Positions 1 to 38,249 of a stretch of DNA of 38,249 bases are shown here, piece by piece. The notes under the pieces were generated by a model, which was not told the origin of the DNA, did not search any database, and was given only the letters and a program-made list of their open reading frames with translations. Position 1 is the first letter of the stretch. Each line of letters opens with the position of its first letter. This DNA is from Candidatus Binatota bacterium (lineage in GTDB: Bacteria; Desulfobacterota; Binatia; UBA1149). The position numbers and the translations under genes are program-made. The stretch lies in NCBI GenBank assembly GCA_012960245.1, contig DUBO01000008.1:1-38249 (forward strand), written 5' to 3'.

Positions 1-1074
1 CAGCGACTCGGACACCTTTTTGAGCAGGTAGGAGTGAAAGAACCCGTTCTCCTGGCTGGCGTGGGTGTCGAACCCGCCGGTCTGCACGTGGAAGAAGCGC
101 GCGTCCACGTCCGAACGGATGGTGGCCGCCACGTGCCTCAGGTCACGGGCCAGACCGCCACCGTAGGCCACCTCGGGGTTAACGTCGCTGTTCAGCGCCG
201 AGGCGTACACCAGGTCGTTGTTCCTGTTGTACTTGCCCGAGCTCGACAACATCAAGGCCTCCACCTTGCCGGCATTGCCCAGGCCGTTGCCCGGCAGGTA
301 GTACTCTTCCATCTTGTTGATCGTCGCCGCGCCGGTATTGCCCATGGAGGCCAGCTCCGGGTAAAGCGCAGGGTCGGCCAGGCCGCTGGCTGTGTACAGG
401 TCGGACACCGTTTCCTTCTTGAGCGACTTCTCGCCCGTAGCCGGAAAGTCGAGTTCCGAAAGCTTCTTGATGGCCAGCACGCTGGTATTGGTGGGTGAAA
501 AAGCCGGGTTGACCGACGACCCCATGTTGAGGCAAGGCACGTCGTTACCAACGAAACCCGCCCAGTCGAGGTAGCTGCCAAACCAGCCGCCGTTGCCCGC
601 ACCTACAGGGTCGAGGTTGTACCAGATGTCCTCGCTGCGAAAGTGTGAGTGGTTGGCAAAGGGGTAGTGTACGCCGTTGATCACCGCGAGGTCGCCCTGC
701 TGGTAGAGGCCCTCCATGGCACCCATCACCGGGTGAAACGCGTAGTTGTTGCCGTCGTCGTTGACGCCGATATCGAGCACGTCGGACACGCTGAAGCCCT
801 CGCCCGCCCACGGCGTGAGACCGGCCTGGGTGTCGGGCAGGGCCAGCGTCGGGCGATACAGGTCGTAGTTGCTGCGCTGACTACCGCCGAGCGGGTACAC
901 GGTGTTGAGGCCGTCATTGCCGCCGTTGAGCTGTATGAAAACCACTATCGCGTCGCCCGGGCCGGCCGCGTAGCTGACGCCTGTGCCCGGCAATACGCGC
1001 GACCACGGCAGCGCCGCAGCGGCAGCCGCAGCAGCACTGCGCTTGATGAACTGTCTCCTTGTAAACGGTGCCAT
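1..1074 (-). CDS. DUF1501 family protein, Tat-exported, C-terminus cut by window edge
   Basis: The frame is open from the window edge to an ATG at 1072-1074 (358 codons seen), with a GGAG ribosome site about 9 nt upstream. The N-terminus reads MAPFTRRQFIKRS followed by an alanine run, a good twin-arginine signal (TRRQFIK), so the protein is probably exported folded. The segment after the signal (IVVFIQLNGGNDGLNTVYPL) and later blocks (NGVHYPFANHSHFRSEDIWY, FFHVQTGGFDTHA) are typical of DUF1501, a sulfatase/alkaline-phosphatase-like family of unproven substrate. It lies 12 bp downstream of the DUF1800 gene on the same strand; the two families are commonly paired, so co-transcription is likely. 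The reaction is unknown. The C-terminus lies outside the window. Confidence 0.9.
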   Translation of the reverse strand, partial: MAPFTRRQFIKRSAAAAAAAALPWSRVLPGTGVSYAAGPGDAIVVFIQLNGGNDGLNTVYPLGGSQRSNYDLYRPTLALPDTQAGLTPWAGEGFSVSDVLDIGVNDDGNNYAFHPVMGAMEGLYQQGDLAVINGVHYPFANHSHFRSEDIWYNLDPVGAGNGGWFGSYLDWAGFVGNDVPCLNMGSSVNPAFSPTNTSVLAIKKLSELDFPATGEKSLKKETVSDLYTASGLADPALYPELASMGNTGAATINKMEEYYLPGNGLGNAGKVEALMLSSSGKYNRNNDLVYASALNSDVNPEVAYGGGLARDLRHVAATIRSDVDARFFHVQTGGFDTHASQENGFFHSYLLKKVSESL

Positions 1075-1086
1075 CCCTGTTTCTCC

Positions 1087-2622
1087 TCACCCGATCTGGT
1101 ATTCGGCCGTCTGCAGCAGCAGCGAGAGTACGCCGCGCACCTTGGTGTTCACGTCATCGGTATCGTCGGTCGAAAGATCCAGCGTTGCCTGCGCGCCGCT
1201 GTCGGTAAGGTAGTCGATCAGCGAGTCACGCTGCCCCGTGGTGAACGCCAGCGGGCCCGAATCGAGCCCGAGCTCGTACATCAGCGCGTCGAGCACAACC
1301 CCGGGGTCGGCCGCCGGGTCTTTCCACGGAAGCGTCTTTATGCGCTTGAGCTTCAAGCGCGCCGGCCCCCTGCTGGCCGAGGCCAGGTAGCGGGCAAAAT
1401 CGAAACGCTGCAGCAAGGTGCCACTGTTGATCCAACCCAGGCCGCTCGGCCATCCGGCCACGTTGGGCGGAAAAAACAGTTCCATTCCCATCTCGCCCAT
1501 GAGCTCGCCCATCTCGTCGGGCGAGTCGCCGATCTCGCGGCCGTTGCCCTTGGCGTTGAGCGAACGCATGGCACCGATGACAAAATCCACGGGGCTTTTC
1601 ACGCGGCGTGTGCGCGCGCGATCGCTGTAGAACTCGTCGCTGGTCCAGATGGCCTTGAGCAAGGGCTTGATCTCAAAATCCGAGTTGGCAAATTCCGTAG
1701 CGAAACCGGCCAGCAGGGCCTTCAGGCTCGGCCCGGGTGGGGGGTAGGCATAGAAATTCCAAAGCCGGCTGGCAAGGAACATGGCCACCTGGTTGTTGCC
1801 GGCGTCGTCGGTGCGCGAGAAAATGAGCTCCAGCACGTCGTCGGAGGTACCGGCAACCTCCTCGCCTATCTTGAAGCCATTGCTCACCTGCCCGAAGATC
1901 ACCATCGGGTCGGGCAGATCATCGCCGTCGTCGTCGTACTGGCCGCCGTCCCAGTGGTTGGGTTTGAACACTCCCTTGTATGTACCGTCGATCTTTTCGG
2001 TCTTCGTCCAACCGGTGAGCGCACGCGCCATGCCGTGCACGTCGTCCTCGGTGTAGGTGGGCTTCTGGGTGTCGGGGCTGCCGTCATCGGCAAGCTCGAA
2101 CACCCCGAGCGTAAACAACTCCATCAACTCGCGACCGAAGTTCTCGTTGGCGCTGACGTGCACGCCGTCATCGCTGGCCTTGTTCTTGATGCCATCGAGG
2201 TAGTACATGTTGGCGGGGTCGCGATTGAACTCGCGCACGAGAAACCTGAAGTTACCCCCGGCGTTGAGCCTGAACAGCCGCTGCTGGTATGACAGCCAAC
2301 CGAACTGCTTGAGCGGGCTGCCGCCGCTTACCAGGTGCGTGTGCCAGAACACGAGGAGCTTTTCGAGGCAGGCCTTTTCAGGCTTGCGCTGCCTGGCCAT
2401 CTGCTTGGTCCACCAACGCTGTATCCTGAGCTTATCATCGTTGCTGTTGTCCTTTACCGCGGGCGGTTTTCTCTTGCTGGGCTTGAACGACAACAGGTCG
2501 TCCACCGCGTCGTCAATCGACACGTGTCGATTAAAGAACTTGTCTATCTCGGCTGATGGCGCTCCGAAAGTAGCCCGCCTGAGAAGATGGGCCGCGTTGT
2601 CCCTTGTCCATGCTACCGCCAT
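1087..2622 (-). CDS. DUF1800 family protein
   Basis: A 511-aa protein. The start (LLRRATFGAPSAEID) and the blocks ELMELFTLGVFE, DVHGMARALTGWT and PPNVAGWPSGLGWINS are hallmarks of DUF1800. The ATG at 2620-2622 has an AGGAG ribosome site about 8 nt upstream. No signal peptide is evident, although its partner DUF1501 is Tat-exported. Aspartate-rich stretches in the middle (DGGQYDDDGDDLPDP) could bind metal. DUF1800/DUF1501 pairs are widespread in Planctomycetes, Myxococcota and Proteobacteria but have no established biochemical role. The gene sits between the cytochrome-like gene (61 bp upstream) and DUF1501 (12 bp downstream), probably in one operon. The family call is firm; the function is unknown. 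Confidence 0.92.
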   Translation of the reverse strand: MAVAWTRDNAAHLLRRATFGAPSAEIDKFFNRHVSIDDAVDDLLSFKPSKRKPPAVKDNSNDDKLRIQRWWTKQMARQRKPEKACLEKLLVFWHTHLVSGGSPLKQFGWLSYQQRLFRLNAGGNFRFLVREFNRDPANMYYLDGIKNKASDDGVHVSANENFGRELMELFTLGVFELADDGSPDTQKPTYTEDDVHGMARALTGWTKTEKIDGTYKGVFKPNHWDGGQYDDDGDDLPDPMVIFGQVSNGFKIGEEVAGTSDDVLELIFSRTDDAGNNQVAMFLASRLWNFYAYPPPGPSLKALLAGFATEFANSDFEIKPLLKAIWTSDEFYSDRARTRRVKSPVDFVIGAMRSLNAKGNGREIGDSPDEMGELMGEMGMELFFPPNVAGWPSGLGWINSGTLLQRFDFARYLASASRGPARLKLKRIKTLPWKDPAADPGVVLDALMYELGLDSGPLAFTTGQRDSLIDYLTDSGAQATLDLSTDDTDDVNTKVRGVLSLLLQTAEYQIG

Positions 2623-2683
2623 CGCCGTTCTCCTTTCAGCCTGCGCGCAAGCGCCAGCCTGCGTACCGTTGTCGCGCGCCGCT

Positions 2684-3652
2684 TCACCACGTACCCTCTA
2701 CCCAACCCATCTGCGGCGCGGGTCCCAGCACTCCGTCGCCCAGTATCCACAGGCGTATGATCTCCTGCAACTCGCCGTCTATCATGCCCTTGCCCAGCGG
2801 CATGCCAAGCCCGTAGCCGGCCGCGAGATCATGCGTGACCTTGAGATAAAGAAAGCTCGCGTCGGGATCGCCGGCCGTCACCCTGAGCAAACCGTCGATG
2901 GCTGCCGCGGTGTTGGTAGGCGCAACTCCCACCAGTTGCGAGTATGCCGCGTTGGGCAACAGTATCAGGCCGCCTGCGTTGCTTTCTGAATCATGGCAGG
3001 CCGACGCCGCGCACGACCCGGCAAACACCTGGGTGGCTATGCGATCAAAGGTGCCGTCGTAGAGATCGAGCGGCTCGTAGATCTTGTCGCCCTCGGGCAG
3101 GCACTTGAACTTGATCCGGTCGCGATCGCGCCGGGTGCCAGCGGCGGTCGTGCCCTCTGCCGAAAGCTTGAGCTTCTTTCGTCCCGCGCGCATGCGGTCC
3201 GAACTGTTGGGGCCACGCAAGGGCACGTTGATGCTGCTGGTGAGCGTGCACTCATCGACGATGTCGTTGCCCGGGAAACCGAGCAGGTCTACTCTCGATT
3301 GCAGGGCCTGGAAATCTACGTCGAACCTGGGATCGCCGTCGTCGACCGCGTGGTCGATTTCTACTTCGTCTACCTGCACGGGGCTGCACTGCGACAGTGC
3401 GCTGGAGTTGAGGCACACCGACAGCTCAAACTCGCAACGCCCGTTGCGCAGACCGTCGGCGTCGCAGGACAGGTCGCCGTCGTAGCACTTCGCGCCGCGG
3501 GGGGTCTTGGGGGGAGCGGGGTGGTTGGCGCCGGGCGCATCGAGCACGACCATGCAGTCGGTCTTCTTGCTGCCGCCGCCTGCCACGGTCGCTGACCAAG
3601 CAAAGACCGGCAGCAACAGCAGGGCCGTCAATACCTGGGCAGGTATGAGCAT
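2684..3652 (-). CDS. secreted protein with C-terminal cytochrome c-like (CX4CH) domain
   Basis: A 322-aa protein with an N-terminal signal peptide (hydrophobic run at about residues 6-20, likely cleavage near WSATVAGG). The first half has paired cysteines in a block (GAKCYDGDLSCDADG...NGRCEFELSVCLN) that I associate with secreted proteins of uncultured deltaproteobacteria. The C-terminal third contains VFAGSCAASACHDSE, a CX4CH motif, followed by LLRVTAGDPDASFLYLKVT and GLGMPLGKGMIDGELQEIIRLWI. That layout matches the 'planctomycete-type' cytochrome c-like domain, in which the late methionine in GxGMPxG could be the second haem ligand. CX4CH instead of CX2CH is unusual but is known in some multihaem cytochromes. 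The gene precedes DUF1800-DUF1501 in the same direction, so the three may form one periplasmic system. Haem attachment is inferred, not shown. Confidence 0.75.
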   Translation of the reverse strand: MLIPAQVLTALLLLPVFAWSATVAGGGSKKTDCMVVLDAPGANHPAPPKTPRGAKCYDGDLSCDADGLRNGRCEFELSVCLNSSALSQCSPVQVDEVEIDHAVDDGDPRFDVDFQALQSRVDLLGFPGNDIVDECTLTSSINVPLRGPNSSDRMRAGRKKLKLSAEGTTAAGTRRDRDRIKFKCLPEGDKIYEPLDLYDGTFDRIATQVFAGSCAASACHDSESNAGGLILLPNAAYSQLVGVAPTNTAAAIDGLLRVTAGDPDASFLYLKVTHDLAAGYGLGMPLGKGMIDGELQEIIRLWILGDGVLGPAPQMGWVEGTW

Positions 3653-3738
3653 GTGTTTTACCGGAAGATTAATGACGAAAGCTCCTCCGACAAAACATCA
3701 CACGCCAACAACCCCTCGGTCAAGCTCTTTTTTGGCCC

Positions 3739-3759
3739 TACCCCCCTAGGGGGGGGGTA
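3739..3759. repeat. homopolymeric C6-TA-G9 palindrome
   Basis: The stretch TACCCCCCTA followed by nine G and TAA contains a perfect 14-bp palindrome (C6 TA G6). It lies in the 150-bp gap between the SDR gene and the cytochrome-like gene, about 90-105 bp upstream of the latter's start. A poly-G run of this length can change length by replication slippage, but no function is evident. No T-run follows it on the minus strand, so it does not look like an intrinsic terminator for the SDR gene. Confidence 0.5.
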
Positions 3760-3802
3760 AGCGCTGCGTAGTTCAAGCCGCGACAGGCCCCATGGATCCC
3801 TG

Positions 3803-4615
3803 TCAGCCAGCGGCTATGTCTTCGCCGCCGTCTACGCCCAGCACATTGCCAGTCAGCCAGGTGCCGCCGGGCTGCATGAGCAGGCTCACCAACTCGGCTA
3901 TGTCGCCGGGCTCAGTCAGGCGGCCGCCGGGGTTGACCGAGCGGGCGTGCTCCTTGAGATCGTCGGCGCCCGGAATGTGGGCCAGCGCCGGGGTGTCGGT
4001 GACCCCCGCGCGTATGGCGTTGACTGCCACTCCGCGCGGCCCGAGCTCGAGCGCGAGCTGGCGAACGTAAGCCTCCAACGCAGCCTTGGCGGCCGACACC
4101 ATGCCGTAGGAAGGAGCAGCACGCGTGCTGCCCGCCGAGGTCATAGCCATCACCCGCGATCCTTCACCCAGCAGGCGCCGCCAGGCCAGCTCCTGCGTCC
4201 ACGCAACCAGCGAGCTGGCCATCACGTTGAGGGTCATGGCCATCTGCGAGTCGCGTGCCGAAGCACTCGCGTCCTCGCCCACCAGCGGCGCGAGTGACCC
4301 GAAGGCCAGCGAGTGAAACAACAGCGACACGCCGTCGGCGCCCGCCAAGGGCTCGAGCTGGTCGAGTACCAGGGTCATCTTGTCGCGGTCTACGGCGTTG
4401 ACGTTAAAAAAAAGCGACTCCACGCCAGCTTCTTCCACCGCCTCGCGGGCACGGTCGGCCAGCGGCATGGTGGAACGGCGATCGAGGTGAACGCCGCAGA
4501 TATTGTACCCCTCGGCAGCCAGCCGGGCCGAAACCGCCGAGCCGAAGCCGCTCGACGCCCCCAGCACTACCGCCCACTTGCCTTCCCCTGCTTCTGACCT
4601 TCCCTCTTGATCCAT
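3803..4615 (-). CDS. enoyl-ACP reductase-like SDR (FabL/FabI type)
   Basis: A 270-aa short-chain dehydrogenase. The nucleotide-binding start is VVLGASSGFGSA (about residues 17-27). The catalytic region reads SYGMVSAAKAALEAYVRQLA: Tyr170 and Lys177 are separated by six residues (Y-x6-K), the spacing of enoyl-ACP reductases FabI/FabL, whereas ordinary SDRs have YxxxK. The HSLAFG segment resembles the FabI HSIGF block, and the C-terminus (ALAHIPGADDLKEHARSVNP...GNVLGVDGG) resembles FabL of Bacillus. Such enzymes reduce trans-2-enoyl-ACP with NAD(P)H in fatty acid elongation. I chose the ATG at 4613-4615; a frame open to 4720 would add a 35-residue non-homologous leader. It is transcribed divergently from the small membrane protein gene at 4732. 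An SDR with another substrate cannot be excluded. Confidence 0.72.
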   Translation of the reverse strand: MDQEGRSEAGEGKWAVVLGASSGFGSAVSARLAAEGYNICGVHLDRRSTMPLADRAREAVEEAGVESLFFNVNAVDRDKMTLVLDQLEPLAGADGVSLLFHSLAFGSLAPLVGEDASASARDSQMAMTLNVMASSLVAWTQELAWRRLLGEGSRVMAMTSAGSTRAAPSYGMVSAAKAALEAYVRQLALELGPRGVAVNAIRAGVTDTPALAHIPGADDLKEHARSVNPGGRLTEPGDIAELVSLLMQPGGTWLTGNVLGVDGGEDIAAG

Positions 4616-4731
4616 GATGAGCAAAGATAATGGCCGCTCGCCCCATGGGCAAACCCCGGCTTGGACCCGGGCCCGGCTTTTGTTAGCCTTGCCGAGCCGA
4701 TACGAACGATACCGCCTCAAAGGAGGGCTTG

Positions 4732-5010
4732 ATGTCAGAAGAAAATAGAACAGCCGAACAGGAACTACAGGAAGCCATGTGGCTCTGGATGCAGCGGCTG
4801 GTATTAGCCCTGGCCCTTCTGGGTGCAGGATATTTTGCAGCTTGGTACCAGGCCAAGGATTACACCGAGATAAAAGTGGGACTCGGAGAAGCCAACGACA
4901 CTATCGTTGACCTCAAGAACGAGCGAGAGACTCTCTCTACCCGCATAGCCCGTGAGTTGCGAGACAAGGAAGTCTGCCGCAAAGAACTCAGGGCTCTCAA
5001 AAGCAAGTAA
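4732..5010 (+). CDS. small membrane protein with coiled-coil tail, unknown
   Basis: A 92-aa protein starting at the ATG at 4732, with a strong AGGAGG ribosome site at 4721-4726; a TTG one codon earlier is less likely. It has one transmembrane segment at about residues 22-41 (RLVLALALLGAGYFAAWY). A charged helical region rich in heptads follows (LGEANDTIVDLKNERETLST...RELRDKEVCRKELRALKSK), probably a cytoplasmic or periplasmic coiled coil. I do not recognise the family. The strong ribosome site and clean composition support a real gene. It is divergent from the FabL-like gene and convergent with the small acidic protein downstream. Confidence 0.7.
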   Translation: MSEENRTAEQELQEAMWLWMQRLVLALALLGAGYFAAWYQAKDYTEIKVGLGEANDTIVDLKNERETLSTRIARELRDKEVCRKELRALKSK

Positions 5011-5030
5011 GGGGAGGCCTCCCGCTCCCC
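5011..5030. terminator. GC-rich hairpin between convergent genes
   Basis: GGGGAG (5011-5016) and CTCCCC (5025-5030) form a 6-bp stem around an 8-nt loop; an alternative palindrome GGGAGGCCTCCC lies at 5012-5023. It starts right after the stop of the small membrane protein gene and ends just before the stop of the convergent gene. It could end transcription from both sides, but there is no U-tract, so this is a weak call. Confidence 0.3.
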
Positions 5031-5034
5031 GCTG

Positions 5035-5316
5035 TCAGTCCTGCAGCAGCGGTACGAAATTTCTCACGGCGCCAAGCAGGGCCTGGGCGTCCGGGCTTTC
5101 AGCACCGAGTTCGAGCGAAAGATCGAACAGCCCTCGCACGCGCGCGTTGTCGCGATCGCCCTCGGGCAACGACAGCGCCTGGGCGAGTTCATTGAGCATT
5201 GGCTCGAGTTCGAGCTTACGCTCGGTGGGCATGTCGTCGTCTATCGCCACGAGCAATATGCAACGGTCGATAAGCCTCGCCACCATTTCTTCGTCTGACA
5301 TCACGCGCTTCGTCAC
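5035..5316 (-). CDS. small acidic hypothetical protein
   Basis: An acidic, helix-rich protein of 93 aa from the GTG at 5316, or 88 aa from the ATG at 5301 (MSDEEMVARLIDRC), which has a GAAG six bases upstream. There is no signal peptide, membrane segment or recognised domain. It lies 27 bp downstream of the TPR gene on the same strand, so the two are probably co-transcribed and may work together. The composition fits the surrounding coding sequence, and the opposite strand offers nothing more convincing. Function unknown. Confidence 0.6.
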   Translation of the reverse strand: MTKRVMSDEEMVARLIDRCILLVAIDDDMPTERKLELEPMLNELAQALSLPEGDRDNARVRGLFDLSLELGAESPDAQALLGAVRNFVPLLQD

Positions 5317-5343
5317 GATTTTTTCAAGCTCCCCCGTTGCCGC

Positions 5344-5700
5344 TCAGTCGTCTTCGCCCGATAGCTGACGCTTCCAGTCCAGCATTTTAGCCGCCGCGCC
5401 CGCGGCCTCGGCCTCCTCGATACGACCTGCCCTCTGGTAAAACATCGAGAGGTTGGTCTGCGCCAGTATGTCGTCGGGGTCGAGTTCGACCAGGCGCAGC
5501 GCCACGTTGATGGCGTCATCCATCTCGCCGCGCTCCATGTACACCATGGCCTTGCCCAGCAGTGCGTCGCGGTAATTGGGGTCGAGCTCGAGACAGGCCT
5601 CGAAGCAGACCATAGCCTCGTCGTAGCGACGCTCGCCGTGCAGGTCACAGCCGTCGTAAAACAGCTGCTCGATATCCTTGTCGTCACCCGAGCTTGCCAC
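5344..5700 (-). CDS. tetratricopeptide repeat protein
   Basis: From the GTG at 5700 the protein is 118 aa (MASSGDDKDIEQLFYDGCDL...). It carries about three TPR units: a first around YDGCDLHGERRYDEAMVCFEA, a second around YRDALLGKAMVYMERGEMDD, and a third around ILAQTNLSMFYQRAGRIEEA. TPR proteins act as protein-protein adaptors, and no enzymatic domain is present. The frame stays open to 5865, but that extension overlaps the divergent LuxE-like gene and does not look like protein, so the internal GTG is preferred. It lacks a clear ribosome site. The probable partner is the small acidic protein downstream. It lies head-to-head with the luxE-luxC-aminotransferase operon and may share its control region. 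Confidence 0.75.
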   Translation of the reverse strand: MASSGDDKDIEQLFYDGCDLHGERRYDEAMVCFEACLELDPNYRDALLGKAMVYMERGEMDDAINVALRLVELDPDDILAQTNLSMFYQRAGRIEEAEAAGAAAKMLDWKRQLSGEDD

Positions 5701-5712
5701 TACGCCAGTTAG

Positions 5713-5730
5713 AGTAGTATCTGTACCACT
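5713..5730. promoter_or_regulatory. imperfect inverted repeat in divergent intergenic region
   Basis: AGTAGTAT (5713-5720) and GTACCACT (5723-5730) form an inverted repeat with two mismatches and a 2-bp centre. It lies between the TPR gene start (5700) and the LuxE-like start (5824) and could be an operator acting on one or both divergent units. This is only a pattern; no regulator is known and no second copy was noticed. Confidence 0.2.
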
Positions 5731-5823
5731 AGTTGCAAGGCTCGCAAGTCGGACCGCCCGCGGCGCCGTGACAAAATCGGCTGCGAGTGGCCCAGCGCGG
5801 GCCGGTTTACAGAGAAACCGCCA

Positions 5824-6897
5824 GTGCAGGAAAAAATCGAAAAGTTCATTTCCGCCGACATTCACGACGACAAGTGCAGCTTCGAAAAACTCGCCCTTGA
5901 GTTATTCGGCTACCAGTACGAACGCGTACCGCTGTACCGACAGTTCTGCGACGCGAGACAGGCCAGCCCCTCTTCGGTAAGCGAGTGGCAACAGGTGCCC
6001 GCCCTGCCTGCTGACGCGTTCAAGCAACAGCTCGTCGACCACGGCGAAGAGGCCCACGTTTTCCTGAGCAGCGGAACCAGCGAGGGCCTGGACAAACGCA
6101 GCCGTCACCAGTTGACCACGCTGTCAACCTATCGTTTGTCGGCCATGACTTTTTTCAACGAGATGGTGCTACCCGACGAACCGGGATCGATGAGCGTGTT
6201 ACTGGCCGGACCGGGCGTGGACAGCCACCCCGACTCCTCGCTGGGCAGGATGTTTTCCTGGGTCTACGAGGAGACGGCCGCCGCCGGTTCGGAGGTGGTC
6301 TTCGATGGTGATGGCGAGCTCGACACCGCTGCCGCACTCGAGTGGCTCGGACGGGTATCTGCCGACAACAGGCCGGTTCTGCTGCTGGCGGTGAGCTCGG
6401 CGCTCACTGCGCTGCTCGCCCGCATGCGCGACGAAAAGATGTTCTGCCGCCTGCCCGGTGGAAGCCGCGTCGTAGACACCGGAGGACGAAAAGGAGCCGC
6501 CCCGACCTACTCCGCAGCAGGTATGCGCAAGGCCTGTTGGCGCTACCTGCACGTTCCGGGTTACATGTGTGTGAATGAGTATGGCATGACCGAGATGCTC
6601 TCCCAGTACTACGACGATGCGCTGGTCAGCCGGCACCGCGGACGTATAGACCACAGGATCAAGAGCGGGCCGCGATGGTGCCGCCACGTGGTGGTAAGCC
6701 CCTCCACCCTCCAACCGGTAGCCGACGGCGAGGTCGGCCTGCTCAAGCATATCGATCTTGCCAACTGGGAATCGGTGAGCGCACTGCAGACCCTGGACCT
6801 CGCGCGCAGGGTCGACGACGGTTTTCAGCTTGTCGGCCGTGCCAGCGCCGCGCAGCTGCGCGGCTGTTCACAACTGCTGACGATGGTGGAAAACTGA
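5824..6897 (+). CDS. LuxE-family acyl-protein synthetase (acyl-activating enzyme)
   Basis: A 357-aa protein. Family motifs in order: YRQFC near residue 38; the nucleotide-binding SSGTSEG at 82-88; DTGGRKG at 218-224; NEYGMTEM at 251-258; and a C-terminal RGCSQ whose Cys348 matches the LuxE cysteine that carries the acyl group. LuxE enzymes adenylate a fatty acid, move it to their own cysteine and pass it to the LuxC reductase. The start is the GTG at 5824; no ATG is available nearby. The LuxC-like gene follows after 4 bp, so the two almost certainly act together. No luxA, luxB or luxD is present, so the aldehyde is not made for light in this operon. The family call is strong; the acyl substrate is unknown. 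Confidence 0.87.
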   Translation: MQEKIEKFISADIHDDKCSFEKLALELFGYQYERVPLYRQFCDARQASPSSVSEWQQVPALPADAFKQQLVDHGEEAHVFLSSGTSEGLDKRSRHQLTTLSTYRLSAMTFFNEMVLPDEPGSMSVLLAGPGVDSHPDSSLGRMFSWVYEETAAAGSEVVFDGDGELDTAAALEWLGRVSADNRPVLLLAVSSALTALLARMRDEKMFCRLPGGSRVVDTGGRKGAAPTYSAAGMRKACWRYLHVPGYMCVNEYGMTEMLSQYYDDALVSRHRGRIDHRIKSGPRWCRHVVVSPSTLQPVADGEVGLLKHIDLANWESVSALQTLDLARRVDDGFQLVGRASAAQLRGCSQLLTMVEN

Positions 6898-6901
6898 GTC
6901 C

Positions 6902-8227
6902 ATGGAACGCAGGCAAGTGGAATCATCGCAGACCGAAACCACAGAACTGGTGCTGGGCCAGCAACTTGCCAAGGCCGAGGAGGCGCGCAAGACGGCGCTG
7001 GCCACCCTCGACAACTCCGAGATCGTGGAGGCGCTCGCCGAGGCCGCCGGCGCCTGGAGCGAGCAGGATTCCGAGCTCCGGCGTGGCGCCGCGGCTTTCC
7101 TGGCCGAGCACGGCCACATGTCGGCCGCCATGCTCGAGCAGGGACTGGGTTCCGTTTTCTCTGCCATCACCACCAGCTCGATGGAGAACCTTCTCAGGCG
7201 CGAATGCCCCGACCCGCCGGCGCTCGAGCACGCGACCATAAACAAGGCCGGCGAAGCGGTAAGACTACGCGGCCCATCGCTGGTGTTTCACTCCCTGGCC
7301 GGCAACACGCCCGGCATGGGCATACCGGCAATCGTGTGCGCGCTGCTGGCACGATCCTGCTGCCTGCTGCGCGACAGCTCGCGGCAGCCCATCATCAACG
7401 GGGCCTTCGCCGACACCCTGGCCGCCGTACACCCATTGCTCGGCTCCATGGTGGTGGCCACCGAATGGGAGGCGGGCGACCGACGCATGGAGTCTACTGC
7501 CATGCGCGTAGCCTCGCGGGTGGAGATCTACGGCAGCGACGAAACCATGGACCGCATGGCGTCGCGCTACGGCGGCAGGTCGATAGTAGAACACGGCAGC
7601 AGGGTCTCGTTGGGGCTGGTACCGGCTGACGCCGACACCGACCAGTGGGCTCGCGGACTCGCGCAGGACGTGGCCATGTACGAGGGCCTGGGCTGCCTGA
7701 GCATGTCGCTGCTGCTGGTCGAAGGACCCGCCGACCGCGCCGCGCGCATGGCCCACAAGCTAGGCTTAGAACTGTCGCGCCTGCAGCGCCTGTGGCCGCG
7801 CGGCCCCCAGGACCTCGACCTCGAGACCTCGAGGCGCGCCTTCATAGGACGGGCCGAACTATCGTCGGCCGGCAACCACGACGAGGTGCTCCTCAGGGGT
7901 CGCGACGACAGCTGGGTCGTACACGTTGACCCGCGCGCCAAGCTCGACCCCGGCTGCGGGCTGCGAGTTGTAAAGATAGTGCCGGTACACGACCGCGAGG
8001 CTACCCTCGAGCTGCTCGAAAGCTCGAAGGTGCCGATCGCCGGCGTGGCGCTCGCCATGAACTCGGACAGCCGCAACTGGAAAGAAACCGTCAACGACGT
8101 CTACTCCTGCGAGGCCACCCTGGTGTGCGCGCCCGGCCAACTGCAAACCCCGCCGCTCGGCTGGAGGCAGGACGGTCACCAACGACTTGGAGACCTGCTG
8201 GACTGGTACAGGGACGAGCAGGCGTGA
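6902..8227 (+). CDS. LuxC-family acyl-CoA/acyl-protein reductase
   Basis: A 441-aa protein of the usual LuxC length, starting at the ATG at 6902. It is an NADPH-dependent reductase of the aldehyde dehydrogenase fold that takes an acyl group from LuxE or CoA onto its own cysteine and releases a fatty aldehyde. The catalytic block is DVAMYEGLGCLSMS, with Cys265 as nucleophile. FHSLAGNTPGMGIPAIV (129-145) is the conserved cofactor region, followed by LLARSCCLLRDSSRQP. It lies 4 bp after the LuxE-like stop and overlaps the aminotransferase start by 4 bp (GTGA), so all three should be translated in step. The chain length of the substrate cannot be read from sequence. Confidence 0.88.
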   Translation: MERRQVESSQTETTELVLGQQLAKAEEARKTALATLDNSEIVEALAEAAGAWSEQDSELRRGAAAFLAEHGHMSAAMLEQGLGSVFSAITTSSMENLLRRECPDPPALEHATINKAGEAVRLRGPSLVFHSLAGNTPGMGIPAIVCALLARSCCLLRDSSRQPIINGAFADTLAAVHPLLGSMVVATEWEAGDRRMESTAMRVASRVEIYGSDETMDRMASRYGGRSIVEHGSRVSLGLVPADADTDQWARGLAQDVAMYEGLGCLSMSLLLVEGPADRAARMAHKLGLELSRLQRLWPRGPQDLDLETSRRAFIGRAELSSAGNHDEVLLRGRDDSWVVHVDPRAKLDPGCGLRVVKIVPVHDREATLELLESSKVPIAGVALAMNSDSRNWKETVNDVYSCEATLVCAPGQLQTPPLGWRQDGHQRLGDLLDWYRDEQA

Positions 8228-9444
8228 CGCCCCGGGCCGTTTTTCCCGGTTTCTCGAGCAGCCTCGCTTTGACCTCTGACTCCCCGGTGGGAGTGGTAGT
8301 TGACCGCGCACGCGGCTGCTTGATCTACGACCCCGGGGGCAAGGAGTACCTCGACCTGCTGTCGGGCATGGGAGTGGCAGCTCTTGGCCACGCCCACCCA
8401 CGCGTGGTCGAAGCCGTCAGCGCCCAGGCCGCGCGCCACCTGCACGTCATGGTCTACGGTGAGTACGTCATCGAATCGCAGGTGCGCCTGGCCGCGCGCC
8501 TGGCCGGCCTGCTACCCGCCGGCCTCGACAAGGTCTACTTTACCAACTCGGGAACCGAGGCTGTAGAAGGCGCGATAAAGATGGTGCGCAAGGCCACGGG
8601 GCGAAGCGGCATGTTGGCGTTTCGTGGCGCGTTTCATGGTGACACCACCGGCGCCGTGGCCCTCGGCGGCAACCCCTTGTACCGCGACCCCTTCGTCCCG
8701 CTGCTGCCCCATTGTGGCCTGCTCGAATTCAACGACACGGGCTCGCTCAAGGCCATCAACGAATCCACTGCCGCGGTGTTTGTCGAGCCGGTGCAATCCG
8801 AGGCCGGCGTGATACTGCCCGAACCGGGATTCCTGGCCGAACTCGCCGCGAGCTGCCGCGCCGCGGGCGCGCTGCTGGTGTTCGACGAGGTCATCACCGG
8901 CCTGGGCCGCACCGGCTCGCTGTTCGCGCTTGAGCGCGAAGGCGTGGTGCCCGACGTGCTGCTGCTTGCCAAGGCCGTTGGCGGCGGGCTTCCGCTCGGA
9001 GCCTTCATCGCGTCTGAAAAACTGATGTCTATTCTTTCGCAGGACCCACCGCTGGGCCACGTGACCACCTTTGGTGGCCACCCACTCAGCTGCGCGGCCG
9101 GGCTCGCCACGCTCGAGGTCATCATCGAAGATCATTTACCCGCGCGCGCCGCCAAGCTGGGGGACTACTTTGCCGATGCCTTGACGACCGCCATGCAGGG
9201 TGACGGACTGCGCGAAGTTAGACACGCTGGCCTGCTGCTGGGCCTGGAAATGGACAGCCCCTCACTGGCCGAGGCCTTCGTGGCCGAATGCCTGGAGGAG
9301 CGGCTGCTCACGGGCCGAACCCTGCACGACGACGGCCTCATCAGGCTCGCGCCGCCACTGATCATAAGCGAAGCCGAGCTCGACGACGCGGTCCTGCGCA
9401 TGCAGCGCGCGTTGTCCCGCGCCCGTTCACAGCCCGACGCCTGA
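8224..9444 (+). CDS. class III PLP-dependent aminotransferase in lux-like operon
   Basis: A 406-aa protein from the GTG at 8224, whose bases form a GTGA overlap with the LuxC-like stop; a longer frame from 8125 would lie inside luxC and is rejected. Class III motifs: FTNSGTEAVEGAIK (106-119), FRGAFHGDTTGA (133-143), VFDEVITGLGRTG (219-231, Asp221 contacting the PLP ring nitrogen) and LLLAKAVGGGLPLGA with Lys250 as the Schiff-base lysine. Relatives act on ornithine, GABA, diaminopelargonate or other omega-amines and aldehydes. Coupling to an acyl reductase suggests it aminates the aldehyde released by LuxC, giving a long-chain amine or amino lipid. Prodigiosin PigE is a loose precedent, where a reductase and a class III aminotransferase act in sequence. 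The fold is certain; the substrate is inferred from context. Confidence 0.87.
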   Translation: MTPRAVFPGFSSSLALTSDSPVGVVVDRARGCLIYDPGGKEYLDLLSGMGVAALGHAHPRVVEAVSAQAARHLHVMVYGEYVIESQVRLAARLAGLLPAGLDKVYFTNSGTEAVEGAIKMVRKATGRSGMLAFRGAFHGDTTGAVALGGNPLYRDPFVPLLPHCGLLEFNDTGSLKAINESTAAVFVEPVQSEAGVILPEPGFLAELAASCRAAGALLVFDEVITGLGRTGSLFALEREGVVPDVLLLAKAVGGGLPLGAFIASEKLMSILSQDPPLGHVTTFGGHPLSCAAGLATLEVIIEDHLPARAAKLGDYFADALTTAMQGDGLREVRHAGLLLGLEMDSPSLAEAFVAECLEERLLTGRTLHDDGLIRLAPPLIISEAELDDAVLRMQRALSRARSQPDA

Positions 9445-9479
9445 CGACAGCAGCCACGCAGCCGCGGCCGGGGACGTCA

Positions 9480-10584
9480 CTAGGGGCTCGACTGCTCCAT
9501 GAGGAAGGCGTGGATGAACCCGTCGATGTCGCCGTCGAGCACGGCGGCCGTGTTGCCGACCTCGACCCCGGTGCGCGTGTCTTTCACCATCTGGTAAGGC
9601 GCCAGCACGTATGAGCGAATCTGGTTGCCGAAAGCCACGTCCTTCTTGACGGTGCCCACGTCGCTCAGGCGCTCGGCCTGCAGCGCCTTCTCGTGCTCGT
9701 ACAGACGCGCGCGCAGTATCTTCATGGCCGTGGCGCGGTTCTTGTGTTGCGAGCGTTCGTTCTGGCACTGCACCACGATGTTGGTCGGAAGGTGGGTGAG
9801 CCTTACGGCCGAGTCGGTCTTGTTGATGTGCTGTCCACCAGCGCCGCTGGCGCGGTAGGTGTCCACCCTCAGGTCTTCGTCGCGGATGTCGATCTCTATG
9901 TCGTCGTCGAGTTCCGGGAAGACGTGGATAGAGGCAAACGAGGTGTGGCGACGGGCGTTGTTGTCGAAGGGTGATATGCGCACCAGGCGGTGCACGCCTC
10001 CCTCCGCGCTCATGTAGCCGTAAGCGTATTCGCCCTCGATGGAAATGGTGGCGGTCTTCAGTCCGGCTCCCTCCCCCGGCGTGTACTCCATGATGGTGGC
10101 CGTGAAACCACGACGCTCGGCCCACCTGAGATACATGCGCAACAGCATATCGCCCCAGTCCTGGGACTCAGTTCCGCCGGCGCCGGGGTGAATGGAGATT
10201 ATGGCGTTGTTGATGTCGTACTCGCCCGACAACATGCGCCGCATTTCCATCTCGTCGATCTGCACTTCGAGCGGCTCGAGTTGGCCGAGCAGCTCCGACA
10301 GCGCATCGTCGTCACCTTCGCCGGCCATCTCTACGTATACGTCGAGATCGGTTACCTGGGCTTCGAGATCTTCGAAGGATTTGATTTTCGACTCCACCCC
10401 AGAACGTTCGCGGAGGATCGTGCCGGCGCGCTCTCGATCGTCCCACAGCGAGGAGTCCTGGCTCTGCTCGTCGAGTTCGGCGAACCTGGCTTTCAGCGCG
10501 GGGAGGTCAAAGGTACCTCCCGAGGGCCGAGCTTCGCTCGCGTAAGGAGTTAACCCTCTGGAGTATTTCGGCGTCCAGGCTCAT
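9480..10584 (-). CDS. prfB: peptide chain release factor 2, with programmed +1 frameshift
   Basis: The gene starts at the ATG at 10582-10584 (MSLDAEILQRVNSLRERSS). After 25 codons it meets an in-frame TGA (10507-10509), and the frame resumes one base later as DLPALKARFAELDEQ, giving 367 aa in all. E. coli RF2 is 365 aa and also has its UGA at codon 26. The SPF stop-recognition motif (VRISPFDNN) and the GAGGQ peptidyl-release motif are present. RF2 releases peptides at UGA and UAA, and the frameshift makes its own synthesis depend on RF2 level. Taking the GTG at 10397 as start would lose the conserved N-terminal domain. lnt ends 6 bp upstream on the same strand; the aminotransferase gene is convergent downstream. 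Confidence 0.95.
10506..10521 (-). other. prfB: RF2 +1 recoding site
   Basis: Read on the minus strand: GGGAGG, TAC, CTT, TGA, C. The CUU slip codon and UGA-C context are identical to the canonical RF2 site. The upstream GGGAGG is Shine-Dalgarno-like and sits 3 nt before CUU, the same spacing as AGGGGG in E. coli. The reading frame before the site ends at the TGA and the homologous frame begins exactly one base on. Confidence 0.93.
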
Positions 10585-10590
10585 GGCCGA

Positions 10591-12183
10591 TCACAATTCC
10601 ACGGCTGACCTTCGCAGGCAACAGTAGCCGAACAGGGCTGCCAACCAGGCCGCGCAAAGGTAGACAAAAAGATCGCCCACGCGCGAGTACGGAGAGCGGT
10701 AGTCCCCCAGTTGTACGCGATGATTGACGACCGCCTGCTCAAACAGCGGACTGGGCGAGTGTATCTGCCCGCTTATGTCGACCGCGGCCGACACGCCAGT
10801 ATTGGTGGCGCGCACGACTGGCACGCGGTTTTCCACCGCGCGCAGCGCCACCATGCGCAGGTGCTGCCAGGGCGCCGAACTGCGCCCGTACCAGGCGTCG
10901 TTGCTGATATTAACCAGGAGCTCGGCACCGTCGTTTACAAAGCGCCTTACCAGGGCCGGAAAGATTCCCTCGTAGCAGATCAGCGCGGCCACGCGCACCG
11001 GCTTGCCTTCGGCCAACGGTTTTTCGCCGCCGGCTTGGCCGGCGGGTAGTTGCCTGGGCGGACCTTCGAAGATCACGTAGCTGTCACCGCGGCCGAAGCT
11101 GCCCACCGCTTGCACGATCTTGTCCACCACCGCGTCCAGGCCCCAGGGCACGTACTCGCCGAAGGGGACCAGCTGCATCTTGTCATAGGGCCCCTGCAAG
11201 CCACCGCCAGGCTCCAGCATCCACGCGCGGTTCCAGGCCCTGAGCGGCCCGCCGTCGCGCGACTCGTAACCCGGCGCACCCGTGAGAAGCCACGCACCCG
11301 TGGAGCCGGTGAGCTCGTGCAGGGCCGCGGCGCGCGAATCAACACGAATAAAAAACGGCAGCGCCGACTCGGGCCAGGCCAGCAGGCGCGCACCATCACC
11401 CGCCGAGTGCCGACTCAGATCGAGGTAGCGTTCGAGGATGCGGTCCTGCCAGTCGTCGTCCCACTTGTGGCCCTGGGCGACATTGCCCTGCACAAGGCCC
11501 ACCTCGAGTTCGCCTGTGACATCGAGCCTGGACAGCGAATCGAGACGCCAGGCGCCATAGCCCGCGTTGGCCAGGAACAGCAACACCATCGCCACCAACC
11601 AGGCACGCGCGCGCCGGGGTCCCTCGGCCAGGGCCTCGGCCAGCACCGAGGCCGTGAACACCAGCAGCCCCGACACCAGCCACACCCCACCGAGATCTGC
11701 CGACTGCACCAGCGGCAGCACCGGCTGCTGGGTGTAGCCGAGCACGGCCCAGGGAAACGCGGCCGGAAAAAACGTGCGGCTCCACTCCAGCACCACCCAT
11801 AACGGCGCGGCCAGGGCCGGTCGTACCAGAGCGCGGCCCGCCAGCGCCCGCGACCCGGCCAGGGCCTCGAGACCGGCAGCAAACGCAGCCGTGAAACACG
11901 CGCAACCGCCGGCCATGGCAAAGACAACCAGGGCGCCCGAGAGCTGCCCAAGCTGGGTGTAGTTACTCACCGTGGGCGACAGCCAGTAGAGAGCGGGCAC
12001 GAAGAAACACAGCCCGGCGAGCCAGCCGAGACGGGCCGCGGCAGCCGGTCGCAGGCCCCTCACGGCCAGCAGCAAGGGAGCAAAGGCCAACCAGGCCAGC
12101 GGCCACAGGTCCAGCGAGGGAAACGAAGCGGCCAGCGCCAATCCGGTAACCAGGGCCAGTACGCGTCGCCTGAAAATGGTCAC
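10591..12183 (-). CDS. lnt: apolipoprotein N-acyltransferase
   Basis: A 530-aa inner-membrane enzyme that adds the third acyl chain to bacterial lipoproteins, using phospholipid as donor. The first 200 residues hold about six to eight membrane helices. The nitrilase-like periplasmic domain follows with the catalytic triad Glu272 (LAWPESALPFF), Lys335 (YDKMQLVPFGEYVP) and Cys403 (ALICYEGIFP), matching E267-K335-C387 of E. coli. The start is the GTG at 12183, which overlaps the ybeY stop by 4 bp (GTGA). prfB follows 6 bp after the stop. phoH-ybeY-lnt is a classical order. A short Gly/Pro/Lys-rich insert lies at about 374-394. Confidence 0.95.
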   Translation of the reverse strand: MTIFRRRVLALVTGLALAASFPSLDLWPLAWLAFAPLLLAVRGLRPAAAARLGWLAGLCFFVPALYWLSPTVSNYTQLGQLSGALVVFAMAGGCACFTAAFAAGLEALAGSRALAGRALVRPALAAPLWVVLEWSRTFFPAAFPWAVLGYTQQPVLPLVQSADLGGVWLVSGLLVFTASVLAEALAEGPRRARAWLVAMVLLFLANAGYGAWRLDSLSRLDVTGELEVGLVQGNVAQGHKWDDDWQDRILERYLDLSRHSAGDGARLLAWPESALPFFIRVDSRAAALHELTGSTGAWLLTGAPGYESRDGGPLRAWNRAWMLEPGGGLQGPYDKMQLVPFGEYVPWGLDAVVDKIVQAVGSFGRGDSYVIFEGPPRQLPAGQAGGEKPLAEGKPVRVAALICYEGIFPALVRRFVNDGAELLVNISNDAWYGRSSAPWQHLRMVALRAVENRVPVVRATNTGVSAAVDISGQIHSPSPLFEQAVVNHRVQLGDYRSPYSRVGDLFVYLCAAWLAALFGYCCLRRSAVEL

Positions 12184-12683
12184 CGGCTGTCACCCGCGCA
12201 AGGGCAACCGCCGCTACGCAGCAGGGCGGCCAGGCGTCGTTCTTCGGTGAGCATGCGCTCGGCCTCGGGCGCTGCGCCTTCGTGGTCGTAGCCGAGCAGG
12301 TGCAACAGGCCGTGCAACAACAAGCGGGTGAGTTCTTCAGTCACCGTCCAGCCGCCTTCCTCGGCCTGCTTGACTGCGGTGTCGAGCGAAATCACTACGT
12401 CGCCCAGCGGTCGCTCGGCACCTGTTTCCAGGGCCATTGCCCCTGCGTCATCGCCAGGCACGTCTTCCTGGGGAAACGAGAGCACGTCGGTGCTTCGATC
12501 CAGGTCGCGCCAGCGATTGTTGAGTTCGCGCATGTGCTGGTCATCGACCAACGACACCGACAACACACCGTCGGCTGGAGCCTGGTCGGTGGCCTGCAGT
12601 TCTTCGAGCAGGATGGCCGCCGCGCGCTCCAGCGAAACCGCCAGGCCCGAGTCGGCCGTACCGGCATCGAGCTCAAGCGTCAT
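12180..12683 (-). CDS. ybeY: endoribonuclease / rRNA maturation factor YbeY
   Basis: A 167-aa protein from the ATG at 12681-12683, overlapping the last 11 bp of phoH. The metal-binding signature HGLLHLLGYDHE (three histidines binding zinc) and the earlier TDVLSFPQED block are diagnostic. YbeY acts in 16S rRNA 3'-end maturation and ribosome quality control. A longer frame to 12788 is a shadow of phoH. It is coupled to phoH upstream and to lnt downstream (GTGA overlap). Confidence 0.93.
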   Translation of the reverse strand: MTLELDAGTADSGLAVSLERAAAILLEELQATDQAPADGVLSVSLVDDQHMRELNNRWRDLDRSTDVLSFPQEDVPGDDAGAMALETGAERPLGDVVISLDTAVKQAEEGGWTVTEELTRLLLHGLLHLLGYDHEGAAPEAERMLTEERRLAALLRSGGCPCAGDSR

Positions 12684-13608
12684 CGTCTGCCGGTGTACTG
12701 GCCGTACCGGCCGCGCTGGCCTCGTAAGCGATGATGATCTCGCGTACCAGCGGGTGGCGAACCACATCGTCCTGGTCGAAGTACACAAACTCTATGCCCT
12801 CGGTGCCCTCGAGCACACGCCTGGCATCGACCAGGCCCGAAACCTGGCCCGCGGCAAGATCGATCTGCGTCACGTCACCGGTGATCACGGCCTGCGATGA
12901 AAACCCAAGCCTGGTGAGCAGCATTTTCATCTGCTCGGGAGTGGTATTCTGGGCCTCGTCGAGTATGACGAAGCTATCGTTCAGCGTTCGCCCGCGCATG
13001 AAGGCCAGCGGTGCCACCTCCACGGTGCCCCGCTCCATGTACTCGGCCGCGCGCTCTGGGCCCACCATATCGTAGAGCGCGTCGTACAGCGGCCTGAGGT
13101 AGGGGTTTATCTTTTCGGCGAGGTCGCCCGGCAGGTAGCCGAGTTTTTCGCCCGCCTCGACGGCCGGCCGCGTGAGGATGATGCGGGTGACCCTCCCCGA
13201 CAGCAGCGTGGCCACCGCCATGGCCATGGCGAGATAGGTCTTGCCCGTGCCGGCCGGGCCAATGGCGAACACGAGGTCGCTAGCGCGCATGGCATCGGCG
13301 TAAGCCTTCTGGTTGCGAGACCGCGGCGCCACGCTGCGCCCACGATCACCGCCCAACACGGTGTCGAGAAACTCTTCCTCCAGCGACGCGTTCTCGTCAT
13401 CGCTCAGCACTTCAACAGCGCGCTTGACGTCGGTCGGCTCTAGAACGAAGCCCTTGCCCACGAGATCGTAGAGCTTGCCGAGCACGTGGCCGGCAAGCTC
13501 GGTGTCGTGCTTTTCGCCGGTTATCTCGATGCCACCGGTGGTAATAGACAGGCGTACGCCGAGCGCTTTCTCAAGCGCGAGTGCGTTGTTGTCGTGGCTG
13601 CCGAACAA
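12673..13608 (-). CDS. phoH: PhoH-like ATPase (YbeZ); start uncertain
   Basis: A PhoH family NTPase: Walker A GPAGTGKTYLA, the block RIILTRPAVEAGEKLGYLPG, Walker B FVILDEAQNTT and ITGDVTQIDL. About 311 aa from the TTG at 13608. PhoH/YbeZ works with YbeY, whose gene overlaps its 3' end, in RNA metabolism. The homologous region seems to begin a few residues earlier (DTRRLHELFGSHDNN), yet in that frame there is no ATG, GTG or TTG between the TTG and the alaS stop at 13643. The frame stays open further up, but there it only mirrors alaS. A non-standard start or a start inside the alaS end is possible. Confidence 0.88.
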   Translation of the reverse strand: MFGSHDNNALALEKALGVRLSITTGGIEITGEKHDTELAGHVLGKLYDLVGKGFVLEPTDVKRAVEVLSDDENASLEEEFLDTVLGGDRGRSVAPRSRNQKAYADAMRASDLVFAIGPAGTGKTYLAMAMAVATLLSGRVTRIILTRPAVEAGEKLGYLPGDLAEKINPYLRPLYDALYDMVGPERAAEYMERGTVEVAPLAFMRGRTLNDSFVILDEAQNTTPEQMKMLLTRLGFSSQAVITGDVTQIDLAAGQVSGLVDARRVLEGTEGIEFVYFDQDDVVRHPLVREIIIAYEASAAGTASTPADDDA

Positions 13609-13642
13609 CTCGTGCAGACGCCGCGTATCGGCAAAGCCGAAT

Positions 13643-16291
13643 TCAGCCGACGAGCTCGTTGGCTTTCTCCAGGAGTTTGTCGAGGCCGCTGGGGTCCTTG
13701 CCACCGGCCTGGGCAAAGTCGGGCTTGCCTCCACCGCGACCGCCGACCAGCGGGGCCAGCTCCTTGATAAGCTTCCCGGCGTGCACGCGGTCAGCCAGCG
13801 CGCCCGAAGTCGCCGCCACCACCGCCACGCCCGATCCGGTGTCGCCCGCCAGCACCACCACCACCGAGTCGAGCCCGGCGCGCAGTCGGTCGGCCATCTC
13901 GCGCAGACCACCGGCGTCCAAGCCATCGGCACGGGCCACCACCGCATGGCCCCCGGCTACCTCGCGCGCCGCAGCACGTGCGTTTTCTACAGCGTCGCCC
14001 GAGCGGGCACGACTCTGCTCAGACAGCCGACCTTCGAGCTCGCCCTTGGCCTCGAGTAATTTTTCCAGTTTCCCCACCACTTCGTCGACGCCACCGCGCA
14101 GCAGGCCAGCCACGGTGGAGAGCAACTCGTCGCGGGTCTGCAGCGCGCCCAGTGCGCCTGCGCCGCTGACCGCCTCAACGCGTCTTACTCCCGCCGCCAC
14201 GCCCGACTCGCCCGCGAGCCTCAGCAAGCCAATATCGCCCGTACGAGCCACGTGGGTACCGCCGCAGAGCTCGACCGAGTAGTCACCCATGCGCACTACG
14301 CGCACGAGGTCCCCGTACTTCTCGCCAAAGAAGGCCAGTGCGCCGGTGGCCAGCGCATCGTCGTAGGACATCTCGGCGACCGTCACCTCGAGGTTGTCGC
14401 GAATTACGCCGTTTACTTCTCTTTCAATCTCGGCCAGCAGCTCGGCCGCGACCGGCCCGTCGTGTTTAAAATCAAACCTGAGCCTGGCCGCGTCGACCAG
14501 GGACCCGGCCTGGTGGGTGTCGTCGCCAAGGTGATGACGCAGGGCCGCGTGCAGGAGATGGGTGACCGAGTGGTTAAGGCGTATGGCCTGCCGCCGCTCT
14601 TCGTCCACGCCCAGGCTCACCGTGTCACCCAGCGAAAGCTCACCCTCGGCCACGCGTGCCACGTGCACTGAAACGTCGGAGGCGCCCTTGCGGGTGTCGA
14701 GCACTTCGAGCGTCGCGCCGTTAGAGGTGCTCATGAAACCGGTGTCGCCCACTTGACCGCCGCTCTCGGCGTAAAACGGGGTAACGGCAGTCACGACTTC
14801 GACCTCGTCGCCAACCGTCGCGCTCGCCACAGGCGCGCCGGCCTTGCCCAACGCTATAACCTCGGACTCGGCCAGCAACTGCCAGCTGCCCTCGAAACTG
14901 CTGCCGCCCTTCTCGCGGGCCAGCGCGACCATGCGCGTGAGGTCAACCGCGGCGGCACCCTTGCGACGCGCACCGCGTGCACGCTCGCGCTGCTCTTCGA
15001 GCGCCGCCTTGAAGCCGTCCACGTCAACCTCGATACCGCGCGACCTGAGGATGTCCTGGGTCATGTCGAGCGGAAAACCGTAGGTGTCGTAGAGACGGAA
15101 GGCCGTCTCGCCGTCCAGGCGCCGCGAGGAGCCGCTGGCCGAAAGTTGACCCGCGGCCTCGTCGAGATGGGCCACGCCGCGATCCAGGGTAAGCGAAAAA
15201 CGCAGCTCTTCTTCTTCCACCCCGGCAACGATGGCCTCGCGACGGTCACTGAGTTCGGGGTAGGCCGCACCCATGCCTTCTATGACCGACTCGCAGACCC
15301 GGGCAAAAAAAGTGCCTTCGAGCTCCAGGCTGCGACCATGCCGAGCGGCCCTTCTCAGCAGCCGCCTCAGCACGTAGCCCCGGCCCTCGTTGGAGGGCTC
15401 AATGCCGTCGGCAAGCATGAATGAAACCGCGCGCGCGTGGTCGGCCAGCACGCGCATGGAAACGTCGTGTTCAAGATCCTTGCCGTAGTCGAGACCCGAC
15501 ATCTGCTCGGCCCGAGCTACCAGGCCGCGCAAGAGCGTGCCGTCGTAGTTGTTGTCCACGTTCTCCAGCACCGCCGCCACCCGCTCAAGGCCCATGCCGG
15601 TGTCAACGTGGCGCATGGGCAAATCGTGCAGCTCGCCGGTGTCGTCGCGGTTGTACTGAATGAAGACCAGGTTCCACAGCTCGATGTAGCGAGCGCAACC
15701 GGCGTTTACCTCGCACTTGTGGCCCGCGACGTGCTGCATGTCGCAAGAACCTTCGCCGCGGTCTATGTGGATTTCCGAGCAGGGCCCGCAGGGCCCGGTT
15801 TCACCCATCTCCCAGAAGTTGTCTTTCTCGTCAAAACGCTGCACCCGATCAGACGGTAGCCCCGAAATCTTTTTCCAGAGCTTCTCGGCTTCGTCGTCGT
15901 CGCGATAAACGGTGGCGTAGAGCTTGTCGGCCGGCAGACCCCAGGTGTGAACAAGCAATTCCCAGGCCCACTCAATGGCCTCGGCCTTGTAGTAGTCGCC
16001 GAACGACCAGTTGCCGAGCATCTCGAAAAAGGTGTGGTGGTAAGTATCTCGCCCGACTTCTTCAAGGTCGTTGTGCTTGCCCGAAATACGCAGGCACTTC
16101 TGACTGTCAACGACGCGAGAGGCCGGTGCCTCGGTGTTGCCTAGAAAGATGTCCTTGAAGGGAACCATGCCGGCGTTGGTGAACATCAGCGTGGGATCGG
16201 CGCGCGGAACCAGCGGCGCACTGGGCACCACCAGGTGACCCCTGGACTCGAAGAACTCGAGAAAACTCGATCGAACTTTCTCCCCCCGCAT
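13643..16291 (-). CDS. alaS: alanyl-tRNA synthetase
   Basis: An 882-aa enzyme, close to the E. coli length of 876. The N-terminal class II catalytic domain is clear (FFESRGHLVVPSAPLVPR, TNAGMVPFKDIFLG, HHTFFEMLGNWSFGDYY). The editing domain carries the zinc site HSVTHLLHAAL and later CGGTHVARTGDIG, which clear mischarged Ser/Gly. The C-terminal DHHA1-like domain ends near GGRGGGKPDFAQAGG. The ATG at 16289-16291 has no strong ribosome site. recX ends 31 bp upstream and phoH follows immediately, all on the minus strand. Confidence 0.97.
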   Translation of the reverse strand: MRGEKVRSSFLEFFESRGHLVVPSAPLVPRADPTLMFTNAGMVPFKDIFLGNTEAPASRVVDSQKCLRISGKHNDLEEVGRDTYHHTFFEMLGNWSFGDYYKAEAIEWAWELLVHTWGLPADKLYATVYRDDDEAEKLWKKISGLPSDRVQRFDEKDNFWEMGETGPCGPCSEIHIDRGEGSCDMQHVAGHKCEVNAGCARYIELWNLVFIQYNRDDTGELHDLPMRHVDTGMGLERVAAVLENVDNNYDGTLLRGLVARAEQMSGLDYGKDLEHDVSMRVLADHARAVSFMLADGIEPSNEGRGYVLRRLLRRAARHGRSLELEGTFFARVCESVIEGMGAAYPELSDRREAIVAGVEEEELRFSLTLDRGVAHLDEAAGQLSASGSSRRLDGETAFRLYDTYGFPLDMTQDILRSRGIEVDVDGFKAALEEQRERARGARRKGAAAVDLTRMVALAREKGGSSFEGSWQLLAESEVIALGKAGAPVASATVGDEVEVVTAVTPFYAESGGQVGDTGFMSTSNGATLEVLDTRKGASDVSVHVARVAEGELSLGDTVSLGVDEERRQAIRLNHSVTHLLHAALRHHLGDDTHQAGSLVDAARLRFDFKHDGPVAAELLAEIEREVNGVIRDNLEVTVAEMSYDDALATGALAFFGEKYGDLVRVVRMGDYSVELCGGTHVARTGDIGLLRLAGESGVAAGVRRVEAVSGAGALGALQTRDELLSTVAGLLRGGVDEVVGKLEKLLEAKGELEGRLSEQSRARSGDAVENARAAAREVAGGHAVVARADGLDAGGLREMADRLRAGLDSVVVVLAGDTGSGVAVVAATSGALADRVHAGKLIKELAPLVGGRGGGKPDFAQAGGKDPSGLDKLLEKANELVG

Positions 16292-16322
16292 GTCGTTTTG
16301 TTACAGGTATTGCACGGGCTTG

Positions 16323-16748
16323 TCACCCGTTGGGGTCAGCAGGATCCTCGAACTGTTCGGCCAGCAGCGGCTCGACCAGCCGGGCCACGAGATCTTCGTC
16401 AAAGCCCCGCCTGGCCAGGTAGCGCGCGGCCGCCACTCCATCACCAGTAGAAGGGTCACCGGCAACGCTGCCGCTACGGTCACGGCTTGCGAGAAAAGAC
16501 TTGAGTAGACGGCGGGCGAGCTCCTCCTGGCCCTCGTCGTCGACCAGTCGGCCAACCACCGAAACCGCGAGTTCCTGCTCAATGCCCCTGCTGCGCAGCT
16601 CGGCAACCAACCGTTCGCGGCCCCAGCCCCGTCGCTGGTAGCGGAGCTTGACGTAATCTTCGGCCCAGGCCCGGTCGTCGAGCAGTCCGAGCTGCTCCAT
16701 GCGCTCTAACGCATGGGCAACATCGGGGGGCTCGTGTCGACGCCCCAA
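16323..16748 (-). CDS. recX: RecX regulatory protein; true N-terminus unclear
   Basis: RecX binds RecA filaments and modulates recombination. From the TTG at 16748 there are 141 aa, with RecX-like helix repeats (MEQLGLLDDRAWAEDYVKLRYQRRGWGRERLVAELRSRGI; YLARRGFDEDLVARLVE). The first RecX helix pair is missing from this start. It is encoded just upstream in the same frame (about 16749-16811: AVKQALDLLARSAKSRATLA), but between the in-frame stop near 17010 and the TTG there is no ATG, GTG or TTG. Initiation at CTG or ATA, or a sequence frameshift, would be needed to include it. It follows recA directly, as in many genomes. Confidence 0.85.
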   Translation of the reverse strand: MGRRHEPPDVAHALERMEQLGLLDDRAWAEDYVKLRYQRRGWGRERLVAELRSRGIEQELAVSVVGRLVDDEGQEELARRLLKSFLASRDRSGSVAGDPSTGDGVAAARYLARRGFDEDLVARLVEPLLAEQFEDPADPNG

Positions 16749-16872
16749 CGCCTGCGCCAGCGTCGCCCGGCTCTTTGCCGAGCGCGCCAGCAGATCAAGC
16801 GCCTGCTTTACTGCCGGTATGGTACCTTCCGCTTCGGCATCTTCCGATGCAGCAGCCAGCCCCTGACCCGGT

Positions 16873-18213
16873 TTACTCGGCGACGGCCTGCTCCGCGGGA
16901 GATGCCTGTTCCGCGGGAGATGCCTGCTCCGCGGGAGATGCCTGCTCCGCGGGAGATGCCTGTTCCGCGGGAGATGCCTTCTTCGTGGGAGATGCCTTCG
17001 CTTTATCAGCTACCGGCTCGGCCGCATCGCTGGCTACGGAATCGTTACCATCGGCATCGTCGACTGCGGAGTCGCTGCTACCTGCGCCGCCTTCAAGCAC
17101 CGTCAGCTCGGGCGTGCCCGAATCTGCCAGGCCAAGCTCGCTGCGCAGGCCCAACTCTATGGCGTTGGAGATGTCGGGGTTTTCGCGCAGGAACTCGCAG
17201 ACGTTCTCGCGGCCCTGGCCGATACGGTCTTCACCGTAGGAGTACCAGGATCCGCTCTTCTCAACGAGGCCGAACTCAACACCGAGGTCGAGTATTTCAC
17301 CCTGGCGGTTGACGCCATGGCCGTAGAGTATGTCGAACTCGGCTTCACGAAAGGGCGGCGCGATTTTGTTCTTGACCACCCTCACCCTGGTACGGTTGCC
17401 CACCGACTGCTCACCCTGCTTGATGGCACCGATACGGCGTATGTCGAGCCTGACCGAGGAGTAGAACTTGAGCGCGTTGCCACCGGTGGTGGTCTCGGGG
17501 CTGCCGAACATTACGCCGATCTTCATGCGTATCTGGTTGATGAAAATCAGGATGGTGTTCGAACGGGAGATGGTTCCTGTGAGCTTGCGCAGGGCCTGCG
17601 ACATGAGGCGGGCCTGCAGGCCGACGTGGGAGTCGCCCATTTCGCCCTCTATCTCAGCCCGCGGCACAAGCGCGGCCACCGAGTCGACCACCAGCACGTC
17701 CACCGCGCCGCTGCGGATAAGCGTGTCGGTTATTTCGAGCGCCTGTTCGCCATTGTCGGGCTGGGAAATAAGCAGGTCAGTAGTGCTCACGCCCAGCTTG
17801 CGGGCGTAAGACACGTCGAGCGCGTGCTCGGCGTCGATGAAGGCCGCAACCCCACCGGTCTTCTGCACCTCGGCTACTGCGTGCAGGGCCAGGGTGGTCT
17901 TGCCCGACGACTCGGGGCCGTAGACCTCGATGATGCGACCACGCGGCAGGCCACCCACGCCCAGGGCGACGTCCAGGCCCAGCGAACCCGACGACACCGT
18001 GTCGATGTCGCGCGAAGTGTTGTCGTCGCCCAGCCTCATGACCGAGCCCTTGCCGAACTGCTTGTCGATCTGGTCGAGTGCCAACTCGAGCGCCTTGTCG
18101 CGCTCGGCTCCCTCGGGCCGCTTACCGTCGGCCGACATCGGAAACCCACTCTTACTGCTCTTGTCCGTGGACTTAGCGCCCTTGCCCTTCGCATTTCTTA
18201 TCTGCCTCGCCAT
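16873..18213 (-). CDS. recA: RecA recombinase with long repeat-bearing C-terminal tail
   Basis: A 446-aa protein, against about 350 in most bacteria. The core is standard: Walker A GPESSGKT at 99-106, [11 protein letters not shown], the L1/L2 region around [24 protein letters not shown], and [14 protein letters not shown]. RecA drives strand exchange and activates LexA self-cleavage. The additions are a basic N-terminal leader of about 35 residues ([15 protein letters not shown]) and a C-terminal tail of about 90 residues ending in five SPAEQA hexapeptides. The ATG at 18211-18213 has an AGGAGG ribosome site about 8 nt upstream. It is flanked by cinA upstream and recX downstream, and the unit is probably SOS-controlled through the box at 19692. 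Confidence 0.97.
16887..16994 (-). repeat. recA: 18-bp tandem repeats in the recA 3' end
   Basis: Five copies of an 18-bp unit (plus strand CCTGCTCCGCGGGAGATG, with one C/T position varying) run from 16887 to 16976, followed by a degenerate sixth copy to 16994. They encode SPAEQA hexapeptides in RecA. The unit length keeps the frame, so copy number can vary without breaking recA. The recX frame also runs through the repeats. Confidence 0.95.
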
Positions 18214-18231
18214 CTTTCTTTCCTCCTCACT

Positions 18232-18245
18232 GGCCCTCGCGGGCC
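18232..18245 (-). promoter_or_regulatory. hairpin with GNRA-type loop just 5' of recA
   Basis: In the cinA-recA gap the minus-strand RNA would read GGCCC GCGA GGGCC, a 5-bp GC stem closed by a GCGA tetraloop, ending a few bases before the AGGAGG site of recA. It could stabilise the recA message or modulate its translation. No U-tract follows, so it is not a terminator. The rest of the 86-bp gap (18214-18299) shows no second SOS-like box. Confidence 0.35.
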
Positions 18246-18299
18246 GTTGTTGTACCTTTCAGTTTCTACTACTCGATTTCCTGTTAATCCGCCGCGTAA

Positions 18300-19640
18300 T
18301 CATCCGCTACGCCGCACGCCAAATCCCGAACGCCAGGGCTCAAGGCCAAGCAGGTAACGCCTGGTCCAGTCCAGCGCGAGCTGGCTCGAAAGCACGCGAA
18401 TCCATTCGCGGTTGCCGCCCAGATTGTAAGTGCGGGCGCAGGCGCCGCCCTCCAGGTAAATGTCTTCCCCCGCAGAAACTTCGCCGCCGGAAAAAGCACC
18501 CTCGGAGAACAGATCGCCGGCCATGCCTATGCACACCGTACCCACCGGCTTGTCGTCGCTGCCCCCGCCCGGGCCGGCTATGCCGCTTACGGCCACTGCC
18601 AGGTCGGCGCCGCTCAATCGACGCGCGCCCAGGGCCATCTCGGCTACGGTCTCTTCGCTCACTGCTCCATACATTGCCAGGGTCACTCCGCTTACTCCCA
18701 GTACCTTTTCTTTAACACTCTGGCTGTAGGCGACAATCCCGCCCGTGTAATAATCTGAACAACCCGCGACATCGGTCAGCCTGCGACTGATCAATCCACC
18801 GGTGCACGATTCAGCAGTTCCAAGTGTAAGACCCCGGCGGCTCAAAAGCTGACCCACCTCCTGCTGCATGGTCGTGTCGCCCTCGGCGTAGACCGCGTCA
18901 CCCAGCCGACGGTGCACTTCTTTAGACAATTCGTCGAGCTCGCGCTCGGCGGCTTCGGGCTGCCCGGCCACCGACACGCGCACCGACAGGTCGGGAAAAC
19001 TGGCCCTGAAAGCCAGGCGCCCACGCGCGGGATCAATGGCGCCAAGCAGCGCCTCGTCCAGTGCCGACTCGCTCATGCCGAAGGTCTGAAAAGTGCGCGA
19101 CACAAAGCGCCGGTCGGCGTCGGCCTGCCCACGCAGCCACGGCAGCACCTGCTCTTCGAACATGGCTTTCATCTCGTGGGGAACGCCGGGCAGCACCACG
19201 CCCACGGCGCCGCCTTCGATGTCAAAACGATAGCCCGGCGCCGTTCCCCGCTGGTTGGGCAAGGGCACGGCGCCCTCGGGAAACATGGCCTGCTTGAGGT
19301 TGTTGTCGGGCATCGAACGGCCCACGCGATCAAAGAAACCCCTTATGGCGTCGGCCTGTTCCTCGTCGAGCAGCAACTTGCGGCCGGTAAAGCGAGCCAC
19401 GGTCTCAGTGGTAAGATCGTCTGCCGTGGGCCCCAGGCCGCCGGTAGAAATCACGACGTCTGCCATAGCCGCCTGCCAGGCCCAGCTTATGCGCTCGCTG
19501 TCATCGCCAACGGTGATAACCGAGACCACCTCTACACCCTCGGCCGACAGGCGGTCGGCCAGCCAGTTGGAGTTGGTATCGGTGGTGCGGCCGCTCGTGA
19601 GCTCGTCACCGGTGGAAATTATGGCAGCAGTTTTGATCAC
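18300..19640 (-). CDS. cinA: CinA-like nicotinamide-nucleotide amidohydrolase
   Basis: A 446-aa two-domain CinA. The N-terminal MoCF-like domain (IISTGDELTSGRTTDTNSNW, DVVISTGGLGPTADDLT) is joined to the C-terminal PncC deamidase domain (GTAESCTGGLISRRLTD, AVSGIAGPGGG). The family removes the amide of NMN and pyrophosphate forms during NAD recycling, and it is often transcribed with recA. The GTG at 19640 is the start; a 4-codon frame (ATG at 19651, stop overlapping the GTG) precedes it. Near the C-terminus about 30 extra residues (LFSEGAFSGGEVSAGEDIYL...) interrupt the usual end of the PncC domain. A likely LexA box lies 52-74 bp upstream. Confidence 0.93.
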   Translation of the reverse strand: MIKTAAIISTGDELTSGRTTDTNSNWLADRLSAEGVEVVSVITVGDDSERISWAWQAAMADVVISTGGLGPTADDLTTETVARFTGRKLLLDEEQADAIRGFFDRVGRSMPDNNLKQAMFPEGAVPLPNQRGTAPGYRFDIEGGAVGVVLPGVPHEMKAMFEEQVLPWLRGQADADRRFVSRTFQTFGMSESALDEALLGAIDPARGRLAFRASFPDLSVRVSVAGQPEAAERELDELSKEVHRRLGDAVYAEGDTTMQQEVGQLLSRRGLTLGTAESCTGGLISRRLTDVAGCSDYYTGGIVAYSQSVKEKVLGVSGVTLAMYGAVSEETVAEMALGARRLSGADLAVAVSGIAGPGGGSDDKPVGTVCIGMAGDLFSEGAFSGGEVSAGEDIYLEGGACARTYNLGGNREWIRVLSSQLALDWTRRYLLGLEPWRSGFGVRRSG

Positions 19641-19691
19641 GTTTCAGTCATGCAGGCCTGATCGCTAAGGCCCGACCTCTTTTGTAGCATA

Positions 19692-19714
19692 GATTTTCGC
19701 CCTTTGTTCGCCCC
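19692..19714 (-). promoter_or_regulatory. putative LexA (SOS) box upstream of cinA-recA-recX
   Basis: The plus strand reads GATTTTCGCCCTTTGTTCGC plus CCC. It matches the lexA upstream site (29555-29577) at 19 or more of 23 positions. The core is TTTC-N7-GTTC (19695-19709), two half-sites 11 bp apart as in the alphaproteobacterial GTTC-N7-GTTC SOS box. It lies between pgpA and the cinA start in a 90-bp gap, where a repressor would block transcription of cinA, recA and recX. Confidence 0.55.
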
Positions 19715-19730
19715 CACGTCATCAAATCTT

Positions 19731-20201
19731 CTAAGTGCCGGGAATCAAACCAAAAGCAAGAAACACGCGACAGGCGATGTTGGCGTAAACACCGGCCATG
19801 AGATCGTCGGCCACGATTCCAAGGCCTCCGGGCAAGCGCTCGGCCGGCCCACAGGGCCATGGCTTGGCTATGTCGGCGGCCCTGAAAAGCAGGAAGGCAA
19901 GCACGAATACCGGCAGGCTCGTGGGCAGAAAGGCCACGGCCACGAGAAAGCCCACTACCTCGTCAATAACCACGCGCGAGGGGTCTTTCTGGCCGAAGTC
20001 GCGGGCACACACACCCGCCGACCAGATGGCCACGGCCACGGCCGCCGCCAGTGCGAGCAGGTAGACGGGAACTGAGTATCCGGCCAGGGCGGCAAACAGC
20101 GGTGCCAGGGCCAGGCCAGGCAGGGTGCCGAAGGTGCCCGGGGCAACGGGCGCGTATCCGGTGCCCGCACCCGTGCCGAGAAATAGCGCCAGTCGTCTCA
20201 A
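19731..20201 (-). CDS. pgpA: phosphatidylglycerophosphatase A
   Basis: A 156-aa inner-membrane phosphatase that converts phosphatidylglycerol phosphate to phosphatidylglycerol. Family motifs: GTGAGTGYAPVAPGTFGTLPG at the N-terminus, VVIDEVVGFLVAV in the middle, and LFRAADIAKPWPCG...GGLGIVADDLMAGVYANI at the end. The start is the TTG at 20201, whose bases overlap the DUF4345 stop (TTGA), giving the normal PgpA length; a frame open to 20663 is a shadow of the upstream gene. About four hydrophobic segments are visible. It is followed by the gap holding the SOS-like box. Confidence 0.92.
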   Translation of the reverse strand: MRRLALFLGTGAGTGYAPVAPGTFGTLPGLALAPLFAALAGYSVPVYLLALAAAVAVAIWSAGVCARDFGQKDPSRVVIDEVVGFLVAVAFLPTSLPVFVLAFLLFRAADIAKPWPCGPAERLPGGLGIVADDLMAGVYANIACRVFLAFGLIPGT

Positions 20202-20590
20202 GCAGTCTGCTTCCAGCCCAACAGCCCGTAGACACCGGCCAGGCCCAGCTCGAGGCCCAGGTTGAGCCAGCCCATCAACCCCGAGGGCTCGGGAGCGGTG
20301 ACCAGCATGACCAGCAGGCGGCCAGCGGCAACGCCCAGCCAGAGTATGGCGAGCACACCCATCACTGCGGCCCGGTCGGCAAAAGATTCGCGCATGGCGT
20401 AGAGGGCCACACCACCCATTGCCACCATCATGCCGCCGTAAAGCGCGCCGATTTCGCCCCAGCCGTCGCCCTGCCCCGGCATGACGGTCAGGTTGGCGAG
20501 ATCGGCCACGGCCTCGGGCAAGGCCAGCGCAAACAGGCCGAACCCGACCAGCACAGCGCTCACTATCCTCAATACGCGAGTTGCTTCCAT
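20198..20590 (-). CDS. DUF4345-like four-helix membrane protein
   Basis: A 130-aa protein with four predicted membrane helices (about residues 7-29, 44-66, 74-97 and 104-126). The helix 2/3 pattern ALYGGMMVAMGGVALYA...LGVAAGRLLVML fits DUF4345, a family of unknown function. The ATG at 20588-20590 has a GGAG site upstream. The stop overlaps the pgpA start by 4 bp, so the two are coupled and this protein may have a membrane-lipid role. Family assignment is moderate. Confidence 0.75.
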   Translation of the reverse strand: MEATRVLRIVSAVLVGFGLFALALPEAVADLANLTVMPGQGDGWGEIGALYGGMMVAMGGVALYAMRESFADRAAVMGVLAILWLGVAAGRLLVMLVTAPEPSGLMGWLNLGLELGLAGVYGLLGWKQTA

Positions 20591-20615
20591 GCTTACTCCT
20601 CGAGGCGCCGGGCAT

Positions 20616-20656
20616 AAAAAAGCGCCACCTGCAGAGACTATTAGCGCAGGAGGCGC
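20616..20656 (-). terminator. intrinsic terminator of the FG-GAP gene
   Basis: On the minus strand an 11-bp stem (arms at 20646-20656 and 20622-20632, one A-A mismatch, 13-nt loop) is followed directly by six T (20616-20621). It begins 29 bp after the FG-GAP stop at 20685 and separates that gene from the DUF4345-pgpA pair. Confidence 0.85.
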
Positions 20657-20684
20657 ACGGCAAGCGAATTGTGTGCGATAGCGG

Positions 20685-23138
20685 TTACTTCAGCGGCCAG
20701 GAGCCCATGACCACCATGGCCAGCGGGCCCGATGAAGACGGCCCGTAGGGCAGCAGGCGGCGCCAAGCCGAGACCGGACTGCCGTCGAGTTCGTAGGCCC
20801 GGATCTCTGCGGGGTGACCCGCCCCGGGTGCCACCAGTATCTCGTCTGAGCCGTCGGCGTCAATGTCAACCAACGTAACGGTACCACCGGTAGTGTAGCC
20901 GGCATCAAAGGCGTAAAAGCTCACCGGCAAGCCGGAAAGCGGGTCGAGATAAACGCTGCCGTCTCCGTTCCAGGCCTTGACCCAGGGCCTTCCCACCGCG
21001 GGCACAGTGACGATCTCATCGCTGCCGTCACCATCTAGGTCGCCGCGGGCGATAGCCAGACCGTTGTAGTCCGGAGCCGGGTAGGCGAGCCACTCGCGCA
21101 CCTGTGTACCGTCGGCCTCAAACACCCTGACCAACGACAGACCGCGCGCCGGCCCGATCACTATTTCTTGGCCGGGGCTTGAAGATACGTCGGCCACCAC
21201 GGCCACCCCGCCGTTGGCGTCGACATCGAGGCCGAAGAAGGAGTCGCCGTTGCTGAAGGCAAAAAACATCCCCGAGTTGAGCCAGGAGAGTTGGCCTTCC
21301 AGGCTCATATCAATGACGGTGTGCGTGTAGACCCTGACATCGCCCTGGTTGGAGTCGGACTGTATCATCAGCAGCTCATCCCAGCCGGTGCCGTCGACGT
21401 TGCCCGCCGCCAGGTTCACACCCCCGCCCATACCCGCATAGTCAGCCGACAAGACAGCCACCTTCTTGCGCCTGCGAATGGCGTCGTAGAGTTCGACCCT
21501 GCGGTCGCCGCTGTCGTGTCCCGCGGCCACGGCGATCATGGGAGGGGTCTGCCAGATTGAATCGTTGGGCGCGAGCGTGGCCAACGCGAGGTCGCCCGTC
21601 ACGCTGCCCCTGAGTACGTTGGCGCGCAGACCGCGTCGGCGACCGACCGTGTTGCGACACTGAAGGCCCGCGCCACGACCGCCCTGCCAGCCCGCCACGA
21701 ATATCCTCGTGCGCGGCCCACGGCCGGTGGCAACGCGCCATATCTCGCTGCCGTCAACGCCCGACAACACCACCGCCCTGCCACCACCCCTGCGGCCGCG
21801 GGGCGAGTCGCCGGGACTGCCGACCACGAGATCGTTGACACCATCGTTGTTAAAATCTTCGGCGCCGGACAGGGCCTGCCCGTAGCGCTCCTTGATGCGC
21901 GTACCCTCTTTGCTCCACAGCACCGAACCGTCGGCGCCCGAAAAAACATAAACGATCCCAGCCGACGCGTTTCCGCCCACCAGTTTCTCGGGTGCAGACA
22001 CGGCCAGGTCGGCCACGCCATCGCTGTTGACATCGCCCAGGTCGGCCAGTGCCTTGCCGAACGACGCGCCTACCACTGCCACCGGCTCGGTGAGTTGCCT
22101 GACCAGGGGACCGGTGGAGGAGTAGAGCCTCACGGCGCCGGCCTTGTTCAAGCCGCCTATGTCGGCGCCCGGCACACCAACTGCAAAGTCGACCACGGTA
22201 TCGCCGTCGAGATCGCCGGTTACCTGCACCGCCTTGCCTGTGTTTTCGTCGCCGGTGCTGCCATCGAGCTCGAGTATGACGCTTGCAAAGTTGGCTCCCG
22301 AAAGAACCCGTAACATGCCCGCGTCGAGCGCCAGCCCCACGTCGGCCAGGTGCGCACCAACTATTACGTCAGCCACCCCGTCACCGTTCATGTCGCCTGC
22401 GGCTCGCGCCGATATCGCGCTGCCCCAGCGGTCCCACTGGGCCAGCCCCCAGGCACTGTCCACCACCGCGCCGGTTGCCACCGAGAGCAGGTGCAGGGCA
22501 CCGGTTTTTTCCTGGGCTATGTCCTTTGCCAACGGCGCGCCAACGAGTAGGTCGGCCAGTCCGTCGCCGGTGAGATCGGGCGTGGCCTCGATCACGCTGC
22601 CAAGCCCGGCATTCGTAGAAGAACCCTCGAGCACAAAAAGCTCACTGCCCGAGCTCGAATAAATCGTCACCTTGCCGGCACCCGACCAACTGCCACCAGC
22701 CGGCTTGGCCACGTCCCAGCCTCCCGAGCCTACGGCTAACTCGGCAGCGCCATCGCCGTCTATGTCGTCTATGAAGGCAACGGCTTCTCCCAGGTGTTGG
22801 CCGTCCTGGCTGCCGTTAACCCTGAACACCACCCGGCCCGTGCTTCCCGAGTAAATCCTCAGGCCACCGGCGTCTACGGTGCCCGTCGATCGCTTGTCCC
22901 TGCAAGGCAGTCCGACGGCGATGTCGGCAACGCCGTCGCCGTCAAAGTCACCGCTAGCCGCCACTGCGTGGCCTGCCCTGTCGCCCTCGTAGTTGCTTTC
23001 CTGGCACCTGGTCGATGCCGAGAACGCCGGGCTCGGCGCCAACGCCAGCCCCGCGATCAGCAGCCCGCTGAGCACCACCGCGTAGAGCGCAGACCCTGGC
23101 ACAGGCTGCAAAAATTCTGCTCGCACTCTTACGGACAT
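20685..23138 (-). CDS. secreted FG-GAP / integrin-alpha-like beta-propeller protein
   Basis: An 817-aa protein with a signal peptide (hydrophobic run at about 19-40, cleavage near AFSAS). The first 480 residues carry about seven FG-GAP repeats, each with a calcium-type loop followed by AVG or VG: DFDGDGVADIAVG, DIDGDGAAELAVG, DLTGDGLADLLVG, DMNGDGVADVIVG, DLDGDTVVDFAVG, DVNSDGVADLAVS, DFNNDGVNDLVVG. Seven is the number in an integrin-type propeller. A second set follows in the C-terminal half (DLDGDGSDEIVTV, DIDADGSDEILVA). Such proteins are secreted or surface-bound with unknown ligands. Its ATG overlaps the end of the upstream propeller/dockerin gene by 10 bp, so they form an operon. A good terminator follows. 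Confidence 0.88.
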   Translation of the reverse strand: MSVRVRAEFLQPVPGSALYAVVLSGLLIAGLALAPSPAFSASTRCQESNYEGDRAGHAVAASGDFDGDGVADIAVGLPCRDKRSTGTVDAGGLRIYSGSTGRVVFRVNGSQDGQHLGEAVAFIDDIDGDGAAELAVGSGGWDVAKPAGGSWSGAGKVTIYSSSGSELFVLEGSSTNAGLGSVIEATPDLTGDGLADLLVGAPLAKDIAQEKTGALHLLSVATGAVVDSAWGLAQWDRWGSAISARAAGDMNGDGVADVIVGAHLADVGLALDAGMLRVLSGANFASVILELDGSTGDENTGKAVQVTGDLDGDTVVDFAVGVPGADIGGLNKAGAVRLYSSTGPLVRQLTEPVAVVGASFGKALADLGDVNSDGVADLAVSAPEKLVGGNASAGIVYVFSGADGSVLWSKEGTRIKERYGQALSGAEDFNNDGVNDLVVGSPGDSPRGRRGGGRAVVLSGVDGSEIWRVATGRGPRTRIFVAGWQGGRGAGLQCRNTVGRRRGLRANVLRGSVTGDLALATLAPNDSIWQTPPMIAVAAGHDSGDRRVELYDAIRRRKKVAVLSADYAGMGGGVNLAAGNVDGTGWDELLMIQSDSNQGDVRVYTHTVIDMSLEGQLSWLNSGMFFAFSNGDSFFGLDVDANGGVAVVADVSSSPGQEIVIGPARGLSLVRVFEADGTQVREWLAYPAPDYNGLAIARGDLDGDGSDEIVTVPAVGRPWVKAWNGDGSVYLDPLSGLPVSFYAFDAGYTTGGTVTLVDIDADGSDEILVAPGAGHPAEIRAYELDGSPVSAWRRLLPYGPSSSGPLAMVVMGSWPLK

Positions 23139-24562
23139 GTCAGCCCCACCGAGAGGTCACCCACGGCCGTGCGCAGGATAGCAAGCGCGTCAGAAGCCAT
23201 TACCGCCCCGCTCGAGTCGACGTCGCACTCGCAGGCCGGACACACGGTCGAACCTACCGCCGCCTGCAGGGCCAGCAGTGCGTCGCTGGCCGAGGGCAGC
23301 TGGGGTGCAACCGCGCCCGACTGGGGCGCGCCACAGCGGCAGGCACCAGCGTATGAAAAAATCTCTGCTGCGCCGTCGACCCCGTCGCAATCAGAAAGAA
23401 ACACGATGCTCGCGCCGTCATCGGAAATCGAGCCCTGCTCGGCATAGCAGGACTCGCCACCCGATACCCGGGCCACACCGCCGTCGGTGACGCGCAGCAC
23501 TTCCTGGCTCAAGGCAGCCGGCAACTCGGGCGCGCAGGCCCGGGTCCACACCAGCACCTGCCCGCTGCCGTCAACGGCCACATCGCTGTTGCTGCAGTAC
23601 TCGTCGTCATCGCTGAGCTGGGTGATAACGCCCGCCCCCGCGACAGAAAATATCTCGAGACTCTCGTCCTGGTTCTCGATCCCGTGACCGCAGTCGCTCT
23701 CGAAGGCCACCGTGGACGCGTTTCTACTCGGCACCGGGTGCTCGCTCACGCAGAACTCGTCGGGCCCCACCGTGAGTTGCACGACGTTGCCCGCGACATC
23801 GGAGCTGAATATCTCCACGGCGTTGTCGGGGTTGGAACCGGCCAGGTCGCAGTCGCTGTCAAACACCACCACAGTGCCCCAGTAGTCGATCGACGGGTGC
23901 AGGCTGGTGCACGCGCCCGAGCCGAGGTCGTCGCTCAGCTGAACGGTGCTCGAAGCAACCGGATCATGAAAAAACACTTCGACGCTCGCGTCGCCGTTGC
24001 GCCCCGACATTGAACTGTCCAGGTCGCAATCGCTTTCGAAAACCACGCCGTTGCCCTGTCCATCGACCGATGGCGCCAGGCTGTTGCAATCACTGCCGCT
24101 GGTGAGTTGTTCGATCACCGGGGAAGACGGCACAGGCGAGACCCTGAAGATTTCGAAACTGCCATCGGGGTTGGCGCCCGTATGGTCGCAGTCGCTTTCG
24201 AAGAACACCCAGACCGTGTTGGCCCCACTCACGGCTGAACCGTTGCTGCAGCCCGAAGACACGGTGAGCTGCTCGAGCAGGCCGGTGTCCGAAACAATCA
24301 TTATCTCGCGGTTTTCGTCGCCGTTGAGGCCCTCCGGGTCGCCGCTGCCGACAAACACGGCCATGCTGCCCGAACCCGCGGTGGCTGGGTCGGAAACAGA
24401 GTCGGGCGTAGCAAACGAGCTCAGCTGGTACATCGCTGCCAGTGCCGGTCCAGCCCCCGAAAGCACGCAGGCCGACGCCCAGGCGAGCGCGCACAGCGCC
24501 GCCTTGCAGGTGCGTCCCGGGCCGCGGCCGCGGGTCGGCTTCCTGTCATACTCAGTGACCAT
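23129..24562 (-). CDS. secreted beta-propeller-like protein with dockerin-like C-terminus
   Basis: About 477 aa from the ATG at 24560-24562. The N-terminus is basic (RKPTRGRGPGRTCK) followed by a hydrophobic signal segment ending near LAAMYQ. The body holds about seven repeats of a TolB/PD40-like pattern, each with a F-x-SDCD motif (VFFESDCDHTGANPDGSFEIF, VVFDSDCDLAGSNPDNAVEIF and similar). The C-terminus has two dockerin-like half-repeats: ASDALLALQAAVGS and CDVDSSGAVMASDALAILRTAVG. Dockerins bind cohesins, but none is visible here, so the tail may be a cell-surface or sorting module. It precedes and overlaps the FG-GAP gene. A frame to 24682 adds an unlikely leader. Confidence 0.8.
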   Translation of the reverse strand: MVTEYDRKPTRGRGPGRTCKAALCALAWASACVLSGAGPALAAMYQLSSFATPDSVSDPATAGSGSMAVFVGSGDPEGLNGDENREIMIVSDTGLLEQLTVSSGCSNGSAVSGANTVWVFFESDCDHTGANPDGSFEIFRVSPVPSSPVIEQLTSGSDCNSLAPSVDGQGNGVVFESDCDLDSSMSGRNGDASVEVFFHDPVASSTVQLSDDLGSGACTSLHPSIDYWGTVVVFDSDCDLAGSNPDNAVEIFSSDVAGNVVQLTVGPDEFCVSEHPVPSRNASTVAFESDCGHGIENQDESLEIFSVAGAGVITQLSDDDEYCSNSDVAVDGSGQVLVWTRACAPELPAALSQEVLRVTDGGVARVSGGESCYAEQGSISDDGASIVFLSDCDGVDGAAEIFSYAGACRCGAPQSGAVAPQLPSASDALLALQAAVGSTVCPACECDVDSSGAVMASDALAILRTAVGDLSVGLTCP

Positions 24563-24644
24563 CAAACGTGGATACCCACTAATAATGCTACAGAGCGCGC
24601 GGTCCCGCTGTCTACCAACAAACGTGCCCAGCAGCGCATTCAGT

Positions 24645-24670
24645 GCCTTGACCACAAGGCAAACGCCTTG
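24645..24670. promoter_or_regulatory. three alternating GCCTTG/CAAGGC half-sites, 10 bp apart
   Basis: GCCTTG (24645-24650), CAAGGC (24655-24660) and GCCTTG (24665-24670) are each separated by 4 bp. As DNA this is a row of alternating half-sites with one-helical-turn spacing. As RNA the central arm could pair with either neighbour, giving two exclusive hairpins. It ends 33 bp before the cysQ-like ATG, in the divergent gap shared with the dockerin-tailed gene. Confidence 0.4.
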
Positions 24671-24703
24671 CTGCCGGCGCATTCACGTTGTAAACCGGCA
24701 GGC

Positions 24704-25492
24704 ATGGAGCTCGAAAAAGAACTACAGACAGCCGTTGAAGCAGCCCGTGCGGGCGGCGCCGTGGTGCGAAAGTACTTCCGCGGCGACTACGAAGTGCACG
24801 AAAAAGCGCCCGACAACCCGCTCACCATTGCCGACACCGAGGCCGACGAAGCCATCAAGCAGGTCGTGCTCGGTGCCTTTCCCGACGACGGCTGGCTGTC
24901 CGAAGAAACCCGCGACTCGCCCGAGCGCCTGTCCAAGGAGCGGGTGTGGATAGTCGACCCCCTGGACGGCACCAAGGAGTTCGTGCAGAACATCCCGGAG
25001 TTCTGCGTCTGCGTGGGCTTCACCATGGGTGGCGTGGTGCAGGTGGGCGTGTGCTACAACCCGATCACCGAAAAGCTGTTTGCCGCCGCCAGGGGCCAGG
25101 GCATGACGCTCAACGGCGAGCCGGCTTCGTGCACCGCCACCACCGAGCTGTCCGCAGCCACGGTGCTTGCCAGTCGCTCGGAAACCGGGCGCGGCGAGTG
25201 GGACGATTACGACCAGCTGATGCAGGTTAAACCCACTGGCAGCGTAGCTTACAAGTTTGCGCTCATAGCCGGCGGCGAGGCCGACGCCACTTTTTCGCTC
25301 ACGCCCAAAAACGAGTGGGACATATGCGCGGGCACGATGCTGGTCGAAGAAGCCGGCGGCACGGTGACCGATCGTTTCGGGCGCCCGCTGACGTTTAACA
25401 ACGCCAAGACTCTGTTGCCCGGCCTGATAGCCAGTGGCGCCGCGCTGTGGCAGCCGCTGCGCGACATCATACTCGAGAAATCAGGCGAGTAG
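24704..25492 (+). CDS. cysQ: inositol-monophosphatase-family phosphatase, CysQ-like
   Basis: A 262-aa protein from the ATG at 24704 with a GGCAGG site just upstream. It is a lithium-sensitive-type phosphatase: metal-binding Glu in SEETRD, the signature WIVDPLDGTKEF, and WDICAG near the C-terminus. DPLDGTKEF and KFALIAGGEADATF point to 3'(2'),5'-bisphosphate nucleotidase (CysQ), which clears PAP from sulfate assimilation. Inositol- or histidinol-phosphatase activity in the same superfamily remains possible. It is isolated between a divergent secreted-protein gene and a convergent M23 peptidase gene. The half-site array upstream suggests regulation. Confidence 0.8.
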   Translation: MELEKELQTAVEAARAGGAVVRKYFRGDYEVHEKAPDNPLTIADTEADEAIKQVVLGAFPDDGWLSEETRDSPERLSKERVWIVDPLDGTKEFVQNIPEFCVCVGFTMGGVVQVGVCYNPITEKLFAAARGQGMTLNGEPASCTATTELSAATVLASRSETGRGEWDDYDQLMQVKPTGSVAYKFALIAGGEADATFSLTPKNEWDICAGTMLVEEAGGTVTDRFGRPLTFNNAKTLLPGLIASGAALWQPLRDIILEKSGE

Positions 25493-25502
25493 CGCCCTCG
25501 CT

Positions 25503-25526
25503 GACTGAAGCCGGCGGGCTTCAGTC
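25503..25526. terminator. perfect 10-bp hairpin at a convergent gene junction
   Basis: GACTGAAGCC (25503-25512), loop GGCG, GGCTTCAGTC (25517-25526). It begins 10 bp after the cysQ-like stop, and its right arm includes the stop codon of the convergent M23 gene. It probably ends transcription in both directions, although no T-tract flanks it. Confidence 0.5.
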
Positions 25527-27752
25527 GGCCGTGAGCAGCCCGTCGTCGGCGCTGGCCACGGCGGCCCGGCCCATGGTCAGCTTATCGGTGCGGGCGTAAG
25601 AGCGATCGATGACATCGATGGCCAGGCGAAACGCCATCAGTGCTGCGCGCTCCAACGAATCGGTGCGCGGCAGCTTGGCCTTGAGCGGGTCCACGTAACT
25701 GCCCGAGCGGTACATGGCAAAGTGCAGATGCGGCCCGGTCGCGCGGCCGGTGGAACCCACGTAGCCGATAACCTGCCCCTTGTTGACCCTGGCACCGGCC
25801 TGCACGCCTTCGGCTATGCGCGACAGGTGGGCGTAGCCGGTCTCCCAGATCGGGTCGTGCATGAGCTTGACGAAGTTGCCGTTGGCCCAGTCAAACTTGG
25901 CCTTGCTCACGGTGGCGTCGGCCACCGCACGCACAGGGGTGCCTCGGGGCGCCGCGAAATCGACGCCGTAGTGCGGCATGCGTTTCTTGAGCACCGGGTG
26001 AAAGCGGCCCTGCGAAAACACCGAGCTGATGCGCGAAAAATCCACCGGGTAGCGCATGAAGTAACGACCGAGAGCCTTGCCGTCGCGGTTGAAGTAGCCC
26101 TGTATCATCTCGTCGGTCTTGGCAAAGTAAAAACCTTCCCAGATCTTGTCGCGGTTGTTGATCTCAACGGCCAGCAGCCGCCCTGCTTCAACCGACTCAC
26201 CGCCCCTGCGACGCAGCTCCTCGTAGGCCACCCTGAAGGTGGCGCCGGGCCTGAGGTCGCGTGAAAAGTTAAGCTCCCAACCCAGCACCTCGGCTGCCTC
26301 TGAAACGATTTTTTCGGGCACGCCGTGGGAGAGCGCAGACTCGTAAAGGCTGCTCTCTATGGTGCCGGCGGCCACCCTCAGCCTACGATCAAATACCACC
26401 TGGCGGCGACTGGCCACTACCTTTTCACCGTCGAGTTCTTCGACCAGCTCGGTGCGCGGGCCAATGTCGAGATTAAGACGCACGAGTTGCGGGTCGGGCC
26501 CCTCGAAGGTCAGCCCGAGTCGCTGCCCCGCAAATATGCGGTTGAGGTTATAAATGCGCTTGGCGGCCGATATCCAGGTGTCGGTGCTGTCGGGCGACAG
26601 GCCAGCCGCGTCGAGCACCTCGGATACCGTCTCACCGTTGCGTATTCGGTGTTCGATGGTCACTAGATACGCGCCCTCGCGGTCCTTTCCACGCTCGGCC
26701 ACGAGCTGGCGAAACCTGCGGCCCAAGTCGCGAGTGTCGTAGCGGTGGGCGGGAGCACGAAATATTACAGTCTCAGTATCTTCCTGCTCAAAGACCGCCT
26801 CGGAGAGCGGGTCGAAGGACAGGCTGTAGGGGTTCGAGCCGTCAAGCGCGCGGCCGTCGGCCACCAGATCGTAACCGCCTCCTGCACCGGGGCGGCTGAA
26901 GCCCGAAAGTGGTGAGATCCGTTCGGCCCGTAGCGTGCCCGGTGGCAGCGGCGGACCCATTGCCAGCGCTCTAGCCGTGACCACCACATCGTCGCGCATC
27001 CTGGCTGGCGGGGGTGGCCCCACCATGCCCATCGACAACATGGCTACGGCTTGGTCTGCCAAGGGCTGTTCGGTGGGCAGCGCGGCCGAGGCCTGCTGCC
27101 CTGGCCCGGGCTCGGTCGTGTCAGCCTGAGCGGTCACGAGGTCGGTCTTTACGGCAGCGTCAATTTCATCCTTGTCGGCAAACAGCGAAAATCGCCACAA
27201 ACTGCGTTCTGTCTTGCTTTCGACCACACCCGGCCCGGACTGGCCGGCCTCCAGCAGGTCGTCGTCGGTGGTCGGCGGACCTATCTGGGCAGCAAAAGAG
27301 TCGCCTATGCCGTAAACCGAGCCATAGGCACCAACGCGCACTATTTCGCCCACCGAGGGCAGTTGGCTGATGGCCAGTGTCATTCCACCGCCGAACGACG
27401 CGTTAACCGGTGCCGCAAAACGGCTCGACTGGCCGTCTGAATACTGGCCGAGAGTAGACTGGCCCTCGGGATATACAGCCCCAGGAGCGTTGCCCGACAA
27501 AGACCCAGCGCTCTGGCCGGCCCAGGCCTGCTTGCCGGCCAGCGCCATGCTGAAAAAGCCGGATTTCATGGGCAGGGCCCGGGTATTGGAGGCCACACGG
27601 GCCAGCACCAGCTTGTAGGGCTGCTGCGCCTGGCCGCCGGGTGCCACCAGGGCAAACATAGACGCGCAGGCCACCCCGACCATCAAGGCCTGGGGACTTA
27701 TATGCCGCTCGACCTCATCGACGAGCTTCCGCCACCACTGCAATACCACCAC
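25521..27752 (-). CDS. M23 zinc metallopeptidase (cell-wall hydrolase) with long N-terminal region
   Basis: 743 aa from the GTG at 27752. The C-terminal LytM/M23 domain has the metal ligands His594 and Asp598 (HYGVDFAAP), His642 (YAHLS) and His675/677 (GPHLHFAMY). The preceding region (IEHRIRNGETVSEVLDAAGL, SALSHGVPEKIVSEAAEVLG) is OapA/Csd3-like, as in peptidoglycan DD-endopeptidases of the YebA/MepM type. Such enzymes cut peptide cross-links in the periplasm. Residues about 45-330 form an unusual Ala/Gly/Gln/Pro-rich stretch without a recognised domain. A signal anchor lies at about 24-45 (MVGVACASMFALVAPG), and an ATG there is an alternative start. The domain call is firm; the start is not. 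Confidence 0.87.
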   Translation of the reverse strand: MVVLQWWRKLVDEVERHISPQALMVGVACASMFALVAPGGQAQQPYKLVLARVASNTRALPMKSGFFSMALAGKQAWAGQSAGSLSGNAPGAVYPEGQSTLGQYSDGQSSRFAAPVNASFGGGMTLAISQLPSVGEIVRVGAYGSVYGIGDSFAAQIGPPTTDDDLLEAGQSGPGVVESKTERSLWRFSLFADKDEIDAAVKTDLVTAQADTTEPGPGQQASAALPTEQPLADQAVAMLSMGMVGPPPPARMRDDVVVTARALAMGPPLPPGTLRAERISPLSGFSRPGAGGGYDLVADGRALDGSNPYSLSFDPLSEAVFEQEDTETVIFRAPAHRYDTRDLGRRFRQLVAERGKDREGAYLVTIEHRIRNGETVSEVLDAAGLSPDSTDTWISAAKRIYNLNRIFAGQRLGLTFEGPDPQLVRLNLDIGPRTELVEELDGEKVVASRRQVVFDRRLRVAAGTIESSLYESALSHGVPEKIVSEAAEVLGWELNFSRDLRPGATFRVAYEELRRRGGESVEAGRLLAVEINNRDKIWEGFYFAKTDEMIQGYFNRDGKALGRYFMRYPVDFSRISSVFSQGRFHPVLKKRMPHYGVDFAAPRGTPVRAVADATVSKAKFDWANGNFVKLMHDPIWETGYAHLSRIAEGVQAGARVNKGQVIGYVGSTGRATGPHLHFAMYRSGSYVDPLKAKLPRTDSLERAALMAFRLAIDVIDRSYARTDKLTMGRAAVASADDGLLTAD

Positions 27753-27797
27753 TTCTACCCGCCTGTTCGACTATCCGGCCCGTGGGCCTTGAGTCCA

Positions 27798-27815
27798 TGC
27801 GCTTGTAAAAGCGCA
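27798..27815. other. 7-bp hairpin with GTAA loop
   Basis: TGCGCTT, GTAA, AAGCGCA: a perfect stem with a GNRA-type tetraloop if transcribed from the plus strand. It lies 46-63 bp upstream of the M23 start and about 240 bp upstream of ruvX. It could be part of a 5' leader or a small RNA; nothing else supports either. Confidence 0.3.
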
Positions 27816-27919
27816 ACATTAAGGGTGCCCTCCCGGGGTCTGGATGTCAACGACTTCGAGGGGTTGGACAGCATTATTAAGGGGGTCGCTTGCGACGGCC
27901 AGCTGTTGTAGTTTCAAGC

Positions 27920-27943
27920 CTGATTTAGGGGCTGATTTAGGGG
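27920..27943. repeat. tandem 12-bp repeat CTGATTTAGGGG
   Basis: Two perfect adjacent copies (27920-27931 and 27932-27943), followed by a partial third start (CCGATTA). It lies 112-136 bp upstream of ruvX in the divergent gap and may be a paired protein-binding site. Confidence 0.6.
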
Positions 27944-28055
27944 CCGATTACCGGCCTGGCGGGCCGTCGCGGGCTTCCCGTAGAGGGCCGATCTACGACG
28001 CAGCGCGACAGAGCCGAGCGGCTGCAGAAGTCAACCGACATACCAGGTGCCAAAC

Positions 28056-28469
28056 ATGACGAAACGACTGCTGGGATTGGACGTGGGCGACCGCCGTATC
28101 GGGCTGGCGCTGAGTGACCCGTTGGGGCTCACCGCACAACCTCTCTCCGTGGTCGAGCGAAAGTCCTGGAAACGCGACATAGCTGCCATAATGGAGGCCG
28201 TGGGAGACAACGAGATAGAAGCCTTCATCGTGGGCTTGCCGATATCGATGAGCGGCAATGACAGTGAGCAGGCCGACCGCGTGCGCCACTTCTGCTCTCA
28301 CCTCGAACGCGAAACAAAACTCGCTGTTCACCTGCAGGACGAGCGCCTCAGCACCGCCGAAAGCGAGCGCCTGTTGATAGCTGCCGGCACGCGCCGAGAT
28401 CGCCGCCGGCAGAGCGTGGACATGACGGCCGCGACCTTGATACTGCAATCGTGGATGGACAAGTCGTGA
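28056..28469 (+). CDS. yqgF: YqgF/RuvX family pre-16S rRNA nuclease (putative Holliday junction resolvase)
   Basis: A 137-aa protein with an RNase H-like fold. The motifs LGLDVGDRRIGLALSD (first catalytic Asp), FIVGLPISMSG, LQDERLSTAESE and DMTAATLILQSWMD are diagnostic. The ATG at 28056 has AGG nine bases upstream; a GTG at 28047 is the alternative. In E. coli YqgF completes 16S rRNA 5' processing; the family is also annotated as Holliday junction resolvase. Its stop overlaps the mltG start (GTGA), a common yqgF-mltG order. Confidence 0.93.
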   Translation: MTKRLLGLDVGDRRIGLALSDPLGLTAQPLSVVERKSWKRDIAAIMEAVGDNEIEAFIVGLPISMSGNDSEQADRVRHFCSHLERETKLAVHLQDERLSTAESERLLIAAGTRRDRRRQSVDMTAATLILQSWMDKS

Positions 28470-29539
28470 GCGAACGCGCGCCTCGCAGATGGTACCACGC
28501 CGCCGGTGGCCCCGGGCCGCGGCTGATATTCGGCCTGGCCGCCGTGCTGCTGCTGGCGGGCATCGGTCGTGTTACGTGGCTGGCCCTTGTGCCGCAAACC
28601 ATCAGCCCCGCGATCGAGTTGCAGATTGCACCGGGTGCGAGCGCCCGCGACATAGCCGCCGGGCTCGAAGAAAACGGTGTCGTGCGCAGCGGCCGCGTGC
28701 TCAGGCTTCTGGCCCGCCTGGGCTCAGCCGACAGGGATTTTCACCACGGGGTGCATCGCTTCGAGGGCGAGATCACGCCCCTGGCCGTGCTCGCTGAACT
28801 GACCACGCCCTCGCGCGACACGGTGCGCGTCACCATTCCCGAGGGCCTGCGCGTTGCCCAGGCCGCGCGCCTGCTCGAAGAGGCCGGCGTGCTCGAAGCC
28901 GACGAATACGTGAAGGCCGCCTGCGAATCAGACTTCCTCGCGGTCACCGGCGCGCCCACGGAATCGAACTGTTCGGAGGGCTACCTGTTTCCCGACACCT
29001 ACTACCTGTCGCCGGGCATGGCGGCGGCCGACATCGTGCGGCTGCAACACAGGCGGCTGTTGACCGTGCTCAACGACCTGGGAATTTCTGACGACGGCTC
29101 GGCCGGTTTCAAGGGAAGCTCGCCGGCGATTGCCGACACCCTCAAACTGCTCACCCTCGCGTCGATCATACAGAAGGAGAGCTACCGCACCGACGAGCAG
29201 CCGCTGGTAGCGTCGGTGTTTATCAACCGGCTCGAGCGCGACATGAAACTGCAGGCCGACCCCACCGTGATCTACGGCATACTGGCCTCGGGACGGGAGT
29301 GGGACGGAGATATCCGCCACAGCGACCTGCGCGAAGACACGCCGTATAACAGCTACGTGCACCGCGGGCTTCCGCCCGGCCCCATCTGCAGTCCCGGCAA
29401 GGGAGCCCTGTCGGCCGCGCTCAACCCGGCCACCAGCGATTTCCTGTTCTTCGTGGCCGACGGCAAGGGCACGCACCGCTTCTCGCGCACGGTGGCCGAA
29501 CACCAGGCCGCCGTACGCCAATACCTCGCCCAGCGTTAG
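28466..29539 (+). CDS. mltG: endolytic murein transglycosylase MltG
   Basis: A 357-aa single-pass inner-membrane protein: membrane segment at about 20-41 (RLIFGLAAVLLLAGIGRVTW), then a LysM-like region (ELQIAPGASARDIAAGLEENGVV) and the YceG/MltG catalytic domain. The catalytic Glu is in LASIIQKES, followed by LQADPTVIYG, RGLPPGPICSPG and FLFFVADGKGTHRFSRT. MltG cleaves nascent glycan strands and sets their length. The start is the GTG at 28466, overlapping the yqgF stop. lexA follows 48 bp downstream. Confidence 0.95.
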   Translation: MSERAPRRWYHAAGGPGPRLIFGLAAVLLLAGIGRVTWLALVPQTISPAIELQIAPGASARDIAAGLEENGVVRSGRVLRLLARLGSADRDFHHGVHRFEGEITPLAVLAELTTPSRDTVRVTIPEGLRVAQAARLLEEAGVLEADEYVKAACESDFLAVTGAPTESNCSEGYLFPDTYYLSPGMAAADIVRLQHRRLLTVLNDLGISDDGSAGFKGSSPAIADTLKLLTLASIIQKESYRTDEQPLVASVFINRLERDMKLQADPTVIYGILASGREWDGDIRHSDLREDTPYNSYVHRGLPPGPICSPGKGALSAALNPATSDFLFFVADGKGTHRFSRTVAEHQAAVRQYLAQR

Positions 29540-29554
29540 CAAGCGGGAAGCGTT

Positions 29555-29577
29555 GATTTTTGCCTTCTGTTCGCCCA
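29555..29577 (+). promoter_or_regulatory. putative LexA (SOS) box upstream of lexA
   Basis: Reads GATTTTTGCCTTCTGTTCGC plus CCA and ends 10 bp before the lexA ATG. The core is TTTT-N7-GTTC (29558-29572). It is almost the same as the site upstream of cinA-recA (19692-19714), sharing both half-sites at an 11-bp period. Autoregulation of lexA by such a site is the rule in bacteria. Confidence 0.55.
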
Positions 29578-29587
29578 TGCTGGAAGC

Positions 29588-30196
29588 ATGGAACCACTCA
29601 CCAAGCGGCAACGTGAAGTCCTCAATCTCATAGAGCAGTACCTGGAAGACAACGGCTGCGCGCCCACCCTCGACGAGATCGGCAGTCAACTGGGCATGCG
29701 TTCGATGGCCACCGTGCACAAGCACGTCAGTTCGCTGGAGGCCAAGGGCTACATCCGTCGTCACTGGAACCAGAGCCGCGCCATTGAGATGGTTGATCAG
29801 TACCAGCGTCCGCGATCGGTGAGCCTGCCGTTGCTTGGGCGGGTGGCCGCCGGTTGCCCGATTGAAGCCATCGAACACGACGACAGCATCGACGTGCCCG
29901 AGAGCATGGTACGCAACCGCAACACCTACGTGCTCGAAGTGAGGGGCGACTCGATGGTGGACGACGCCATCCTCGACGGCGACTACGTGGTCGTCGAAGA
30001 AAAACCCGACCCCACCAACGGAGACGTGGTGGTGGCCAGCATAGACGGCGAGGCAACCGTCAAGCGTTTCTTTCGCCAGGGCGACGGCAGCGTGCGGCTG
30101 CAGCCGGCCAACCCCAACTTTGAACCCATCGTGGTGTTCGACCGCGACCTCGAGATAAGGGGCAAAGTGGTCGGCGTACTGCGCAACTGCAGGTAG
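29588..30196 (+). CDS. lexA: LexA SOS repressor
   Basis: A 202-aa protein. The N-terminal winged-helix DNA-binding domain (residues 1-70, recognition helix near SMATVHKHVSSLEAKGYI) is followed by the self-cleavage domain. The cleavage site is Ala88-Gly89 (GRVAAGCP); the catalytic Ser122 is in GDSMVDDAI and Lys159 is in GEATVKRFF. RecA filaments trigger this cleavage and derepress SOS genes. All catalytic residues are intact. A probable operator lies right upstream. It follows mltG and precedes hemW (16 bp gap). Confidence 0.96.
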   Translation: MEPLTKRQREVLNLIEQYLEDNGCAPTLDEIGSQLGMRSMATVHKHVSSLEAKGYIRRHWNQSRAIEMVDQYQRPRSVSLPLLGRVAAGCPIEAIEHDDSIDVPESMVRNRNTYVLEVRGDSMVDDAILDGDYVVVEEKPDPTNGDVVVASIDGEATVKRFFRQGDGSVRLQPANPNFEPIVVFDRDLEIRGKVVGVLRNCR

Positions 30197-30212
30197 CCGC
30201 GCGAAATCGCCC

Positions 30213-31391
30213 GTGGCGCAAAGCGAAGACAGCCTGGGTGTGTACGTGCACCTGCCGTGGTGCGTGACCAAGTGCCCCTACTGCGACTTTAACTCCTATG
30301 CGTCGACCGAGTTCCCTGAGCAGCGCTACACCGACTCGTTGTTATCCGAGCTGGCCTGGTCGGCCGAGCAAGTTCAGTGGCGCGACCGTAAGGCCACGAG
30401 CGTGTTCTTCGGGGGCGGCACGCCGTCGTTGTTCGGGGCAGGCAGCCTGGCCGCGGTGCTCGACGCCATCGACCAGCACCTGGGCCTCGCCCAGGACTGC
30501 GAGATAACAGCCGAGGCCAACCCCGGCACGCTTGAAGGCGCCGCCGTAGAAAAGCTCTCGGCCATGCGCGCGGCGGGCATAAACCGCATCAGCTTCGGTG
30601 TGCAGTCGTTCGACGACCGGCTGCTGGACACTCTTGGCCGCGTGCACTCGGGCGCCGAAGCGCTTGCGGCGCTGGGGGCCGCCCACGAGGCGGGCTTCGA
30701 ACGCATAAGCTGCGACCTCATCTTCGCCGTGCCCGGACAGACACTGGACGGCTGGCAACGCGACATCGAGCAGGCGCTATCGCTCGGCATCCTCGACCAC
30801 CTGTCGACCTACGGGCTCACCTTCGAGCCGGGCACGGCCATGACCGGCATGCTCAAGGCGGGAATGATCGAGCGCGCCGACGAGGAGCTGGAGCTCGCCA
30901 TGTACCGCGCGATCCGCAGCGCGACGGCAGACGCGGGCCTGCAGCACTACGAGATATCCAACTTCGCGCGCCCGGGGCGTGAGAGCCGCCACAACCTGGG
31001 CTACTGGCGCAGGCACGACTGGCTGGGCCTGGGCGCGGGCGCGCACGGCTTCACGTCACGCTCACCCGGTGCGCCGTGGGGCGAGCGCTGGGCAAACATT
31101 CGCCTGCCCGAAATATGGATGTCGGCCGGCAACGGACGCCGCCGTCATTTTGAAGAAACGCTCGACCGCGGGCAGGCCCTGGCCGAAACGCTGCTCATGG
31201 GCTTGCGAGTCAGCGAAGGCGTGAGCGAAGCCGACATCGAACAGCGTTTCTCGGTTGGTGCCGAGCAGGCCATGCCACGGCTTGCGCGCCTGGTCGACGA
31301 CGGCCTCGTGCTGCGTGAGCAGGGGCGCGTGTCGTTGTCACCGCGCGGGCTGGAGCTGGCCGATTCGGTCATAGCCGAACTGGCCGGCTAG
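30213..31391 (+). CDS. hemW: radical SAM protein HemW (haem chaperone, coproporphyrinogen oxidase-like)
   Basis: A 392-aa protein from the GTG at 30213. The radical SAM cluster motif CVTKCPYCDF (Cys17, Cys21, Cys24) has the CxxxCxYCxF form with Phe26, as in HemW. FFGGGTPSLF, EANPGTL, GINRISFGVQSFDDRLLDTLGR and DLIFAVPGQT are the conserved HemN/HemW blocks. The C-terminal HemN_C-like domain is present (ETLLMGLRVSEGV). HemW proteins transfer haem rather than oxidise coproporphyrinogen; the family is often mis-annotated as HemN. The gene sits 16 bp downstream of lexA and is convergent with gmd. Confidence 0.92.
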   Translation: MAQSEDSLGVYVHLPWCVTKCPYCDFNSYASTEFPEQRYTDSLLSELAWSAEQVQWRDRKATSVFFGGGTPSLFGAGSLAAVLDAIDQHLGLAQDCEITAEANPGTLEGAAVEKLSAMRAAGINRISFGVQSFDDRLLDTLGRVHSGAEALAALGAAHEAGFERISCDLIFAVPGQTLDGWQRDIEQALSLGILDHLSTYGLTFEPGTAMTGMLKAGMIERADEELELAMYRAIRSATADAGLQHYEISNFARPGRESRHNLGYWRRHDWLGLGAGAHGFTSRSPGAPWGERWANIRLPEIWMSAGNGRRRHFEETLDRGQALAETLLMGLRVSEGVSEADIEQRFSVGAEQAMPRLARLVDDGLVLREQGRVSLSPRGLELADSVIAELAG

Positions 31392-31415
31392 GGGCCCGGG
31401 GCGGCCTGCGAGCTG

Positions 31416-32402
31416 TCAGTCGGCAGGAGAGAGGCGCTTCATGTCGGCGTCGACCATCATGTCCACCAGCTCTTCGAAGCTCACCTGTGGTTTCCAGCCC
31501 AGCTTTTCGGCGGCGCGCTCGCTGTAGCCACGCAAGCGGTGCAACTCGGCCGGGCGCTTGAAGGCCGGGTCGATGAACACGTACTTCTCCCAGTCCTCTA
31601 TGCCCACGCGCGCGAACGCTGCACTGCAGAAGTCGGCAATGGAGTGCGTGTTGCCGGTCGAGACAAGGTAGTTGTCAGGCTCGTCCTGCTGCAGCATGAG
31701 GTACATGGCCTCAACGTAGTCGCCCGCAAAACCCCAGTCGCGGTAACTGTCGAGGTTGCCCAGGCCGATCCTGTCCTGCATGCCCAGCTTGATGCGCACC
31801 ACCGCGTCGGTGATCTTGCGCGTCACAAACTCCAGGCCGCGTATCGGCGACTCGTGGTTGAACAGGATGCCGTTGCAGCAGTACATGCCGAAACTCTCCT
31901 TGTAGTTAATGGTGATCCAGTAGGCGTATAGCTTGGAGATGGCGTAGGGGCTGCGCGGGTGAAACGGCGTGTTCTCGGTCTGTATGCCTTCTTCGTCGGA
32001 GCTGTTGCCAAACATCTCGCTGGTCGACGCCTGGTAAAAGCGCGTGGTGGGCGTGAAGTTCTTAATCGCGTTGAGCAGGTTGAGCACGCCCAGCGAATTG
32101 ACCTCGGTGGTCAGGCGGGCTTGGTCCCAGCTGACGCCCACGAAACTCTGCGCCGCCAGGTTGTATACCTCGTCGGGGCGGACACGGCGGATGGCGTTGA
32201 TCAACGATGCCTCGTCGTCCATGTTGCCTTCCACGTAGTCCACGTCGCCCGTGACACCCAGGTAGTCGAGGTTCTCGAACGCGTAGCGCGTGCTGCGCTG
32301 CAGCAGTCCGTACACGCGGTAGCCCTTTTCGAGCAGGAGCTTGGAAAGATAGGCGCCGTCCTGACCGGTGACGCCGGTTACAAAAGCTTTCTTGTCAGCC
32401 AT
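31416..32402 (-). CDS. gmd: GDP-mannose 4,6-dehydratase
   Basis: A 328-aa extended SDR. It carries the NADP motif TGVTGQDGAYLSKLLLEKGY, STSEMFGNS, catalytic YAISKLYAYW (YxxxK intact), NGILFNHESPIRG and GNLDSYRDWGFAGDYVEAMY, all typical of GMD. It converts GDP-D-mannose to GDP-4-keto-6-deoxymannose, the precursor of GDP-fucose, GDP-rhamnose and related sugars. It is the last of three genes read in the same direction (rmlA, rmlC, gmd), with an 80-bp gap before it containing a tandem CAAGCGGGC repeat (32435-32452). The matching reductase could be the SDR at 35949, but that protein lacks key residues. Confidence 0.93.
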   Translation of the reverse strand: MADKKAFVTGVTGQDGAYLSKLLLEKGYRVYGLLQRSTRYAFENLDYLGVTGDVDYVEGNMDDEASLINAIRRVRPDEVYNLAAQSFVGVSWDQARLTTEVNSLGVLNLLNAIKNFTPTTRFYQASTSEMFGNSSDEEGIQTENTPFHPRSPYAISKLYAYWITINYKESFGMYCCNGILFNHESPIRGLEFVTRKITDAVVRIKLGMQDRIGLGNLDSYRDWGFAGDYVEAMYLMLQQDEPDNYLVSTGNTHSIADFCSAAFARVGIEDWEKYVFIDPAFKRPAELHRLRGYSERAAEKLGWKPQVSFEELVDMMVDADMKRLSPAD

Positions 32403-32482
32403 CCGACAAGACTAGGCCAGCAGCGGCGGTCGGGCAAGCGGGCCAAGCGGGCGCATCGTGGGGCTGGCGCCCGACGCCCGCC

Positions 32483-33034
32483 TCAGTATTCGGGAAGGCC
32501 CTCGGCGTCGACCAGCAAGGGCGCGGCGCGGTCGCGGTCGGACAGCGTCAGCTCGAGGTCCTCGGGCCAGCGAATGCCTATCGAGGGGTCGTTGTAAGCC
32601 ACGGCGTGTTCGCAGTCGGGCGCGTAGTAGTCGCTGCACGCGTACATGAAGTCGGCCTGCTCGCTCGTGACCACGAAGCCGTGCGCGAAACCCGCCGGCA
32701 CAAACAACTGCAGGTGGTTGTCGGCTGACAGCTCGCAGCCGGTCCACTGCCCGAAGGTGGGCGAGCCGCGCCTTACATCGACCGCCACGTCGAACACGCA
32801 GCCCGAGGCCACCCACACGAGCTTGTCCTGGCCGCGCGGGTGCTGAAAATGCAGGCCGCGCAGTGTGCCCCGCGCCGACCGCGAGTGATTGAACTGCAGC
32901 GGCGCTATGGCCGGCAAGCCGGCAGCCACATAACGCTCGGCGTTGAACTGCTCCACGAAAAAGCCACGCTCGTCGCCGTGCAGCTCGGGCTCAACGACTA
33001 ACACACCCTCGAGTTCGGTCTGGTTGACCTTCAC
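32483..33034 (-). CDS. rmlC: dTDP-4-dehydrorhamnose 3,5-epimerase
   Basis: A 183-aa cupin from the GTG at 33034 (VKVNQTELEGVLVVEPELHG), 25 bp after the rmlA stop; a longer frame to 33145 is an rmlA shadow. Key blocks: GFFVEQFNAERY, QFNHSRSARGTLRGLHFQ (catalytic His in RGLHFQ), FVPAGFAHGFVV and NDPSIGIRWP. It epimerises dTDP-4-keto-6-deoxyglucose at C3 and C5. rmlA precedes it, but rmlB and rmlD are not in the window, so the pathway must be completed elsewhere or the product used otherwise. Confidence 0.92.
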   Translation of the reverse strand: MKVNQTELEGVLVVEPELHGDERGFFVEQFNAERYVAAGLPAIAPLQFNHSRSARGTLRGLHFQHPRGQDKLVWVASGCVFDVAVDVRRGSPTFGQWTGCELSADNHLQLFVPAGFAHGFVVTSEQADFMYACSDYYAPDCEHAVAYNDPSIGIRWPEDLELTLSDRDRAAPLLVDAEGLPEY

Positions 33035-33059
33035 TGCAGCTTCACCCGGCGCAATCTCT

Positions 33060-33929
33060 TCACCCGGCGGCCAACAGCGACCTGAGGTAATGGCCATAGT
33101 CGTTGTCCAGCGACGCGGCCAGGGCCTCGAGCGCAGCGTCGTCAATGAAACCCTTGTACCAGGCGATCTCTTCGAGGCAGGCGATTTTCAGCCCCTGCCG
33201 CTCCTCTATGGTCTGTATGAAGTTGGACGCCTGCAGCAACGCGGTGTATGTGCCCGTGTCGAGCCAGGCCGTGCCGCGGCCGAGCACCTCGACGGCAAGC
33301 TCATGGCGGTCTAGGTACACGCGGTTGACGTCGGTGATCTCGAGCTCGCCCCTTGCCGAGGGTGCAAGCGACGCGGCGATGTCGGTCACCTGCTGGTCGT
33401 AGAAGTACAGACCCGTAACCGCAAAGTTAGACCTCGGGTGGGCTGGCTTTTCTTCTAGCGTCAGGGCGTGGCCATCGTCGTCAAAGTCGACCACGCCGTA
33501 GCGCTCGGGGTCGCGCACCGGGTAGGCAAAAACAGTGGCTCCCTTTTCGCGCGCCGCGGCCACCGCCAGGGTGTCCTCGATGCCGTGGCCAAAGAAGATG
33601 TTGTCGCCCAACACGAGCGCCACCGGCTTCCCCTCGTTGAACTCGCGCTTGAGCAGAAAAGCCTGGGCGATGCCGCCGGGCTCGGGCTGGGCCACGTAGC
33701 TGAGCGAAATGCCCAGGCGGCTGCCGTCGCCCAGCAGTTGCTCGAAGGCCGGCAGGTCCTGGGGCGTGGAGATGAGCTGGATATCGCGTATGCCCGCCAG
33801 CATGAGAATCGACAGCGGGTAGTACACCATGGGCTTGTCGTACACCGGCATGAGCTGCTTGGTCACAACCTTCGACAGCGGGTATAACCGCGTGCCGGCC
33901 CCCCCGGCCAGTATAATTCCCCTGCTCAC
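33060..33929 (-). CDS. rmlA: glucose-1-phosphate thymidylyltransferase
   Basis: 289 aa from the GTG at 33929 ([19 protein letters not shown]), the usual length for RmlA; a longer frame to 33977 adds a poor leader. Signature blocks: [64 protein letters not shown] and [11 protein letters not shown]. It makes dTDP-glucose from glucose-1-phosphate and dTTP. It is divergent from dxs across a 119-bp gap; a TATAAA lies 8-13 bp before its GTG, but no -35 was recognised. Confidence 0.94.
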
Positions 33930-34048
33930 CGTTTCTTTATAGCAGAGACGGCCGCCGGGGGGAGAAACGCTGGTCACACGGGCGCACGGCCCGCTGGGCT
34001 GGTAAAGACCCCCGGTCAGCCTTAATCTCGGCGAGGTTTCCTACTCTC

Positions 34049-35920
34049 ATGCTGCTTGATTCGCTCAAACTACCCGAAGGCCTGGCCGACCTTTCCTACC
34101 AGGAGCTTGATCAGCTGGCCGCCGAGCTGCGCGAGCGCATAGTGGAAGTAGTGAGTCACACGGGCGGTCACCTGGGCTCAAACCTGGGCGTTGTCGAGCT
34201 CAGCCTGGCCCTGCACCGGGTTTTTGACAGCCCCCGCGACGCCATCCTCTGGGACACCGGCCACCAGGCCTACGTGCACAAGATGCTCACCGGCCGGCTC
34301 AAGGATTTTGACAAGCTGCGCCAGGAGGGCGGGCTGTCGGGCTACCCTTCGCGATCGGAATCGCCGCACGACTGGTTCGAAAACTCGCACGCGTCGACCG
34401 TACTCGGCTACGCCCACGGGCTGGCCGTGGCGCGCTCGGCCAGCGTCAGCCCAGCAGACAGCGACCCAGCCCGCCGCGTAGTTGCCGTCATAGGCGACGG
34501 GGCGCTCACGGGAGGCATGGCCTACGAGGGCCTCAACAACCTCGGCCACAGCGGCAAAAACGTAATCATCGTCTTCAACGACAACGGCCGATCCTACGCC
34601 CCCACGGTGAGCCGGCTGTCGGAAAGCCTCATCCACATCCGCTCCAACCCCACCTACATGCAGCGGCAGCGACGGCTCGAAGAGATGGCCGAAAAGATCC
34701 CCTGGGTGGGCGAGCTGCTGCACCGCGGGATAGTGGCGTCGAAGGCCGCCATACGCGAGATGTGGGAGCCCACTGCCTTCTTCGAGATGCTCGGCATCCA
34801 CTACCTCGGGCCCTTTGACGGGCACGACCTGCCGGCGCTCGAAAGGGAACTGGCCAACGCCCGTGAGTTTCCGGGTGCGGTGGTGCTGCACGTGCTCACG
34901 CAGAAAGGTCGCGGCCACGCGCCTGCCGAAAACGACCCCATCAAGGCCATGCACGACACCTCCGAGCTCAAGGCTGGCAGCTACACCGAAGCCTTCAGCA
35001 AGTGGCTGGTCAGGGCAGGCGAACAGCGGCCCGAGCTGATGGCCATCACCGCCGCCATGCCCGACTCAACCGGCCTGCTGCCGTTCAAGGATCGCTTTCC
35101 CGATCGCTTTCTCGACGTGGGCATAGCCGAGCAGCACGCCGTTACGGCGGCCGCCGGCATGGCCATCGGCGGACTCAAACCGGTTGTGGCCATCTACTCC
35201 ACCTTTCTTACCCGTGCCATCGACCAGGTGAACCTCGACGTGGGCCTGCACCGGCTGCCGGTCGTGTTCTGCCTCGACCGGGCTGGCGTAACGGGCGACG
35301 ACGGCCCGTCTCACCACGGTCTGCTCGACATGGTGCTGCTGTCCAAGGTGCCCGGCATGACCATCCTGGCGCCCTCGTCCTACCAGGAGCTCGAACAGAT
35401 GCTCGACGACTCGCTCGAGATCACCGACGGCCCGGTGGCTATACGCTGGGCCAAGACCGCGGCGCCTGTTGCCGGGCCCGGTGAGGTGGGCCGCGGGTTG
35501 GGGGCGCGCAGGGTGCTCGCGGGCAGCCAGCTTTGCATCATAGGCGTGGGCAAGATGCTGGCGGCCGCACTCGATGCGGCGCGGCTGCTTGAAGCCGACG
35601 GCCTCAAGGCCACCGTCTGGGACCCGAGGGCGGTGAAGCCGCTCGACGACGACATGCTGGCCGACGCCGCCAGCCACTCACTGGTGGTGACCATCGAAGA
35701 CGGCTTCAAAGAAGGCGGTGCCGGAACGGCCGTGCGCGAAGGCCTGGCGGCATTGTCGTCAGAGGCCAAGGTGGTTGTGCTGGGTGTACCCGTTGAATAC
35801 ATCGCCCACGGCAAGCCCGATGACATACTGGCCCGCCTGGGCCTGAACGGCGCGGGCATAGCCGCCACCGTAAGGGCCGAGAGCAAGGGCGTTATTCCGC
35901 CCCGCGCCGCCGCCGGCTGA
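34049..35920 (+). CDS. dxs: 1-deoxy-D-xylulose-5-phosphate synthase
   Basis: A 623-aa thiamine-diphosphate enzyme that joins pyruvate and glyceraldehyde-3-phosphate in the first step of the MEP isoprenoid pathway. The ThDP motif is IGDGALTGGMAYEGLNNLG...NDNGRSYAPT; the N-terminus has SHTGGHLGSNLGVVELSLALH; the transketolase-like second domain has DVGIAEQHAVTAAAGMA and CLDRAGVTGDDGPSHHG. The length is normal. It stands alone between two sugar-nucleotide blocks, with no ispA or xseB neighbour. A clear ribosome site is lacking. Confidence 0.96.
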   Translation: MLLDSLKLPEGLADLSYQELDQLAAELRERIVEVVSHTGGHLGSNLGVVELSLALHRVFDSPRDAILWDTGHQAYVHKMLTGRLKDFDKLRQEGGLSGYPSRSESPHDWFENSHASTVLGYAHGLAVARSASVSPADSDPARRVVAVIGDGALTGGMAYEGLNNLGHSGKNVIIVFNDNGRSYAPTVSRLSESLIHIRSNPTYMQRQRRLEEMAEKIPWVGELLHRGIVASKAAIREMWEPTAFFEMLGIHYLGPFDGHDLPALERELANAREFPGAVVLHVLTQKGRGHAPAENDPIKAMHDTSELKAGSYTEAFSKWLVRAGEQRPELMAITAAMPDSTGLLPFKDRFPDRFLDVGIAEQHAVTAAAGMAIGGLKPVVAIYSTFLTRAIDQVNLDVGLHRLPVVFCLDRAGVTGDDGPSHHGLLDMVLLSKVPGMTILAPSSYQELEQMLDDSLEITDGPVAIRWAKTAAPVAGPGEVGRGLGARRVLAGSQLCIIGVGKMLAAALDAARLLEADGLKATVWDPRAVKPLDDDMLADAASHSLVVTIEDGFKEGGAGTAVREGLAALSSEAKVVVLGVPVEYIAHGKPDDILARLGLNGAGIAATVRAESKGVIPPRAAAG

Positions 35921-35948
35921 AAAGTCGCGGGCTGGCTGGCCGCTGGCC

Positions 35949-36869
35949 TCAGACCTCAGCGAGCGTGGCCTTCAAGCCTTCCTCAAGGCCGACCTTGGCC
36001 TGGAAGCCGAGCAGCTCTTGCGCACGCGTTACGTTGAGTACGCGCCTGCGGGCGCCCTCGGGGCGACTCGTGTCCCACTCAACTGCGCCCGTGTAGCCCG
36101 TGAGCGCAGCGAGCGAGTGGGCCAGCTCCTCGATGCTGGTCTCGCGCCCGCTACCTATGTTGATCGGCGAGGGGTCGTTGATACAACGTGCGGCTTCAAC
36201 GATGGCGCGGGCGGCATCGTCGAGGAACAGGAAGTCACGGGTTGCCTGGCCGCTGCCCCAGCAGACTACACTCCTGTCGCCGGCCTCCAGCGCCGTGCGA
36301 AAGCGCCTGACCATGGCCGGCACCACAAACGAGCGCTCGGGGTCGTCCGACATTCCCGGGCCGTAGACATTGGTGAGCACCAGCAACGCGGCGCTCAAGC
36401 CGTACTGGCGGTGGTAGCCATCGAGCAGCGACACCAGCAGGCGCGATGCCGTGGCGTAGCCGGCCACCTCGGGCACTGGCGTGCCCGCCAGCAGGTCGCT
36501 CTCCTCGAGCGGCATGGGCGCGTCGGGCGCGTAGGCGTCGGCGCTGGCAACGGTCACCAGGCGCTCAACCTCAAACTTCCGGCAGGCCTCCACCACGTTC
36601 AAGGACATAGTAGCGTTGGCGTACAGATGGCGGCCGGGGTTCTGGCGATGAGCAACTATGCCGCCGCCCTCGCCCGCCAGGTGAATAACCAACTGAGGGG
36701 AAGTTTTTTCGAACAGTCCTTCGGTAGCCGCAGCGTCGGTGAGATCAGCCTCGGCGCGGCCCACAGCCGTGGCCTGGGCACCGGCCTCGTGCAGCAACTC
36801 GCACACGCGCGAGCCAATGAAGCCCTTGCCGCCTGTGACAAGTGTGCGGGTTGCGGTCAGGTCGGTCAT
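35949..36869 (-). CDS. GDP-fucose-synthase-like SDR with degenerate catalytic residues
   Basis: A 306-aa extended SDR with an intact Rossmann start TGGKGFIGSRV (12-22). HLAGEGGGIVAHRQNPGRHL and NATMSLNVVEACRKFEVERL resemble GDP-L-fucose synthase (GMER/WcaG). The active site differs. The YxxxK motif reads YATAS, so Tyr138 is kept but Lys142 is Ser. The GMER cysteine in SSC is Asp111 (SAD). The histidine in SHVIPAL is Phe181 (SFVVPAM). Either it uses another mechanism, has a binding role, or my alignment by eye is shifted. FLFLDDAARAIVEAAR and INIGSGRETSIEELA are normal for sugar epimerases. It is divergent from gme. Confidence 0.75.
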   Translation of the reverse strand: MTDLTATRTLVTGGKGFIGSRVCELLHEAGAQATAVGRAEADLTDAAATEGLFEKTSPQLVIHLAGEGGGIVAHRQNPGRHLYANATMSLNVVEACRKFEVERLVTVASADAYAPDAPMPLEESDLLAGTPVPEVAGYATASRLLVSLLDGYHRQYGLSAALLVLTNVYGPGMSDDPERSFVVPAMVRRFRTALEAGDRSVVCWGSGQATRDFLFLDDAARAIVEAARCINDPSPINIGSGRETSIEELAHSLAALTGYTGAVEWDTSRPEGARRRVLNVTRAQELLGFQAKVGLEEGLKATLAEV

Positions 36870-37002
36870 GATGACTGCAAAATGGCACGGGGATGGAGCT
36901 CAGTACACGGGCGAGGGGATAGCGCTTCGGCGGTGGCGCCCGCCCGAAAACCCGACGCTCTGCACAGAACGTGACGCGCTGCGCACCATTACACCCTGCG
37001 GT

Positions 37003-37032
37003 TTGACTGCCACCACTTCAAAGCGGTAGATT
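37003..37032 (+). promoter_or_regulatory. possible sigma70-type promoter for gme
   Basis: TTGACT (37003-37008) and TAGATT (37027-37032) are separated by 18 bp; a TATAGT follows at 37036-37041. It lies 81-110 bp upstream of the gme ATG in the 243-bp divergent gap. The rest of that gap (36870-37002) shows no gene or repeat. Confidence 0.35.
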
Positions 37033-37112
37033 CATTATAGTCATGTTCAGGCCGGGTGGGTCAGTCGCGTTAATAGCGCCGCCAGCCACGGCAAACCAGG
37101 GAGTAATCGGGT

Positions 37113-38087
37113 ATGAAAACAGCACTTGTATGCGGCGCGGGCGGCTTCATCGGCCACCACCTGGCCAACAAGCTCAAGGGTGAGGGCTACTGGGTACGCG
37201 GCGTCGACATCAAGAACCCCGAGTTTTCGGCGCCCGACACCGACGAATTCCTGGTTCTGGACCTCAGGGAAGCAGCCGCCTGCAAGCAGGCCCTCGCCGC
37301 GCCCGGCGGTAGCACCTTCGACGAGGTCTACCAGCTCGCGGCCGACATGGGTGGCATGGGGTTCATCCACAGCGCCGAGTGCGAAATCATGACCAACAGC
37401 GCCCTTATAAACATACACATGGTCAACGAGGCGGCTGATGCCGGCGTGGGCCGTTACTTCTTCTCTTCATCGGCCTGCGTCTACCGCGACCAGGCAATAG
37501 GCGAGTCATACATAAGCGAGGATGACGCCTACCCCGCCCTGCCCGACAACGAATACGGCTGGGAAAAGCTGGTCGCCGAGCGCATGGCACAGTCGTTCTC
37601 GCGCACCCGCGGGCTCGACGTTCGTATTGCCCGCTTCCAGAACTGCTTCGGCCCGCAAGGCACCTGGGAAGGTGGGCGTGAGAAAGCCCCAGCCGCCATC
37701 TGCCGCAAGGTGGCCATGATAGAGGACGGTGGCGAGATCGAAGTCTGGGGCGACGGCAGCGCGCTCAGGGTCTACACCTACATCGACGACCTGTGCGACG
37801 GCATCTACACACTGATGCAGTCAGACATCACCGAACCCACCAACGTGGGCAGCACCGAGCTCACGACGGTGAACGAACTGGTAGCAACGGTTGCCTCGGT
37901 GGCCGGTAAAACGGTGAAGGTAAAACACATAGACGGGCCCGTTGGCGTGCAAGCCAGGTACCACGAGATTGACCGCCTTATGGCCACCGGTTGGAAGCCC
38001 AGGTGGACGGTAGAAAAAGGCATCCGCGAGACTTACCCATGGATAGAAGAGCAGGTTAAGGCTGCCAGGTTGAGGAAGGTTGGGTAG
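37113..38087 (+). CDS. gme: GDP-mannose 3,5-epimerase-like SDR
   Basis: A 324-aa extended SDR from the ATG at 37113, with GGGAG about 9 nt upstream. It has VCGAGGFIGHHLANKL, the GME-specific AADMGGMGFIHS, SSSACVYRDQ (the Cys used as acid/base), YGWEKLVAERM (YxxxK) and FGPQGTWEGGREKAPAAICRK (the second catalytic Lys). These match GDP-mannose 3,5-epimerase, known best from plants, where it makes GDP-L-galactose. In bacteria such enzymes feed surface polysaccharides. It is followed 68 bp later by a glycosyltransferase start, so the product may go directly into a glycan. Confidence 0.88.
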   Translation: MKTALVCGAGGFIGHHLANKLKGEGYWVRGVDIKNPEFSAPDTDEFLVLDLREAAACKQALAAPGGSTFDEVYQLAADMGGMGFIHSAECEIMTNSALINIHMVNEAADAGVGRYFFSSSACVYRDQAIGESYISEDDAYPALPDNEYGWEKLVAERMAQSFSRTRGLDVRIARFQNCFGPQGTWEGGREKAPAAICRKVAMIEDGGEIEVWGDGSALRVYTYIDDLCDGIYTLMQSDITEPTNVGSTELTTVNELVATVASVAGKTVKVKHIDGPVGVQARYHEIDRLMATGWKPRWTVEKGIRETYPWIEEQVKAARLRKVG

Positions 38088-38155
38088 CAGGGGCCCGCTT
38101 TTATGCTGCTGCATGAAGCACCCACCTGCCTGACCAGTCCAGCCAGACTTTCCGA

Positions 38156-38249
38156 TTGAAACTCGTCATACACGACTACGCAGGACACGCATTTACAGTC
38201 CAACTCAGTCGTGAGCTAGCCAAGCAAGGACACGAAGTACATCACTTGT
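38156..38249 (+). CDS. glycosyltransferase family 4-like, N-terminus only (cut by window end)
   Basis: 31 codons from the TTG at 38156 to the window end: MKLVIHDYAGHAFTVQLSRE then LAKQGHEVHHL. This is a typical N-terminus of a GT4-type glycosyltransferase (beta strand, HDYAGH, then LSRELAKQGHEV). It lies downstream of gme on the same strand and probably uses nucleotide sugars made in this region. The start codon is inferred from the match; the rest lies outside the window. Confidence 0.7.
   Translation, partial: MKLVIHDYAGHAFTVQLSRELAKQGHEVHHL

Follow-up and report, generated by a model that had tools for sequence, protein, structure and literature searches.

Among the described systems closest to the locus considered here, the Lux fatty acid reductase of luminous bacteria, in which LuxC and LuxE operate with LuxD, resembles it in its parts, since in both a LuxE-type enzyme with a C-terminal Cys adjoins a LuxC-type enzyme with an active Cys, and the two proteins of the locus match those of the solved LuxC-LuxE complex 7xc6. 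With other systems the resemblance lies in the proposed order of reactions. For tambjamine YP1, PtTamA and PtTamH convert a C12 acid into the C12 amine with ATP, NADH and glutamate (PMC9594044), and for PigE, an enzyme of prodigiosin synthesis, the succession of thioester reduction and transamination was observed in lysate, although not with the purified enzyme (PMC8341465). The LuxE-LuxC pair itself also occurs outside luminescence, as in the flagellar glycan islands of Aeromonas (PMC7874193), where its neighbour is a glycosyltransferase, and on a Pantoea plasmid, where the neighbour is an SDR; in neither case is it a class III aminotransferase.

The window analysed here, that is the whole stretch of 38,249 nucleotides, is a complete contig (G000:C8) of a 2.8-Mb genome (96% completeness) of the class Binatia, the nearest named relative being the UBP10 (Binatota) assembly UBA1149, with a LuxC identity of 94%. 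In contrast to the Lux reductase, its LuxE-LuxC pair has no luciferase or LuxD gene alongside and is followed by a gene for an aminotransferase (AT), which in one family of the class is fused to LuxC. With PtTamA and PtTamH the resulting trio would share a succession of three steps, in which an acid is activated, its thioester reduced and the aldehyde transaminated by a class III enzyme, and in the fused form it also shares the union of reductase and transaminase on one chain; the donor for TamH is glutamate, and the Binatia AT keeps the glutamate-type Arg. However, in TamH the transaminase comes first and a domain of the acyl-ACP-reductase type second, whereas in Binatia the LuxC-type reductase comes first, and activation, performed in TamA by an ANL-ACP fusion, falls here to LuxE, with no ACP seen in the operon. 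PigE likewise joins a reductase, placed first, to a class III aminotransferase within a single chain, but its reductase domain is related to acyl-ACP reductases, whereas the Binatia reductase is PF05893 LuxC, and we know of no LuxE partner for PigE. Since the reductases of TamH and PigE are of the acyl-ACP-reductase type, the Binatia set, with its LuxC-type reductase, is a different combination. A search of open-access literature, which lacks most subscription papers, brought up no account of a LuxE-LuxC-aminotransferase set, and the main text of the Binatota genome paper (PMC8262859) does not mention LuxC or LuxE. Our reading is that the trio probably constitutes a three-step module from carboxylate to amine, comprising activation by LuxE, reduction by LuxC and amination by the AT.

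The three genes of the operon

Table 1. Features at and beside the operon, numbered from the first nucleotide of the window
Feature	Position	Strand	Remarks
FabL-like SDR, possible accessory	3803..4615	-	enoyl-ACP-reductase-type Y-x6-K; PF13561, 141 bits
TPR protein	5344..5865	-	Pfam TPR; divergent from luxE
LuxE-like acyl-activating enzyme	5824..6897	+	357 aa; SSGTSEG motif, C-terminal RGC with Cys348; PF04443
LuxC-like acyl reductase	6902..8227	+	441 aa; Cys265; PF05893
Class III PLP aminotransferase (AT)	8224..9444	+	406 aa; GTG start; Lys250, Asp140, Arg374; PF00202

An earlier reading of the window, made from the letters alone (the sequence-only reading), had described three closely packed plus-strand genes encoding a LuxE-like protein with SSGTSEG and RGCSQ motifs, a LuxC-like reductase with Cys265 and a class III PLP aminotransferase with Lys250, and both the open reading frame coordinates and the Pfam matches bear this out. 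Between the end of the luxE stop at 6897 and the luxC start at 6902 there is a 4-bp gap, and the luxC TGA (8225-8227) overlaps the GTG of the AT gene (8224-8226) by 4 bp. The mechanically assigned start of the latter frame, at 8125, is too early, as homologues begin at about 8224, and the start at 8224 gives the Lys250 numbering of the earlier reading. Each protein exceeds the Pfam cut-off of its family (33 against 24.9 bits for LuxE, 155 against 21 for LuxC and 339 against 30.5 for the AT with Aminotran_3), and homologue profiles match 7xc6 nearly over the full length, at 2.9e-25 for LuxE (18 homologues) and 2.6e-40 for LuxC. Cys265 aligns with the Cys of the Photobacterium-type LuxC (7xc6_A), and Cys348, in RGCS, with the Cys of KGCS in 7xc6_E. 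No substitution of Cys265, Cys348 or Lys250 occurs in 44-58 homologues, the sole missing value being an alignment gap, and Cys348 is kept in 54/54 LuxE homologues examined.

The operon comprises these three genes only, without trace in it of luxD or luciferase genes, luxAB having been looked for in the neighbourhood; PF02273 (luxD) has no match in this genome, as is likewise the case in the control genomes. Both LuxE and LuxC score far below the cut-offs of the luminescence equivalog models NF052244 and NF052251 (39.8 versus 550 bits for LuxE, 51.7 versus 750 bits for LuxC), so that the substrate length of the Lux enzymes cannot be transferred to them.

Homology to the Lux enzymes, together with the kept cysteines, suggests that LuxE would adenylate a carboxylic acid, which is probably a fatty acid, and form a thioester on Cys348, whereupon LuxC would accept the acyl group on Cys265 and reduce it with NAD(P)H to the aldehyde. 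Judging by its family, residues and linkage, the dedicated AT would then take the aldehyde to a primary amine, with glutamate or a similar compound as donor.

Relationships of the aminotransferase

When 19 Binatia ATs were placed in a tree together with seven class III enzymes of E. coli and three further ones from this genome, the Binatia ATs formed a single clade (94/95 support) apart from ArgD, AstC, GabT, PuuE, BioA, PatA and HemL, the long branches of BioA and PatA being unsurely placed; the tight grouping with acetylornithine or GABA enzymes, a possibility raised in the sequence-only reading, is not observed. One could nevertheless suppose that the AT is an ordinary amino-acid enzyme such as ArgD or GabT, which merely lies near genes whose aldehyde serves some other purpose. 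Its best NCBIfam scores are indeed with acetylornithine transaminase models, but even these stay under the curated cut-off (356 versus 457 bits), as do its scores with every other curated model shown, and the genome holds a separate ArgD-type enzyme with the FHGR motif (G000:C56, L054). The PigE equivalog model matches the AT only, at 287 versus 850 bits.

In ArgD and in ornithine and GABA enzymes, the carboxylate of the substrate is bound by the Arg of the FHGR motif, and that of glutamate by another Arg. At the FHGR position all 43 of 43 Binatia AT sequences have Asp (Asp140), a residue found there also in BioA, and the glutamate-type Arg374 is kept in every Binatia sequence reaching that position. 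The change from Arg to Asp140 fits a putative aldehyde/amine substrate that has no carboxylate in this position. Identity of the AT with ArgD, GabT, BioA or PatA was rejected on the basis of the tree, these residues and the separate ArgD-type enzyme.

Linkage, fusion and substrate in the class Binatia

The distribution of LuxC and the AT was followed by profile searches in 148 genomes of the class. LuxC is matched in 106 of these (105 after dropping one weak match) and the AT, at a threshold of E <= 1e-120, in 101, each of which also has LuxC. The triplet, initially noted in one genome, is conserved beyond it. In 86 genomes the AT lies on the strand of LuxC and starts under 300 nt downstream of it, with a median of 53 nt between profile matches; in the remaining AT genomes it lies within 2.7 kb of LuxC (9 genomes), at 14 kb (one) or on another contig or strand (5), the distance in some genomes of family f7 being 1.3-2.6 kb. 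Families f5 and f14 are without a match to LuxC or the AT among the matches listed. The trio was also sought elsewhere in the phylum and rejected there, the LuxE-LuxC pairs outside the class being without the AT, and the best AT score reaching 412 bits as against 532-701 bits within the class. Over 38 loci the pairwise distances of LuxE, LuxC and the AT correlate (Spearman 0.66-0.74), a result that genome kinship alone would give likewise. Across the class these loci retain an AT identity of at least 50%, while that of LuxC falls to 22% and that of LuxE to 34%.

In 13 genomes of family f8, LuxC and the AT occupy one open frame, a contig end cutting LuxC in two of them and the AT in one. The linkers between the profile matches vary in length and sequence, and each of the ten longest fusions retains the Cys of LuxC as well as the PLP Lys, FHGD Asp and glutamate-type Arg of the AT. 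In one fused protein (L047:7450-10269, minus strand) the reductase domain is again PF05893 LuxC; its AlphaFold2 model is of moderate quality (pLDDT 74, pTM 0.52), and a Foldseek search with it yielded class III PLP enzymes as all 50 matches listed, a result which adds little about the LuxC domain or about possible channelling.

At the level of sequence, the in-frame fusion provides direct evidence for a joint action of the reductase and the aminotransferase. With an AT lacking LuxC in 0/148 genomes, and with the two fused in 13, the supposition of an ordinary amino-acid enzyme lying near by chance becomes highly improbable, and is close to refuted. The trio is very probably a functional acid-to-amine module; class-wide linkage, co-occurrence and fusion lend strong support to the proposal of the sequence-only reading that the aldehyde made by LuxE and LuxC is passed to the AT.

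A long-chain acid, with a fatty amine or amino lipid as the product, would be plausible on the model of TamA/TamH and PigE, this part of the earlier proposal being an analogy because of the low luminescence equivalog scores. Alternatively, the acid that gives rise to the amine could be a short or a functionalised one (dicarboxylic, amino or aromatic, for instance), in the manner of ArgB/C/D or LysZ/Y/J, which lead from a carboxylate through a semialdehyde to an amine. The nearest solved relatives of the AT, which are of the LysJ/acetylornithine type (1vef) and a putrescine AT, would accord with such a substrate, as would the remoteness of LuxE and LuxC from the luminescence enzymes; yet the carboxylate-binding Arg of ArgD and GabT is replaced by an invariant Asp, the reductase is LuxC and not a semialdehyde dehydrogenase of the ArgC type, and the substrates of characterised LuxC and LuxE are fatty acids, so that we regard a short acid as unlikely. 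Far less credible still is amination of a hopanoid side-chain aldehyde. HpnO likewise belongs to the class III ATs and has a lipid aldehyde as its substrate, and many Binatia possess a squalene-hopene cyclase, but a full-length cyclase match is absent from this genome and from the other 12 of its order, although the trio is present in 11 of these 13, and LuxE and LuxC would be left without a role; hopanoid amination was consequently rejected.

Returning to the acid-to-amine module, we put forward tentatively, as a possibility somewhat short of an even chance, that it represents a class-wide dedicated route from fatty acid to fatty amine, in which a Lux-type reductase was recruited to a new AT family independently of TamH and PigE, and that a long-chain amine is normally present in most Binatia as a lipid or signal component. 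Should the acid-to-amine reading hold, a widespread class of uncultured bacteria would employ a Lux-type reductase pair to make amines, such that enzymes known from bacterial light production would serve another purpose, and an undescribed amine would be expected in Binatia. It would also represent a further independent acid-to-amine design, of potential use in biocatalysis, with activation, reduction and amination in compact and partly naturally fused form.

Neighbouring genes and related loci

No further gene is common to all trio loci. The FabL-like enoyl reductase to which the sequence-only reading had drawn attention does exist as an SDR with the Y-x6-K spacing, yet its score on the FabL equivalog model is far under the cut-off (143 versus 328 bits) and its connection with the trio, which it adjoins in families f1, f3, f4, f9 and f11 only, is confined to some families. 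An orthologue is found in just 23/58 relatives, LuxC being present in 22 of these 23 carriers, and the SDR was accordingly rejected as a fixed part of the module. The divergent TPR gene is a conserved neighbour of luxE in several families. Two conserved small genes (window positions 4729-5010 and 5035-5316; each of about 93 aa, one of them including a hydrophobic stretch), for which there is no Pfam match, likewise lie beside the trio in several families. In one genome a gene of the luciferase-like monooxygenase family (L077:12851-13879; PF00296, 173 bits) is situated about 4 kb from luxE; this family is broad, and the gene is probably not LuxA or LuxB.

In other classes of the phylum, LuxE-LuxC pairs at four loci (L062-L064 and L067) are accompanied by genes for an isopropylmalate synthase-like protein, aconitase-type dehydratase subunits, an FAD oxidoreductase and a peptidase U32-like protein, these names having been assigned partly by eye. 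At L068:6260-8953 and L070:6906-9407 LuxC is fused to an AMP-binding (ANL) domain and adjoins a LuxE, and L069 contains a long LuxC frame resembling both.

A relative of the AT is encoded on a plasmid of Aureibacter tunicatorum (L111:11956-13176), where it reaches 503 bits against the Binatia profile, retains VMVYGE and has HGN instead of HGD. A GNAT gene lies directly upstream and the plasmid has no LuxC match, so that the link between the AT family and LuxC is not universal. Within the class, a histidine kinase gene directly follows the AT in family f12, in all three loci examined (L074, L075 and L078).
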